A stretch of 52,314 bases of DNA from Nesterenkonia salmonea. Lineage in GTDB: Bacteria; Actinomycetota; Actinomycetes; Actinomycetales; Micrococcaceae. Below are positions 1 through 52,314 of the stretch, one piece after another. How positions within the stretch are numbered: the first letter of the stretch is position 1; the number at the start of each line of letters is the position of its first letter. The notes under the pieces were generated by a model. That model did no database searches, was not told the origin of the DNA, and saw only the letters and a list, made by a program, of their open reading frames with translations. The stretch spans positions 1 through 52,314 of the forward strand of contig NZ_VAVZ01000024.1 of NCBI RefSeq assembly GCF_005771525.1, written 5' to 3'. The position numbers were made by a program, and so were the translations under genes.

Positions 1-66
<66 letters not shown>

Positions 67-457
67 TTAATAGAGAAACAACAACCTCGATAACTGGTCC
101 AACCCCGCCGGAAAACGGAGCCTCACAGGACCAGAAAACAAAAAGCTGTTGCATAATCCATGGCTAATGTCGCAGTTATCCATCACGGGGGTGACGGACC
201 TGCAACCATAACCAATGTAAATAATTGGTTTTCAACAAACTTGGCACACTATTGAGTTCTCAAGCTACGACTGCCACCGGCACCATCAGAAGAAACCCTC
301 TGAATCGCTCCGGAGCAACTTTTCAATCTTACCGGAACTGTCTTCCGAATGTCAACTCGGTATTTTCAGTTCCTGTTGGAAAGAAGATCGGACCTGTTGG
401 TCCTGTTTCGCGCTTCAGCTCCGGATAAGTTCCCGTCGCAATGCGGCGCGGATAGTT
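67..457 (-). other. rRNA operon leader (5' external transcribed spacer)
   Basis: No protein gene is supported here. Downstream of the promoter at 458-487 and upstream of the 16S start, the minus strand carries TTGAGAACTCAATAGTGTGC (about 244-263), a leader segment commonly seen before 16S in Micrococcales. It is thought to belong to the antitermination/processing region. The rest is T-rich sequence expected of a pre-16S processing stem. Exact processing sites cannot be seen. Confidence 0.65.
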
Positions 458-487
458 ACTCTAGCACCAGTTTCCGGCGAATGTAAA
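458..487 (-). promoter_or_regulatory. putative rRNA operon promoter
   Basis: On the minus strand, TTTACA (487-482) and TAGAGT (463-458) are separated by 18 bases, a reasonable sigma-70 type -35/-10 pair. It sits between the stop codon of the upstream kinase-like gene and the 16S leader, the position expected for an rrn promoter. Further tandem promoters within the leader are possible. Confidence 0.5.
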
Positions 488-503
488 CTCCGCGTAAACC
501 GGC

Positions 504-2036
504 CTAGTTTTCGGCCTGGAGCAGCATCGACGGCCGGAAGACCCACCGGCCTTCCCAACGGGAAAACAGCCCAAGTGCCTCGGTCAACATCGCTGCCCGG
601 AAGAACACCGAGTCCACCGCTCTGCTGTCGGCGTCAGATCCTCGATAGCCTTTCAGGAACTCCGCGGAGAACTCCTCGTACCACTGCCCAAAGTTGACCG
701 GTTTCGGCGTCTCCTCAGAACGTTCGTCGCGTTGCGCATCCTCACGATCCGACTGGTTACTGCTGGGGTCCGACTTAGGATCCTTAGGAGTTGGCGTCTC
801 ACTGGCCACCTCCATCACAGTGTTGGCCAGCGACATCAACGTCGTCGTCACATCGCGGAACCCCGCGGCGTGCTCCACAAATCCACCAGCTTCACTGACG
901 ACCCAGTTACCGTCGCCCAGTTGATGGAATTGGGACAGACTGAGTCCGCCGTGAATCCGCTGGAGAGTGAGAGGCTCGTCAGCATCCCGAAGCTGCATGC
1001 TCATCAGATCGATGACTTCATTGAGATCTGCGGCTTCATCTTCATCGAACTCCTGGCGCACCGTGCGCCATTGGTCAAGAAGCTCCTGTTGCGCATCGGC
1101 CGCAGAGGACTTCAACTGGTCTGCGGTCTGGGGGTACGCGCCGAAAGAGCCCGCTAAGTCTGCATGGAAATTTCCGAGCAGCTCACCGAGATGCCGTGCC
1201 ACTTCGGCGAATGAGTTGCCGGCCTTCAACGCTTCACGGGCCAAGGTCAACGCCTCAGGAGCTTCGGCACCAGCTTCCCTGATGACAACCAGATCCCCCG
1301 TGACCCACTCTGCGCTGCTCCAGTCGCCGCCAGGCGGCCGTTCCTCCCAGGCACCCGTGACCATACCGAGCACGCGGGATACCGCTGTCGAGTGAGCCGC
1401 TGTGAGAGTGTGGACAGTCTCCAGGAGCAGGCCCCGCCGCGCGGCAGGCCGTCGAGGGAAATCTAGGGTGACTTTCTGCTGCCAATCCTGCTCATCGGCG
1501 TCGCTCGGCTGCACCAGGGTCCGAGTGCTGTGCGGCAGGATTGGTTCCGCGGGTTGTCTGCGCAAGTCCAATGTGAAGACGTCGCGCTCAGCAAATTCTG
1601 CATAGGCGTGTCCTCTCGAGCGACCATTTCGGCTGCCTTGTTGCCGCCTCGCCATCTCCAGAACAGCGGCCAAGAAGGCACGGTCTCGGGCACCGTCGTA
1701 GACCCACCACTCGTTGCCGTCCTGGGCAGCGAGTTTGCCGATGAAAGCGGCCTTGCCTGCCAGAGCAGAAGGCCGGGATCGCAAGGCGATCGGCACGGAG
1801 ATAGCGGTCGGAAGACCCCCGGGCGTCTCGGTGTTGGCGACCTCGAAGAGATGCAGCTCGAGAAACAGCTGCGAGTCGGCGTCACCTTCTGGAGTGGGAA
1901 GACGCAGCCCACCGATTCGAGTCAGACCACGGCGACCCCGCGGCGCAGGAAACCACGATTGGTGCGGCAGCCAGTTAGCCAGGATGTCTAAGAACCCAGG
2001 CTGTTCTTCTCCACGAATCCGGGACCTCTGGGTCAC
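504..2036 (-). CDS. maltokinase-like protein with degenerate kinase active site
   Basis: 510 aa. I choose the GTG at 2036 because it overlaps the TGA stop of rlmB (GTGA), indicating translational coupling; the open frame continues upstream only as non-homologous sequence inside rlmB. The N-terminal ~120 residues (NWLPHQSWFPAPRGR..., then a stretch ending RSRPSALAGKAAFIG) resemble the maltokinase N-terminal cap domain. The C-terminal part resembles aminoglycoside-phosphotransferase-type kinases. The catalytic loop expected as HGDLH reads HGGLS at about residue 362, and the metal-binding DFEG region reads SEAGG at about 381. Both key acidic positions are therefore lost. A low-complexity acidic linker follows (about 410-450). 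It is probably a pseudokinase, or a protein that keeps a carbohydrate- or protein-binding role. Not recognised beyond family level. Confidence 0.7.
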   Translation of the reverse strand: MTQRSRIRGEEQPGFLDILANWLPHQSWFPAPRGRRGLTRIGGLRLPTPEGDADSQLFLELHLFEVANTETPGGLPTAISVPIALRSRPSALAGKAAFIGKLAAQDGNEWWVYDGARDRAFLAAVLEMARRQQGSRNGRSRGHAYAEFAERDVFTLDLRRQPAEPILPHSTRTLVQPSDADEQDWQQKVTLDFPRRPAARRGLLLETVHTLTAAHSTAVSRVLGMVTGAWEERPPGGDWSSAEWVTGDLVVIREAGAEAPEALTLAREALKAGNSFAEVARHLGELLGNFHADLAGSFGAYPQTADQLKSSAADAQQELLDQWRTVRQEFDEDEAADLNEVIDLMSMQLRDADEPLTLQRIHGGLSLSQFHQLGDGNWVVSEAGGFVEHAAGFRDVTTTLMSLANTVMEVASETPTPKDPKSDPSSNQSDREDAQRDERSEETPKPVNFGQWYEEFSAEFLKGYRGSDADSRAVDSVFFRAAMLTEALGLFSRWEGRWVFRPSMLLQAEN

Positions 2037-3028
2037 TGCCGACGAACCCCCTGACGGAGCGTGGAAACCTCGTAGAGACTGATCCCAACAGCCATAGAGG
2101 CATTGAGCGACTCGGTACTCGCGGCGATCGGAATCGACACGATCGCGTCGCATGTCTCCCGGACCAGCCGGGAAAGGCCACGACCTTCGGAACCGACCAC
2201 GACCATCAACGGTTGGTCCGCAAGGTTCAGATTCGGCAGGTCGGTGTCGCCGTCGCCGTCGAGCCCAGCCACAAAGTAGCCCTGTTCCTGAGCATCTTTG
2301 AGCGTCTGGGTCAGGTTCTTGGCCTTGGCCACGGGGATGCGCGCCGCTGCACCAGCTGACGTTTTCCACACTGTGGCTGTGACCGCCGCACTGCGCCTTT
2401 CAGGAATGACGACGCCGTGTGCTCCGAAAGCAGCCGAGGCCCGGAGTATGGCTCCCAAGTTGCGGGGGTCGGTGATGGAGTCACAGGCCACCAGAAGGGG
2501 TGGGTGAGGGATATGACCTTTGGCTGCGGATTCGATTAGATCTGCAGTCATCTCGATCGCGTCAGCGTAGTCGTAGGGCTCCAGAACAAGGGCGATCCCT
2601 TGATGAACCGCGTCACCGGTGCTGGTGTCGAGTTGCCTTCTGCTGACTTCCTTGACCTGGATTCCTTGCGCAGCACAGTGTTCAAGAGACTCTCGGACTC
2701 GCCCATCGGTTTCAATATCCCGGGCGATGAGCAGCTGCTTGGCGGGGACATGCTCGGCCAACGCCTCGACCACGGAGTTCCGTCCAGCGACTACATCGTC
2801 AGCGCCGTATCCGGAACCGGAGGTGCGGGGTCTGCCCTGAGGCCGCTTGGAAGCGGCGCGTTCGGCCAGCTGCTTCTGACGGTGCGCCTTGTGGTAGACG
2901 CGGTCCTCTGCCTTGGGCGTCGGTCCTTTGCCTTCGAGGCGACGTTTACCCTGACCGCCAGTGCCTTTGGTCGGGCCTTTGCGTTCTTTCCGCACTGCGG
3001 AGCTCTTGGGTCGAGAGTCTTTCGGCAT
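2033..3028 (-). CDS. rlmB: 23S rRNA 2'-O-ribose methyltransferase RlmB (TrmH/SpoU family)
   Basis: 331 aa from ATG at 3028, two bases after the cysS stop, with a GGAG-type ribosome site overlapping the cysS end. The N-terminal ~75 residues are a basic, disordered extension (KDSRPKSS..., GGQGKRRLEGKGP), common in actinobacterial homologues. Next come a substrate-binding domain (NSVVEALAEHVPAKQLLI) and the SpoU knot motifs: DPRNLGAILRASAAFGAHG, VVVGSEGRGLS and IPIAASTESLNASMAVGI. The family uses S-adenosylmethionine to methylate a 23S rRNA guanosine ribose (G2251 in E. coli). It is co-transcribed with cysS, a frequent actinobacterial arrangement. Confidence 0.93.
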   Translation of the reverse strand: MPKDSRPKSSAVRKERKGPTKGTGGQGKRRLEGKGPTPKAEDRVYHKAHRQKQLAERAASKRPQGRPRTSGSGYGADDVVAGRNSVVEALAEHVPAKQLLIARDIETDGRVRESLEHCAAQGIQVKEVSRRQLDTSTGDAVHQGIALVLEPYDYADAIEMTADLIESAAKGHIPHPPLLVACDSITDPRNLGAILRASAAFGAHGVVIPERRSAAVTATVWKTSAGAAARIPVAKAKNLTQTLKDAQEQGYFVAGLDGDGDTDLPNLNLADQPLMVVVGSEGRGLSRLVRETCDAIVSIPIAASTESLNASMAVGISLYEVSTLRQGVRRQ

Positions 3029-3030
3029 GG

Positions 3031-4476
3031 TCACACTCCACTCTTTACTGACCATTGTGCGCCCTGCGCGGTGTCTTCGATATGAACACCCACAGAAGCT
3101 AGTTGGTCTCTGATGGCATCTGCTCGGGCGAAGTCCTTCGATGCCTTCGCTTCAGCCCGGCTGCTCAGCATAGTCTCCACGAGTTTCCCCAGGGCTGCAT
3201 CGGCAGGTCCGTCTGAATTTTGGGGCTCAGGTACCTCACTGATGCCCAGGACGTGGAGCATCTCCACTGTTTCACGGGCACGCAACTGCCCCGTGGTGGC
3301 GTCGCCGGCGTCCAAAGCTGTGTTGCCTGCGCGAACCGTCTCATGCAGCACAGCTAGGGCCGCTGGCACGTTGAGGTCATCATCCATTGCGGCACGAAAT
3401 GCCGTTGGGAGGTCTGCGGTGCCTGGCTGGTTGGCTTTCTGGGGCAGTGCGCGATCGATGAAGTGCTCAATACGCGCCAGAGCAGTTTCAGCTTCCTGAA
3501 GTGAACCCGGTTTGTATACCAGCTGCGATCGGTAGTGCGCCTGGCCTAGGAAATAGCGCACGGCTTTGGGACGGGCGGCCGCGAGCATTTCGCCCGGGGA
3601 GATGGTGTTGCCCAAGGATTTGGACATCTTCTCCCCTTCGAAGGTCACCATCCCGTTATGCAACCAGAACCTTGCGAAACCGTGGCCAGCTGCAGCGGAC
3701 TGGGCCAGCTCGTTCTCATGGTGGGGGAACCGCAGATCCAGCCCTCCGCCGTGGATGTCGAAGGTCTCTCCGAGGTACTTGGTGGACATCGCCGAGCACT
3801 CCACGTGCCAACCGGGACGGCCTCGGCCCCAGGGCGAATCCCAGGCGGCGGTCTCCGGCTCTCCAGGTTTGTGGCCCTTCCAGAGCGCAAAGTCACGAGG
3901 ATCGCGTTTACCCCGCGGGTCAGCATCTGGGGCATCCTGCATATCCTCCAGGTTCTGCCGCGTCAGCTCACCGTAGGCCGACCAGGAACGGACGTCGAAG
4001 TAGACATCTCCAGAAGCGTCCGGGGCCGGGTAGGCGTGGCCGGCGTCGATCAGCCGCTGGATGAGGGCATGCATTTCGGTGATGTGGCCTGTGGCACGTG
4101 GCTCATAGCTAGGACGGCGGACACCTAGGGCGTCGTAGGCATGGTGGAATGCCTGCTCGAACCTGTAGGCCAGGGCGAACCAGGCTTCTTGGGCGGGATA
4201 GTCGACATCGGGCGTGAAGTCATCGGCATAGGAGGCAGCTGACTTCTCCAGGATCTTGTCGTCAATATCGGTGACGTTGCGGACGCTGAGGACATCGTAG
4301 CCCGATGCCTCGAGCCACCGGATCAGAATGTCAAACGCGACAGCTGACCGGATGTGACCGACATGTGGATTTCCTTGAACAGTCGCACCACAGTAGTAGA
4401 GGGACACCTTGCCCGGTTCCTGGGGCTGGAAGTCGCGCACTTGCGCAGTTTTGGTGTCGTAAAGTCTCAGGGCCAC
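3031..4476 (-). CDS. cysS: cysteinyl-tRNA synthetase
   Basis: 481 aa. GTG at 4476 is preferred: it is preceded by AAGG eight bases upstream and the protein then starts ALRLYDTKT, as in homologues. A TTG start nine codons earlier is possible. The class I HIGH-type motif is [10 protein letters not shown] (about residue 33) and the KMSKS loop is [10 protein letters not shown]. Zinc-binding residues of the family appear as [15 protein letters not shown] and the HHENE segment. It charges tRNA-Cys in the cytoplasm. It lies between ispDF and rlmB in a five-gene minus-strand run. Confidence 0.96.
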
Positions 4477-4517
4477 GGGCCATACCTTACCGGCTTCCGG
4501 CAAGAAAGCCGCTGTGA

Positions 4518-5870
4518 TCAGTACAGGACGGCAGTTGCAGTAGCCATGATGCCTTCGCCCCTGCCGGTGAAGCCCAGCCCGTCAGAGGTGGTGGCCGAGA
4601 CGGCTACGGGCGCGGACGCCGCATCGCTGAGGACGTTTTCGGCCTCCTGCCTGCGGGATGCGAATTTGGGACGGTTGCCGATGAATTGAACGGTGACACT
4701 GCCGATTCGGAATCCAGCGTCCCGAACAATTCGGGCAGCTTCCGCGAGCAGGACGACGCCGCTTGCTCCCTTGTACTGGGCTCGGCTTGTGCCGATGGTG
4801 TCGGCACCGAAGTGGGTGCCCAGATCCCCCAGACCTGCAGCGGAGAACAGTGCAGCGCATGCCGCGTGAGCTACCGGGTCAGCGTCGGAATGACCGGCCA
4901 GGCCGCGTTCACCTGGCCAGTGGAGCCCGGCGAGCCAGAGTTCTGTGGGCTCTTCCACCGGTGCGAAGGCGTGAACATCGTGTCCGATTCCTACCCTGGG
5001 GACCGCTAGTTGCGGTACTACTGCTTCTTCATCCGGGGCTGGGCTCGGAGTCGGGGTAAGCGACCGCTCGTGGCCGGATGCAGCGTCGCGGCTCTCGTCA
5101 TATTCGGCGATCAGGGCACGGACCGTGGTGAGGTCGATACTGGTGGTGATCTTCAGCGCATGGGGGTGCCCTTCGACTACGGTGACCGTCTCACCGAGGT
5201 CTTCGACGATCATGGCCTCATCGGTGAGCACCGCGGCTTCTGCTTCAGAGAGCCCTTCTATATGGGCGAAGGCCCGTTGCAGCAGTTCGAGGGTGAAGCC
5301 CTGAGGCGTCTGAACGGCGCGGAGGTCCTGGCGCGGAACTGTCTGCGCGACACGTTCTGATGCGTCGACGCGTTTGATCGTATCGGTGACTGGCAGGGCA
5401 GGTATAACGCTCACTGCTCCGGAGTCCAGGGCATCCAGCACACGGCTGAAGACAGAGGTGGGTGTCAGCGCACGGGCGGCGTCGTGTATCAGCACGTGAA
5501 CAGCGCCAGCCCAGGATTGTTGCTCAGCATGGTGCTGGACAGCTCGGACCCCGGAACCGACTGACTCCGTGCGTGTATCGCCTCCGGAGACGGTGAGGAC
5601 GGCCCGACTGCGCTGACCGAGGTTATGGCCGTTGGGGGCCAGTTGGTGCGGGGAATGCGCATCTTGTGGCAGCACGAGCACAATTAAGTCCACGTCCAGG
5701 TCCTCGGTGACGGCGTCCAGGGCGTGGTCCAGGACGGTCCGGTCAGTGATCTTGACTGCCGCTTTGGGCATCCCGTGACCAAGACGCGTGCCTGATCCAG
5801 CCGCCACAATGACTAACGCCCGGTGACGATCCGTGCTTGAGGGCACAGTGTCATCCAGGCGTTGAGTCAT
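4518..5870 (-). CDS. ispDF: bifunctional IspD/IspF of the MEP isoprenoid pathway
   Basis: 450 aa. Residues ~15-235 are an IspD cytidylyltransferase ([18 protein letters not shown] nucleotide-binding loop, HDAARALTP). A variable linker of about 50 residues follows. From ~285, an IspF domain (GIGHDVHAF metal-binding motif, [34 protein letters not shown]) completes the protein. IspD makes CDP-methylerythritol and IspF cyclises the downstream phosphorylated intermediate to MEcPP. Fusions are known in several bacterial groups and some actinobacteria. It lies 32 bp downstream of carD with no strong ribosome site visible, so translation may depend on upstream reading. It supplies isoprenoid precursors, including those a UbiA enzyme at 32 kb would use. 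Confidence 0.94.
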
Positions 5871-5902
5871 ATATGGAATTCTAAGTGGTCTGCAGCAAAT
5901 GC

Positions 5903-6403
5903 CTACGCAGAAGCAGGGGCTGCGTCGCGGAGGACGTCGTCGAGCATGTTCTCAGCGTCTTCCTCTTCGAGCTCCTTGGCCAGACGGAGCTCGGAGACCA
6001 AAATACGGCGAGCCTGTGAGAGCATGCGCTTCTCACCGGCGGAAAGACCGCGATCATTTTCACGCCGCCAGAGGTCACGCACTACCTCAGCCAATTTGTG
6101 GATGGAGCCGGAGGCCAGCTTCTCCACATTAGCTTTGTATCGGCGCGACCAGTTGGTCGGCTCTTCAGTGTGCTCAGCCTTAAGCAGGCCGAATACTTTC
6201 TGCAGTCCTTCTTCATCCACCACGTCACGTACGCCGACCAAGTCGACGTTGTCCGCAGGGACCTTAATGGTTAGATCACCCTCGGAGACCCGCAAGGTCA
6301 GGTAAGTCTTTTCCTCACCCTTGAAAGTTCGCATCTCCACCTCTTCAATGGTGGCTGCACCGTGGTGCGGGTAAACGACTGTCTCGCCGACTTCAAAATT
6401 CAT
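5903..6403 (-). CDS. carD: CarD-family RNA polymerase-binding transcription regulator
   Basis: 166 aa with a strong AAAGGGGAA ribosome site before ATG 6403. The N-terminal Tudor-like RNA polymerase interaction domain begins [19 protein letters not shown]. The C-terminal helical DNA-binding half contains [13 protein letters not shown], the region holding the tryptophan that contacts the -10 element edge in mycobacterial CarD, and [15 protein letters not shown]. CarD stabilises RNAP open complexes and affects rRNA transcription. It heads the ispDF-cysS-rlmB transcription unit. Confidence 0.95.
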
Positions 6404-6511
6404 GTAATTATTCCCCTTTCCCGCAGATCAGTTTATCACGCCAGGGGAATCATCGGCGTGTCGCTGGACCGCATGCCACAGTCAGCATTAGGGTTCGCCG
6501 CGCAATATTTC

Positions 6512-6528
6512 TTCTACACAAAGTAGAA
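6512..6528. promoter_or_regulatory. palindrome in the carD / lipoprotein divergent promoter region
   Basis: TTCTAC-N5-GTAGAA is a perfect 6-bp inverted repeat about 67 bp upstream of the lipoprotein start and 109 bp upstream of carD. Its size and spacing suit a dimeric repressor. I cannot assign a regulator. Confidence 0.35.
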
Positions 6529-6594
6529 CTTTCTGGAGATCGAGTAGTCTGGTGTTATCGGTTCGCGCATCAATCGTTTGAAGGAGTTTCCGCG

Positions 6595-7158
6595 GTGAAG
6601 TACCCCTCCCCGGCTCGTCGTGCAGCTGCGGCAGCTGTCCTCATCGGCGCCCTCAGTGCTACAGGCTGTTCAGCCATCAACTACCAGGCGACGACGCACG
6701 TCTACTCCGGATCCGACGGAACCATGTTCGACACAGAGGACGTGGCGCTGCGGCATATGGCCCTCGTCGCCGGAGAAGAGAACGGGCCGGCCCGACTTCT
6801 CGGACTGGCCTCGCACACCAATCCTGCAGCAGAGGGACCAGCGCAGGTGTCGATCGAGGTAGCTGGCGATACCTTTGACCTGGATCTTGAGCCCGGCGAA
6901 GCGATCAACCTTGAGCATGATGAAGAGCTCATTGTCTCGGCCATCGATGCAGGCCCCGGATCACTTCAAGAAGTCACTGTGAGCGTGGACGGTACAGAGG
7001 AGTCCTTCAATGCCACGGTGATGGACGGAACCCTGGAGGAATACCGCGACCTGTTGCCAGATGGCTTTGATGCCAGCGTATTGGACCATCTTGAGCACGG
7101 TCCCGATACATGGGGCAGTGGCGCTGCGCACCACGATCCCGACGACGACAGCCACTAA
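6595..7158 (+). CDS. conserved Micrococcaceae lipoprotein
   Basis: 187 aa from GTG 6595, with AAGGAG 8 bases upstream. The signal peptide has an Arg-rich start, a hydrophobic core and lipobox SATGC (cleavage before Cys at about residue 25), so the mature protein is anchored to the outer face of the membrane. Short proteins of this type next to carD are, to my knowledge, conserved in Arthrobacter relatives. They are sometimes mislabelled DNA modification methylase, for which no motif is visible here. The mature part looks like a small beta-rich domain (GDTFDLDLEPGEAINL) and ends in a His/Asp-rich tail (HHDPDDDSH) that might bind metal. Function unknown. Confidence 0.8.
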   Translation: MKYPSPARRAAAAAVLIGALSATGCSAINYQATTHVYSGSDGTMFDTEDVALRHMALVAGEENGPARLLGLASHTNPAAEGPAQVSIEVAGDTFDLDLEPGEAINLEHDEELIVSAIDAGPGSLQEVTVSVDGTEESFNATVMDGTLEEYRDLLPDGFDASVLDHLEHGPDTWGSGAAHHDPDDDSH

Positions 7159-7183
7159 TACTGCACTCTTCAACCTGGCCAGA

Positions 7184-7216
7184 TGCCCCCTCCTGCCATA
7201 AGGAGGGGGCTTTTTT
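7184..7216 (+). terminator. intrinsic terminator after the lipoprotein gene
   Basis: GCCCCCTCCT / AGGAGGGGGC form a 10-bp GC-rich stem with a GCCATA loop, followed directly by TTTTTT: a textbook rho-independent terminator. Confidence 0.92.
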
Positions 7217-7366
7217 GTGCCCGGAGGATCCCGTCGTCAGTACCTATGTTTCGTAACGCGCGTCACAAGTGGACTTAGATGCCCAGATGTGGTGTGATTT
7301 TGTCGTCTGTGTGAGACGTAACACATTTGCGTCACGCTTGGGCTGTACACCTTCACTACGGATCGT

Positions 7367-7384
7367 CGGGCACGTACCTGCCCG
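7367..7384. promoter_or_regulatory. inverted repeat abutting the ribosome site of the ABC ATPase
   Basis: CGGGCA-N6-TGCCCG lies two bases before the AAAGGGA ribosome site (7387-7393) of the gene at 7400. It could be an operator or an RNA hairpin that modulates translation. A second small repeat, CGTCT-N5-AGACG, lies at 7304-7318 in the same upstream region. Confidence 0.35.
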
Positions 7385-7399
7385 TGAAAGGGAACCATC

Positions 7400-8542
<1,143 letters not shown>

Positions 8543-8594
8543 ATTCCCAACGCCAAGAGCGGCGTCATGACTTAAAATCTCACAACAGCTGATT

Positions 8595-8640
8595 AAGGCG
8601 ACGGAAAGCGGTGATTTTCACCCTTTCCGTCGCCTTTTGC
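8595..8640 (+). terminator. long hairpin terminator after the ABC ATPase gene
   Basis: A 14-bp perfect stem (AAGGCGACGGAAAG with CTTTCCGTCGCCTT) is continued inside by GGTGA/TCACC around a short loop and is followed by TTTTGC. The U tract is short but the stem is very stable. Confidence 0.85.
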
Positions 8641-8707
8641 CGTATTCACACTGCACATGATGCCTCTATACAGGAAACGTCCAGCAGTGATCTCCTAGTG
8701 TTGAGAC

Positions 8708-8884
8708 ATGGCTAGAAATGCATTGTCAATTGTCATTACCATTTTGCTCACAATTGTCTTCATTTGGCTTGCATGGTGGTTGCTTACTGAAATCATCAGC
8801 ATCGTGGGCAGCGTGATCCTCTCGATCCTCATCGTGGTGGTCGCACTGTTCGTCGTTCGGGGCATCACACGAGCCGCACCTTAG
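8708..8884 (+). CDS. small hydrophobic membrane protein (58 aa)
   Basis: 58 aa from ATG 8708, too short to be found by length alone. After MARNAL it is almost entirely hydrophobic, with two probable membrane helices (about residues 5-27 and 30-50) around the short polar link TE, and an RGITRAAP tail. It uses A/T-richer codons than its neighbours at the start. No family recognised. It is followed 51 bp later by a second mini membrane protein, so the two may work together. Confidence 0.55.
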   Translation: MARNALSIVITILLTIVFIWLAWWLLTEIISIVGSVILSILIVVVALFVVRGITRAAP

Positions 8885-8935
8885 CGGCACAGCCTTTACC
8901 GACCTGTAGCACCCAACACACAAGGAGTATCAATT

Positions 8936-9016
8936 ATGCGCGGTGGCGGAATTTACATCGGCGGCGGTCTTTTGACCATTATTGCGATCATCATCATTTT
9001 GGTGTGGATCCTCTGA
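8936..9016 (+). CDS. 26-aa single-pass membrane miniprotein
   Basis: Starts at ATG 8936 with a perfect AAGGAG ribosome site at 8922-8927. It encodes MRGGGIYIGGG followed by a 14-residue Leu/Ile-rich membrane segment ending VWIL. Good ribosome-site spacing, a stop at once after the helix and a terminator hairpin next to it suggest a real gene. Similar Gly-rich, one-helix miniproteins exist in actinobacterial genomes. Function unknown. Confidence 0.55.
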   Translation: MRGGGIYIGGGLLTIIAIIIILVWIL

Positions 9017-9036
9017 TCCGATAGCAAAAGCGCTGG

Positions 9037-9069
9037 GGAAGCCTGTACGACTGAGTCGTGCAGGCTTCC
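9037..9069. terminator. bidirectional terminator between convergent genes
   Basis: A 15-bp stem (GGAAGCCTGTACGAC with GTCGTGCAGGCTTCC, one G-T pair) with a 3-base loop lies between the miniprotein stop and the dehydrogenase stop. T tracts are weak on both sides. Confidence 0.65.
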
Positions 9070-9075
9070 TGGCGT

Positions 9076-10587
9076 TTAAGAGGCCTCGATCAGCTCTCTC
9101 AACAAAGCTCTCGCCCCTCGAGAGCGCAGTGTAGCTAGTGCTGTGACATAAGGTTCCGTGAAGGCCGGAAAGTCAGCGAGGTCCCCGAACAGATCAGCCT
9201 GCCGGAGGAAGGCCAACTCATCGTGCTCATGTTCGGACGCAGCCTGCATCACCTGCTCCCGCAGTCGATCAACCACCGGCCACTGCTCCTGATTCTCTCC
9301 GACTCCCTCTGCGTAGCGCGCCCAGGACGCCACGATTGCGGCTGAAGCACTCACGTCACGCCCAGCTTCAAGGTTTTCCCGGATCACCGGCACTAACCAC
9401 GTGGGAATGCGGTCGGAAGACTCTGCAGCCAATCGCGCCAATGTGTCGCGTACATGTTCATTGCCAAACCGGGACATCAGCTGTTGCTTGTACTCGCCGA
9501 GGTCGATCCCCGGCACGAACGGGAGCGTAGGCGTACCTTCTCGGTCCATGTACAAGTGACGCGTAAAGTGCGTCAAGTCAGGGTCTTGAACAGCCTCATG
9601 GGCGTACGTGTGACCCAGCAGCAGGCCAAAGTACGCCATCGCTTGGTGACTGCAGTTCAGGAGTCGCAGTTTCATAAGTTCGTAGGGTTCGACATCCTCC
9701 ACCATTTGGGCACCGGCCTGCTCGAAGGGCGGCCTCCCTGAAGAGAAATCGTCTTCGATCACCCACTGCAGAAAGTCCTCGCTCACCACTGGCCAGGCAT
9801 CGTCGATCCCGTACTCGCTGCGGACCATGTCTCGGTCCGCGTCTGATGTCGTGGGGGTGATTCTGTCGACCATCGTGTTGGGGAACCTGACGTGCCGCCC
9901 GATCCATTCGGCAATGGGTGCCCCGGCCGCCAGTTGGTCCCTGCGCTCTGCGTAGGCGACGATCATGCGCTTGGCGAGGTCGCCATTGCCCCGCACGTTG
10001 TCGCAGGAGAGAACTGTAAAGGGCGGCAGGCCGCTGGCGCGGCGTCTTTGTAGCGCCTCCACGACATAGCCGAACATCGTTTGAGGAACGGCGCCTGCAT
10101 TGAAGTCAGCCGAAATATCCGCCGCGATGGCCGGTGTTGCGTGCTGAAACTCTCCGGTGGCGGAGTTGTAGTTGTAACCGCCCTCTGTGACGGTGAGGGA
10201 CACAATCCGCACGCTGGGATCGCACAGCCTCTCCAACACTGCAGCAGGATTATCCGGCGCATACACATACTCGGCCAGCGAACCGATCACACGGGCATCA
10301 CGACTGCCGTCCGGCGCCTTGGCGACGAGTGTGTAGAGCCCGTCCTGGGGATTGAGCGCGTCACGCATGGCAGTGTCACCGGGCATGAGGCCCACTCCAC
10401 AGATGGCCCATTCCGTAGGGTGGCCGGCACAGAAGAGGCGATCCAGATAGAGCGCCTGGTGCGCCCGATGAAATCCGCCCACTCCAAAGTGCACGATCCC
10501 GACGCGCCGCCCCTCGAGAGAGTACGTGGGGAGCTGCAGTCCAGGAACGTCGATCTGAGAAAGGGTTTCGCGGCTGAGGGTGATCAT
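9076..10587 (-). CDS. mannitol dehydrogenase family protein (mannitol 2-dehydrogenase / D-arabinitol dehydrogenase / fructuronate reductase)
   Basis: 503 aa; ATG 10587 (MITLSRETL) fits the family start better than a GTG nine codons upstream. N-terminal Rossmann domain VGIVHFGVGGFHRAHQALYLD; family signature in the LKLRLLNCSHQ region (here ELMKLRLLNCSHQAMAYFG); C-terminal helical domain. Long-chain polyol dehydrogenases oxidise mannitol, arabinitol or sorbitol to ketoses with NAD. Its place beside a SorC regulator and a SmoEFG-like importer points to polyol use; the exact substrate is not readable. It lies 66 bp downstream of the regulator gene with a palindrome between them. Confidence 0.88.
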   Translation of the reverse strand: MITLSRETLSQIDVPGLQLPTYSLEGRRVGIVHFGVGGFHRAHQALYLDRLFCAGHPTEWAICGVGLMPGDTAMRDALNPQDGLYTLVAKAPDGSRDARVIGSLAEYVYAPDNPAAVLERLCDPSVRIVSLTVTEGGYNYNSATGEFQHATPAIAADISADFNAGAVPQTMFGYVVEALQRRRASGLPPFTVLSCDNVRGNGDLAKRMIVAYAERRDQLAAGAPIAEWIGRHVRFPNTMVDRITPTTSDADRDMVRSEYGIDDAWPVVSEDFLQWVIEDDFSSGRPPFEQAGAQMVEDVEPYELMKLRLLNCSHQAMAYFGLLLGHTYAHEAVQDPDLTHFTRHLYMDREGTPTLPFVPGIDLGEYKQQLMSRFGNEHVRDTLARLAAESSDRIPTWLVPVIRENLEAGRDVSASAAIVASWARYAEGVGENQEQWPVVDRLREQVMQAASEHEHDELAFLRQADLFGDLADFPAFTEPYVTALATLRSRGARALLRELIEAS

Positions 10588-10627
10588 TACCACATAGTAG
10601 CAACCTGGCGACACATGAGCTTCTGTA

Positions 10628-10645
10628 AGCGCTCAAATGAGCGCT
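10628..10645. promoter_or_regulatory. candidate operator for the polyol regulator (dehydrogenase promoter)
   Basis: AGCGCTCA-AA-TGAGCGCT, an 8-bp inverted repeat, lies 41 bp upstream of the dehydrogenase start. The same TGAGCG/CGCTCA half-sites recur in the divergent regulator-transporter region at 11666-11692, which supports a shared regulator. Confidence 0.5.
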
Positions 10646-10653
10646 CTAGCCCT

Positions 10654-11586
10654 TCAGTCAAGGGCCGCGCTGACCCGAAGCTCAAGATCTTCAGAGAGCA
10701 CCAGATCATCCACGAAACCGGCACGTGCGGCTGCAATCACTGCCTCTGGGTGTTCCTGTGCTGGAGCAAGAGCGATGACTCGGGTGCTGCGAAGCTGTTC
10801 GGCCCGCACCCCGATCACTCGATTTTCCATGCCTGAACGTGCGATATCGCCATTTGCTGTCACCAGGATTCCCGAACACTCAGCGACCACGCCGGCCTCT
10901 ACGGCGTCCTGCTGCTCCTGCGGACTGAACCGTGCACGAAGCGTCGAGGCTCCCTCACCCCAGCCCCCAACGGAGACGACTGCTACGTCGAGATCATCGG
11001 CGGCCTCCAGTGCTGCTCGAACTTCCGCCATGGCACGCAGGGACGCTGCGACCTCATCGCTGTCCACAATGAGTGGGGTGGGAAGGGGCCACACCTGACC
11101 GCCAGCCATAGAACCCAATGCATGCACAAGCCCAGAGGACGCAGAAGCTGACGTTCCGGGCGCAGACAGGGGTCCTACGAGCTGCACGATGTCGACTCGG
11201 GGAAGCCCCTGCAAATGATCCGGGAGATGCATCAGGGTGCGTGACCATGCGACCCCCAGCCGCGCACCGTCGTGGAGCTTCTGCTGCAGAAGTTGCGCTG
11301 CCTGTCTGGCCAGGGCGGAGCGAAGAGTCTCGCCCGTCCGTGGTGTGACCACTGTTGCGCTGGAAATTCCTAGTCGCGATGCCAGGGCGACTTGGTCCTC
11401 TCCCGTATCCAATGGATTGACCACACGGATTTGGACGATTCCCTCGTGCCGGGCTCGCTCAAGGAGTCTTGCCACCTGAAAGCGGGAGATTCCGTGGTCT
11501 GCGGCGATCTCGACCTTAGAACGACCCTTCAGGAAATGCTCAGCGGAGACCTCTGCCATGAGCTGTATATCGCTCTTCTGAGACAT
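10654..11586 (-). CDS. SorC-family sugar-binding transcriptional regulator
   Basis: 310 aa from ATG 11586, with a GAGGGGG ribosome site; a GTG two codons upstream would leave no spacing. The N-terminal helix-turn-helix is at about 20-50 (KGRSKVEIAADHGISRFQVARLLERAR), followed by the SorC effector-binding domain (about 55-310) related to sugar-phosphate isomerases. It is transcribed divergently from the binding-protein gene and upstream of the dehydrogenase. This placement suggests it controls both units in response to a phosphorylated sugar or polyol. Confidence 0.88.
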   Translation of the reverse strand: MSQKSDIQLMAEVSAEHFLKGRSKVEIAADHGISRFQVARLLERARHEGIVQIRVVNPLDTGEDQVALASRLGISSATVVTPRTGETLRSALARQAAQLLQQKLHDGARLGVAWSRTLMHLPDHLQGLPRVDIVQLVGPLSAPGTSASASSGLVHALGSMAGGQVWPLPTPLIVDSDEVAASLRAMAEVRAALEAADDLDVAVVSVGGWGEGASTLRARFSPQEQQDAVEAGVVAECSGILVTANGDIARSGMENRVIGVRAEQLRSTRVIALAPAQEHPEAVIAAARAGFVDDLVLSEDLELRVSAALD

Positions 11587-11665
11587 ATTCACCCCCTCAT
11601 TCTGGACCGAAACCTGCTGTCTCCTTGCTCATTCGAGCCTACTATGACTAGAGTCACATAACAGT

Positions 11666-11692
11666 TGAGCGTTCTCGACCGCTCATACGAGC
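11666..11692. promoter_or_regulatory. candidate SorC operator cluster in the divergent promoter region
   Basis: TGAGCG-N8-CGCTCA (11666-11685) overlaps GCTC-N4-GAGC (11681-11692), 60-85 bp upstream of the binding-protein start. Half-sites match the palindrome at 10628. Confidence 0.5.
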
Positions 11693-11751
11693 AGATTGCA
11701 TGATTTCGAGAACCGCGGCCGAGTGGCCGCCCAGACCAGGACGGAACAGAT

Positions 11752-13125
11752 ATGACCGGAATCTCCGACCGGATCAGTCGACGGAGCCTGCTCACCACAG
11801 GCCTTGGTGCCGCCGCCGGCGCAGCCGCTTTCAGCGTGACAAGTTGTGGGAGAACAGGACGCGGTGCTCGCGAGCAGATCGTCGTCGCTATTGTGTCCAA
11901 CCCGCAGATGCAGGACGCCATGAGCCTGATCAGCGACTTTCACCGTGCACACCCAAACGTGGACGTCCGGTTCGTCTCCCTGCCGGAGAATGAAGCGAGA
12001 GCCAAGATCACAGCATCTGTGGCCTCAGGCGGTGGTGAATTCGACGTCGTGATGATCTCCAACTACGAAACACCGATCTGGGCCGAACGCGGGTGGCTCG
12101 CTGACCTTGAGCCCTATATCAGCGAGACCTCAGGGTACGACGACGACGATTTCATCCCTACCATTCGCGAAGCGTTGTCATACGACGGGCGCCAGCACGC
12201 AGTACCTTTCTACGGTGAGTCCAGTTTCCTGGTCTACCGCGAAGATCTCTTCGCCGACGCCGGCCTTGAGATGCCCGAACAGCCGACCTGGGATCAGATC
12301 CGTGAATTCGCCGCAGAACTGCACGACCCGGGGCAGGGCTTCTCTGGAATCGCACTGCGGGGCTTGGCAGGGTGGGGCGAGAATCTTGCTCCGATCAACA
12401 CTGTCATCAACACCTTCGGCGGGCGGTGGTTTACCCCTGACTGGGAACCCCTGCTGAACTCGACCGAGGTCGTGGATGCGGTCAGCACCTACGTGGACAC
12501 TGTGCGCACATGGGGACAGCCCGGGGCCGCGACGTCCGGCTATGGCGAATGCATGACGCACTTCAACCAGGGGAACGCCGCCATGTGGTACGACGCTTCT
12601 GCCATGGTCTCAGGCATCGAGGACCCCCGCTCTTCGACGGTCGTCGGAAGCACCAATTATGCTCTCGCGCCGGTGATGGAGACCGACTACGCCGGATGGC
12701 TCTACGCCTGGAGCCTTGCCGTTCCGGAGACCTCCCAGCACAAACAGGCCGCATGGGACTTCATCACCTGGATGACGCACCCTGACTACTTTCAGCTTGT
12801 GGGCAACGAAATCTCCTGGGAGGCCCTTCCTCCCGGTTCACGCCAATCCACATATGAGATCCCGGAGTACGCGGACATCTCAGGCCACTACGCGGAGCCC
12901 ACCCTGACCTCGATGGAGAACGCCACCCAGGAGAACTCAATGGTGCATGAGGTCCCCTACGACGGACTTCAGTTCGTCGCAATTCCAGAGTTTCAAGACC
13001 TCGGCACTCGCGTGGGGCAGCAGCTGTCCGCAGCCATCGCCGGTCAACAGACCGTGCAGGAAGCACTGGAGCAGTCGCAGCGATTCGCTGAGGCCGTTGC
13101 CCGGACTTACGGATGGGGGAGCTGA
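11752..13125 (+). CDS. extracellular solute-binding lipoprotein, polyol ABC transporter (SmoE-like)
   Basis: 457 aa. The signal combines a twin-arginine motif (SRRSLLTTG) with a lipobox ending VTSC at about residue 36, so it is probably Tat-exported and lipid-anchored. The mature protein is a family 1 (MalE-like) binding protein: YGESSFLVYREDLFADAGL, then TWDQIREFA and the AWDFITWMTHPDY region. It delivers substrate, inferred to be mannitol/sorbitol/arabinitol, to the two permeases that follow at once (start 1 bp after this stop). Confidence 0.9.
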   Translation: MTGISDRISRRSLLTTGLGAAAGAAAFSVTSCGRTGRGAREQIVVAIVSNPQMQDAMSLISDFHRAHPNVDVRFVSLPENEARAKITASVASGGGEFDVVMISNYETPIWAERGWLADLEPYISETSGYDDDDFIPTIREALSYDGRQHAVPFYGESSFLVYREDLFADAGLEMPEQPTWDQIREFAAELHDPGQGFSGIALRGLAGWGENLAPINTVINTFGGRWFTPDWEPLLNSTEVVDAVSTYVDTVRTWGQPGAATSGYGECMTHFNQGNAAMWYDASAMVSGIEDPRSSTVVGSTNYALAPVMETDYAGWLYAWSLAVPETSQHKQAAWDFITWMTHPDYFQLVGNEISWEALPPGSRQSTYEIPEYADISGHYAEPTLTSMENATQENSMVHEVPYDGLQFVAIPEFQDLGTRVGQQLSAAIAGQQTVQEALEQSQRFAEAVARTYGWGS

Positions 13126-13126
13126 T

Positions 13127-14074
13127 ATGACCACGACGACAACCCGCTACGCCGACAACAGATCGACTGAAGAGGTGCAACGGCAGAAAACGGCTGAGCG
13201 CGCAGAGGGGTGGCGGCGGCGAGCACCCCTGCTGCCGGCACTGATCTTCGTGATCATCTGCACGCAGATACCTTTTCTTCTGACGATCTGGTATTCACTT
13301 CGCTCGAGAAATCTGCTTCGTCCTGAGGGCGAACAGTTCGTCGGGCTGTCCAACTTTTCCGATATTTTCCTCGACTCCACGTTCAGGTCCGCAGCGCTGA
13401 ACTCAGTGCTCATCACTTTTGGCTGCGTGTTCGTAGCGCTTCTTCTTGGGCTGGGACTGGCGTTGCTGCTGGACCGTCCCTTCGCCGGTCGCGGGGTCGT
13501 GCGCACGCTTCTGATCACACCGTTTCTTATCATGCCGGTGGCAGGAGCCATGCTGTGGTCGATCTCCATGTTCAACCCCTCCTACGGGTTAGTGAACTGG
13601 ATGATCGGGCTGGTCGGGATACCTCCCGTGGATTGGACCTCCCAATACCCTTTGTTCTCGATAGTCGTGGCTTTGGTCTGGCAGTGGACTCCCTTCATGA
13701 TGCTGCTCCTGCTGGCCGGACTTCAGTCACAGCAGCGCGACGTGCTCGAAGCCGCATCCATGGACGGCGCCAGCACATGGGACACCTTCCGATTCGTCAC
13801 ACTGCCGCATCTGCGGTTCTACATCGAGCTGTCCGTGCTGCTCGGTGTGATCTATGTGGTCAATACCTTCGATCACATCTATCTGATGACAGCAGGAGGA
13901 CCTGGCACAGCCAGCGCTAACCTTCCCTTCTACATCTACCAACGAGCTTTCCTCGGTTTCGACATTGGCCAGTCAGCGGCTATGGGCGTGGTCACCGTCA
14001 TTGCCACCATCATCATCTCTCTGTTGGCGCTGCGGCTTATTTTCCGCGGCCTGAACGCGAAGGAGCAGTCATGA
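13127..14074 (+). CDS. polyol ABC transporter permease 1 (SmoF-like)
   Basis: 315 aa from ATG 13127; the frame is open further upstream inside the binding-protein gene but has no homology there. Six predicted membrane helices with a long N-terminal cytoplasmic stretch. The CUT1 EAA loop EAASMDGASTWDTFRFVTLPH contacts the ATPase. Last codons overlap the next gene by ATGA. Confidence 0.92.
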   Translation: MTTTTTRYADNRSTEEVQRQKTAERAEGWRRRAPLLPALIFVIICTQIPFLLTIWYSLRSRNLLRPEGEQFVGLSNFSDIFLDSTFRSAALNSVLITFGCVFVALLLGLGLALLLDRPFAGRGVVRTLLITPFLIMPVAGAMLWSISMFNPSYGLVNWMIGLVGIPPVDWTSQYPLFSIVVALVWQWTPFMMLLLLAGLQSQQRDVLEAASMDGASTWDTFRFVTLPHLRFYIELSVLLGVIYVVNTFDHIYLMTAGGPGTASANLPFYIYQRAFLGFDIGQSAAMGVVTVIATIIISLLALRLIFRGLNAKEQS

Positions 14075-14973
14075 ACGCCGCAGCCCCATCGGAGACCGCA
14101 CACACCGCACCGCCTAGCGCAGAGAGCCATGGCACGAAGAAAGATGCCAGGCCAGCGCCCGCAAGACGTCGCAAAGGCAGCCTCCTCACCGCCTTGACCT
14201 GGGTGGTGGCGCTGCTGTTCTTCGCTCCAGTGGCGTGGATGGTACTCACGAGCTTCAAGCAAGAGTCGGCAGCCGCGTCGTCGCCCCCAAGCTTTTTCTT
14301 CGAACCGACGTTGGACCAGTACCGAAATATCATCAGCTCAGACGCCGGGCCGTACTTCATGAACTCGCTGATCGCCACAGCGGGCTCCACCATCCTGGTG
14401 CTGATACTCGCGGTCCCCGCCGCCTACGCACTGAGCATTCGTCCGATCAAGCGAACCCAAGATGCTCTGTTCTTCTTCATTTCAACCAAAATGCTGCCCA
14501 TCGTGGCCGTCATTATGCCGATATACGTGATCGCCGGGCAGATAAGGATGCTGGACAATATCCTGACCCTCATCATCCTGTACACCGCGATGAACCTACC
14601 GATCGCGATCTGGATGATGAGGTCATTCTTCCTCGAAGTCCCAAGCGAAGTCTTGGAGGCTGCTTCGATCGACGGGGCATCACTGCTGGGAACCATGCGA
14701 CGGGTGCTGATCCCCATGGTGGCTCCCGGCATCGCCGCTACTGCCCTAATCTGCGTGATCTTCGCTTGGAACGAGTTCTTCTTCGCTCTCAACCTCACTG
14801 CCGCCAACGCCGCGACGGCGCCGATCTACCTGATGAGCACCATGACATCTGAAGGATTGTTCTTAGCCCAGCTATCCGCAGCCAGCGTCTTAGCATCGCT
14901 GCCGGTGGTCCTGGCTGGCTGGTTCGCTCAGAAGCAGCTGGTCCGCGGACTGTCCATGGGTGCCGTCAAGTAA
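14071..14973 (+). CDS. polyol ABC transporter permease 2 (SmoG-like)
   Basis: 300 aa, ATG overlapping the previous stop by 4 bp. Six membrane segments and the EAA loop LEAASIDGASLLGTMRRVLIP. The N-terminal ~40 residues are a polar, Ala/Pro/Lys-rich extension. No ATPase gene follows: the operon ends 5 bp before the stop of a convergent FtsX-like gene, so the ATPase must come from elsewhere (see 7400-8542). Confidence 0.92.
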   Translation: MNAAAPSETAHTAPPSAESHGTKKDARPAPARRRKGSLLTALTWVVALLFFAPVAWMVLTSFKQESAAASSPPSFFFEPTLDQYRNIISSDAGPYFMNSLIATAGSTILVLILAVPAAYALSIRPIKRTQDALFFFISTKMLPIVAVIMPIYVIAGQIRMLDNILTLIILYTAMNLPIAIWMMRSFFLEVPSEVLEAASIDGASLLGTMRRVLIPMVAPGIAATALICVIFAWNEFFFALNLTAANAATAPIYLMSTMTSEGLFLAQLSAASVLASLPVVLAGWFAQKQLVRGLSMGAVK

Positions 14974-14978
14974 ACCAC

Positions 14979-17711
14979 TCACGCAGCATGGCTCAGGCCA
15001 GCTGCGGGCTGAACTTGGGAAAGCCGACGAGCCGGCAACCATGCTGCTGCTAGCGCGGCAAGGAAGGTCACACCCCACACGGCGGCTATGCGAAGCCAGG
15101 GGATCTGCGCGGTCACAGACCAGTCCTCCTCGGCCGCCAATGTACTGACCCCGGCCCAGCCGAAGAGGATTCCGAGGCCAGAGCCCAAGATAAGAGCGAC
15201 CGCCGCCAGCAGGAGAGCCTCAACACTTATGGTGGCGCCCAGCGAGCCCCGGGTCATTCCCGACGCCCGCAGCAGCGCACCCTCCCGTCGGCGTTCGAAA
15301 ACGGAGAGCGACAGGGTATTGCTCACACCCAGCACTGCGACAAGAACACTGGCACCCAGCAGCGCGATCACCACCAACAGCACGGTATCGATGGCCACGG
15401 CCATTTCCGCCCGCGAGGCGCCACCATCAAGTCTCAACTCGACGCCGTACTCTCCAACAATTTCGGAATCCAGAGTCCAAATCTCTGAGGAGGAAGCTTT
15501 TTCGGCAACCCGGACCATCACCCCAGGATCACCTGAGATCTCCCAGCCATCGGGAATGGCAGTCTCGGGAAGCAGCACCGCATCAGCAGGAGCCCACCAT
15601 GCCATGTCGACGGTGAAATCGTGTGGTGTATCTGACCCGACGGGACTCAGTGTGAGCGTCCCGGTCTCCGCACCTCCGGAGACCTCAGGCCACACATCGG
15701 TACCCACAAATCCCACGGTCCGGCCTTCGGTGAGATCTGCCAGCGGTAGGTGGGCGACGTCGTCGAATGTTTCTGAGTCCATGATCATGGCTGACCAGTC
15801 CCTGTTGGATTCCGACTGAACGTGGACCGTCGGGATCTCCTGCACTGTCTGGATCACGTCCCGCTGGCGCAGATCCTCCATCAGATCCTCATCCACAGTC
15901 GCCGATAACCCGTCGAGCGGCTGTGACTCTGCAAGCTCCGTCTGCAGCAGCTTCTGAGCTGTGGCAGCACCGACGGTCATGGTCATCACCAATGTGATGC
16001 CGACAAGCAGCGCCGCCGATGTAGCAGCAGTGCGGCCTGGCACCCTCCGGGCGTTCTCACCAGCGAGCTTCGTGACAACAGGGGCGACGCCGAGCCGGGA
16101 GAGCATAGTGCCCAGCAGCGCGGCGATGCGCGGAAACAGCACCTTGGCAAGAATCAGCACTCCGATGAACCCGACGAACGCGCCCAGCACACCCAGGACG
16201 GGAAGGGGCAGCCGCGTGACGGGATCGGTGTTGAATACTTGGTAGACCTCCGCGGCCTGATCGGATGAAGGATCAGTGACGGCCGAATGGACCACCGCGC
16301 CGAGGCCCACGATGGTGATGATGGAACCGAGGATGACGCGTCTGCGCGAGGAACCACGTTCGGGCTCTTCGACGTCAGCCGGCCGTAAGGCCGCCATCGG
16401 CGAGACGCGCCCAGCCTTCAATGCCGGCAGAAGCGCTGATCCGGCTGACATCAGCACGCCGAGTCCCAGAGCGATGCCTACTGCCAGCGGTATCAGAAGC
16501 ACAGGGGGAATCTCCCGAACGCTGTCATTCACCTGGTTCAGCAGCAGCACAGCCCCCTGGGCGATGCCCCAGCCGACCATGAGTCCCGCAGCACCACCGA
16601 GCAGACCCAGCACAGCGCCTTCGGCCAGGGTGGCCCGCCTGAGCTGAGCAGCCGTTCCTCCGACTGCGCGGATAAGCGCCATAGTGCGCAGTCGGGAGGC
16701 CACAATGACCTGGAAAGTATTGGCGATCACCAAAGCCGAGACGAAGACTGCAATCCCGCCGAAACCGAAGGCGATCCATTGCATGGTCTGAGCATCTCCG
16801 GTGCGTTCAGCGATCCACAGTTCCACGACCTGTTCGTGCGTGAGTACCTCTAGGGAGAAGGTGTCCCCTACAAAGTAACTGCCGAGTTCATTCGACTGCC
16901 AGGTGCCTGCGGAACCTTCTTCTGCAAGCATCGGCAATTCCCCAGCATCCATGAGGTCCCCAATGACCGTACCGATCTGCTGCTGGACGGCCGATTGGGC
17001 CTCCTGGTGACCGTGAAGTGGCTCTGGGAGTTGCACGATGATCTGGTCCGGCCACACATCATCGCTGGCTGCAAGACCCTCCGGAGTGAGCCAGCCGCTG
17101 TGCTGGCCCTGGTCGGTGGTGATTCCAGTGACGGTGAAGCTGGCTTCTTCACCAATGGTCTCGATAGTGCCGTCCTCATGCTCCTCGGCGGCAGCCTCTT
17201 CCGAATCAAGGAAAGTGTCCCCCACCTGCAGGCCCAGGGAGTCAGCCGATGTGGTGTTCAGCAGAATCTCATCTGCTGCCTGTGGGACCCTGCCGGAAGA
17301 GAGCTCGGGCTCGTGCAGCGAGCTGAGCGTGCGGACCTCCACTCCGGTGAAGTAGTTGCCTCCTTCAACCCGGTGGTAGAGGTAGGTACTGCGGATGGCT
17401 TCGGCTTTCGCCACCTCTGGCAGCGCTTCGATCCCCTCCGCAAGGGCGGTGTCTCCATGGCGAGAGCCGTCGGCTGTTTCCGCGCCTTCTTCCACGTCGA
17501 ACAGCGGCGCGGTGAAGACCACGACATCGGCACCGGCTGCCTCCTGCTCAGCCTCGGCCGTCACCGCCCGCGTCATGGAGTCGACCAGCATGGACCCGGC
17601 CACAATGAACGCCACAGAGATCGCGACTGCCGCTGCGGCAGCCCAGAGTCGCTTTCCGGAGGAGCGCAGATTGGCGCGCAGCACCGTCAGGCGTTCGTTG
17701 CGACCGCGCAC
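14979..17711 (-). CDS. FtsX/MacB-type ABC transporter permease
   Basis: 910 aa from GTG 17711, overlapping the ATPase stop by one base (TAGTG). One N-terminal membrane helix (about 20-45) is followed by a large extracytoplasmic domain. A first FtsX domain with three helices lies near residues 310-425, a second membrane/extracellular block follows, and a C-terminal FtsX domain ends the protein (about 790-905). The layout matches the two-FtsX-domain permeases that act with LolD/MacB-like ATPases in lipoprotein, peptide or antibiotic-response export rather than import. Coupled to a DesK/LuxR-type two-component pair upstream. Confidence 0.9.
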   Translation of the reverse strand: MRGRNERLTVLRANLRSSGKRLWAAAAAVAISVAFIVAGSMLVDSMTRAVTAEAEQEAAGADVVVFTAPLFDVEEGAETADGSRHGDTALAEGIEALPEVAKAEAIRSTYLYHRVEGGNYFTGVEVRTLSSLHEPELSSGRVPQAADEILLNTTSADSLGLQVGDTFLDSEEAAAEEHEDGTIETIGEEASFTVTGITTDQGQHSGWLTPEGLAASDDVWPDQIIVQLPEPLHGHQEAQSAVQQQIGTVIGDLMDAGELPMLAEEGSAGTWQSNELGSYFVGDTFSLEVLTHEQVVELWIAERTGDAQTMQWIAFGFGGIAVFVSALVIANTFQVIVASRLRTMALIRAVGGTAAQLRRATLAEGAVLGLLGGAAGLMVGWGIAQGAVLLLNQVNDSVREIPPVLLIPLAVGIALGLGVLMSAGSALLPALKAGRVSPMAALRPADVEEPERGSSRRRVILGSIITIVGLGAVVHSAVTDPSSDQAAEVYQVFNTDPVTRLPLPVLGVLGAFVGFIGVLILAKVLFPRIAALLGTMLSRLGVAPVVTKLAGENARRVPGRTAATSAALLVGITLVMTMTVGAATAQKLLQTELAESQPLDGLSATVDEDLMEDLRQRDVIQTVQEIPTVHVQSESNRDWSAMIMDSETFDDVAHLPLADLTEGRTVGFVGTDVWPEVSGGAETGTLTLSPVGSDTPHDFTVDMAWWAPADAVLLPETAIPDGWEISGDPGVMVRVAEKASSSEIWTLDSEIVGEYGVELRLDGGASRAEMAVAIDTVLLVVIALLGASVLVAVLGVSNTLSLSVFERRREGALLRASGMTRGSLGATISVEALLLAAVALILGSGLGILFGWAGVSTLAAEEDWSVTAQIPWLRIAAVWGVTFLAALAAAWLPARRLSQVQPAAGLSHAA

Positions 17712-18454
17712 TAGTGGTCGGCGCCGATCATCTTGGCGGCAAGCAGCTGGGCGGTGGGGTGGTTGAGCGTCTCTGAAACACGGCCGTCAGATAGGACCAC
17801 TGTGCGGTCCGCCTCAGCAGCAGCATTAGCATCATGGGTGACCATCACCACGGTCTGCCCGAACTCGTCCACCGCAGCGCGCAGCAGGGCCAGCACCTCA
17901 GCCCCGGTGCGCGAATCCAGGTTCCCAGTTGGCTCATCAGCGAAGATGACCGAAGGTTTGGAGACCAGCGCTCGGGCCACCGCCACCCGCTGCTGCTGTC
18001 CACCAGAGAGTTCAAAGGGGCGGTGATCCAACCGGTCCGTCAACCCCAGCCGGTCAATCACCATGTCGTAGTAGTGGCGCTCCGGCTCCGGCCCACCCAG
18101 GGAACTCGGCAGCAGAATGTTCTCCCGGGCGGTCATCGCCGGAACCAAGTTATAGGCCTGAAAAACAAAACCGATGTGCTGGCGCCGCACCAGTGTCAGC
18201 TCCCGCTCCGACAACCCAGTAAGTTCCACCTGTCGGTCATCCACGGACAGGAGTACGCTGCCTTCATCGGCGCTGTCCAGCCCTGCGAGCACATGGAGCA
18301 GTGTTGACTTTCCGGAACCTGAAGGTCCCATGATGGCGGTGTATTGTCCGGCAGGGATCTCCACGCTCAGCCGGCGCAACGGGTGCACAGTCGCCTCTCC
18401 TGAGCCGTAGGTCTTGGTGAGGGATTCAGCGCGGAGCGCCGCGCGAGTGGTCAT
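17711..18454 (-). CDS. ABC transporter ATP-binding protein (LolD/MacB type)
   Basis: 247 aa from ATG 18454, with GGAG seven bases before it; the frame is open upstream without homology. Walker A GPSGSGKST, Q-loop VFQAYNLVP, signature LSGGQQQR, Walker B VIFADEPTGNLD and H-switch VTHDANAA. The NLD after DEPTG is typical of the LolD/MacB clade that pairs with FtsX-like permeases, as here. Confidence 0.94.
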   Translation of the reverse strand: MTTRAALRAESLTKTYGSGEATVHPLRRLSVEIPAGQYTAIMGPSGSGKSTLLHVLAGLDSADEGSVLLSVDDRQVELTGLSERELTLVRRQHIGFVFQAYNLVPAMTARENILLPSSLGGPEPERHYYDMVIDRLGLTDRLDHRPFELSGGQQQRVAVARALVSKPSVIFADEPTGNLDSRTGAEVLALLRAAVDEFGQTVVMVTHDANAAAEADRTVVLSDGRVSETLNHPTAQLLAAKMIGADH

Positions 18455-18543
18455 AACTGTCTCCATACCTGTGAGATTACGGAACCGACGACGACGCAGC
18501 ATCGGCCCATAGACCGAACCTCGCCTCATCCTGCGGTATGAGG

Positions 18544-19245
18544 TCAGTCGCCGACGATCCCTGACTCGTAGGCGAATACCACTGCCTGAACACGATCCCG
18601 GCAACTGAGTTTGGCTAGGACCTGTCCCACATGGGTCTTGACCGTGGCCTCTGAGAGGTAGAGCCGGGCGGCGATCTCAGTGTTGGAGTCACCGGTGGAC
18701 ATTTCTGCAAGGATCTCACGTTCCCGGTTGGTCAAAAGGGCCAGGCGCTTCTGCTGATTACTGGTGGGGGTGCGTCGTCGCCCCTCCCCCAATAGGTTGG
18801 AATCGAGCAGGCGACGGGTGGTGGTCGGCGCGACCACCGCGCCCCCGGTGACGACGGTGCGGATGGAGTCCAGAAGGACCTCAGGCTGAACGTCCTTCAG
18901 CAGAAATCCCGCCGCTCCGGAGCGCAGGGCCTGCAGAGCGTATTCATCGGTGTCGAACGTGGTCAGGACGATTACCCGGGTTGCCGCCAGCGCTGGGTCC
19001 TTGGTGATCGCAGCTGTTGCCTCCAGCCCGTCGAGGACCGGCATGCGAATGTCCATCAGCACCACATCTGGGGCGCTGCCCGCAGCAGAGAGGTTCCGCA
19101 GCTGCTCCAAGGCTTGGGCGCCGTCACCTGCCTGCGCGGCGACTGCCATATCGGCTTGGGAGTCGATCACCATGGCGAACCCAGCGCGCAGCAGCGCCTG
19201 GTCATCGGCCAGCAACACAGAAATCTGCTCAGGGGCGGCGTTCAT
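18544..19245 (-). CDS. NarL/LuxR-type response regulator
   Basis: 233 aa from ATG 19245. Receiver domain residues 8-125 with acidic pocket LLADDQ, phospho-acceptor Asp in VVLMDIRMP, and Thr/Lys switch residues (VLTTF, FLLKD). C-terminal LuxR helix-turn-helix with LTNREREILAEMSTGDSN and LYLSEATVKTHVGQVLAKL. Lies 52 bp downstream of its histidine kinase and 89 bp upstream of the ABC ATPase, whose expression it probably controls. Confidence 0.94.
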   Translation of the reverse strand: MNAAPEQISVLLADDQALLRAGFAMVIDSQADMAVAAQAGDGAQALEQLRNLSAAGSAPDVVLMDIRMPVLDGLEATAAITKDPALAATRVIVLTTFDTDEYALQALRSGAAGFLLKDVQPEVLLDSIRTVVTGGAVVAPTTTRRLLDSNLLGEGRRRTPTSNQQKRLALLTNREREILAEMSTGDSNTEIAARLYLSEATVKTHVGQVLAKLSCRDRVQAVVFAYESGIVGD

Positions 19246-19297
19246 CGGTGACTCGCTTCCTGACCGCTGGGCAGCGGTCTCAGGTCTTGTTCTATGG

Positions 19298-20617
19298 TCA
19301 ACGTCCCCTCCCCTGGGGTCTGACGCGCTCCAGGGGAAAACGCGCTTCCACCGCAAAGCCGGCCTCCAATGATTCCTCTCCTTTGGGTTTGGCCGTCAGT
19401 GTGCCGCCGTAGAGCCTCGCCCGCTCGACCATACCCATCAGACCCGAGCCGGCGCCGTCGTTCTTTGCTGTCGCGCCGCGCCCAGTGTCGCTGATCTCCA
19501 GAGTCAATTCTCCCGCCCGGTAGTCGGTGCCCAACCAGATGAACGCCTTCGCGTGGGGGCCTCCGTGCTTGAGCGTATTGGTCAGCGCCTCTTGGGCAAT
19601 CCGGTAGAGCGCCAGTTCAACACCTTCACTCAGGGGAGGCAGCGTCTGCTCAGCGATGTTGAGCTCAACCTCCAGCCCTGAGGAGCGCACATCGTCCACG
19701 AGCCGCGGGATATCTGACACACCGGGTGCCGGCCGTTTCTTCAGGGCTCCCTCCTCTCTGAGCACTCCAAGCATCCGGCGCAGCTCGGTGAGCGCCTCCC
19801 GGCCAGTGTCCCCGATCGTTTCGAACGCCTCACCAGCGCGCACAGGGTCCTGGTCGATCACGTACCGGCCACCATCAGCTTGGGCGATCATGACGCCCAT
19901 TGAGTGGGAGACGACATCGTGGATTTCCCGGGCGATGCGCAACCGTTCAGCATCGGCCGCCAACCGGGCCTCCTGGTCGCGTTCGCGTTGCAGGAGGAGG
20001 TTCTTTTCCTCAATGGCTTCCCGTTCACGACGACGCCGCCCCGCCAAATCACCGAACAGCCAGGCACTGAGCACCACAGCAGCGGCGAACCCTGTGATCA
20101 ACACAGCCAGGGTGAGAGCCACACCCCAGTCACCGCCGGCCGGCTCACCGGTCAATCCACTGGCGGAGGCCACCATCAGAAGCCCAAGCAGCACCGCACC
20201 AATGAGGCCGGTCACCAGATAGGTCAGGCTCACCGACCGATTGCCGTATTTTGCGCATGCGTAGACCGCCAAGGGCACAGAGATCGCGGAGTAACCCGGG
20301 CCGTACATGGCTAACATTTGGCACAGTGCGGCGAAAGCGATGATCCCAGAGGCCAGCCCTGGTCGTATGCGAGACAGAGCTAGGGGCGCGATCGCCAGGA
20401 ACTCCAGGACCACCATGGCGGGGAGCAGCACCGAGGTGCCGAGCATCCCCGTGGTGTAGCCAGACGTGGAGCCACCGGAGCTCCCCATCCAGAACAGGGC
20501 ACTGAGCAACAGCAGCGGGACGACCTTGAAGAGGGTGTCCCCCAGCCAGAGACGGCGCTCGAAGAACCGCACGACCCTTACGTGGACTGGCGGAGCGGCG
20601 AGGGGGCGGTCAGGCAT
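19298..20617 (-). CDS. DesK/NarX-type sensor histidine kinase
   Basis: 439 aa from ATG 20617; the open frame upstream overlaps the HAD gene and is not coding. About five to six membrane helices in the first ~200 residues, a coiled segment, then HisKA_3 with phospho-acceptor His in RIAREIHDVVSHSMG. The HATPase domain (ALTNTLKHGG N-box, SDTGRG, GSGLMGMVERARLYGG) closes the protein. No large extracellular sensor domain is present, so it may sense membrane state or signal through the associated FtsX transporter, as in BceS/LiaS-like systems. Confidence 0.93.
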   Translation of the reverse strand: MPDRPLAAPPVHVRVVRFFERRLWLGDTLFKVVPLLLLSALFWMGSSGGSTSGYTTGMLGTSVLLPAMVVLEFLAIAPLALSRIRPGLASGIIAFAALCQMLAMYGPGYSAISVPLAVYACAKYGNRSVSLTYLVTGLIGAVLLGLLMVASASGLTGEPAGGDWGVALTLAVLITGFAAAVVLSAWLFGDLAGRRRREREAIEEKNLLLQRERDQEARLAADAERLRIAREIHDVVSHSMGVMIAQADGGRYVIDQDPVRAGEAFETIGDTGREALTELRRMLGVLREEGALKKRPAPGVSDIPRLVDDVRSSGLEVELNIAEQTLPPLSEGVELALYRIAQEALTNTLKHGGPHAKAFIWLGTDYRAGELTLEISDTGRGATAKNDGAGSGLMGMVERARLYGGTLTAKPKGEESLEAGFAVEARFPLERVRPQGRGR

Positions 20618-20722
20618 GAGCCTAAGTCTAGGGAGCCTATGGTCAAGAAACCTCAGACCACAGGATGACGTCACATCCACGACACGGCGATGCTGGCTAC
20701 GTTTGTTCGGTACTTTAGTTTT

Positions 20723-21673
20723 ATGAACTCTCAGCCCGTCGCTCCCGTTTCTTTCGGAGCACCCATAGTGGGCGACGCTCCAGTCAAGCTTGTCGCCACT
20801 GATGTGGACGGCACGATCCTCTCCTACGCGCAGTCCATGACCGGGGAGGTGTCCGCCCGGACCGTGGAGGCCTTCCAAGCTGCTCGCGAGGCCGGAATTG
20901 CCGTGGTGCTCGTCACGGGCCGCCCAGTGCGTGGCCTGCGCGGAGTCAGCAGCGCTCTTGGCCTCATAGGTCCGGTGATCGCTTCCAATGGTGCGATGAC
21001 CTATGACCTCGCAGCGGATGCGCCGCTGGACCATCAGCCGCTTGCAGCGCAGGCGCTGTTCACAGCTAAGGACCTCATCCAGGAATTGGACCCGACGGTG
21101 GCGTTCGCCGCGGAGACACCGCGGATGCTGCATATGGAAGAGTCCTTTGCGCGCGGGTCACTGTGGTTCGACGATGAGCGCCGTCGAGCTGTGGGGATCC
21201 GCGACGAGGAGATCGCCATGGGGCCGTTGGACGACACTTTGGAGCGGCACAGCGCATGGCCGGTCGCCGCCGAGGGGCTCACACCGCAGGTGCCGGTGCT
21301 GAAACTGTTGGCCAAAACCCATGAGATGGAAGCTGATGCCTTCATTGCCGCCGCGCAGGAGCGGGTCGGCCATATGGTCACAGTGACGCATTCCGCGCCT
21401 GGGATAAGCCTGCTGGAGATTTCCGCCAAGGGCGTGAACAAGGCCCAGGCGCTGCGTAGGTACGCGGATTCTCTGGGAATCGATGCCGAAAACACCATCG
21501 CGTTCGGGGACATGCCGAACGATATTGAGATGCTCCAATGGGCCGGAACCTCCTGGGCGGTGGGCTCCGCCCATCCGATGGCTCGCTCCGCCGCTGACCG
21601 GGTGGCGGGAACTTGTGAGGATGACGGGGTCGCTGAGGTGCTGGAACTGCTGCTGAAAGGCACGTTGACCTGA
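20723..21673 (+). CDS. Cof-type HAD-superfamily phosphatase
   Basis: 316 aa from ATG 20723 (MNSQPVAPV); an upstream in-frame start lacks support. HAD motifs in order: TDVDGTIL (nucleophile Asp), VLVTGRP, a Lys in the ISAKGVNKAQAL segment, and FGDMPNDIEML. The C2B cap between motifs II and III is typical of sugar-phosphate/FMN/phospholipid-headgroup phosphatases; substrate cannot be assigned. Its stop overlaps the next start (TGATG). Confidence 0.9.
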   Translation: MNSQPVAPVSFGAPIVGDAPVKLVATDVDGTILSYAQSMTGEVSARTVEAFQAAREAGIAVVLVTGRPVRGLRGVSSALGLIGPVIASNGAMTYDLAADAPLDHQPLAAQALFTAKDLIQELDPTVAFAAETPRMLHMEESFARGSLWFDDERRRAVGIRDEEIAMGPLDDTLERHSAWPVAAEGLTPQVPVLKLLAKTHEMEADAFIAAAQERVGHMVTVTHSAPGISLLEISAKGVNKAQALRRYADSLGIDAENTIAFGDMPNDIEMLQWAGTSWAVGSAHPMARSAADRVAGTCEDDGVAEVLELLLKGTLT

Positions 21674-22566
21674 TGAAAGAGCAGTCCGCTCAGGCTCCGT
21701 ACCGCGCGCACCCATACCGTGAGGTGCCCTACCTTCTGAACTCTGTCCCGGGGCGGCTACACAACGCCCCGTTGGCGTTTGCACACCGCGGAGCTGACCC
21801 GGAACGCGAAAACACGATGGCGGCATTTCGCCGAGCGGTGGACTTGGGGTTCCGCTACCTCGAGATCGACGTGCGAACTTCCGCTGACGGAGTGCTTGTC
21901 ATCTTTCATGACGAAACGCTGGACCGGGTGACCAATGGGACCGGCAAAGTCTCCGACCACACTTGGGAACAACTGAGCCGGGTGAGACTCACCACAGTTA
22001 CGGCAGCCAATCCATCAGATGATGCGGCACCAGTTCTTGGTGAACCTCTGGTGCGGTTCGAGGATGCACTGCAAGCGCTGCCGGAGACTCATTTCAACGT
22101 AGACCTCAAAGACTCCGAAGCCGTGAAGCACTTCGCCGAAATCGTGGACCGGCATGGTGCCCACCACCGGGTGCTCGCCGCCAGTTTCAATGATGCCCGC
22201 CGGCACCGGGTCGGCCGGCTGGTGGCCAGAAGGGTCGCGTCCTCCGGCGGCTGGGTCTCCACTGCCCTGATGGTCTTCTTGGGCCCCCTGGGCGGTTTCG
22301 GCAGACTTTCGCAGCGGCTCGCGCGCTTCGACTGCGCTCAGGTCCCGATTCGTCAGACCCGAGTGCCGATCGTGCGCCCGAAGTTCGTGGAGCGCTGCCA
22401 CCGGGCCGGGCTTCAGGTCCACGTGTGGGTTATCGACGACCCGGCCGAGATGCACCGGCTGCTAGACATGGGCGTCGATGGGATTATGACCGACGACGCC
22501 GAGGCGCTGGCAGAGGTCATGCGGGAACGGTCCGTATGGCCCCAAACAGAACCTGTAGAGCATTAG
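21673..22566 (+). CDS. glycerophosphodiester phosphodiesterase
   Basis: 297 aa, coupled to the HAD gene by one-base overlap. The GDPD TIM barrel starts at FAHRGADPERENTMAAF (catalytic His and the Glu of ENT), followed by LEIDVRTSADGVLVIFHDETLDR with the metal and second catalytic His. The end has VHVWVIDDPAEMHRLLDMGVDGIMTDD. No signal peptide, so cytoplasmic. It hydrolyses glycerophosphodiesters to glycerol-3-phosphate and alcohol, consistent with recycling of headgroups next to phospholipid-synthesis genes. Confidence 0.92.
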   Translation: MKEQSAQAPYRAHPYREVPYLLNSVPGRLHNAPLAFAHRGADPERENTMAAFRRAVDLGFRYLEIDVRTSADGVLVIFHDETLDRVTNGTGKVSDHTWEQLSRVRLTTVTAANPSDDAAPVLGEPLVRFEDALQALPETHFNVDLKDSEAVKHFAEIVDRHGAHHRVLAASFNDARRHRVGRLVARRVASSGGWVSTALMVFLGPLGGFGRLSQRLARFDCAQVPIRQTRVPIVRPKFVERCHRAGLQVHVWVIDDPAEMHRLLDMGVDGIMTDDAEALAEVMRERSVWPQTEPVEH

Positions 22567-22628
22567 CAGTCACTCTTCTCCCACGTCAGGCCAAGGTGGC
22601 GGCCAGGCCCACCCACTAGCCTTTGGGT

Positions 22629-22958
22629 ATGTTCCTAGAGGCTCTCACCGTGCTTGCCGACCCGGCACCGGCAGGCTCGGTGGTCATCCCCTGGTGGCTG
22701 CGTTTCGGCGTGCTGGTCTATGGAGCGCTGCTGGTCGCGGCGTTCATGATCTACGCCCAGACCAAGCACCAGCGACCATGGAACGTCCTGTGGGTTCTGA
22801 TCATCGCTTTTGTGCCCATCCTGGGCGCCATCTGCTACTTCGTGGTCCAGACCATCACCTACCGGAAGCAGAACTCCGAGCCGGTGAAGGGCCGTGCTGA
22901 GACCATGGCACCAGAAGAGTACGACACAGGAGGGGCCGGGTCCTCCCCACTCCGCTGA
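22629..22958 (+). CDS. PLDc_N-domain small membrane protein
   Basis: 109 aa from ATG 22629. Two membrane helices (about 20-42 and 53-76) in the PLDc_N arrangement, with the conserved core WNVLWVLIIAFVPILGAICYF followed by a short polar tail. The domain is found at the N terminus of cardiolipin synthases but often stands alone in actinobacteria, as here. No HKD catalytic motif is present. Confidence 0.85.
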   Translation: MFLEALTVLADPAPAGSVVIPWWLRFGVLVYGALLVAAFMIYAQTKHQRPWNVLWVLIIAFVPILGAICYFVVQTITYRKQNSEPVKGRAETMAPEEYDTGGAGSSPLR

Positions 22959-22981
22959 ACACATGCGGGTAGGGTGAGGCC

Positions 22982-23755
22982 ATGTCTGCACCCCACAGCG
23001 GTTCGCGGCATCGCATCGCGGCGATGTCGGTTCATGCCTACACAGCGCTGGGTGTGGTCCTTGCACTGCTCATGGTGCACCTCTCCTATGCCGGCGAAGT
23101 TGAGATTGTGCTGTGGCTTTTTCTCGCCGCGATGATCATTGACGGCACCGATGGTTTCCTCGCCCGGCGCTTCCGCGTCAAGGAAGTGGTCCCCGGGTTC
23201 GACGGCGCCCTACTGGACAACATCATTGACTACATCACGTATGCCTTCGCGCCCATGGTGCTTCTCTGGAGCACCGGGTATCTCCCCGAGGGTTGGCTCG
23301 GCGGCGCCGTGGCATCAGTGGTCCTGCTGGCTTCCTGCTACCAGTTTTGCCGCAGCGACGCGAAGACCGACGACCACTTCTTCTTAGGGTTCCCCAGTTA
23401 CTGGAACATTGCCGCGTTCTACCTGATCGTGCTCGGGGCTGGGCCGACCGCCACCGTGACCACGCTGCTGGTCCTTACGGTGCTGGTGTTCGTCCCCATC
23501 AAATACGTCTACCCCTCCAGGACTGAGACGGCATGGTGGCCCACTATGATGCTCACGACGCTCTGGCTCGGGCTCTACGCGCTGATTCTGGTGCAGTTCC
23601 CGTCACCGAGCCTGTGGCTGGTCGGCCTCTCCGGCGGATACGTCCTTTACTACGCCGCGCTGAGTCTGCATCTGACGCTGACCCGGAGAGGTCAGGACAG
23701 TGGTGCGGAGGGATCGCCCAGAGCTGCGGCCAGTTCCCCTGCGGTCGGTGGCTGA
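22982..23755 (+). CDS. pcs: phosphatidylcholine synthase-like CDP-alcohol phosphatidyltransferase
   Basis: 257 aa, about eight membrane helices. The CDP-alcohol phosphotransferase motif reads DGTDGFLAR, then 12 residues, then G-x3-D-x3-D (GALLDNIIDY). The 12-residue spacing and flanking blocks (FRVKEVVPGFDG, KTDDHFFLGFPSYWN, FVPIKYVYPSRT) match bacterial phosphatidylcholine synthases such as rhizobial Pcs rather than Pgs or Pss. Pcs condenses CDP-diacylglycerol with choline in the membrane. The 3' end overlaps the convergent kinase gene by 64 bp. Upstream GDPD and PLDc_N genes support a lipid role. The choline substrate is inferred from homology. Confidence 0.82.
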   Translation: MSAPHSGSRHRIAAMSVHAYTALGVVLALLMVHLSYAGEVEIVLWLFLAAMIIDGTDGFLARRFRVKEVVPGFDGALLDNIIDYITYAFAPMVLLWSTGYLPEGWLGGAVASVVLLASCYQFCRSDAKTDDHFFLGFPSYWNIAAFYLIVLGAGPTATVTTLLVLTVLVFVPIKYVYPSRTETAWWPTMMLTTLWLGLYALILVQFPSPSLWLVGLSGGYVLYYAALSLHLTLTRRGQDSGAEGSPRAAASSPAVGG

Positions 23756-24657
23756 GCCCCGAACCGTGAAGAGGTAATGGCTGCGGCCTGTGCGGCGGTG
23801 TGCAGCACCTCAGCGACGTCTTCTTCGGAGATCTCCCGGAGCGCGTCACGGTGCGCAGAACCCAGAAGCCCCCGGGCCCGAAGACTGGACAGTGTGGCCG
23901 CCATAAATGAGTCACCGGCACCGACGGTATCGGCGACGTCGATCGGGAAAGCTGCTTGCTCAGCGAACCCAGATCGGGCCAATGCCATGGCCCCAGAGGC
24001 ACCGCGGGTCACGGTGACCAGCGCTGGTCCCAGGTCGAGCCAGGCGCTCATAGTGTCTTCGAAGCTGCGTTCTGGGTAGAGCAGCTCAAGATCGTCGGTG
24101 GAGGCCTGGATGACGTCTGCCAGTGCCACGAATTCTTCTGTCTGTTCGCGGGCTAGGTCTCGGTTCGGCACCAGTGTCGGCCGATAGTTGGGGTCGTAGG
24201 AGATGGTGGAGGTTTCCCGCAGCTGACGCAGCACGGTCTTCACCACTGACGCGCCGGGTTCGATCATGGCCGCCAGGGATCCGGTGTGCAGATGTTCGAT
24301 GGCGCTGCCGGGCTGCATCAGTTTGCTGGTGAGCTCGTCCGCTGGGGGCAACGACCAGTCCAGCGAGAACTCGTAGCTTGCTTGGCCAGTGGGGTCCAGC
24401 GTGGCTGTGGCCACTGAGGTGGGATGCTCATCAGCATCCAGGACTGAAGTGATGCCTTGAGCTCTCAGCGCACGGGCAATCATGCGGCCATAGTCATCGT
24501 TTCCGCGCCGGCCTGCGAAGACGACATTGTGCTCCAACCGGGCCAGCCCCACGGCGACGTTGAACGGGCTGCCCCCAACGTGCGACTTTGGGGCAGACGT
24601 CTCTGATTCGACAACGTCTACCAAGCATTCGCCTATGACTGCTAGGTACGGATCCAC
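23692..24657 (-). CDS. PfkB-family carbohydrate kinase (fructokinase-like)
   Basis: 321 aa from GTG 24657. N-terminal signature GGSPFNVAVGLARLEHNVVF and the C-terminal PfkB signature DTVGAGDSFMAATL carrying the catalytic Asp and anion hole. SYDPNYRPTLVP is the usual nucleotide/substrate segment of fructokinases. The likely reaction is phosphorylation of fructose, the product of mannitol oxidation at the 9-15 kb locus, or of a related ketose. Overlaps pcs by 64 bp at the 3' end, tail to tail. Confidence 0.88.
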   Translation of the reverse strand: MDPYLAVIGECLVDVVESETSAPKSHVGGSPFNVAVGLARLEHNVVFAGRRGNDDYGRMIARALRAQGITSVLDADEHPTSVATATLDPTGQASYEFSLDWSLPPADELTSKLMQPGSAIEHLHTGSLAAMIEPGASVVKTVLRQLRETSTISYDPNYRPTLVPNRDLAREQTEEFVALADVIQASTDDLELLYPERSFEDTMSAWLDLGPALVTVTRGASGAMALARSGFAEQAAFPIDVADTVGAGDSFMAATLSSLRARGLLGSAHRDALREISEEDVAEVLHTAAQAAAITSSRFGAQPPTAGELAAALGDPSAPLS

Positions 24658-24729
24658 CCCTCTAAGCTACCCCACCACACCGCAGTTGAGCAGGCCGGGG
24701 TTCCAGGTACGGGTAGAGAGTTTGGCCCG

Positions 24730-25968
24730 TCACCGCTGTTGCCAGAGGGCGTATCCGCCTAGGAGGTTCTTCACCTGCGTGTCAGGGAATCGCTGTTTGA
24801 TCATGGCCAGTGCCTGCCGGGAGCGTACTCCGTGCTCGCAGTAGACCACTGCTGGGGCGGCCTCGGTGGCGTCTTCCAGACCAGCCGGAGGATCTTCCGA
24901 ACGCCACAGGTCCATCAGCGGAAGGTTCACGGCGGATTCGATGCTGCCGGCGCTGTGCTCATGCGGTTCGCGGACATCGAGGATCAGCCCAACTTTCCCG
25001 TCGTCGGCGGCCCGCTGGAACTCCGCAGGAGAGAGGTCATCATCCTGTTTGGTTTCCCCGGTGAAAGGGTTGAAATCGATGTCTCCCGGCACGGCAGGCT
25101 CCTCATGGTCAGTGCTGGTGCTGGCGGCGTCGTCGTGCGTTGTGGGGCCAGCAGTGGCAACCGGTTCAGGCTCGGTGACCTCCCCGGTGCTCATGGCGGT
25201 GACCGGCTCGCGTTCCGGATCTGGACGCAGCCGGAACTCTCCGAAGTGGGAGTTCAGGGCGTCGTAGGTGATGACGCGGCCGATGAGCGGCTCCCCTATA
25301 TCAGCCAGGAATTTGATGGCTTCCGTGGCCATGAGGGACCCGACGACGCCGGGGAGCACACCGAGCACTCCCGCTTCGGCGCAGGTGGGCACCTCGCCTG
25401 GGTCCGGGGCCTCAGGGTAGAGGTCCCGGTAAGTGGGGCCGCGCTCGCCGGAGGGTAGCCGAGACCAGAAGAGGCTGACCTGGCCGGAGTAGCGCAGGAT
25501 GGACCCGGAGACCAGGGGTTTGTGGGCGATTTCGCAGGCATCGGAGACCACATAGCGCGCGGTGAAGTTATCTGAGCCGTCGATCACGATGTCTGCCGGT
25601 TCGATCAGCCGCAGCGCATTGGCCTCGGTGATCGCTTCCCGGTGCTCGGTGATCTTCACCTCCGGGTGCAGGCCGCGCATCGTGGCAGCGGCGGAGGCAG
25701 TCTTGTGCTGGCCGATGGTGTCTTCAGAGTGGATCACCTGACGGTGGAGGTTGCTGCGGTCGACCACATCGTGGTCAATGATGTCGATGGAGCCCACGCC
25801 GGCGGCGGTGAGGTATGTGAGGATCGGCGCGCCAAGCCCTCCGGCGCCGATGACGACGGCGCGGGAGTTCATCAGCTTGGCCTGCGCGTCGATTCCGAAT
25901 CCGGCGAGCGCGAAGTGGCGCTGAAAACGTTCAGCCTGGCTGCGGTTGAACATGTTCAAGGTGTTCAT
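24730..25968 (-). CDS. moeZ: MoeZ-like sulfur-carrier adenylyltransferase with C-terminal rhodanese domain
   Basis: 412 aa from ATG 25968 with AGAAGGA ribosome site. E1-like ThiF/MoeB domain (about 12-250): ATP-binding GAGGLGAP, DNFTARYVVSDAC, and crossover Cys loop PTCAEAGVLGVLPG. The zinc-binding CxxC of E. coli ThiF/MoeB is replaced by the YRDLYPE form typical of actinobacterial MoeZ. A low-complexity linker (about 255-305) leads to a rhodanese domain with active Cys in VVYCEHGVRS. It activates ThiS, MoaD or CysO by adenylation and transfers sulfur. Here, after thiS-thiG, the thiamine thiazole pathway is the likely main client. Confidence 0.92.
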   Translation of the reverse strand: MNTLNMFNRSQAERFQRHFALAGFGIDAQAKLMNSRAVVIGAGGLGAPILTYLTAAGVGSIDIIDHDVVDRSNLHRQVIHSEDTIGQHKTASAAATMRGLHPEVKITEHREAITEANALRLIEPADIVIDGSDNFTARYVVSDACEIAHKPLVSGSILRYSGQVSLFWSRLPSGERGPTYRDLYPEAPDPGEVPTCAEAGVLGVLPGVVGSLMATEAIKFLADIGEPLIGRVITYDALNSHFGEFRLRPDPEREPVTAMSTGEVTEPEPVATAGPTTHDDAASTSTDHEEPAVPGDIDFNPFTGETKQDDDLSPAEFQRAADDGKVGLILDVREPHEHSAGSIESAVNLPLMDLWRSEDPPAGLEDATEAAPAVVYCEHGVRSRQALAMIKQRFPDTQVKNLLGGYALWQQR

Positions 25969-25999
25969 GGTGTTCCTTCTGATCAATCTTCAGGAGGTT

Positions 26000-26039
26000 G
26001 TTGGGATTTCAGGCTCCTATAGGATGCTGAACCCCCAAC
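26000..26039 (-). other. hairpin between thiG and moeZ
   Basis: GTTGGG/CCCAAC and TCAG/CTGA arms enclose the palindrome TCCTATAGGA in the 88-bp gap between the two genes. Without a U tract on the minus strand it is more likely an mRNA processing or attenuation element than a terminator. Confidence 0.35.
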
Positions 26040-26056
26040 AGCTGACTGATAAAGCC

Positions 26057-27086
<1,030 letters not shown>

Positions 27087-27118
27087 GGTGCCAGCATACG
27101 CCGGACTGGGGGTTCGTC

Positions 27119-27766
27119 TCAGGCCGCCTGGGGCTTGGAACCGACTCTGACCTGCAGATGTCCGCCCCTGAGCGAGTCGCGCAGCGCTTCTGTGCAGTCC
27201 TGCTCCAGCGCGGTCCACGGATGGGCGTCAATATTGGATCCGCCGAGGCGGCAGGCGAGCTGGGCGAGTGGGCGGAACGCTGCTGCAAAACCGGTGGGTT
27301 TCTGCATGTCCAGGATCCCTAGGCGCGCCTGGGCTGTGGTGAGGTCCCACATGGCCTGCCAGGCCGAAGGCCAGTCGCCCATGAGGGACAAGGAGTAGGT
27401 GGCCAGTGCGGCGTCGGAGAGCGCCCTGCCACCGGCGCTGGTGATTCGCGCTGAGGTGTCTGGCGTCTCCAGTTCGGTGGCATCGGCTTGGATGAGGATG
27501 ACGTTGGTCCAGCCGTTGCGCTGGGCTCTGCCTCGCGCCTGGGCGAGCATAGTTGGGCTGCGGTCAATACCGATCACCGTTCCTGTGGATGTCACGCGTT
27601 CGCAGAGCCACGGAAAGTTCAACCCGGTGCCGCAACCGATGTCGAGGACCTGTTGGCCCTCCTGCAGACCAATAAGTTCAGCGAGTCGACGCCGCCCAGC
27701 ACCGTAGACGGGGTACTCAGCTGAGAGCAGGTCATACAGTGGCGCGATGGTGGTGTACTTCGCCAT
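27119..27766 (-). CDS. class I SAM-dependent methyltransferase
   Basis: 215 aa. Motif I VLDIGCGTGLNFPWL, acidic loop IGIDRSP, then MLAQARGRAQRNGW, a UbiE/Methyltransf_11-type fold. Substrate unknown. It lies 32 bp upstream of thiS on the same strand, so it may simply share the thi operon. Its nearness to two CDP-alcohol phosphotransferases leaves a lipid (for example phosphatidylethanolamine) substrate open. Confidence 0.85.
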   Translation of the reverse strand: MAKYTTIAPLYDLLSAEYPVYGAGRRRLAELIGLQEGQQVLDIGCGTGLNFPWLCERVTSTGTVIGIDRSPTMLAQARGRAQRNGWTNVILIQADATELETPDTSARITSAGGRALSDAALATYSLSLMGDWPSAWQAMWDLTTAQARLGILDMQKPTGFAAAFRPLAQLACRLGGSNIDAHPWTALEQDCTEALRDSLRGGHLQVRVGSKPQAA

Positions 27767-27856
27767 GGTCCGGCTCCCTGTGGGTGTGAAGTTACGCGCG
27801 TGTGGTGTTCTGCGTGGGTACGGATGGGCTCTGCATCTCAGACTACTGGGGAGGGA

Positions 27857-28480
27857 TCATCGCAGTGCGTGAAAACCGGCGACGACTCGATGGCCGGCGC
27901 TGATGCTGACCAGCACCGCCCACGCCACCGCGATGTGGGCGGCTGCGGCGGGGAAGATCAGCCAGAGGCTGTGCACCAGCACCGTTTCGGCGCCTTCTGC
28001 CAGGCCACCCAGGAAGGAAAGAGAGCGCCCGTCGTCGAGCTGTTTGCCTTGGCGTTCCGCGATTGATGAAAACGCCAAGAACGATCCCCCGTTGATGTAG
28101 TAGGAGAAGAGCACCAGTAGGAACGGCAGCCACGGAGCCTCATAGGCGGCGTTGGCGCCGATGGCCACACCGATGACTGTGGCGCCGTAGACGATGAAGT
28201 CGGCACAGATGTCCCAGTATCCGCCCTGACCCGAGTGTTGAGAGGGGTCATCAGCTCGGCGCCGGGCCAGCGGCCCGTCGAGACCGTCGGCGAGCCGGCA
28301 GAGCAACCACATGATCAGCGCGGGTATCCACTGCTCGGCTGCTGCCAGCACTGCGCTGGCCAGACCGGCGGCGAGATTAAGCGCCGTCAACCGGTTCGGG
28401 GTCACCCATGGATGATCGATGCGGCGGGCGATGGCGTCGAAGGCAGGGGCGAGCGCTGAGCGTAGCCGAGCATCAAACAT
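27857..28480 (-). CDS. CDP-alcohol phosphatidyltransferase family protein
   Basis: 207 aa from ATG 28480, overlapping the VTT gene stop by 8 bp. Motif DGLDGPLARR, a 12-residue gap, then GGYWDICAD supplies the Asp residues for metal and CDP-lipid binding. Five to six membrane helices. The N terminus HPWVTPNRLTALNL is typical of enzymes making phosphatidylglycerol-, inositol- or archaetidyl-type headgroup links. The acceptor alcohol cannot be read from sequence. Confidence 0.85.
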   Translation of the reverse strand: MFDARLRSALAPAFDAIARRIDHPWVTPNRLTALNLAAGLASAVLAAAEQWIPALIMWLLCRLADGLDGPLARRRADDPSQHSGQGGYWDICADFIVYGATVIGVAIGANAAYEAPWLPFLLVLFSYYINGGSFLAFSSIAERQGKQLDDGRSLSFLGGLAEGAETVLVHSLWLIFPAAAAHIAVAWAVLVSISAGHRVVAGFHALR

Positions 28481-29186
28481 GGTCGCTCCTGCTGTGTCTT
28501 CTTCTCCGGACTGCGAATACTGCAGCACCGATAGTCAGGATGCCCAGGACGGCTAGTGCGGCTTCGGCGCGGAATCCCGGTTCGAACCCGTAGGCGCCCA
28601 GCGCGACGTAGCTGGCCGTGCCGGGAATGATTCCCAGCGCGGTGCCGGCAATGTAGGGCCACCAGCCGACTGAGGTCAGTCCGGCTGAGTAGTTGATCGC
28701 GGTGAACGGCAGCACTGGGATGAGCCGTACGCCTGCGACTGTTGCGAAGCCGTGCCCGCGCAGCACCTCATCCACCCGGGACACCCTGGCGCCGGTAAAG
28801 CGTTCTACAGCGGCCCGGCCTAGGAGGCGCCCGAGCCAAAACGATCCCGCTGCGCCCACAACGGCCGCGATGTACACGGTGAGCAGACCTGGCCCGAATC
28901 CGAAGATCACGCCTGCGGCAATGGAGAGCACATTCTTGGGAACCGGCGCCAAGGTGAGGACGGCGTACCCGATGCCGAAACCGGCCGGCCCCCACCACCC
29001 GATTTCTGCGATCACGCTCCGCAGCTGCTCCACCGAAGGCGTGGGGAGCGCCAGAGCAAGTGCCGTGAAGATACCGACGGCCACGATGAGCGCCGCGGCC
29101 TTCACGATGACTACCTTGCGGGAATCCTGTGGTTTTCTGGCGTCTGAGGTCCCTACCGTGCCGCTCGAATCCCCCGGACCTTCCAC
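28473..29186 (-). CDS. TVP38/TMEM64 (VTT-domain) membrane protein
   Basis: About 237 aa if GTG 29186 is used; the start is uncertain because no clear ribosome site is visible, and the frame is open to 29318. The VTT/SNARE-associated core has APVPKNVLSIAAGVIFGFG, the GSFWLGRLLGRAAVERF amphipathic segment and RLIPVLPFTAINYSAGLT. Members are integral membrane proteins linked to lipid scrambling or flipping in the DedA/VTT superfamily. Its overlap with a phospholipid-synthesis gene agrees with a lipid role. Confidence 0.88.
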   Translation of the reverse strand: MEGPGDSSGTVGTSDARKPQDSRKVVIVKAAALIVAVGIFTALALALPTPSVEQLRSVIAEIGWWGPAGFGIGYAVLTLAPVPKNVLSIAAGVIFGFGPGLLTVYIAAVVGAAGSFWLGRLLGRAAVERFTGARVSRVDEVLRGHGFATVAGVRLIPVLPFTAINYSAGLTSVGWWPYIAGTALGIIPGTASYVALGAYGFEPGFRAEAALAVLGILTIGAAVFAVRRRRHSRSDHV

Positions 29187-29332
29187 ATACTGAGCGTACT
29201 GGAACCGAGGGCCGCTGAACTGGACTGGGCCTCCTGGTCCAGCGCATCCCACCCTCCGGCTAGACCTGACCTGCGGCGTTTCCGGCGCAACAGCCGAACG
29301 CCAGGACCACCCAAGCATGGTTTAGTGGACTC

Positions 29333-30421
29333 ATGCCCACGCGCATCGCATCCATCGGCACCGCAGTTCCCGAGACCTCCGTGTCCCAGGACAATCTGCG
29401 CGATTTCTTCGCAGAGCAACCCGGCCGAGACAGGCTCGCCCGCCGCTATATCACCGCCGCGTTCGACGCCGCCGGCATCCAGAACCGGCATACTGCACTC
29501 ACCGGCCTGGGCGGCACACCCGACGGGGTGTTCATCGCCGAGGACAGAACCCTGCTGAAACCCACCACGGGCACACGGAACGCGCTCTACCGCGAGGTGG
29601 CGCCCATAGTGGCAGCCAGTGCGTCACGCTCAGCCGTGGCGGAGGCCGATATTGAAGCTGAGCAGATCACCCACCTGATCACCGTGTCCTGCACCGGGTT
29701 CTTCGCCCCAGGAATCGACTACCGCCTCATCCGAGACCTCGGACTGTCCCCCACGGTGGAGCGCAGCCATTTGGGCTTCATCGGCTGTGCCGCCGCCCTG
29801 CCCGCGCTGCGGCTCGCTACACAGATCACCGAGGCCCGGCCGCATGCCGTGGTGCTGGTGGTCTGCATTGAGCTGTGCTCCCTTCACGTGCGGGACAGTT
29901 CCGACCCGGAGCAGATCGTTGCCTCCTCCGTATTCGCCGATGGTGCCGCAGCCGCTGTTGTCACCGCCGAGGAGCAGGTGGGGCGCCCCGGCGGAGTCCA
30001 CATGGATCGGTTTGCCTCAGCCCTCACCAACGAAGGCGAATCGGACATGGTGTGGACGATCGGCGATCACGGATTCGAAATGACGCTCTCCGCCGAGGTC
30101 CCGCGCATCATCGGACGTGAAATCCGGCAGGCAGTCGACACCTTTCTGGGCGGTCACCAACCACCAGAGACATGGGCTGTGCACCCTGGCGGACGCAGTG
30201 TGCTGGACCGGGTGGAGAAAGGCCTGCACCTGCCGCCGGAGGCTCTGGCCGCGTCACGGTCTGTCCTGCGCGACTACGGCAATATGTCCAGCGCCACCAT
30301 CCTGTTCATCCTGCGCCAGATGATGGCTGATCCCGATGTCACCGGGAGCATCGCTGCTTTGGCGTTCGGCCCAGGACTGACCGTAGAGTCCGCCCTGCTG
30401 CACAAGATCCCCTCCAACTGA
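29333..30421 (+). CDS. type III polyketide synthase (alkylresorcinol/SrsA-like)
   Basis: 362 aa. Catalytic triad of the chalcone-synthase fold: Cys in FIGCAAALPALR, His in WAVHPGGRSVLD, Asn in DYGNMSSATILF. The enzyme extends a starter acyl-CoA with malonyl-CoA units and cyclises the product. The next two genes are a methyltransferase and an FAD hydroxylase, the same order as Streptomyces griseus srsABC, which makes methoxylated alkylresorcinol/hydroquinone phenolic lipids for the membrane. Product inferred from synteny. Confidence 0.9.
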   Translation: MPTRIASIGTAVPETSVSQDNLRDFFAEQPGRDRLARRYITAAFDAAGIQNRHTALTGLGGTPDGVFIAEDRTLLKPTTGTRNALYREVAPIVAASASRSAVAEADIEAEQITHLITVSCTGFFAPGIDYRLIRDLGLSPTVERSHLGFIGCAAALPALRLATQITEARPHAVVLVVCIELCSLHVRDSSDPEQIVASSVFADGAAAAVVTAEEQVGRPGGVHMDRFASALTNEGESDMVWTIGDHGFEMTLSAEVPRIIGREIRQAVDTFLGGHQPPETWAVHPGGRSVLDRVEKGLHLPPEALAASRSVLRDYGNMSSATILFILRQMMADPDVTGSIAALAFGPGLTVESALLHKIPSN

Positions 30422-30429
30422 GGCGCCCC

Positions 30430-31122
30430 ATGGACTTGTCGACGCGCGATGAGCACCTCCGCGAACTCATGGACGACCACAACTGCGACCCGCAGCGCCT
30501 CGCCGCGACCCTGCGACGGTTCGGACTGGTCAACAAAATGGTCTCCGGCTGGGGCACGATCTACCGCACCCGGCTGAAGAAGATCCTGGTGGGTCTGGGA
30601 CGCCCAGCGCGGGTGCTCGACCTCGGCTCCGGCGGCGGTGACGTCATCGCGCACCTCGCCGCCTTCACCCGCCGTGACGGGCTGGAAGTGGAGTGGACTG
30701 GTGCTGATCCGGACCCCAGAGCGCACGACGTCGCCTCCCGCGCCCAGGTGCCCAACAGCACCTTCCTATGTGCTGACGCAGACGAGCTTCTGGCGCAGGG
30801 GCGGTCGTTTGACCTGGTGATCTCCAATCATGTTCTGCACCACCTGGAGCCTGAGGAGCTGATCAGCTTCACCGAGGCATCCCGTCAGTTGGCGAAGACG
30901 GCGGCGCTGCACAATGACATCGCCCGCAGCCGGCTCGCCTACGGCCTCTACAGTGTGGGCATCGCGCCCCTGGCCCCAGGCACATTCCTGCGGGTGGACG
31001 GGCTGCGTTCCATCAGGCGCAGCTACCGCGCAGTAGAACTCAGCACCGCCCTGGGAGATGACTGGAGTGTCACCTCACCTGCGGCCTTCCGGCTCCTAGC
31101 CCAAGGGCCAGGCCGTGCCTGA
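30430..31122 (+). CDS. SAM-dependent methyltransferase of the type III PKS operon (SrsB-like position)
   Basis: 230 aa, 8 bp after the PKS stop. SAM motif I VLDLGSGGGDVIAHL, acidic GADPDPRAHD, post-motif ISNHVLHHLEPEEL. An N-terminal helical lid has MDDHNCDPQRL. Expected to O-methylate the phenolic lipid made by the PKS; this follows from position rather than a diagnostic motif. The 3' end overlaps the FAD gene by 8 bp. Confidence 0.85.
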   Translation: MDLSTRDEHLRELMDDHNCDPQRLAATLRRFGLVNKMVSGWGTIYRTRLKKILVGLGRPARVLDLGSGGGDVIAHLAAFTRRDGLEVEWTGADPDPRAHDVASRAQVPNSTFLCADADELLAQGRSFDLVISNHVLHHLEPEELISFTEASRQLAKTAALHNDIARSRLAYGLYSVGIAPLAPGTFLRVDGLRSIRRSYRAVELSTALGDDWSVTSPAAFRLLAQGPGRA

Positions 31123-32242
31123 GGTCATCGTCATCGGAGCCGGGCCGGTGGGACTGCTGCTGGCTGCTGAGCTGAACAGCCGCGGTATCGGCGTCGAACT
31201 CTTGGAATCCCGGGAGCAGGCAGGTCCTGGCAGCCGAGCCATCGGCATCCACCCTCCCACCCTGGCGGCACTGGAGAGCTCCGGGATCACCGACCAGCTG
31301 CTGCAGCACGCAGTGCGGGTTGGCCGCGGGGAAGCCCGGTCCCAGGGCCGTCTCCTTGGTGCGGTGGGCTTCAACGAGTTGCGCACCCGGTTCCCGTTCG
31401 TGGCGACCCTGCCGCAGGAAACCACCGAGCAGATCCTCACAGCAGCAGCACCCGCAGCGCAGCGCGGAGTGACGGTCGCTGGAATCTCGCAGAGCGAGCA
31501 TCAGGTGCAGCTGCAGACCTCAGCCGGTGAGCGCGGTGCGCCGATTGTGGTGATCGCAGGGGGTGCACGGTCCCGGTCCCTGGTGTACCGAGAGCCCCAG
31601 GCCCGAAGCTACCCGGACCGGTACTTGATGGTGGATGCACCCGTTGCTGCAGAAGACGACACCAGCACTGCGGTGATCCACCTCGACGAAGGGGGCGTGT
31701 TGGAGTCTTTCCCACTGCCAGGAGGCCGCCGGAGGTTCGTGACCTGGGATTCACCAGAGGCAGACAAGGATCCGGCAGCGCAACACTCGCGCATGGAACG
31801 AGCATTGGCGGTGCACGGCCAGCCGCTGGAAGGGACCCCCGCAAGGTTCGCAGTACGCGGGTTCGGGGTGCGACGGTTTGTGGCCCCGAGCCTACGCAAT
31901 GGACGGGTCGTGGTCATTGGTGATGCCGCCCATGAGGTGAGCCCCATCGGCGGGCAGGGAATGAACCTGGGGTTGCTCGACGCCGCCACACTGGCCCCGC
32001 TGCTGAGCGAATGGGTCCGGTCGGGTCACGCCCCTGAGACGCAGCTGCGCCACTGGGAACGGGCTCGTGTGAGCTCTGCCCGCCGCGCCGCCTCCATGGC
32101 GGGGCTCAACACGCGGCTGGGGCGCGCTGCCTCTCCAGGTCTCAACACGCTGCGCAGCAACCTGGTGCAGCTGATGCTCGGCCCCGGTCCGGGAAGGCTG
32201 CTGACCCGCGCCTATGCCATGGGGTTCGACCACCACGCCTAG
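31115..32242 (+). CDS. FAD-dependent aromatic hydroxylase (SrsC-like position)
   Basis: 375 aa from GTG 31115. FAD-binding GxGxxG at the start (VIVIGAGPVGLLLAAEL) and the GD motif VVVIGDAAHEVSPIGGQGMN near residue 270 define the PHBH/UbiH-type flavoprotein monooxygenases. Predicted to hydroxylate the ring of the methylated alkylresorcinol, as SrsC does in Streptomyces. Ends 21 bp before the convergent UbiA gene. Confidence 0.87.
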   Translation: MPEVIVIGAGPVGLLLAAELNSRGIGVELLESREQAGPGSRAIGIHPPTLAALESSGITDQLLQHAVRVGRGEARSQGRLLGAVGFNELRTRFPFVATLPQETTEQILTAAAPAAQRGVTVAGISQSEHQVQLQTSAGERGAPIVVIAGGARSRSLVYREPQARSYPDRYLMVDAPVAAEDDTSTAVIHLDEGGVLESFPLPGGRRRFVTWDSPEADKDPAAQHSRMERALAVHGQPLEGTPARFAVRGFGVRRFVAPSLRNGRVVVIGDAAHEVSPIGGQGMNLGLLDAATLAPLLSEWVRSGHAPETQLRHWERARVSSARRAASMAGLNTRLGRAASPGLNTLRSNLVQLMLGPGPGRLLTRAYAMGFDHHA

Positions 32243-32263
32243 ACCACGCTTGGCTGCGAGCGC

Positions 32264-33121
32264 TCACCCGGTGAGCGAACCACCCGATGCCACCAATTGC
32301 GCGGCGAGCACGAAGGCAGCGAGCATGACCAGCCGGAACAACACTCTGCCGGAACGGCCAGCGCGCACCATGACCACCGTCGCCACAGCCAAGAGGGCGA
32401 CGACGCCGAAGAACATCCACGCCAGCACTGGGACATCTGCCGGGTTGCCCTGGCTGGGTCCCAGCGCCACTGCCAACCCGCCGATGATGACCGCTGCGGC
32501 TGCCAGCCGGGCGGAGGCGGGGCCGCCGATCCGGTGAGGCAGACCGCGGATGCCGGTGCGGGCGTCGTCGTCCAGGTCTGGGAGCACATTCGTCAGGTGC
32601 AGCGCTGCCCCTAGTGCGGCACCCGCAAGCCACGCCCATGGCGCAGCGAACTGCGGCTGCGCGGAAGCCACAGTGGCCAGGGAGGGGAAGAGCCCGAAGC
32701 TGAACAGGTACGGCAGGATCGACCACCACGTGGCCTTCAGCCCCAGGTTGTAGCTCCACGCGGAGACGATGAACGCCGCATGGGCCACCAGCAGGCCCAC
32801 CCCTAAGGGCGCAGAGAGCGCGAGGGCGGCGACCAGCATGGCCCCAGCCCCAACCCATGCGGTGCGCACGCTGATGTCCCCGCAGGCAATGGGTTTGTCT
32901 GTCCTGCCGACGGCACGGTCGCGGTCAGCATCCAGGGCATCATTGGATATCCCAACTGAGAGCTGGCCAGCGAACACTGCGGACCCCAGCAGTGCGATTC
33001 GCCCAGGGCTCACACCGCTGGCGATCGCTAATCCGGCGGCCAAAGCGGTCACCACCAGGGTGGGGCCCGGATGCGAGGACCTCCACAGACCGCTCACAAG
33101 ACGCACAGCCACCGCCACCAT
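32264..33121 (-). CDS. UbiA-family prenyltransferase
   Basis: 285 aa, eight to nine membrane helices. Both Asp-rich diphosphate-binding motifs are intact: NDALDADRDRAVGRTDKP (about 60) and NVLPDLDDDARTG (about 178). UbiA enzymes transfer polyprenyl chains to aromatic or other acceptors in the membrane. Convergent with the srs-like operon, so a role in prenylating its phenolic product is an attractive inference. A role in unrelated quinone or heme pathways is possible. Confidence 0.88.
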   Translation of the reverse strand: MVAVAVRLVSGLWRSSHPGPTLVVTALAAGLAIASGVSPGRIALLGSAVFAGQLSVGISNDALDADRDRAVGRTDKPIACGDISVRTAWVGAGAMLVAALALSAPLGVGLLVAHAAFIVSAWSYNLGLKATWWSILPYLFSFGLFPSLATVASAQPQFAAPWAWLAGAALGAALHLTNVLPDLDDDARTGIRGLPHRIGGPASARLAAAAVIIGGLAVALGPSQGNPADVPVLAWMFFGVVALLAVATVVMVRAGRSGRVLFRLVMLAAFVLAAQLVASGGSLTG

Positions 33122-33222
33122 GGAGCCAGTCTCTCATTGCTTGCGCAGAGGCTCTGCAGGTGGACACCGATGAGAGGATGTCACACAACGACCAGGTCAG
33201 CCGATAGTAGGACAGTAGGTTT

Positions 33223-34947
33223 ATGACGGACCGATCCACTCTAGAAAGCACACTGCTTTCCCTCGACGGGCGCGGTTACGGTGGGTATAAGAAGATCGCG
33301 GGCACCCACCAGCTGGGGGCATTCACACTGAATGTGGACAAGGTTCAGGTCGACCCTTTCGCTCCGCCCTCCCTCATGCGGATCAGCGTCCCACGGACCG
33401 AGGCCGGACTCCCTGAGCACCTGGTATCCGACCGTTCTGGACGCACTGCGGTGGGCGATTTCATCACCCGGGCCTTCGCGGATGCCGTGCGGAGCCGCTC
33501 CGCGCAGTCTGACAGTGGACGCAGGAGCCCGGTGAGCATCGGGGCCCCGGGGCAGCAGGTACTGGAACGCTCCAGTGTTCTGATCACCGAGGAGTCAGTG
33601 GAGGCTCGGATCGCGGTGGAGCTTCCCGCGGCGGGCCGCAAAGCCCTGGGGAGGAAGGCCGCACGCCTGCTCAGCCAGGAGCTTCCCGATATTGCCTCCG
33701 CCGCTCTGCTCCACGGCTCGCTGAATCACCAAGCCCTAGAGGACCATGTTCGGCTCTACCGGGATCAGCGGTACCTGCGCGGCCAGTTGGTTCAGGAGCA
33801 CCTGGTGGCCTTCGTGGGCGACGGCGCTGTCCTGGCCCGCCGCTCCGGGAACTCCGATAAGCCCCTGGACCACGGGGTCGTAGAGTTCTCCAGCCCCGAA
33901 ACACTGCGCACGCGCTTCACCCTGCCCAGCGGCCGCGAGGTCACCGGTATGGGCGTACCCGAGGGGGTGACCGTGATCGTCGGTGGCGGGTACCACGGCA
34001 AATCGACGCTGCTGCGGGCCATGGAACGCGGCGTCTACCCGCATATTGCCGGTGACGGTCGCGAATGGGTCATCACCCGTGAAGATGCGGTCTCCATCAG
34101 GGCAGAGGACGGCAGAGCCGTGACAGGTGTCGATATTTCACCATTCATCTCTGGTCTGCCATCAGGCACAGATACTGCGGACTTCAGCACTGCCAATGCC
34201 TCCGGATCGACCTCGCAGGCGGCGAACCTTGTGGAGGCAGTGGAGGCGGGCGCGTCAGCACTGCTCATTGATGAGGACACCTCCGCGACCAACTTCATGA
34301 TCCGCGATGAGCGGATGCGCCAGCTCATTCCCGCTGACCGGGAACCCATCACACCGTTTGTGGAGCGGGTCCGCCCCCTGTTCACCGAAAGAGGGGTCTC
34401 CACAGTGCTGGTAGCAGGAGGATCCGGCGCGTTCTTCGATGTAGCCGACCATGTGATCGCTCTGCAGGACTACACCCTGCGCGAGGTCACTGAACGCGCT
34501 CGCAGTATCGCGGCCGAATATGCCAGCGCCGCGAGTAACACCCAGCAGCCGGATCATGAGAGCCCTCGGGCTCCGATCTTCTCCACCGCCGGAAGCCGCA
34601 GGCTCGACTCTGATTCCCTGCGCGCGTCGGGGAAGACCAAGCCGGCCCGGGCCAAAGGCCGGGACACTGTGCAGTTCGGCAAGGAAATGATTGACCTGGC
34701 TGCCCTGGCCCAGGTGGTCGACTCAGCACAGACGGAAGCGGTCGCCAAGATTCTGGACCGACTCGCCGAAGCCGTTGACGGCACCCAGAGTGTCCATGAG
34801 GTGGTCCGGGAAATTCTCCGGAAAGTGGATGACCACGGTCTTGACGTGCTCTCCCCGCACCGCGGCCATCCGGGCCATCTCGCCAGGCCGCGACCTCATG
34901 AGGTGCACGCTGCCCTGAACCGCTACCGAGGGCTGAGCCTGTCCTGA
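33223..34947 (+). CDS. ABC-class predicted ATPase (COG3044 family)
   Basis: 574 aa. N-terminal ~180 residues form the family-specific domain (RGYGGYKKIAGTH, DPFAPPSLMRI). Unusual Walker A VGGGYHGKSTLLRAMERGVYPH; Walker B-like ALLIDEDTSATNFMIRD; TVLVAGGSGAFFDVADHVI near the switch region. The family has only been named as a predicted ABC-class ATPase, with an RNA-binding relative in trypanosomes. No transporter partner. The C-terminal ~120 residues carry an extra Ser/Lys-rich linker and helical segment. Monocistronic; terminator follows. Confidence 0.85.
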   Translation: MTDRSTLESTLLSLDGRGYGGYKKIAGTHQLGAFTLNVDKVQVDPFAPPSLMRISVPRTEAGLPEHLVSDRSGRTAVGDFITRAFADAVRSRSAQSDSGRRSPVSIGAPGQQVLERSSVLITEESVEARIAVELPAAGRKALGRKAARLLSQELPDIASAALLHGSLNHQALEDHVRLYRDQRYLRGQLVQEHLVAFVGDGAVLARRSGNSDKPLDHGVVEFSSPETLRTRFTLPSGREVTGMGVPEGVTVIVGGGYHGKSTLLRAMERGVYPHIAGDGREWVITREDAVSIRAEDGRAVTGVDISPFISGLPSGTDTADFSTANASGSTSQAANLVEAVEAGASALLIDEDTSATNFMIRDERMRQLIPADREPITPFVERVRPLFTERGVSTVLVAGGSGAFFDVADHVIALQDYTLREVTERARSIAAEYASAASNTQQPDHESPRAPIFSTAGSRRLDSDSLRASGKTKPARAKGRDTVQFGKEMIDLAALAQVVDSAQTEAVAKILDRLAEAVDGTQSVHEVVREILRKVDDHGLDVLSPHRGHPGHLARPRPHEVHAALNRYRGLSLS

Positions 34948-34956
34948 TCCGGCATA

Positions 34957-34995
34957 CGAGTGGCCCCGCAGGAGACATTCCCACGGGGCCACTCG
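34957..34995. terminator. bidirectional hairpin between convergent genes
   Basis: CGAGTGGCCCCG and CGGGGCCACTCG form a 12-bp perfect stem with a 15-base loop between the ATPase stop (34947) and the CsbD stop (35011). No long T tract on either side. Confidence 0.7.
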
Positions 34996-35010
34996 AGAGG
35001 AATCAGCCGA

Positions 35011-35193
35011 TCAGTCGGTGATGTCCTTGGCGGCGTCCTTCGTTTTCTCCCCAGCCTGCTTGGCCTCAGCCTTCTTCTTCTGCATCATGCCTTCAGCCTG
35101 GGTCTCCTTGTCTCCGGTCACCTTGCCCACGGTCTCTTTCCCCGCGCCGGCTGCTTTCTCTGCTGCATTGCTGATCTTGTCTGCTGCGCTCAT
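35011..35193 (-). CDS. CsbD-family stress protein
   Basis: 60 aa, very polar and Ala/Lys/Glu-rich (MSAADKISNAAEKAAGAGK, GDKETQAEG), matching the CsbD helical-bundle family induced by general stress in many bacteria. AAAGGA ribosome site before ATG 35193. It lies 66 bp downstream of an Asp23 gene and probably shares its stress promoter. Confidence 0.88.
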   Translation of the reverse strand: MSAADKISNAAEKAAGAGKETVGKVTGDKETQAEGMMQKKKAEAKQAGEKTKDAAKDITD

Positions 35194-35259
35194 GATCAGA
35201 TGTCCTTTCTATGTCTTGAGTGTTTTTCTTTCCACAGGGTGTGGTCTTTGGGGTGCGGC

Positions 35260-35772
35260 TCAGGCCAGTTCGTGCCCGGAACCGCGGGGGGCGTCGTCTT
35301 CCTCGGGAAGGTGCACGTCGGCGACGCTGATGTTGACTTCCACCACCTCAAGACCGGTTCCGTGCTCCACGGACCGGATGACGTTGCGGCGAATGTTTTC
35401 CGCGACCTCAACGATCGATGCGCCGTACTCCACGATGACGGTGAGATCGATGGCTGCCTGGCGTTCGCCCTTCTCCACCGAAACGCCTCCGCTGACCTGG
35501 GTCTGAGAACCTGGGATCCGCTCGGAGATGGCATCGAATGTGCGCCGGGCGATATTGCCCATCGAGTGCACACCCGGTACCTCGCGCGCCGCAATCCCGG
35601 CGAGCTTCTGCACCACGGTCTCTTCCACTGTGGTGGAGCCCTGTTCTGTCACCAAGGGGCTGCGAACCGCTTCAGCCCGCTGCTTCCGAGTCAGTTCAGC
35701 GCTCTGGCTTGTGCCTGCAGCACCGTTGGTGGACTGACCGGTCTTCTGTGCAGCTGAGGTGTTCTCAGTCAT
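35260..35772 (-). CDS. Asp23/Gls24 family envelope stress protein, copy A
   Basis: 170 aa from ATG 35772 with GGAG ribosome site. A polar N-terminal ~40 residues precede the Asp23 domain (TTVEETVVQKLAGIAAREVP, GVHSMGN, VIVEYGASIVEVAENIR, VVEVNISVADVHLP). Asp23 proteins are abundant soluble proteins tethered to the membrane by AmaP-type partners. Compared with copy B (38498-38992) the last ~133 residues differ at roughly 17 positions, while third-codon positions differ widely. Transcribed from an ECF-type promoter at 35856-35884. Confidence 0.93.
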   Translation of the reverse strand: MTENTSAAQKTGQSTNGAAGTSQSAELTRKQRAEAVRSPLVTEQGSTTVEETVVQKLAGIAAREVPGVHSMGNIARRTFDAISERIPGSQTQVSGGVSVEKGERQAAIDLTVIVEYGASIVEVAENIRRNVIRSVEHGTGLEVVEVNISVADVHLPEEDDAPRGSGHELA

Positions 35773-35855
35773 TCCTGTCTCCTTCAGAATCCGACAGCGC
35801 CGCTGAGGCGCCTCAATGGTTGTAGAAGCTCTATCCCGTCGGGCTAGACACAAAC

Positions 35856-35884
35856 TAAGACGCACCAGCGCAGGGATCCTCACG
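35856..35884 (-). promoter_or_regulatory. ECF-type promoter of Asp23 copy A
   Basis: On the minus strand CGTGAGGAT (35884-35876), 12 bases, then GCGTCTTA (35863-35856). The same two boxes with the same 12-base gap precede Asp23 copy B (38394-38422), and both sites are preceded by GCAGAAAA-TTCT. The GCGTC -10 is typical of ECF sigma promoters. The box pair falls 84-112 bases before the start codon. Confidence 0.65.
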
Positions 35885-35944
35885 GTCTTGTGCGAGAGAA
35901 TTTTCTGCGGCTCTGCGCAAGGTCCGGCGATTAGGCTCCTACGT

Positions 35945-37459
35945 ATGGATCTTCAGAAGCACTCCGACGCCGCGACCGCTGCCAATACCCACAGCTTCAC
36001 CGTGACCTGCCCCTTTGACGGCACCGAGGTGGGACGGCTGGCGAGGTCAACACCGGATCAGATCGACGACGCCTTCACCTCCGCGCGCATGGCACAGCGG
36101 CACTGGGCGCAGGTGCCGGTGGATGAGCGACTGAAGGTGATCAGCCGTTTCGCGGATCGGGTGGCGGAGCATCACGATGAGCTGCTGGACCTGGCCCAAC
36201 GCGAAACGGGCAAGGCGCGTATCAGCGCAGCAGAAGAGCTGGCAGATATTGGGCTGTGGACGAACTACCTGGTCGGCCACGGAGCTGCAGCACTGCGCAC
36301 CAAACAGCGGCAGGGCGGGTTTCCCCTTCTGACGACGACGTATGAGCGGCGGGTGCCCCTCGGTGTGGTGGGAGTGATCACCCCGTGGAACTATCCTCTG
36401 ACTCTGCCCATGACTGACTCGCTTCCTGCGCTGCTGGCGGGCAACGGCGTCGTGCTCAAACCTGATGAGCAGACCTCGCACACTGCTCTGCGGCTGGTGG
36501 ACCTGCTCCGCGAGGCAGGGCTGCCGGAGGATCTGCTCCGCGTGGTCTTGGGGTCCGGTGATGAGGCCGGGGCCGCGGTGGTGGACCGGGCAGATTATGT
36601 GATGTTCACCGGGTCTACCGCCACCGGAAGGGTGGTTGCTCAGCGCTGCGCGCAGCGACTGATCGGTTTCTCCGGGGAGCTTGGAGGCAAGAACCCCATG
36701 CTGATTCTGGAGGACGCTAACGTCTCCCAAGCGGCCAATGCGGCAGTCAATTCCTGCTTCGCCAACACCGGTCAGCTATGCATGAGCATCGAGCGGATCT
36801 ACATTCACTCCTCACAGTGGGAGGAGTTCACAGCGGCGCTGCTGAAACGGGTTCGGGCCCTCAAGCTGGGCGCCGGTCTGACCTGGAAAGCCGATGTGGG
36901 AAGCCTGGTGGGCCCAGCGCAGCTGGAAAGAATCGCCGACCATGTGGACGAGGCGGTCGAGGCCGGAGCGCAGGTACTTGCAGGCGGCCGAGCCCGCCCA
37001 GACATCGGTCCCTACTTCTATGAGCCCACCGTGCTCACCGGGGTCACGGAGGGGATGCGAGTCCACCGCGAGGAGACCTTCGGCCCCGTGGTGAGCTTGT
37101 ACCGGGTGGACAGTGAAGAGGAGGCCATCGCGGCCGCCAATGACACCGAATACGGCCTACTGGCAAGCGTCTGGTCCAAGCAGCGCGGCGACGAGGTCGC
37201 TCAACAGCTCAGGGCCGGCAGTGTGAACATCAACGATGGACACACAGCAGCTTGGGCGTCTATGGACGCGCCTATGGGCGGGTTCGGCCAGTCTGGAATC
37301 GGCCGCAGACATGGCCGGGAGGGCATCACGAAATACACCGAAGCTCAGACGGTCGCCCGTCAGCGGCTGGCCCCTGTGGCGCGCATCCCCGGCGTTTCAC
37401 AGAAACGGTGGGCGCAGATGATGATGAGAGGAGTCCGCACGCTCAGGAGCATCAGATAG
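35945..37459 (+). CDS. gabD: succinate-semialdehyde dehydrogenase (aldehyde dehydrogenase superfamily)
   Basis: 504 aa from ATG 35945; an open frame upstream lies opposite the Asp23 promoter and is not used. ALDH hallmarks: VGVITPWNYPLTLPM, FTGSTATGR (cofactor), catalytic Glu in GELGGKNPM and catalytic Cys in NTGQLCMSIERI, and the ETFGPVV box. The C-terminal ~35 residues (RLAPVARIPGVSQKRW) extend beyond the core as in actinobacterial GabD2-like enzymes. Probably oxidises succinate semialdehyde or another aldehyde with NAD(P). No GABA aminotransferase is nearby; an SDR gene follows at 12 bp. Confidence 0.87.
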   Translation: MDLQKHSDAATAANTHSFTVTCPFDGTEVGRLARSTPDQIDDAFTSARMAQRHWAQVPVDERLKVISRFADRVAEHHDELLDLAQRETGKARISAAEELADIGLWTNYLVGHGAAALRTKQRQGGFPLLTTTYERRVPLGVVGVITPWNYPLTLPMTDSLPALLAGNGVVLKPDEQTSHTALRLVDLLREAGLPEDLLRVVLGSGDEAGAAVVDRADYVMFTGSTATGRVVAQRCAQRLIGFSGELGGKNPMLILEDANVSQAANAAVNSCFANTGQLCMSIERIYIHSSQWEEFTAALLKRVRALKLGAGLTWKADVGSLVGPAQLERIADHVDEAVEAGAQVLAGGRARPDIGPYFYEPTVLTGVTEGMRVHREETFGPVVSLYRVDSEEEAIAAANDTEYGLLASVWSKQRGDEVAQQLRAGSVNINDGHTAAWASMDAPMGGFGQSGIGRRHGREGITKYTEAQTVARQRLAPVARIPGVSQKRWAQMMMRGVRTLRSIR

Positions 37460-37470
37460 CATGTCCGATC

Positions 37471-38304
37471 GTGCGCTATCACCTCGCCGGCCGAAAGGTC
37501 CTCATCACTGGAGGCGCCAGCGGCCTGGGGCGGCATCTGGCACACCAAGCCGCAGAACGCGGTGCGCACGTGGTGATATGGGACGTTGATCAAGAAGCCG
37601 GCCAGGCAACCGCGGATGAGATCGCACGGTCTGGCGGGACGGCCTCCGCCATGGTTGTTGATGTCGCAGAACGTGAAGCGGTCAAAAGCGCAGCGTTGCA
37701 CTGCGGGGAGATCGACGTCCTCATCAATAATGCCGGCATCGTCAGTGGCGAGCGCCTCCTGGACTCCTCTGACGAGCAGATCTCCGCAACTCTGCACGTC
37801 AACACTATGGCTCTTTTCTGGGTGACTCGCGCATTCCTGGGCGGAATGATCGAGCGCGGTCACGGCACCGTGGTCACCGTCGCAAGCTCAGCCGGCCTAG
37901 TCGGTGTCCCCGGCCTGACAGACTACGCGGCCAGCAAATTCGCGGCATTCGGATTCGCCGAGGCGCTCCGCGGAGAACTCCGGCAGGATCGGACCGGTGT
38001 CACGTCCCTTACGGTGTGCCCGTCCCATCTGGATACGGCACGGTTCGACGGCGTCACCACCCGTTTTGCCTGGCTGCTCCCCCGCTTGTCGGCGAGCCGT
38101 GTGGCGGGGAAGATTCTGCGCGCGGTCGAACGGCGTCGTACACAGCTGATCATGCCGCCGCTGGTCCGCACTATTCCCGTGGCACGAGCGATGAACGTCC
38201 GGCACTTCGACGCGATGATGTCCTTCTTCGGTATCGGGACTGCCATGGATGCGTTCAGCAGTCGCTCTTCCCAGTACGACGCCGCCCCGCACCCCCGCGA
38301 GTAG
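37471..38304 (+). CDS. short-chain dehydrogenase/reductase
   Basis: 277 aa from GTG 37471; no better in-frame start fits the SDR N terminus. Cofactor motif TGGASGLGRHLA, NNAG at about 90, catalytic Ser/Tyr/Lys as SSAG..., YAASK. The basic/hydrophobic C-terminal region (RRRTQLIMPPLVRTIPVARAM) resembles SDRs acting on lipids or acyl aldehydes at the membrane. Likely one unit with gabD. Confidence 0.85.
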   Translation: MRYHLAGRKVLITGGASGLGRHLAHQAAERGAHVVIWDVDQEAGQATADEIARSGGTASAMVVDVAEREAVKSAALHCGEIDVLINNAGIVSGERLLDSSDEQISATLHVNTMALFWVTRAFLGGMIERGHGTVVTVASSAGLVGVPGLTDYAASKFAAFGFAEALRGELRQDRTGVTSLTVCPSHLDTARFDGVTTRFAWLLPRLSASRVAGKILRAVERRRTQLIMPPLVRTIPVARAMNVRHFDAMMSFFGIGTAMDAFSSRSSQYDAAPHPRE

Positions 38305-38393
38305 AACGCTGACTACGCGTACGGCGTGAGGTGACAGATGCCTCACACAGCAACCGGGATACGGCAGGCAGAAAAATTCTTTGGAAAATGCAC

Positions 38394-38422
38394 CGTGAGG
38401 ATTCTGCGCGGGCCGCGTCTTA
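38394..38422 (+). promoter_or_regulatory. ECF-type promoter of the Asp23 copy B operon
   Basis: CGTGAGGAT (38394-38402), 12 bases, then GCGTCTTA (38415-38422), 76 bases before the start codon. Matches the copy A promoter in both boxes and spacing, with an upstream A/T block GCAGAAAAATTCT (38368-38380) also shared. A sigma gene of ECF type lies 3.3 kb downstream. Confidence 0.65.
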
Positions 38423-38497
38423 ACCCATGTCAACATCACGCAGACGGCGTGAAGAGCTACGCGCATCCCCTGATGCGCTGCAACACAAAGGAGCATC

Positions 38498-38992
38498 ATG
38501 GCAGAGAACATCAACGCTAAGAACGCAACAGCCGCTCAGACTTCATCGACCTCTGACGCGGTTGCTCTGGCTAGGTCCACGCAGGGTAAGAGTCCGCTCG
38601 TCACCGAATACGGCCAGACCACCGTGGAAGAGACAGTGGTCCAGAAGCTCGCCGGTATCGCAGCTCGCGAAGTCCCCGGTGTCCACTCCATGGGCAACGC
38701 AGCACGCCGGACATTCGACGCCATCTCCGAGCGGATCCCAGGCTCCCGCACCCAGGTCAGCGGCGGCGTCTCAGCGGAGAAGGGCGAACGTCAGACAGCT
38801 ATCGACCTCAACATCATCGTGGAATACGGTGCCTCGATCGTAGACATCGCCGAAAAGATCCGCCACAACGTGATCCGCTCCGTGGAGTACGGCACTGGCC
38901 TTGAGGTCGTCGAGGTCAACATCACCGTCGCAGACGTCCACCTCCCTGAGGATGAGGATGCCCCCCGCGAATCCGGCCACGAACTCGCCTGA
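38498..38992 (+). CDS. Asp23/Gls24 family envelope stress protein, copy B
   Basis: 164 aa, AAAGGAG ribosome site. Same domain layout as copy A, with an independent N-terminal ~30 residues (MAENINAKNATAAQTSST). Heads a plus-strand operon running to 40742 that encodes the membrane partners expected for Asp23 proteins. Confidence 0.94.
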   Translation: MAENINAKNATAAQTSSTSDAVALARSTQGKSPLVTEYGQTTVEETVVQKLAGIAAREVPGVHSMGNAARRTFDAISERIPGSRTQVSGGVSAEKGERQTAIDLNIIVEYGASIVDIAEKIRHNVIRSVEYGTGLEVVEVNITVADVHLPEDEDAPRESGHELA

Positions 38993-39068
38993 TTCATAAC
39001 CGCGATAGAGCACCGCAGCACAGCGAACCTGAGCGGATACAGCTCCGTCCAACAGAAAGAGACTGATC

Positions 39069-39251
39069 ATGAATGCAAGCTATGTGGGATTGTTCGCAGG
39101 GCTGATTCTCGGAATCGTCGCCGTCACGGGAGGATTCCTTGCCTTCCTCGGTGTCGCAGCCCTCGGGGCGCTGGGTCTGATTGTCGGACTGATCGTGGAG
39201 GGCCGGCTGGACATCAGCGGTATCACCGGCGCGGAACGGCGTCGGCGATGA
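39069..39251 (+). CDS. small DUF2273-like membrane protein of the Asp23 operon
   Basis: 60 aa, two closely spaced hydrophobic helices (about 5-26 and 28-45) with a Gly/Ala-rich turn, then a basic tail TGAERRRR. Position and size match the small membrane proteins that accompany Asp23/AmaP genes. Overlaps the next gene by ATGA. Confidence 0.8.
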   Translation: MNASYVGLFAGLILGIVAVTGGFLAFLGVAALGALGLIVGLIVEGRLDISGITGAERRRR

Positions 39252-39613
39252 GCCAGGCGACTCAGGCCACCGGTCGCCTCACCGTCAAAGAGGCTGCCGT
39301 GGAGAAGACTGCTGCGTACCTCGCGGAGCAGCTGGAGGGAGTCTCTGCCACCAACAGGCTCAGCTTGCGCGGCTTCAACTCCGGCACCGGCGAACGCAAG
39401 CGGCCCAAAGTTGAGGTCGAAATCAGCGGGAACATCGCCGGAATCACTGTTCATCTGGCGCTTCCCTATCCCGCTCCGCTGCGAGACCTGACGGAGAAGG
39501 CGCGCACGCATATCACCACCGAGGTGCAGCGCCTCACCGGGGTCTCGGTCTCCTGGGTGGATGTCCGCATCACCCAGCTGCACATATCCTCTTCGGAAAG
39601 GACACTGCAATGA
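39248..39613 (+). CDS. Asp23-like protein of the alkaline-shock operon
   Basis: 121 aa. Secondary-structure pattern and motifs (LTVKEAAVEKTAAYLAEQL at the start; VTVEV-like beta strands VEVEISGNIAGITVHLALP; TTEVQRLTGVSVSWVDVRIT at the end) fit a divergent Asp23 domain. No membrane helix. Coupled on both sides by 4-bp overlaps. Confidence 0.75.
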   Translation: MSQATQATGRLTVKEAAVEKTAAYLAEQLEGVSATNRLSLRGFNSGTGERKRPKVEVEISGNIAGITVHLALPYPAPLRDLTEKARTHITTEVQRLTGVSVSWVDVRITQLHISSSERTLQ

Positions 39614-40152
39614 GTAGTCCGCGCATCCGGCAGCGACCGGACCGCCGCACTCCCGCGCTCGCCGTAGCCTTCATCATGGCAGCGGTCGGCATCTTGGGTA
39701 TTTGGTGGTCCGCAGCTGCCCTGATAGAGCGTCAGAACCTTGCCGGTCTCGACGGCCTTGAGGGTCGCACCTGGGAAAGCCTGCTGCTGATTCTCGGCGC
39801 TGCAGGCGCCGTGCTCCTAGGACTGGTCCTCATTCTGGTCGCCCTGATTCCCGGAAAAGCTGCCGTGACTCCCATGAGAGTTCCGAACGTGGGCCCCGAG
39901 CGGAACACGGTGGTGACGACCAAGGGATTGGCACGGATCGTAAATGCTGAAGCAGAGCGCACCGAAGGCACTGTCGGCGTCCGGGCCACAGGTACCCCGG
40001 GCCGGGTCAAGGTCCTGGTGGACACTGTGGCTCCCAACGGGCGCGATGTCCGGAACCTCGTGTCAGAACGCAGCCGTGATCGGTTTTGCTCACTGCGGCT
40101 CAAGCGCGTGCCACGCGTGGCTGTGCGCACGCGACGTAAGGAGAAACGATGA
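39610..40152 (+). CDS. DUF6286-like membrane protein of the Asp23 operon
   Basis: 180 aa. Basic N terminus (RIRQRPDRRTP), two membrane helices (about 17-40 and 58-80), then a soluble Asp23-like C-terminal domain (TTKGLARIVNAEAERTEG, VGVRATGTPGRVKVLVDT) ending very basic (VAVRTRRKEKR). Predicted membrane-anchored partner of Asp23. ATGA overlap with the next gene. Confidence 0.78.
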   Translation: MSSPRIRQRPDRRTPALAVAFIMAAVGILGIWWSAAALIERQNLAGLDGLEGRTWESLLLILGAAGAVLLGLVLILVALIPGKAAVTPMRVPNVGPERNTVVTTKGLARIVNAEAERTEGTVGVRATGTPGRVKVLVDTVAPNGRDVRNLVSERSRDRFCSLRLKRVPRVAVRTRRKEKR

Positions 40153-40742
40153 TCGCCGTTTCCAAAGCACCGAACCGATTCTTCCTACTGGTGATCGGGC
40201 TTGTGCTCCTCGCCATCGGCACCACCGCACTGGCAGTAGCCAGTGGGAAGCTCAGCGGCCTGCAGTACGCCCCAGAACAAGGGGATGACCTGTTGGATGC
40301 GAGCCTGCTGCCCGTCTGGACTCCAGCTGCCGTGCTGGGCATCTCTGTCCTACTCACGGTTTTCGGACTGTGATGGGCGGCGTCGGCTGTGCCACGCTCC
40401 GTGAAGGCACGGGAGTTCCAACTGCACAGGGACGGACGCCACGGAGTGACACGCCTGGACAACGGTGCCCTGCAGCGGGCCGTGTCCGACGCCGCCCAGC
40501 AGCTGCGCGGCGTCGTGGCGGCAACGGTCCGGATTGAAGGCACCGCCGACCACCCCGGAGTGCTCATGAAGGTGGAGATCGATGAACGCTCTGACATTTC
40601 TAACACTGTCGATCAGCTGCACCGCGATGTCTTGGGCGGCCTGGAAACCTCATTGCAGGCCCCGCTGTCTCAGGTCAGGCTGATTGTGGACCCGGTGCGC
40701 AACAGCCGAAAGTCGGAGGCAGCGGCGGTGAAGCTGGACTGA
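40149..40742 (+). pseudogene. amaP: AmaP-like membrane anchor gene interrupted by an in-frame TGA
   Basis: The first part (40149-40373, 74 aa) has two membrane helices and ends LLTVFGL at TGA 40371-40373. The same frame continues without another stop for 123 codons to 40742: it resumes W-A-A-S-A-V-P-R at 40374 and gives a soluble Asp23-like domain (GALQRAVSDAAQQLRGV, VLMKVEIDERSD). Together the two halves have the layout of AmaP, the membrane anchor for Asp23: two helices followed at once by the cytoplasmic domain. The stop falls where the family usually has a second tryptophan after helix 2, so TGG to TGA is the simplest change. Alternatives are readthrough, restart at GTG 40389 as two proteins, or sequencing error. 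Confidence 0.75.
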
Positions 40743-40770
40743 TCGGTTCCGTCACGCCCAACTGCGCAGA

Positions 40771-40806
40771 TCGCCCCGTGTGGATGACTCCCACGGGGCG
40801 ATTCTT
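40771..40806 (+). terminator. terminator of the Asp23 copy B operon
   Basis: TCGCCCCGTG and CACGGGGCGA form a 10-bp stem with an 11-base loop, followed by TTCTTT. It also lies just before the stop of the convergent operon (40824). Confidence 0.82.
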
Positions 40807-40823
40807 TAGCTAAAGCCCGGCGC

Positions 40824-41195
40824 TCATTCAATTCCCAGGACGCGAATGGTGAAATCCACATTATCGAGCTCGGCTGGGGCCTCTCCTAGGGGCTCCTGGC
40901 TGCGGCGGGCATTGACAGCCAGCTGGGCGGCGTCGTGAACGTCATCGACCACCATTCCGGTGGCGTGGCCCTGTGCGACGTAGAAGTCAACATAGATTCT
41001 GGTTCCGCTGGCCCGGGTGACGATATCCACCCCGGAGGCTTCTCTGTCCGCTGAGCCAAAGAGCGCCTTGGCGGAGCGGGTGAGTATTTCTCGGTAGCTG
41101 GGAACCAGCCGTGAGACCCCGGGGGTCTCTGTGATGGTCCGCACCAGGTCATCGTGAAGGTCGCAAAGCCGTTGGCCGCTGCTCTCAGTCTTCAT
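40824..41195 (-). CDS. small Asp23-like protein of the sigma-factor operon
   Basis: 123 aa from ATG 41195, overlapping the upstream gene by 11 bp. The pattern RTITETPGVSRLVPSYREIL, then VDIVTRASGTRIYVDFYVA and VDDVHDAAQLAVNAR, suggests a degenerate Asp23 fold without membrane segments. Last gene of the sigma operon. Function not established; an adaptor or regulator of the sigma factor is an inference from position. Confidence 0.65.
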   Translation of the reverse strand: MKTESSGQRLCDLHDDLVRTITETPGVSRLVPSYREILTRSAKALFGSADREASGVDIVTRASGTRIYVDFYVAQGHATGMVVDDVHDAAQLAVNARRSQEPLGEAPAELDNVDFTIRVLGIE

Positions 41196-41688
41196 GGATA
41201 TCCTCCACTTGCAGGTCGATCGCCGCCGCATCAATGCCGAATACCGTGTGGAGTCGGTCTGCGATACCGCGCCGGAGGTGAGGAATGAGCTCCTGCACAG
41301 CCACATGCGGGGCCATGGTGAATCCGGCCCCCACACTGAACTGTGATGCCTCGGCGGAGATCTCCTCGAGTTTGACGCTGCGGGCTCGCAGGTCTCCGAA
41401 GGAGTCGATGACATCTCTCACTTCAGCCCGTATCGCTGAGGTCGTCACCTGATAGGTGCGCCGTTTGGGGGTGATGAGTTCGGTGCTTGGGCCGCGCAGC
41501 GCCTCTTTGTTGACGATATCCATAATGCGGCTCTTGAGACCCGATTGGGTCTCAGGCGGCGCCTCGGAGGCCGTCCTGTAGTCAGACAGCACCTCGGAGA
41601 GGCGGCGATAGTTGGCCTCGAGATGTTCGTCGTCGAACAGGTCTTCTGGAGGCTGGGTTGGGTCATCGTCGTACGTACTCACAGCCAC
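41185..41688 (-). CDS. Asp23-like protein overlapping the ECF sigma gene
   Basis: 167 aa. N-terminal ~65 residues are acidic and helical (DDDPTQPPEDLFDDEHLEAN); the C-terminal part (TYQVTTSAIRAEVRDVID, GFTMAPHVAVQELIPHL, IDAAAIDLQVEDIHED) looks like an Asp23 domain. Its start lies inside the sigma gene (10-bp overlap) and its end overlaps the next gene. It has no classical anti-sigma motif (no ZAS HxxxCxxC, no membrane helix), so a partner-type regulatory role is only inferred. Confidence 0.7.
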   Translation of the reverse strand: MAVSTYDDDPTQPPEDLFDDEHLEANYRRLSEVLSDYRTASEAPPETQSGLKSRIMDIVNKEALRGPSTELITPKRRTYQVTTSAIRAEVRDVIDSFGDLRARSVKLEEISAEASQFSVGAGFTMAPHVAVQELIPHLRRGIADRLHTVFGIDAAAIDLQVEDIHED

Positions 41689-42278
41689 ACCTCCATTCCT
41701 TCGCTGATCGTCCGGCGAGCCCGGTGGATCCTGCCCCGAACACTTCCTTCACTGATTTTTAGGATATCGGCAATCTGTGCGTATGACTCGCCCTGCATCT
41801 CAAAAAGTATCCATGCCAATTTCTGTTCTGGGGGAAGGGTATTGAGAATTTTTTCGAGCTCGTGGACCGCGGCGGATCCTACGGCGCTGCGTTCGGGGCT
41901 CACGCCCTGTTCAGCGAACTCCCACATATCTGAGGTGTCAGTGGGGACGCTTCGCCTCGATTCGCGTTTGCGGATGAGATCGATGCAGGCGTTGCTGGCC
42001 AGCCGATAGATCCATGGCTTGAACCTGGTGGGGTCCTGCAGAGTCTCCAGTCGGCGCCAGACGGTGATGAAGGTTTCCTGCACAATGTCCTCAGCCTCCT
42101 GAACATCGCGCACCATCCTGCGGCACAGGCTGGAGAGTGGGCCTTGATACTGATCCACCAGAGCTTCAAACGCCTGGATATCTCCGTCCATCGCGCGCAG
42201 CACCACTGTTCTGTGCTGTGTGCCGCCTTCATCGTTGAGGGCCGAGGACTTGGCGGTAGCCCGCCCGTCACCTGTCAT
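41679..42278 (-). CDS. ECF-type RNA polymerase sigma factor
   Basis: 199 aa. Sigma region 2: FEALVDQYQGPLSSLCRRMV, AEDIVQETFITVWRR, FKPWIYRLASNACIDLIRKR. Region 4: LPPEQKLAWILFEMQGESYA with helix-turn-helix ISEGSVRGRIHRARRTI. Starts by ATGA overlap with the DUF3995 gene and is followed by overlapping Asp23-like genes. This makes it the best local candidate to read the promoters at 35856 and 38394. Confidence 0.93.
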   Translation of the reverse strand: MTGDGRATAKSSALNDEGGTQHRTVVLRAMDGDIQAFEALVDQYQGPLSSLCRRMVRDVQEAEDIVQETFITVWRRLETLQDPTRFKPWIYRLASNACIDLIRKRESRRSVPTDTSDMWEFAEQGVSPERSAVGSAAVHELEKILNTLPPEQKLAWILFEMQGESYAQIADILKISEGSVRGRIHRARRTISEGMEVWL

Positions 42279-42775
42279 GCGGACATCACATCACACCTTC
42301 GCAGGGTTCTGAGTCCGCCGGCCAGCACGAGTCCCCAGATCAGCAGCATGGGATACCAAATGGCGGCCTGGCCGATGCGCCCGGTGGGGTCCTGAACGTC
42401 TGTGAAGACCAGTAGCACCACATTGACCACGGCGCCGCTGGCCCCATAGAGGATGAGCGCGGCCGAGGCAGTGATCGCAGCCACCCGCAGCGGCCTGCTG
42501 TTCCGAAGGCGTCCAAGCAGCAGCAGCGGTAGCAGACTCACAGCTGTCTTGACGGTGAAGATCAGCACCAGGGCACCTCCGAGCAGCACCGGCGCATCGG
42601 CCTGGAGCTGGATGATCCACTCGCCGATGGTGTCCAGGAGAAAGTCGCCACCTAACGCCCAGTAGAGGTTCGGGGCGGCGTTGAGCAGTCCTAGGAAGGC
42701 CGCTGTCCGGAGTAGCGCGGTGGCGCGATGTTCAGTCCTGCGGCTGCGGCGGGACAAATCCGAACCTCTCGCCAT
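42275..42775 (-). CDS. DUF3995-like membrane protein
   Basis: 166 aa from ATG 42775 (start less certain; this makes a 44-bp overlap with the flavodoxin gene). Four membrane helices, with LLNAAPNLYWALGGDFLLDT near the N terminus as in DUF3995. Overlaps the sigma gene start by 4 bp, so sigma translation may depend on it. Function unknown. Confidence 0.75.
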   Translation of the reverse strand: MARGSDLSRRSRRTEHRATALLRTAAFLGLLNAAPNLYWALGGDFLLDTIGEWIIQLQADAPVLLGGALVLIFTVKTAVSLLPLLLLGRLRNSRPLRVAAITASAALILYGASGAVVNVVLLVFTDVQDPTGRIGQAAIWYPMLLIWGLVLAGGLRTLRRCDVMSA

Positions 42776-43445
42776 CACGCCACTTCTGAGGCACATTGCC
42801 GTAGGCCGGAATGCCGCCCTGATCGCGCAGCATCGCCGCCATATGCATCAGGTTGTAGGTCATAAACGTCAGGTTCCGGTTGGTGAAGTCGTTCTCAGGA
42901 CCTCCGCTTCCTGGATCCAAGTAGCTGGGCCCGGGCCCCACTTCCCCGATCCATCCCGCATCAGCCTGAGGGGGGATCACACACCCTATGTGTTGAAGAC
43001 TGTAGAGAAGGTTCATGGTGCAGTGCTTGACGCCGTCCTCATTACCGGTGATCAGCGCTCCTCCAACTTTGCCGTAGTAGACGTACTGGCCGGCGTCATT
43101 GACATCCGCGGAGTTGCTGTAGAGCCGCTCAACGATCTTCTTGGTCTCACTGCTGTTGTCTCCCAGCCAGATAGGACCGGCGAGGATGAGGATGTTTGCC
43201 GCCTTCACACGGTCGAAGATGCCGGGCCATTCATCGGTCTCCCAGCCGTGCTCCGTCATATCGGGATACACTCCCGGGGCTATCCGGTGATCCACGGTGC
43301 GGATCACCTCCACCTCAACCCCGTTGCGCTCCATCAGGGCCCGAGCCGCGCCAATCAGACCATCGGTATGGCTAACCCCCGGGGACCGGGTGAGAGTCCC
43401 GTTGAAGATGACGGCCTTCAGCCCGGAAAACTGTTCAGTTGTCAT
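42732..43445 (-). CDS. flavodoxin-family NAD(P)H-dependent FMN reductase/oxidoreductase
   Basis: 237 aa with GGAGGAG ribosome site. Flavodoxin-like fold: AVIFNGTLTRSPGVSHTDGL (phosphate loop), ILILAGPIWLGDNSSETKK (flavin-ring loop) and GGALITGNEDGVKH. Likely an FMN-binding reductase or quinone-reducing enzyme. First gene of the possible oxidoreductase - DUF3995 - sigma - Asp23-like run, which hints at a redox or envelope-stress setting. Confidence 0.85.
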   Translation of the reverse strand: MTTEQFSGLKAVIFNGTLTRSPGVSHTDGLIGAARALMERNGVEVEVIRTVDHRIAPGVYPDMTEHGWETDEWPGIFDRVKAANILILAGPIWLGDNSSETKKIVERLYSNSADVNDAGQYVYYGKVGGALITGNEDGVKHCTMNLLYSLQHIGCVIPPQADAGWIGEVGPGPSYLDPGSGGPENDFTNRNLTFMTYNLMHMAAMLRDQGGIPAYGNVPQKWRDGERFGFVPPQPQD

Positions 43446-43524
43446 GGGAGCTCCTCCACCGAGTCATGATCAGTTCTCCCGTGTCCTCGGGAGAATGTAG
43501 GCATGGTAGCGCGGGACACTGGGC

Positions 43525-44232
43525 TCAGTCCTCACGTTCGGCAAACACCACCCGATTGTCGAGGTGCCTGCCGGCGGCGTCGTCGAACTCTCCGGTACAG
43601 GTGATCAGCCGCAACTGATCATCAGGGCCAGCGCCGAAGACCTCGCGGGTGGGAAAGTCATCCTTGGGGAAGTCAGCGGTGCTGCTGACACGGTAGAGGT
43701 GCTCGTCGCCTTCGGCGTCAGTCACCGTGACCTCATCACCGGGCTCGAGCTCGAGTAGCCGGAAGAAAACGGCGGGTCCGGCGGCGGAATCAACATGGGC
43801 GGCGATCACTGTTGGACCTGGTTGGCCGGGCCTGCTCCCGTTGGCGAACCAGCCGACGTCATCCCAATCAGCCGGGGGCTCCAACCGACCATCCTGCTGA
43901 ATGGCCAGATCGATCAGCGGCTCATCCAACTCAATCCGCGGAATCTCCACGCTCTCCGGTTCCGCCGCCGCAGGGAGCGCTAAGGCTGCACCAGAATCGT
44001 TGCTCGCATCAGACCGGGGTTCGGCGGAGTCTTCCACCTCAGGTTCGGACTCCTGCGTGGACTGAGATGTCTGCTGTAGAGCAGCCTCCGCGTGGTCATC
44101 GGCGTCCTCACCGGTGGCAGCCTGTGTGCACCCGACGAGGAACCCGATGACCGCTGCGCCCATGACCGCACGCCACAGGCCGGGCCGCACTGCCGCACCC
44201 CGGCGCGGCTCTGCCTGTGACGATGGCACCAT
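43525..44232 (-). CDS. class F sortase
   Basis: 235 aa. N-terminal hydrophobic segment ending FLVGC (signal anchor, possibly lipobox) and an acidic Ser/Glu linker to about 95. Sortase core: catalytic His in IAAHVDSAAG (about 146), Cys in LRLITCTGEF (212) and Arg in LDNRVVFAE (227). Class F enzymes are common in actinobacteria and attach surface proteins to peptidoglycan. Seven bp downstream of the CHRD-protein gene, its likely substrate. Confidence 0.92.
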   Translation of the reverse strand: MVPSSQAEPRRGAAVRPGLWRAVMGAAVIGFLVGCTQAATGEDADDHAEAALQQTSQSTQESEPEVEDSAEPRSDASNDSGAALALPAAAEPESVEIPRIELDEPLIDLAIQQDGRLEPPADWDDVGWFANGSRPGQPGPTVIAAHVDSAAGPAVFFRLLELEPGDEVTVTDAEGDEHLYRVSSTADFPKDDFPTREVFGAGPDDQLRLITCTGEFDDAAGRHLDNRVVFAERED

Positions 44233-44239
44233 CAGCGGA

Positions 44240-44962
44240 TCAGGCCTGCTGATCAGCGTTGCGGCGCTTCAGCAGGAAGAACGCGCCTGCGCCGGCCAGT
44301 GCTGCAGCTCCGACACCCAGTGCGGGACCAGCGATGCTCTGCTGAGCTGCCGTTCCGCCACCACCGGTCTCCACTCCGTCCAGCGGAACCTGCATCAGCT
44401 GCGCCCGCACCACACCGTCCGGGTAGTCCTCAGTGTGAGAGTCTGCGGAGAACGCTTCAGGGTCTTCTTCAAGCTGAGCCAGGGTGAAGCCTTCGCCAGT
44501 GTCGTTGCCCTCATCATCGTCGATACCCGTCATGAACGGACCCTCCATCCATCCCGAAGAAGTGCGGGGTTCATCTCCCACCGGCTCAGGGTCAGGGAAC
44601 GCGATGCGTGGTGGACCGGGTTCTCCGGCGGCGGCCTCATGAATGTGAGTAGCCGTCATGGCTGGGCTTTCATAGTCCCCAGTGACACCTTCGAGCGTGA
44701 TCTCGTAGCAGATGACGTCTGTCTCTGAGTTGACCCAGAGCATAAAGTCGCCCATGGCGCCCTCCTCACCGGGGGAGACTTCACCGTCACCGTCGATGAC
44801 CTCCTCCGGCACAGCCATGGCCGTGAACGCGCTGGTGAACTCATCCGGCCATTCGACCTCAGTGTTGGCCTGCGCCGGGGTGGCCAGCAGCAGCGACGCA
44901 GCCGCACCAGCAGCAACGCAGCTCCCCGCCACTGTCCGGCGACGCATTGTTCCAGTACCCAT
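44240..44962 (-). CDS. secreted CHRD-domain surface protein, candidate sortase substrate
   Basis: 240 aa from ATG 44962 with GAGAGGA ribosome site. Signal peptide cleaved after TPAQA (about residue 33). CHRD domain ~40-185 (DVICYEITLEGVTGD, THIHEAAAGEPGPPRI, PDGVVRAQLMQ). The end has a sortase-substrate layout: motif region VPLDGVETGGGG, hydrophobic helix, then KRRNADQQA. A canonical LPxTG is absent, so class F recognition of an alternative TG-type motif is likely. Promoter region shared with the sigma gene at 45160. Confidence 0.85.
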   Translation of the reverse strand: MGTGTMRRRTVAGSCVAAGAAASLLLATPAQANTEVEWPDEFTSAFTAMAVPEEVIDGDGEVSPGEEGAMGDFMLWVNSETDVICYEITLEGVTGDYESPAMTATHIHEAAAGEPGPPRIAFPDPEPVGDEPRTSSGWMEGPFMTGIDDDEGNDTGEGFTLAQLEEDPEAFSADSHTEDYPDGVVRAQLMQVPLDGVETGGGGTAAQQSIAGPALGVGAAALAGAGAFFLLKRRNADQQA

Positions 44963-45008
44963 GATGTGTTCCTCTCTCATGACTCTCACAGACCGCGGGT
45001 GCGCCCTG

Positions 45009-45147
45009 TCACTGAGTGATACGCACCACCTAGGGCCAGCGTTGAAAGGAAAGGCCGACGAATTTTTCTTCCCCGGGTGGGTGGGGCCCTAAGAGGGACA
45101 TCTGAGGATTGCGCACCGTGCCCAAGGTAGGATGTCCTCACATCTGA
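45009..45147. promoter_or_regulatory. divergent regulatory region between the CHRD and ECF sigma genes
   Basis: Contains the palindrome TCACT-G-AGTGA (45009-45019), an inverted repeat GGACATC/GATGTCC (45096-45102 and 45131-45137), and a direct repeat ACATCTGA (45098 and 45140). No promoter boxes matching 35856/38394 were found, so a different factor probably acts here. Confidence 0.4.
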
Positions 45148-45159
45148 CCGGAGCGGGGA

Positions 45160-45721
45160 GTGATCAGACTGGCCGAACGTCAGTCGACAGCCACTGGTGC
45201 GGCTCCGGCATCCCCGCCGCAGGAGAGCAGTTTCGACGTCGCATCCGCCTATCAGCGTTTCGGCCGCGAGCTGTACCTGTTTGCCCTCAACGCGTTGGGC
45301 GACGCCGGTGCTGCCGAGGAAGCCATACAGGAGGCTTTCACCCGAGCATGGCGGGCGCGGTCTCGGTTTGATTCCCAGCAGGGAAGCGTGCGCACCTGGC
45401 TTTTCGCGATTGCCCGCAATGTCATCCGAGACACCTTCCGGCGCCGCGCTCGCATCCCGGAGCCGGTGGATGATAGCCGCCTGAGCCCATCTTCATGACC
45501 CTGCGCGCGACCCTGACGAGAGCCTGGTGCTGCTGGAAGCCCTGTCAGCGCTGAGCCGTGACCACCGGCAAGCCGTGATCGCCATCCACGTGGTGGGCCT
45601 CAGCTATGCTGAGCTCTCCGACGCACTCGGCGTCTCCGTGTCGACTCTGCGGTCGAGGACCTTCCACGGCCTGCGGGCCCTGCGTCAGCACATCACATCC
45701 GGGGAGGAGAGCGATGACTGA
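45160..45721 (+). pseudogene. ECF sigma factor (SigK-like position) split by a frameshift
   Basis: Frame A from GTG 45160 encodes region 2 (YQRFGRELYLFALNALG, AEEAIQEAFTRAWRAR, VRTWLFAIARNVIRDTFRRR) and stops at TGA 45496-45498. Region 4 (LEALSALSRDHRQAVIAIHV, YAELSDALGVSVSTLRSR) follows in the +1 frame, which is open only after a stop at 45482-45484 and ends at 45721. The shift must lie within 45485-45498. The break sits in the linker between the two sigma domains. It is either a true one-base insertion, a sequencing error, or +1 slippage at TCA-TGA-C, which resembles the prfB site in having UGA followed by C. The anti-sigma gene overlaps the 3' end, so the unit was functional recently. Confidence 0.8.
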
Positions 45722-46550
45722 ACATTCCGATCGCGCCCAGGAGCTGATCGCTGCGGCCTTGGCCGGTGACCTGAGCCCAGCGGAGCAGCAGGAGTTCGAG
45801 GCTCTCCGCGCGCAGGACCCCAGTATTGACTCCACTATGGCCGAGTTTTGCTCCCTTGTGACCGGGCTGCGCACCGCGGGACATCAATGGGAAGAGGCGA
45901 CGCCGCCGCCGAGCCTTGAGCAGTCCGTACTCAGTCTTGCCGGGGATCTTAGTTCTGACGACGGCACTCCCGCCGAACAACCAGGTGGCCCGGTCCCTGA
46001 CCATGAGACTTCGAGTGCCGACGCCTCACTGCATCCAGCCCTGGATGAGCAGTTCGCACGGTCAACGAGTACCAGGAGCCGGCGCCGTGCGGCATTCGCT
46101 CTGGCCGCAGCTGGGGGCGCGGTCCTGGGTGGTGCTGTCACGGTCGGCGTCCAGCAGATCATGGACGCACCACCTGATGGCCCGCCCGGAACCTACGGTG
46201 CGGTCGAAGACGTTGCCTTCGACTCCCAAACTCCGGGCGTGGACCTCGACGCAAGTCTCATCGCCCACACCTGGGGCACCGAGACCGTGCTGGAGATTGA
46301 CGGGCTCGAACCCGGTGAAAGCTTCACGGTAGTGCTCATTTCCGAGGAGGGCGATGAGTACGCTTCAGGGACGTTCTTCGGCTCGGAGGTGCTCATCGAG
46401 TGCCGCATGAACGCCGCCATCATGCGTGATGAGGTCGCCCGAGTGGAAATCACTGCGGCCGACGGGGACCTGATCGCAGGGGCTGACCTTCCGGATGCGA
46501 TCGACCCTGAAGCCGAGGAGACTGAGACTGAAGCGGCCGAGTCCGACTAA
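45714..46550 (+). CDS. RskA-like membrane anti-sigma factor
   Basis: 278 aa from ATG 45714 with GGGGAGGA ribosome site and 8-bp overlap with the sigma gene. Cytoplasmic N-terminal helical domain (ELIAAALAGDLSPAEQQEFE) without zinc ligands, long Pro/Asp-rich linker, one membrane helix (about 126-146), then an extracytoplasmic beta domain (WGTETVLEIDGLEPGESFTV) like the RskA C-terminal domain, and an acidic tail. Predicted to hold the neighbouring sigma factor until proteolysis. Confidence 0.85.
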   Translation: MTEHSDRAQELIAAALAGDLSPAEQQEFEALRAQDPSIDSTMAEFCSLVTGLRTAGHQWEEATPPPSLEQSVLSLAGDLSSDDGTPAEQPGGPVPDHETSSADASLHPALDEQFARSTSTRSRRRAAFALAAAGGAVLGGAVTVGVQQIMDAPPDGPPGTYGAVEDVAFDSQTPGVDLDASLIAHTWGTETVLEIDGLEPGESFTVVLISEEGDEYASGTFFGSEVLIECRMNAAIMRDEVARVEITAADGDLIAGADLPDAIDPEAEETETEAAESD

Positions 46551-46575
46551 CGTGACGGGCAGCTGAACCGCAGCG

Positions 46576-47787
46576 CTAGCGATCCAGTGCGCAGGCTTCT
46601 ACGAGCTGAGCGTCCCGCTCTGTGAGCGGCCCGCCGTTGATCAGTGCCGCACCCAGCCGGGCGGCCAATGGCGCCAACAGCACTCCGTGACGGTGGAAGC
46701 CGGTACTGACCACAAGCGGCGTTCCTGCCTCAGGTATCCCCAGATACGGACGGTCATCAGGAGTACCGGGACGCGCTCGGGTCGTAATCTCGACAAGCTC
46801 CATATCGCGCACCGCCGGGAGCACCGCAGCGGCATCCTCCAACAGCTCCGCCACACTGCCTGCATGGGTCCCGGGCAGCCCGTCCTCCCGGGACGAGGCC
46901 CCCACCACCAGACCATGGGGTTCCAACGGATCTTCTGAGCCTCGCGGTACCAGGTACACGGATCGGCCCCCGACCCGGGCGCGAACGGTCGCAGAAATGA
47001 GGTGCTCCTCCCCCGGACCCAGCTGATCGCGGCCCACCCGAAGCCGGATGACGTCCCCGTAGACCGGCCGAAGATCCAGCGCATGCCGGCTGGGAATACC
47101 TGCCAACTGGTCGTATCCCAGCCCCGGGACCACCACAGCATGGGCAAAATCGGCGGACGCGGCGTCGTCGTAATGGATGCGTATGCCGCCCTGAGCGGTG
47201 CGATCCACGCCGGATGCTCGGCGGGCGACCCATGTGGCAGGTTGCCCAGCACCCGGAAAGTCAGACTCGGTCAGCGCGGCATTCAGCGCCTGGGTGACGC
47301 AGCGAATGAGCTGGCGGGGGTTGACCTGGTGATCCCCTGGGACGTCCCATGTTTTGGCCAGGCCGGGGCTGAGGGCAGGCTCGCGGCGGCGCAGCGCCGA
47401 GCTGGTCAGCGGGCTGACCTCCATGCCCTGCGCCTGCTGCACTCTCACAAGGTCCGCCACTGCATCCCGGTCACCCGGGTCAGCCGCCACCAGGACCGTG
47501 CCGTTTTCTCGGTAGCCGGTGGTGATGCCGGCGGCGCGCTCCACAGTGGCGATGAACTCCGGGTATTCCTCGCGTGAGGCGGTCATGAGGTCCCAGAGCT
47601 GCTGCTGACCGTACTGGACCTCGCTGATGGGCGCGAGCATTCCGGCCGCGGCGTAGCTGGCCTGCGCGCCGGGCTCGGGGTCGATGATGGTGACCGAGTG
47701 CCCGGTCAACCGCAGCTGCCAGGCGGTCAGCAGTCCGACGATCCCGCCGCCAACCACTGCAGTACTAAGTTCAGCAGATTGCGCCAT
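46576..47787 (-). CDS. thiO: glycine oxidase ThiO
   Basis: 403 aa. N-terminal FAD motif TAVVGGGIVGLLTAWQL; substrate domain with ASYAAAGMLAPISEVQ, typical of ThiO/DadA-like oxidases; C-terminal RARPGTPDDRPYLG and GFHRHGVLLAP. It oxidises glycine to dehydroglycine for ThiG. It lies 20 kb away from thiS-thiG-moeZ; no thiamine riboswitch is visible upstream. Confidence 0.92.
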   Translation of the reverse strand: MAQSAELSTAVVGGGIVGLLTAWQLRLTGHSVTIIDPEPGAQASYAAAGMLAPISEVQYGQQQLWDLMTASREEYPEFIATVERAAGITTGYRENGTVLVAADPGDRDAVADLVRVQQAQGMEVSPLTSSALRRREPALSPGLAKTWDVPGDHQVNPRQLIRCVTQALNAALTESDFPGAGQPATWVARRASGVDRTAQGGIRIHYDDAASADFAHAVVVPGLGYDQLAGIPSRHALDLRPVYGDVIRLRVGRDQLGPGEEHLISATVRARVGGRSVYLVPRGSEDPLEPHGLVVGASSREDGLPGTHAGSVAELLEDAAAVLPAVRDMELVEITTRARPGTPDDRPYLGIPEAGTPLVVSTGFHRHGVLLAPLAARLGAALINGGPLTERDAQLVEACALDR

Positions 47788-47870
47788 AGCCCCTCAGCTT
47801 ACGTTCTTCGGCTGGGTGAGCTGGGGCGTGGGCGCTGCGGGAGTTGACGCCGGGCTCCGCCGCCTCCGAG

Positions 47871-47929
47871 GCCCCCGCTCCGTTTTACCCTGCCTTCTCT
47901 GCCCCCGTTCCCTTTTACCCTGCTTCTCT
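47871..47929. repeat. imperfect 30-bp tandem duplication
   Basis: Two adjacent units beginning GCCCCCG(C/T)TC and containing TTTTACCCTGC (47871-47900 and 47901-47929). The second unit runs into the palindromic element at 47916-47958, so the duplication seems to have copied the left end of that element. Confidence 0.6.
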
Positions 47930-47958
47930 CACATCACACAGCGTTATAGCGCAGGGTA
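47916..47958. repeat. 43-bp palindromic interspersed repeat, copy 1
   Basis: TACCCTGC-N27-GCAGGGTA. The core shares ACATCACA at the same offset and TAGC next to the right arm with copy 2 (49240-49282); ungapped identity is about 32 of 43. Lies 72 bp beyond the PhzF-like stop. Confidence 0.65.
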
Positions 47959-48030
47959 TTTCCAATAACCCTTGGTAAACCGTCCCAGTCGGCCCGCCAG
48001 CCCCGCTCTCACCTCTACGGGACGGCGGAA

Positions 48031-48873
48031 CTAGCCCGGGATTTGGACTGCAGAGCCAGCAACGACGACTCGGGCCGAGTCCTCATCAACCCGCACCTGG
48101 AGCTGACTGGGACGCCCCATATCCTCACCCTGCAGCACAGTAAGTTCACGGACGCCATGGATACGCCCAAGTGAGCGCAGGTATCCGCCGAATGCCGCGG
48201 CAGCAGCACCTGTAGCCGGGTCCTCGACCACCCCGCCCACCGGAAAAGGATTGCGTGAATGGAAGAGCTGGTCAGTCTCCGGCCAGATTAGCTGCACCGT
48301 GGTCCACCCCTGCTCACTCATCAGCGCTTTCAGCGCCTCAAAGTCGTACTCCAGATCGGCCAGACGCTCGCGGGTCGCCGCGACCAGAATCAGGTGCTTT
48401 TCACCACCGAACGCCTCATGAACGGGAAACTCGGCCGAGAGATCCTCAGGGGACCACCCCAGTGCAGCCAGCGCCGCGTGGACTTGTTGCGTTTCTGCGG
48501 GCCGGCTCCGAGTCTCCACACTGGTCAGCGCTGCACGGATGACGCCATCGACCCACTCAGTTTTCACGTCTATGCGCCCGGCGCGAGTCTCGAACACCAC
48601 ATCTCCCACCCCGTCGCGATCGGCCAGAGCGACGGCGGTCGCGATTGTGGCGTGCCCGCAGAACTCCACTTCTGCCAAGGGACTGTAGTAGCGCACGAGG
48701 AACTCAGAAGGTCTTGTGCCTGGCTCAACGAACGCGGTCTCGGAATACCCCACCTCTGCAGCGATGCGTTGCCTGTCCTCTGGAGGCAGGTTCAGAGCTC
48801 CAAGCACGACGCCGGCTGGGTTACCTCCACCAGGCTCGGTAGTGAATGCGGAGTAGCGAAGTACGTTGACCAT
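48031..48873 (-). CDS. PhzF-family isomerase/epimerase-like protein
   Basis: 280 aa from ATG 48873. PhzF signatures: YSAFTTEPGGGNPAGVVL, catalytic Glu in VGYSETAFVEP, VEFCGHATIATA, EDPATGAAAAAFGGYL. The family catalyses proton shifts on small amine-bearing acids; only some members make phenazines and no phenazine genes are nearby, so the substrate is unknown. Flanked by two copies of a 43-bp repeat. Confidence 0.9.
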   Translation of the reverse strand: MVNVLRYSAFTTEPGGGNPAGVVLGALNLPPEDRQRIAAEVGYSETAFVEPGTRPSEFLVRYYSPLAEVEFCGHATIATAVALADRDGVGDVVFETRAGRIDVKTEWVDGVIRAALTSVETRSRPAETQQVHAALAALGWSPEDLSAEFPVHEAFGGEKHLILVAATRERLADLEYDFEALKALMSEQGWTTVQLIWPETDQLFHSRNPFPVGGVVEDPATGAAAAAFGGYLRSLGRIHGVRELTVLQGEDMGRPSQLQVRVDEDSARVVVAGSAVQIPG

Positions 48874-49009
48874 GCTGATGAGTCTGCCTCCACCCATCTA
48901 TCGCGGCAAACGGCAGTTCCTAGTAGCACTCATCGATATAGCCGATAGCATGCTGCGGCGGATACGGGACGACACTTCTTCAAACATTCTTCGTGAATGC
49001 TCGAAACGA

Positions 49010-49156
49010 TCACTGCCGTGGCGACCTCGTCCGAAACTTCACCTGAGGGTCTGGTTCGGTCGCACGTTTGCGAGGTACGTGTGCCAGCACCAGCAGCCCG
49101 GCGGCGAGCGCTGCGAATCCGTAGATAAAGGCACTGGCCCCCATGGCGGACTCCAT
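49010..49156 (-). pseudogene. possible remnant of a membrane transporter C terminus
   Basis: A 48-codon frame from ATG 49156 with one membrane helix (GASAFIYGFAALAAGLLVLA) and a basic tail VPRKRATEPD resembles the last helix and tail of an MFS permease. The frame continues upstream to 49261, where repeat copy 2 begins. No ribosome site. Could also be non-coding. The rest of 48874-49400 holds only the repeat. Confidence 0.25.
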
Positions 49157-49239
49157 GCCTGCAGCCCGACTGTACCCATACTGGGATTCAAGGTGCAGAT
49201 ATGATGCGCGGCATCCCGGCCGGATCCCACCTGCGGCGC

Positions 49240-49282
49240 TACCCTGCCATTTCAACATCACAAGCCGCTCTAGCGCAGGGTA
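49240..49282. repeat. 43-bp palindromic interspersed repeat, copy 2
   Basis: Same arms TACCCTGC and GCAGGGTA, the same 27-base spacing and orientation as copy 1 at 47916. Lies between the PhzF-like gene and the esterase gene. Confidence 0.65.
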
Positions 49283-49400
49283 AAGCTAATACGGCAGGGG
49301 TTTTCTGGGGTGGCATGTCACCGGAGAATCGCAGGTGGGCCTGAAGTTGATGGCCATCACATAGAGTGATCTGACGTGCCACATTGTGAGGAGAACACCG

Positions 49401-50405
49401 GTGAATGCGTACCCCGTCCCGCCCTGGGACCCAGAGCTGGTTCCAGCCTTAGCCAACGCCCGCGTCACCATGCCTGCACTCTCTTTGGAGAATCTTGAGG
49501 AGAGGCGCCGCAACATGGCCGAAGGCGTGCCCGGTGAGCCCGAACCGGACCTCACTGCTGGCGGAAGAGTCTTGGTGGAGGAGCGTTCTGTCCCTGGACC
49601 CTACGGCGCTCCGGACATCACTGTGCTCATTCTGAGACCAGCCTCTGGAACCCTCACTGCTGCCGGGATCTACTTCATCCATGGCGGAGGCATGATGATG
49701 GGCACCTGCCGGAACGGGGTCGAAGCACTCGTCAATTATGTGGCTGAGGGTCTCGCCACCGTCGTTTCGGTGGAGTACCGGCTTGCTCCTGAGAACCCCC
49801 ACCCCGCACCCGTTCAGGATTGTTATGCCGGTCTGGTCTGGACCGCGCAGAATGCCGCAGACCTCGGAATCGACGAGGAGCACCTCATGATCGTCGGCAC
49901 CAGCGCCGGAGGCGGTCTTGCGGCAGCCACTGCTCTCATGGCCCGTGACCTCAGTTATCCAGCGTTGTCTCACCAGGTACTCATCGGCCCTATGCTCGAC
50001 GACCGACTTGAAACCCCGAGCAGTCAGATGCTGGACGGTCAGGGGTTTTGGGACCAGCATGAAAACCTCATGGGGTGGCAAGCACTATTGGGTTCTCAAC
50101 AGGGTGGCCCTGATGTCTCCCCCTACGCAGCCCCAGCCCGGGCTGAGGACCTTTCGGGATTGCCTCGCACCTACATTGACTGCGGGTCATCGGAGACGTT
50201 CAGAGACGAGATTCTAAGCTACGCGCAGCGGCTCTCAGCGGCGGGGATCAGCGTAGATCTGCACATGTGGGGCGGCGGGTTCCACAGTTTCGACTCGATC
50301 GCTCCGGAGGCGCTGGTTTCCCGGACTTCTGCAGCCGTGCGCGACGCATTCATCCGCAGAGCATTGAAGGAACACCCGCCGGTTCCCGCCCAAGAAGGCG
50401 ACTGA
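49401..50405 (+). CDS. alpha/beta hydrolase, hormone-sensitive-lipase (family IV) type
   Basis: 334 aa from GTG 49401, with GAGGAG seven bases upstream. Oxyanion motif FIHGGGMMMG, nucleophile GTSAGGGLAA, SVEYRLAPENPHPAP, Asp near ETFRDEILSYA and His in GGGFHSFDS. Likely an esterase on short acyl or carbamate substrates. No signal peptide. Confidence 0.9.
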   Translation: MNAYPVPPWDPELVPALANARVTMPALSLENLEERRRNMAEGVPGEPEPDLTAGGRVLVEERSVPGPYGAPDITVLILRPASGTLTAAGIYFIHGGGMMMGTCRNGVEALVNYVAEGLATVVSVEYRLAPENPHPAPVQDCYAGLVWTAQNAADLGIDEEHLMIVGTSAGGGLAAATALMARDLSYPALSHQVLIGPMLDDRLETPSSQMLDGQGFWDQHENLMGWQALLGSQQGGPDVSPYAAPARAEDLSGLPRTYIDCGSSETFRDEILSYAQRLSAAGISVDLHMWGGGFHSFDSIAPEALVSRTSAAVRDAFIRRALKEHPPVPAQEGD

Positions 50406-50766
50406 GAGGCCCGAGAGACTGAGGCGGCTAAACCTCTAGTCGGCTCGAGGCACCAGCCAGTACCGCCACGAGCTCGGCTGAACTATAGTGCGGTAGTTCC
50501 ACGTGCCCGAGAGAGACCTTAAGCCCTTCCGTGAGGTCTCGATCAACGAGCTCATCTCGCATTGCCTCTTAATTGACGGCATCAAATGTCATGTGAACCG
50601 CATTCATGGCGGCGTGAAGTCTCCGCTGCCGATACGCACGTTTCAACTGGTTGCCCGCACTATCGCCTATCCCGCTTGCCTTTTGCGTATCGGCCGGTAG
50701 CCAAGGAGACATAAGAGAGGCGAAAGGCCCTTCACGATATGGCTGGATCAGAGGAGACTCTTGTGC
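50406..50766. other. 361-bp region upstream of the heliorhodopsin gene
   Basis: No convincing gene. A 65-codon frame at 50503-50700 has no ribosome site or recognisable domain. GAGACC/GGTCTC arms around 50513-50545 form a weak inverted repeat. The heliorhodopsin promoter should lie here, but I could not identify boxes with confidence. Confidence 0.4.
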
Positions 50767-51612
50767 ATGAGTGCCCACCCTCTCGAGCTCAACACGGCTT
50801 GCGTCACGGTGTCATCGCAGACAGCTTGGCGGTTGCGGATATTCAACGCTGTTATCGGGGTGCTCCATTTGGTCTCCGGCTCAGCCATGCTCGCCCTCAG
50901 TAATGACTTTTCCCTGCCCCTCTCCACCTTCACTTTTAACGGTCCGCCAGGGACACCGGTGTCACAAGGCACCCCGAACCTGGTATTCGATCTCCCTCTC
51001 GGGATCGCGACAGCATCCTTCCTTCTGCTCTCCGCTCTCTTCCACTTCCTCATCGTTTCCCCCTGGGGCTTTCGGCGCTACATTCGCGAGCTGTCTAAGG
51101 GACGGAACCGCTTCCGCTGGGTGGAGTACAGCCTGTCCTCGACGCTCATGATCGTGCTCATCAGCCTCCTACTTGGCATCTCTGACATCGCGGCTCTCAT
51201 CGGCCTGGGTCTCGCCAACGTCGCCATGATCTTCTTTGGCTGGCTGATGGAAATGGCAAACAACGGCCTTATGCACGGGAAAAACGGACGCTCAGCACGT
51301 GGTGAGCGAGCATGGTGGACCCCTTTCTGGTTCGGATGCGTCGTCGGAGTTGGCCCGTGGTTAGCAGCCGCTATCTACCTGATCATCAACGTCGGCATTG
51401 AGGGTGGTGAAGGCCCGCCGGGGTTCGTCTATGGCATCATCGTGTCGCTGTTCATCTTCTTCAACATCTTTGCCGTCAACCAGTGGCTCCAATACAAGCA
51501 ACTCGGCCGATGGAAGAACTACCTGACGGGAGAGCGCACGTACATCGTGCTGAGCCTGGTCGCCAAGAGCCTGCTGGCGTGGCAGGTATTCGCGAACGTT
51601 CTGGTGAGCTGA
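50767..51612 (+). CDS. heliorhodopsin
   Basis: 281 aa from ATG 50767 with GAGGAG 10 bases upstream; a TTG two codons earlier is possible. Seven membrane helices. Helix 3 carries RWVEYSLSSTLMIVLI, where Glu ~120 is the expected Schiff-base counterion. Helix 7 carries SLVAKSLLAWQVFAN, where Lys ~267 is the retinal-binding residue. Other heliorhodopsin blocks are ALSNDFSLP, GPPGFVYGIIVSLFIFFN and FAVNQWLQYK. Heliorhodopsins are light-absorbing proteins inverted in the membrane relative to type 1 rhodopsins, with a slow photocycle and debated function; they are found mainly in monoderm bacteria and related groups. No carotenoid or retinal-synthesis gene lies in this window, so retinal must come from elsewhere. 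Confidence 0.95.
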   Translation: MSAHPLELNTACVTVSSQTAWRLRIFNAVIGVLHLVSGSAMLALSNDFSLPLSTFTFNGPPGTPVSQGTPNLVFDLPLGIATASFLLLSALFHFLIVSPWGFRRYIRELSKGRNRFRWVEYSLSSTLMIVLISLLLGISDIAALIGLGLANVAMIFFGWLMEMANNGLMHGKNGRSARGERAWWTPFWFGCVVGVGPWLAAAIYLIINVGIEGGEGPPGFVYGIIVSLFIFFNIFAVNQWLQYKQLGRWKNYLTGERTYIVLSLVAKSLLAWQVFANVLVS

Positions 51613-51646
51613 TCAGCTCTCGTCCACTCACTGGAACGCCGGTTAG

Positions 51647-52072
51647 TTAGGTAAGGACCATGACTCTTGAGCCAGCTCCTCGACCAGCTCTAAGGTTGTC
51701 GACCGCAGCTACCAATTCAGGGAAAGAATAACGAGCAACTCTGGGAGTGAGTCGCAATTCAGTGGCCAACCCGAGGAACGCGGCCCCTCCCGGCACCATC
51801 GGCATGACCCGCACGTGCTCCGCAGCCAAGCCACGCCCACCCTGTCACCTAAGTCATGTTGGAATGCGGCGTCCCCTACCGCAGCGACAGTTCCGACGAC
51901 TTGATGATCAGGGATCACACCTGGTGGATGCGCGGTCGATGACGTGAAGATCAGTGCGGCACACCCCTCAGGCTTGTACCTTCACGAGTAGTTCGTCAGC
52001 CTTGGGCGCGGGGATGTGGCATTCCGCCAGGATCAGGGTGCCTGCTACGGAGCCGGTATGCCATGCTCTCAT
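51647..52072 (-). pseudogene. decayed zinc-dependent alcohol dehydrogenase
   Basis: Three pieces in changing frames: the N terminus MRAWHTGSVAGTLI... to KVQA, where TGA (51970-51968) replaces the first Cys codon of the catalytic-zinc motif (next codons GVCRTDLHV); then, after a frameshift near 51920-51940, IPDHQVVGTVAAVGD and the structural-zinc Cys block STCGSCRWCREG; then, in another frame, the family C terminus (TPRVARYSFPELVAAV, NLRAGRGAG). The NAD-binding Rossmann domain is missing, so there is a large internal deletion. Not functional. Confidence 0.8.
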
Positions 52073-52314
52073 TTTTGGCCAATGACTCGGGGTGGTGCGC
52101 TGGTGAAGACCGCCGTGTTCTCCCGTACGGCTGCGGCGAGTATTCCTACCACCAGAATTATCTGGAGGAGACCTGTCGCAAAGTAGAGCCCTTGCAGCCA
52201 TGAGAACCCCCAATGATGCCGGTTTCCACGAAGATCCAGATGACCATAAGTAGTGCCCCATAGAGTGGTGTAGCACCTGGTGACCATGACGGTCCTGAAC
52301 GTGAGCGCGGTCAT
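52069..52314 (-). CDS. hypothetical membrane protein, partial at window edge
   Basis: At least 81 codons; the frame reaches the window end, where an ATG happens to lie, so the true start may be outside. One clear membrane helix (LYFATGLLQIILVVGILAAA) and a polar tail. Its stop overlaps the first ATG of the decayed adh by ATGA, the coupling expected of an old operon. No family recognised; it may be decayed as well. Confidence 0.35.
   Translation of the reverse strand: MTALTFRTVMVTRCYTTLWGTTYGHLDLRGNRHHWGFSWLQGLYFATGLLQIILVVGILAAAVRENTAVFTSAPPRVIGQK

Follow-up and report, generated by a model that had tools for sequence, protein, structure and literature searches.

The heliorhodopsin (HeR) gene of Nesterenkonia salmonea raises the question of where its retinal comes from, and of which cellular activity the protein serves. 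The gene lies in a window of 52,314 nucleotides, which represents an entire contig (C58) that ends 0.7 kb downstream of the HeR gene, in a genome of 3.28 Mb on 140 contigs with an estimated completeness of 98.5% and a contamination of 0.82%. A genome search returned this single HeR gene, and HeR was present in 6/30 Nesterenkonia genomes (5/26 among those at least 90% complete). The window HeR belongs to a known kind of protein, of which it is a modestly new variant, and apart from one loop and the retinal question it is an ordinary heliorhodopsin.

Identity and key residues of the heliorhodopsin

The ORF list and its translation contain an intact HeR reading frame (Table 1). The mechanical ORF opens at a TTG codon (50761) located 5' of the ATG at 50767; the latter is the likely start, since MSAHPLEL aligns with M..YPLEL of the other sub-branch Nesterenkonia proteins. 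The protein matched PF18761 over positions 1-242 of 242 (312.9 bits, E 1.7e-93), with no other Pfam family returned at E<=1, and the HeR equivalog model NF038020 over positions 1-244 of 244 (298.2 bits versus a cut-off of 100). Structures of 48C12 (PDB 6uh3, 6su3 and 6su4), the nearest relative with a solved structure, were matched at E about 1e-72, and the type-1 microbial rhodopsin family PF01036 matched neither the HeR protein (E<=1) nor anything else in the genome. An AlphaFold model of moderate confidence (37 sequences, mean pLDDT 74.9, pTM 0.74) predicts seven helices with a heliorhodopsin fold; its ten best Foldseek hits were all heliorhodopsin chains (E 9e-17 to 1.3e-13), followed by type-1 rhodopsins and others from E 5.9e-3. 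The family matches, the 48C12 match and the fold all agree and bear out the heliorhodopsin identity proposed in the earlier note, and no other seven-helix family gave a better match in the Pfam, structure-sequence or Foldseek searches.

In the best Foldseek alignment 48C12 shares 48% identity with the window HeR and resembles it in fold and in the aligned counterion and lysine, but differs in that its second cytoplasmic loop is 12 residues shorter and in that the alignment starts at residue 23 of the window HeR. Residues R117, E120, S124, L131, S263, K267, H34 and H93, which we equate with numbered residues of 48C12, are all in place, and with the exception of L131 none of them varies in the 37-sequence alignment; the 48C12 glutamate aligned with E120 is E107. 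The RWVEYS and AKSLLAWQ blocks that the earlier note had assigned to helices 3 and 7 correspond to residues 117-122 and 266-273, and the helix-7 lysine that it had named is present, aligned and invariant as K267. The SxxxK motif of helix 7 is formed by S263 and K267, and the ESL motif of TM3 by E120, S124 and L131, where we take the bacteriorhodopsin spacing 85/89/96 to apply. The former motif is used as a heliorhodopsin criterion (PMC8612252) and the latter is described as a heliorhodopsin trait (PMC9601134). With regard to the inverted topology of heliorhodopsins, in which the N-terminus lies inside, the charge pattern of the sequence comprises six R/K in residues 99-115 and none in residues 45-77.

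Comparison of the window gene with that of N. pannonica yielded a dN of 0.060 and a dS of 0.539, i.e., a ratio of about 0.11 (Nei-Gojobori), while two other Nesterenkonia HeR genes yielded a dN of 0.018 and a dS of 0.204 by the same method; the remaining dS values against the window HeR exceeded 1 and were saturated. Purifying selection maintains the window HeR.

Table 1. Coordinates of the features discussed (window positions, unless a locus is named).
Feature	Position	Strand	Basis or remark
PhzF-family protein (PF02567)	48031..48897	-	adjacency not conserved
HSL-type esterase (Abhydrolase_3, PF07859), upstream	49386..50405	+	adjacency not conserved
Esterase-HeR gap, 361 bases	50406..50766		blastn against 95 other HeR loci: no match
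GAGGAGACT, degenerate copy of TGnnACACT-like element	50751..50759	+	upstream alignment
HeR gene	50767..51612	+	281 aa plus stop; ORF, profile and structure-sequence matches
N-terminal tail, residues 1-22	50767..50832	+	outside 48C12 alignment; P5, L6, V13 and A20 invariant in sub-branch
E120 codon, presumed Schiff-base counterion	51124..51126	+	aligned with glutamate of 48C12
Lengthened second cytoplasmic loop (NNGLMH ... RG), residues 164-182	51256..51312	+	alignments
K267 codon, presumed retinal-binding lysine of TM7 (S263xxxK267)	51565..51567	+	alignment
Downstream DNA to contig end	51613..52314		ORFs 51968-52312 and 52069-52314 without Pfam match
UbiA prenyltransferase	L013 2956-3966		NF009608 430.6 bits vs 217
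Second small cyclase-domain protein	L013 3803-4156		TIGR03462 52.7 bits vs 39.4; PF18916
Small cyclase-domain protein	L013 4138-4476		TIGR03462 57.4 bits vs 39.4; no Pfam match
CrtI	L013 4466-6028		TIGR02734 521.7 bits vs cut-off 238.1
CrtB	L013 6025-6918		PF00494 131.6 bits; no NCBIfam CrtB model at cut-off
idi-like gene	L013 6915-7481		by reading only
MarR gene, divergent	L013, at 7550
Type-1 rhodopsin regions	L121 5565-7051; L122 7671-9154; L123 7296-8783

A sub-branch with a lengthened second cytoplasmic loop

A genome collection was scanned with the window protein, and the best 80 of 247 HeR loci were kept. The tree comprised 95 of 96 proteins, the short L028 having been dropped, with SH-aLRT as its sole support measure, and was built without the insertion columns (residues 167-177), because these were filled in fewer than 30% of rows. 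The window HeR pairs with that of N. pannonica (SH-aLRT 98) within the Nesterenkonia rows (96), which in turn nest in a sub-branch of 22 rows (99), 19 of them distinct, drawn from six families, i.e., Micrococcaceae, Dietziaceae, Propionibacteriaceae, Intrasporangiaceae, Ornithinimicrobiaceae and Dermatophilaceae. The HeR of a further Nesterenkonia genome (G024) falls on another branch, and the genus thus contains two HeR lineages.

The second cytoplasmic loop of the window HeR carries an insertion, and all six distinct HeR sequences with solved structures are shorter at this point, by 12 residues (48C12, three sequences), 11 residues (Thermoplasmatales, two) or 6 residues (9vfc). The sub-branch form of the loop reads GWLMExxNNGLM...RGxxxWW[TS]PFWFG, in which N165-M169 and R178-G179 are invariant across the 19 distinct members and the residues between mostly vary. 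The NNGLM motif is found in exactly the 22 sub-branch proteins of the 96; neither the remaining 74 nor any of the six solved sequences has it. A search of openly licensed PMC papers gave nothing on an intracellular-loop insertion in heliorhodopsin. The N-terminal tail was also considered as a mark of the sub-branch and was rejected, as residues 1-22 are less conserved than the whole protein (0.67 versus 0.87) and as the tail also occurs outside the sub-branch, residues 1-8 being filled in 35-59% of the 95 rows.

Gene neighbourhood

The esterase and the PhzF-like protein described as neighbours in the earlier note were recovered through their PF07859 and PF02567 matches, and its view that the neighbours do not supply retinal is supported, while its 'decayed oxidoreductase' at 51968-52312 lacks a Pfam match and was not confirmed. 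Five window ORFs were compared with the ORFs found up to 6 kb from HeR in 95 further loci, a set that includes duplicates as well as loci reaching only about 1.5 kb. The PhzF protein was the sole one of the five with a match at E<=1e-3 (L117, 27% identity, E 5.7e-10), and none of the window ORFs within 6 kb of HeR clustered with those of other loci, save for an antisense artefact of HeR itself. The pairing of esterase and HeR, for which a conservation check had been suggested, was not found in any of these 95 loci, and the idea that lipid and stress genes close to HeR could bear on its function finds no support in neighbours that are not conserved across them.

A conserved HeR operon was likewise considered and set aside: of 131 ORF clusters with at least three loci each, 45 were viewed, none with more than 14 members, and these comprised, apart from overlapping-frame artefacts of HeR, mainly a block of the N. 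aurantiaca group and large generic families. CtaG and DUF2243 genes (divergent) and an aldo/keto reductase are common to three Nesterenkonia HeR loci (G018, G004 and G022), N. pannonica and G024 have other genes beside HeR, and the window is different again. The sequence of the HeR gene is conserved amid changing surroundings, and frequent relocation of the gene would also account for neighbours that are not conserved.

Two other loci displayed features of their own. In N. pannonica a convergent gene downstream of HeR (L017 7810-9228), which reading and clustering mark as ABC-transporter-like, appears in several ORF pieces and is possibly broken. In Lactococcus petauri a mobilizable plasmid of 10.5 kb carries an HeR gene (L127, NZ_CP141705.1, 4146-4922), close to which lie an IS6 transposase, a recombinase and mobilization genes.

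Upstream element and expression

The region upstream of the HeR start was aligned for 17 of the 19 distinct sub-branch genes, L049 (whose start is not ATG) and L015 being left out. The best nine-base windows reached 8.60 bits at -15, compared to a mean of 3.06 bits (sd 0.28, maximum 3.94) at more distant upstream positions of these 17 sequences. The pattern TGnnANA[CA]T was found 5-8 nt before the ATG in 11/19 sub-branch genes versus 0/57 other HeR genes, and a looser form in 16/19 versus 3/57, where both patterns were devised after the sequences had been viewed and the genes compared are related. The 57 represent those of the 63 loci tried (L057-L119) that yielded an ATG, with L018-L028 lying outside the comparison. 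Across the sub-branch loci TGnnANA[CA]T precedes 12 of 6471 ATGs, the 11 HeR genes included.

This element is compatible with an extended -10 whose transcript begins at the ATG, but also with an operator, as some copies look like dyads by eye. The window copy, GAGGAGACT, is degenerate; it could be the extended -10 of a leaderless promoter or simply a Shine-Dalgarno sequence. Dyads with spacers of 14-21 upstream of HeR were not above shuffled sequences. A role for the element as an operator for the crt regulator was rejected, no copy being seen by eye between the idi-like gene and the MarR gene; one-mismatch matches to GTGNNNCACT in the crt locus (35 versus 46 expected) showed no excess over chance, and TGNNACACT occurs once in the window versus 5 expected, at a site elsewhere than upstream of HeR. 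A search of openly licensed PMC papers gave nothing that links heliorhodopsin with leaderless transcripts. The HeR gene is probably expressed alone and not with the esterase.

Carotenoid genes and the search for retinal-forming enzymes

The single SQS_PSY match of the genome lies inside a carotenoid cluster on contig C13 (locus L013; Table 1), whose gene order resembles the decaprenoxanthin-type C50 cluster of Corynebacterium. It has a C50-like make-up, with CrtB, CrtI, two small CarR-type cyclases and a UbiA prenyltransferase, and is likely of C50 type rather than beta-carotene type; a search of the genome for a further CarR-type lycopene cyclase returned only a sub-threshold match of 15.8 bits. 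The crt operon of C. glutamicum has a divergent MarR regulator, according to the abstract of a published paper. The earlier note had expected the HeR to depend on a distant blh/crt locus or on external retinal; a distant crt locus does exist on contig C13, while no Blh/Brp or RPE65-type match accompanies it.

Neither PF15461 (Blh/Brp) nor PF03055 (RPE65 type) matched any of 30 Nesterenkonia genomes, including the 26 that are at least 90% complete. No control genome matched in the genus search with PF15461, while two controls matched in that with PF03055; in a sample of 297 genomes of the order, PF15461 was matched in 17 and PF03055 in four, and both searches can therefore find members. The absences in N. 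pannonica count for little as its genome is 62% complete; a gene may also be missing from an assembly in 140 contigs, such as that of N. salmonea, and both profiles may overlook an enzyme that has diverged. PF15461 was furthermore unmatched in 16 of the 17 genomes behind named sub-branch loci, a set that has no completeness values and includes three Nesterenkonia already counted; the exception is Tessaracoccus antarcticus (L120), with a Blh/Brp match of 234.1 bits.

Within the order sample HeR was present in 23/297 genomes, of which six also have Blh, none RPE65 and 17 neither. Blh is commoner in HeR carriers (6/23 versus 11/274, Fisher p 0.0008, phylogeny ignored), as is CrtI above the cut-off (21/23 versus 175/274, p 0.006, phylogeny ignored), the CrtI state of the 23 having been read from E-values (21 at 1.5e-88 or better). 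This enrichment suggests that the carotenoid chemistry of the carrier itself is important and weakens the case for pure uptake. The remaining two carriers, G197 (E 3.8e-11) and G241 (E 2.9e-22), are without a CrtI-strength match, which points to uptake in these genomes.

The HeR genes of these two genomes are located at L124 6405-7205 and L125 6380-7765, respectively, and both genomes are candidate strict retinal scavengers.

Three of the six HeR-bearing Nesterenkonia also possess a type-1 rhodopsin, again with no Blh or RPE65 match. That of L121 has its nearest relatives in 9hfk and Gloeobacter rhodopsin, and each of the three is accompanied by a divergent MarR regulator (84-88% identical among the three). 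A hidden retinal enzyme beside the type-1 rhodopsin was considered and rejected, as this regulator is the sole neighbour common to the three loci.

Proposed function and alternative explanations

Heliorhodopsins have been proposed to act as light-dependent switches of other proteins (PMC8612252, PMC11109279). OcHeR of Ornithinimicrobium cerasi is reported to modulate the ABC transporter OmrDE, and its ICL1 and ICL2 mutants to lose OmrDE binding (PMC11109279). OcHeR is actinobacterial like the window HeR, and its control of a partner via cytoplasmic loops is the model for our proposal. By the residue numbers given in that paper, OcHeR lacks the long loop, since 134 residues separate E118 from K252 compared to 147 between E120 and K267 of the window HeR; it also differs in the transporter operon described there, none being seen beside the window HeR.

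We give about even weight to the proposal that the window HeR is a functional retinal-binding protein, expressed on its own, which tunes a partner rather than pumping ions, with the long loop as docking site and with retinal taken up. The seven-helix protein would have its N-terminus inside, K267 would bind the retinal and E120 would serve as its counterion; light would isomerise the retinal, the change would be passed to the cytoplasmic face, and a partner, docked on the long second inner loop of the sub-branch, would be switched or tuned. This loop would be the most likely docking surface; with a core that stays invariant in six families despite changing gene neighbours, it offers a concrete bait for the HeR partner. 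Retinal would enter the cell from outside: with no known retinal route found in the genome, uptake is the most likely source, and the retinal probably comes either from outside or via an undiscovered route.

The source of retinal is where the main competing explanation differs, as the HeR may work as proposed in a cell that makes its own retinal through a novel enzyme cleaving a C50 or other lycopene-derived carotenoid, which we regard as a real, if tentative, possibility. The clustered crt genes, the CrtI enrichment among HeR carriers and the type-1 rhodopsins kept by three HeR-bearing Nesterenkonia agree with it. So does Aurantimicrobium minutum KNC, described as having crtYe/Yf and crtEb without blh or diox1, in which endogenous retinal was detected by HPLC-MS/MS (PMC7734400, Nakajima et al. 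2020); it resembles Nesterenkonia in combining a rhodopsin with C50-type crt genes and, by that account, with neither blh nor diox1, and differs in that the rhodopsin is a type-1 proton pump and in the demonstration of its retinal content. Its endogenous retinal counts against uptake, as does the actinobacterium whose HeR regulates glutamine synthetase and which is reported to have crtEBIY and blh (PMC9529153). Against synthesis stand the search for a candidate enzyme, which found none, the two HeR carriers without a CrtI-strength match, and Rhodoluna lacicola, which has like genes and is reported to have needed added retinal (PMC7734400). According to PMC12422013, blh is widely missing from actinobacteria, many of which have HeR. 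The Rhodoluna/Aquiluna described there resemble Nesterenkonia in having HeR and carotenoid genes and usually no blh; their crtB and crtY are neighbours, whereas in the N. salmonea cluster the UbiA gene adjoins a pair of small cyclase subunits. It is rather unlikely, in our estimate, that an undescribed enzyme cleaves a product of the C50 pathway and that horizontally spread long-loop HeRs, in addition, act on a single common partner whose gene lies elsewhere.

Two further explanations depart from the proposal in the role of the protein itself. An opsin that acts without retinal or with another chromophore, or that is a relic, would account for the missing Blh and RPE65 matches in the 30 genus genomes and for the patchy presence of HeR (6/30), but the invariant lysine and counterion, the low dN/dS and the intact frame make this improbable. 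A functional tie to the present neighbour esterase, as part of a lipid-linked light response, appears highly improbable: the two genes share a strand, and alpha/beta hydrolases are listed among the ten frequent HeR operon neighbours (PMC11109279), but the 361-base gap is long, other Nesterenkonia have other neighbours, and no esterase homologue (E<=1e-3) occurs among the ORFs up to 6 kb from HeR in the 95 other loci, to the extent that these loci cover that distance.

For the preferred reading, in which retinal is taken up, and for endogenous synthesis alike, the retinal puzzle is already known, and Nesterenkonia is a further instance of it; whether rhodopsins in bacteria without known retinal genes reflect auxotrophy or a novel enzyme is a recognised question. 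In the openly licensed PMC literature one Flavobacterium paper mentions heliorhodopsin as well as Nesterenkonia. If such an enzyme exists, Nesterenkonia represents a compact place in which to find it, with six HeR-positive genomes among 30 and a second rhodopsin in three of them. N. aurantiaca DSM 27373 and N. pannonica DSM 29786 have HeR and no Blh/RPE65 match, and axenic retinal is therefore testable in these strains.

Other genes of the window

Further upstream, the region 43525-44989 encodes a protein with a GVDTG sorting domain (37.9 bits versus a cut-off of 29) and, adjoining it, a class F sortase-like protein whose 155.5 bits fall short of the cut-off of 166; the two likely form a substrate-sortase pair. 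The region 45160-46550 contains a short ECF-sigma-like ORF of 112 aa, which matches positions 6-74 of a 165-position model and looks cut short, followed by a gene that, by reading, possibly encodes an anti-sigma factor.
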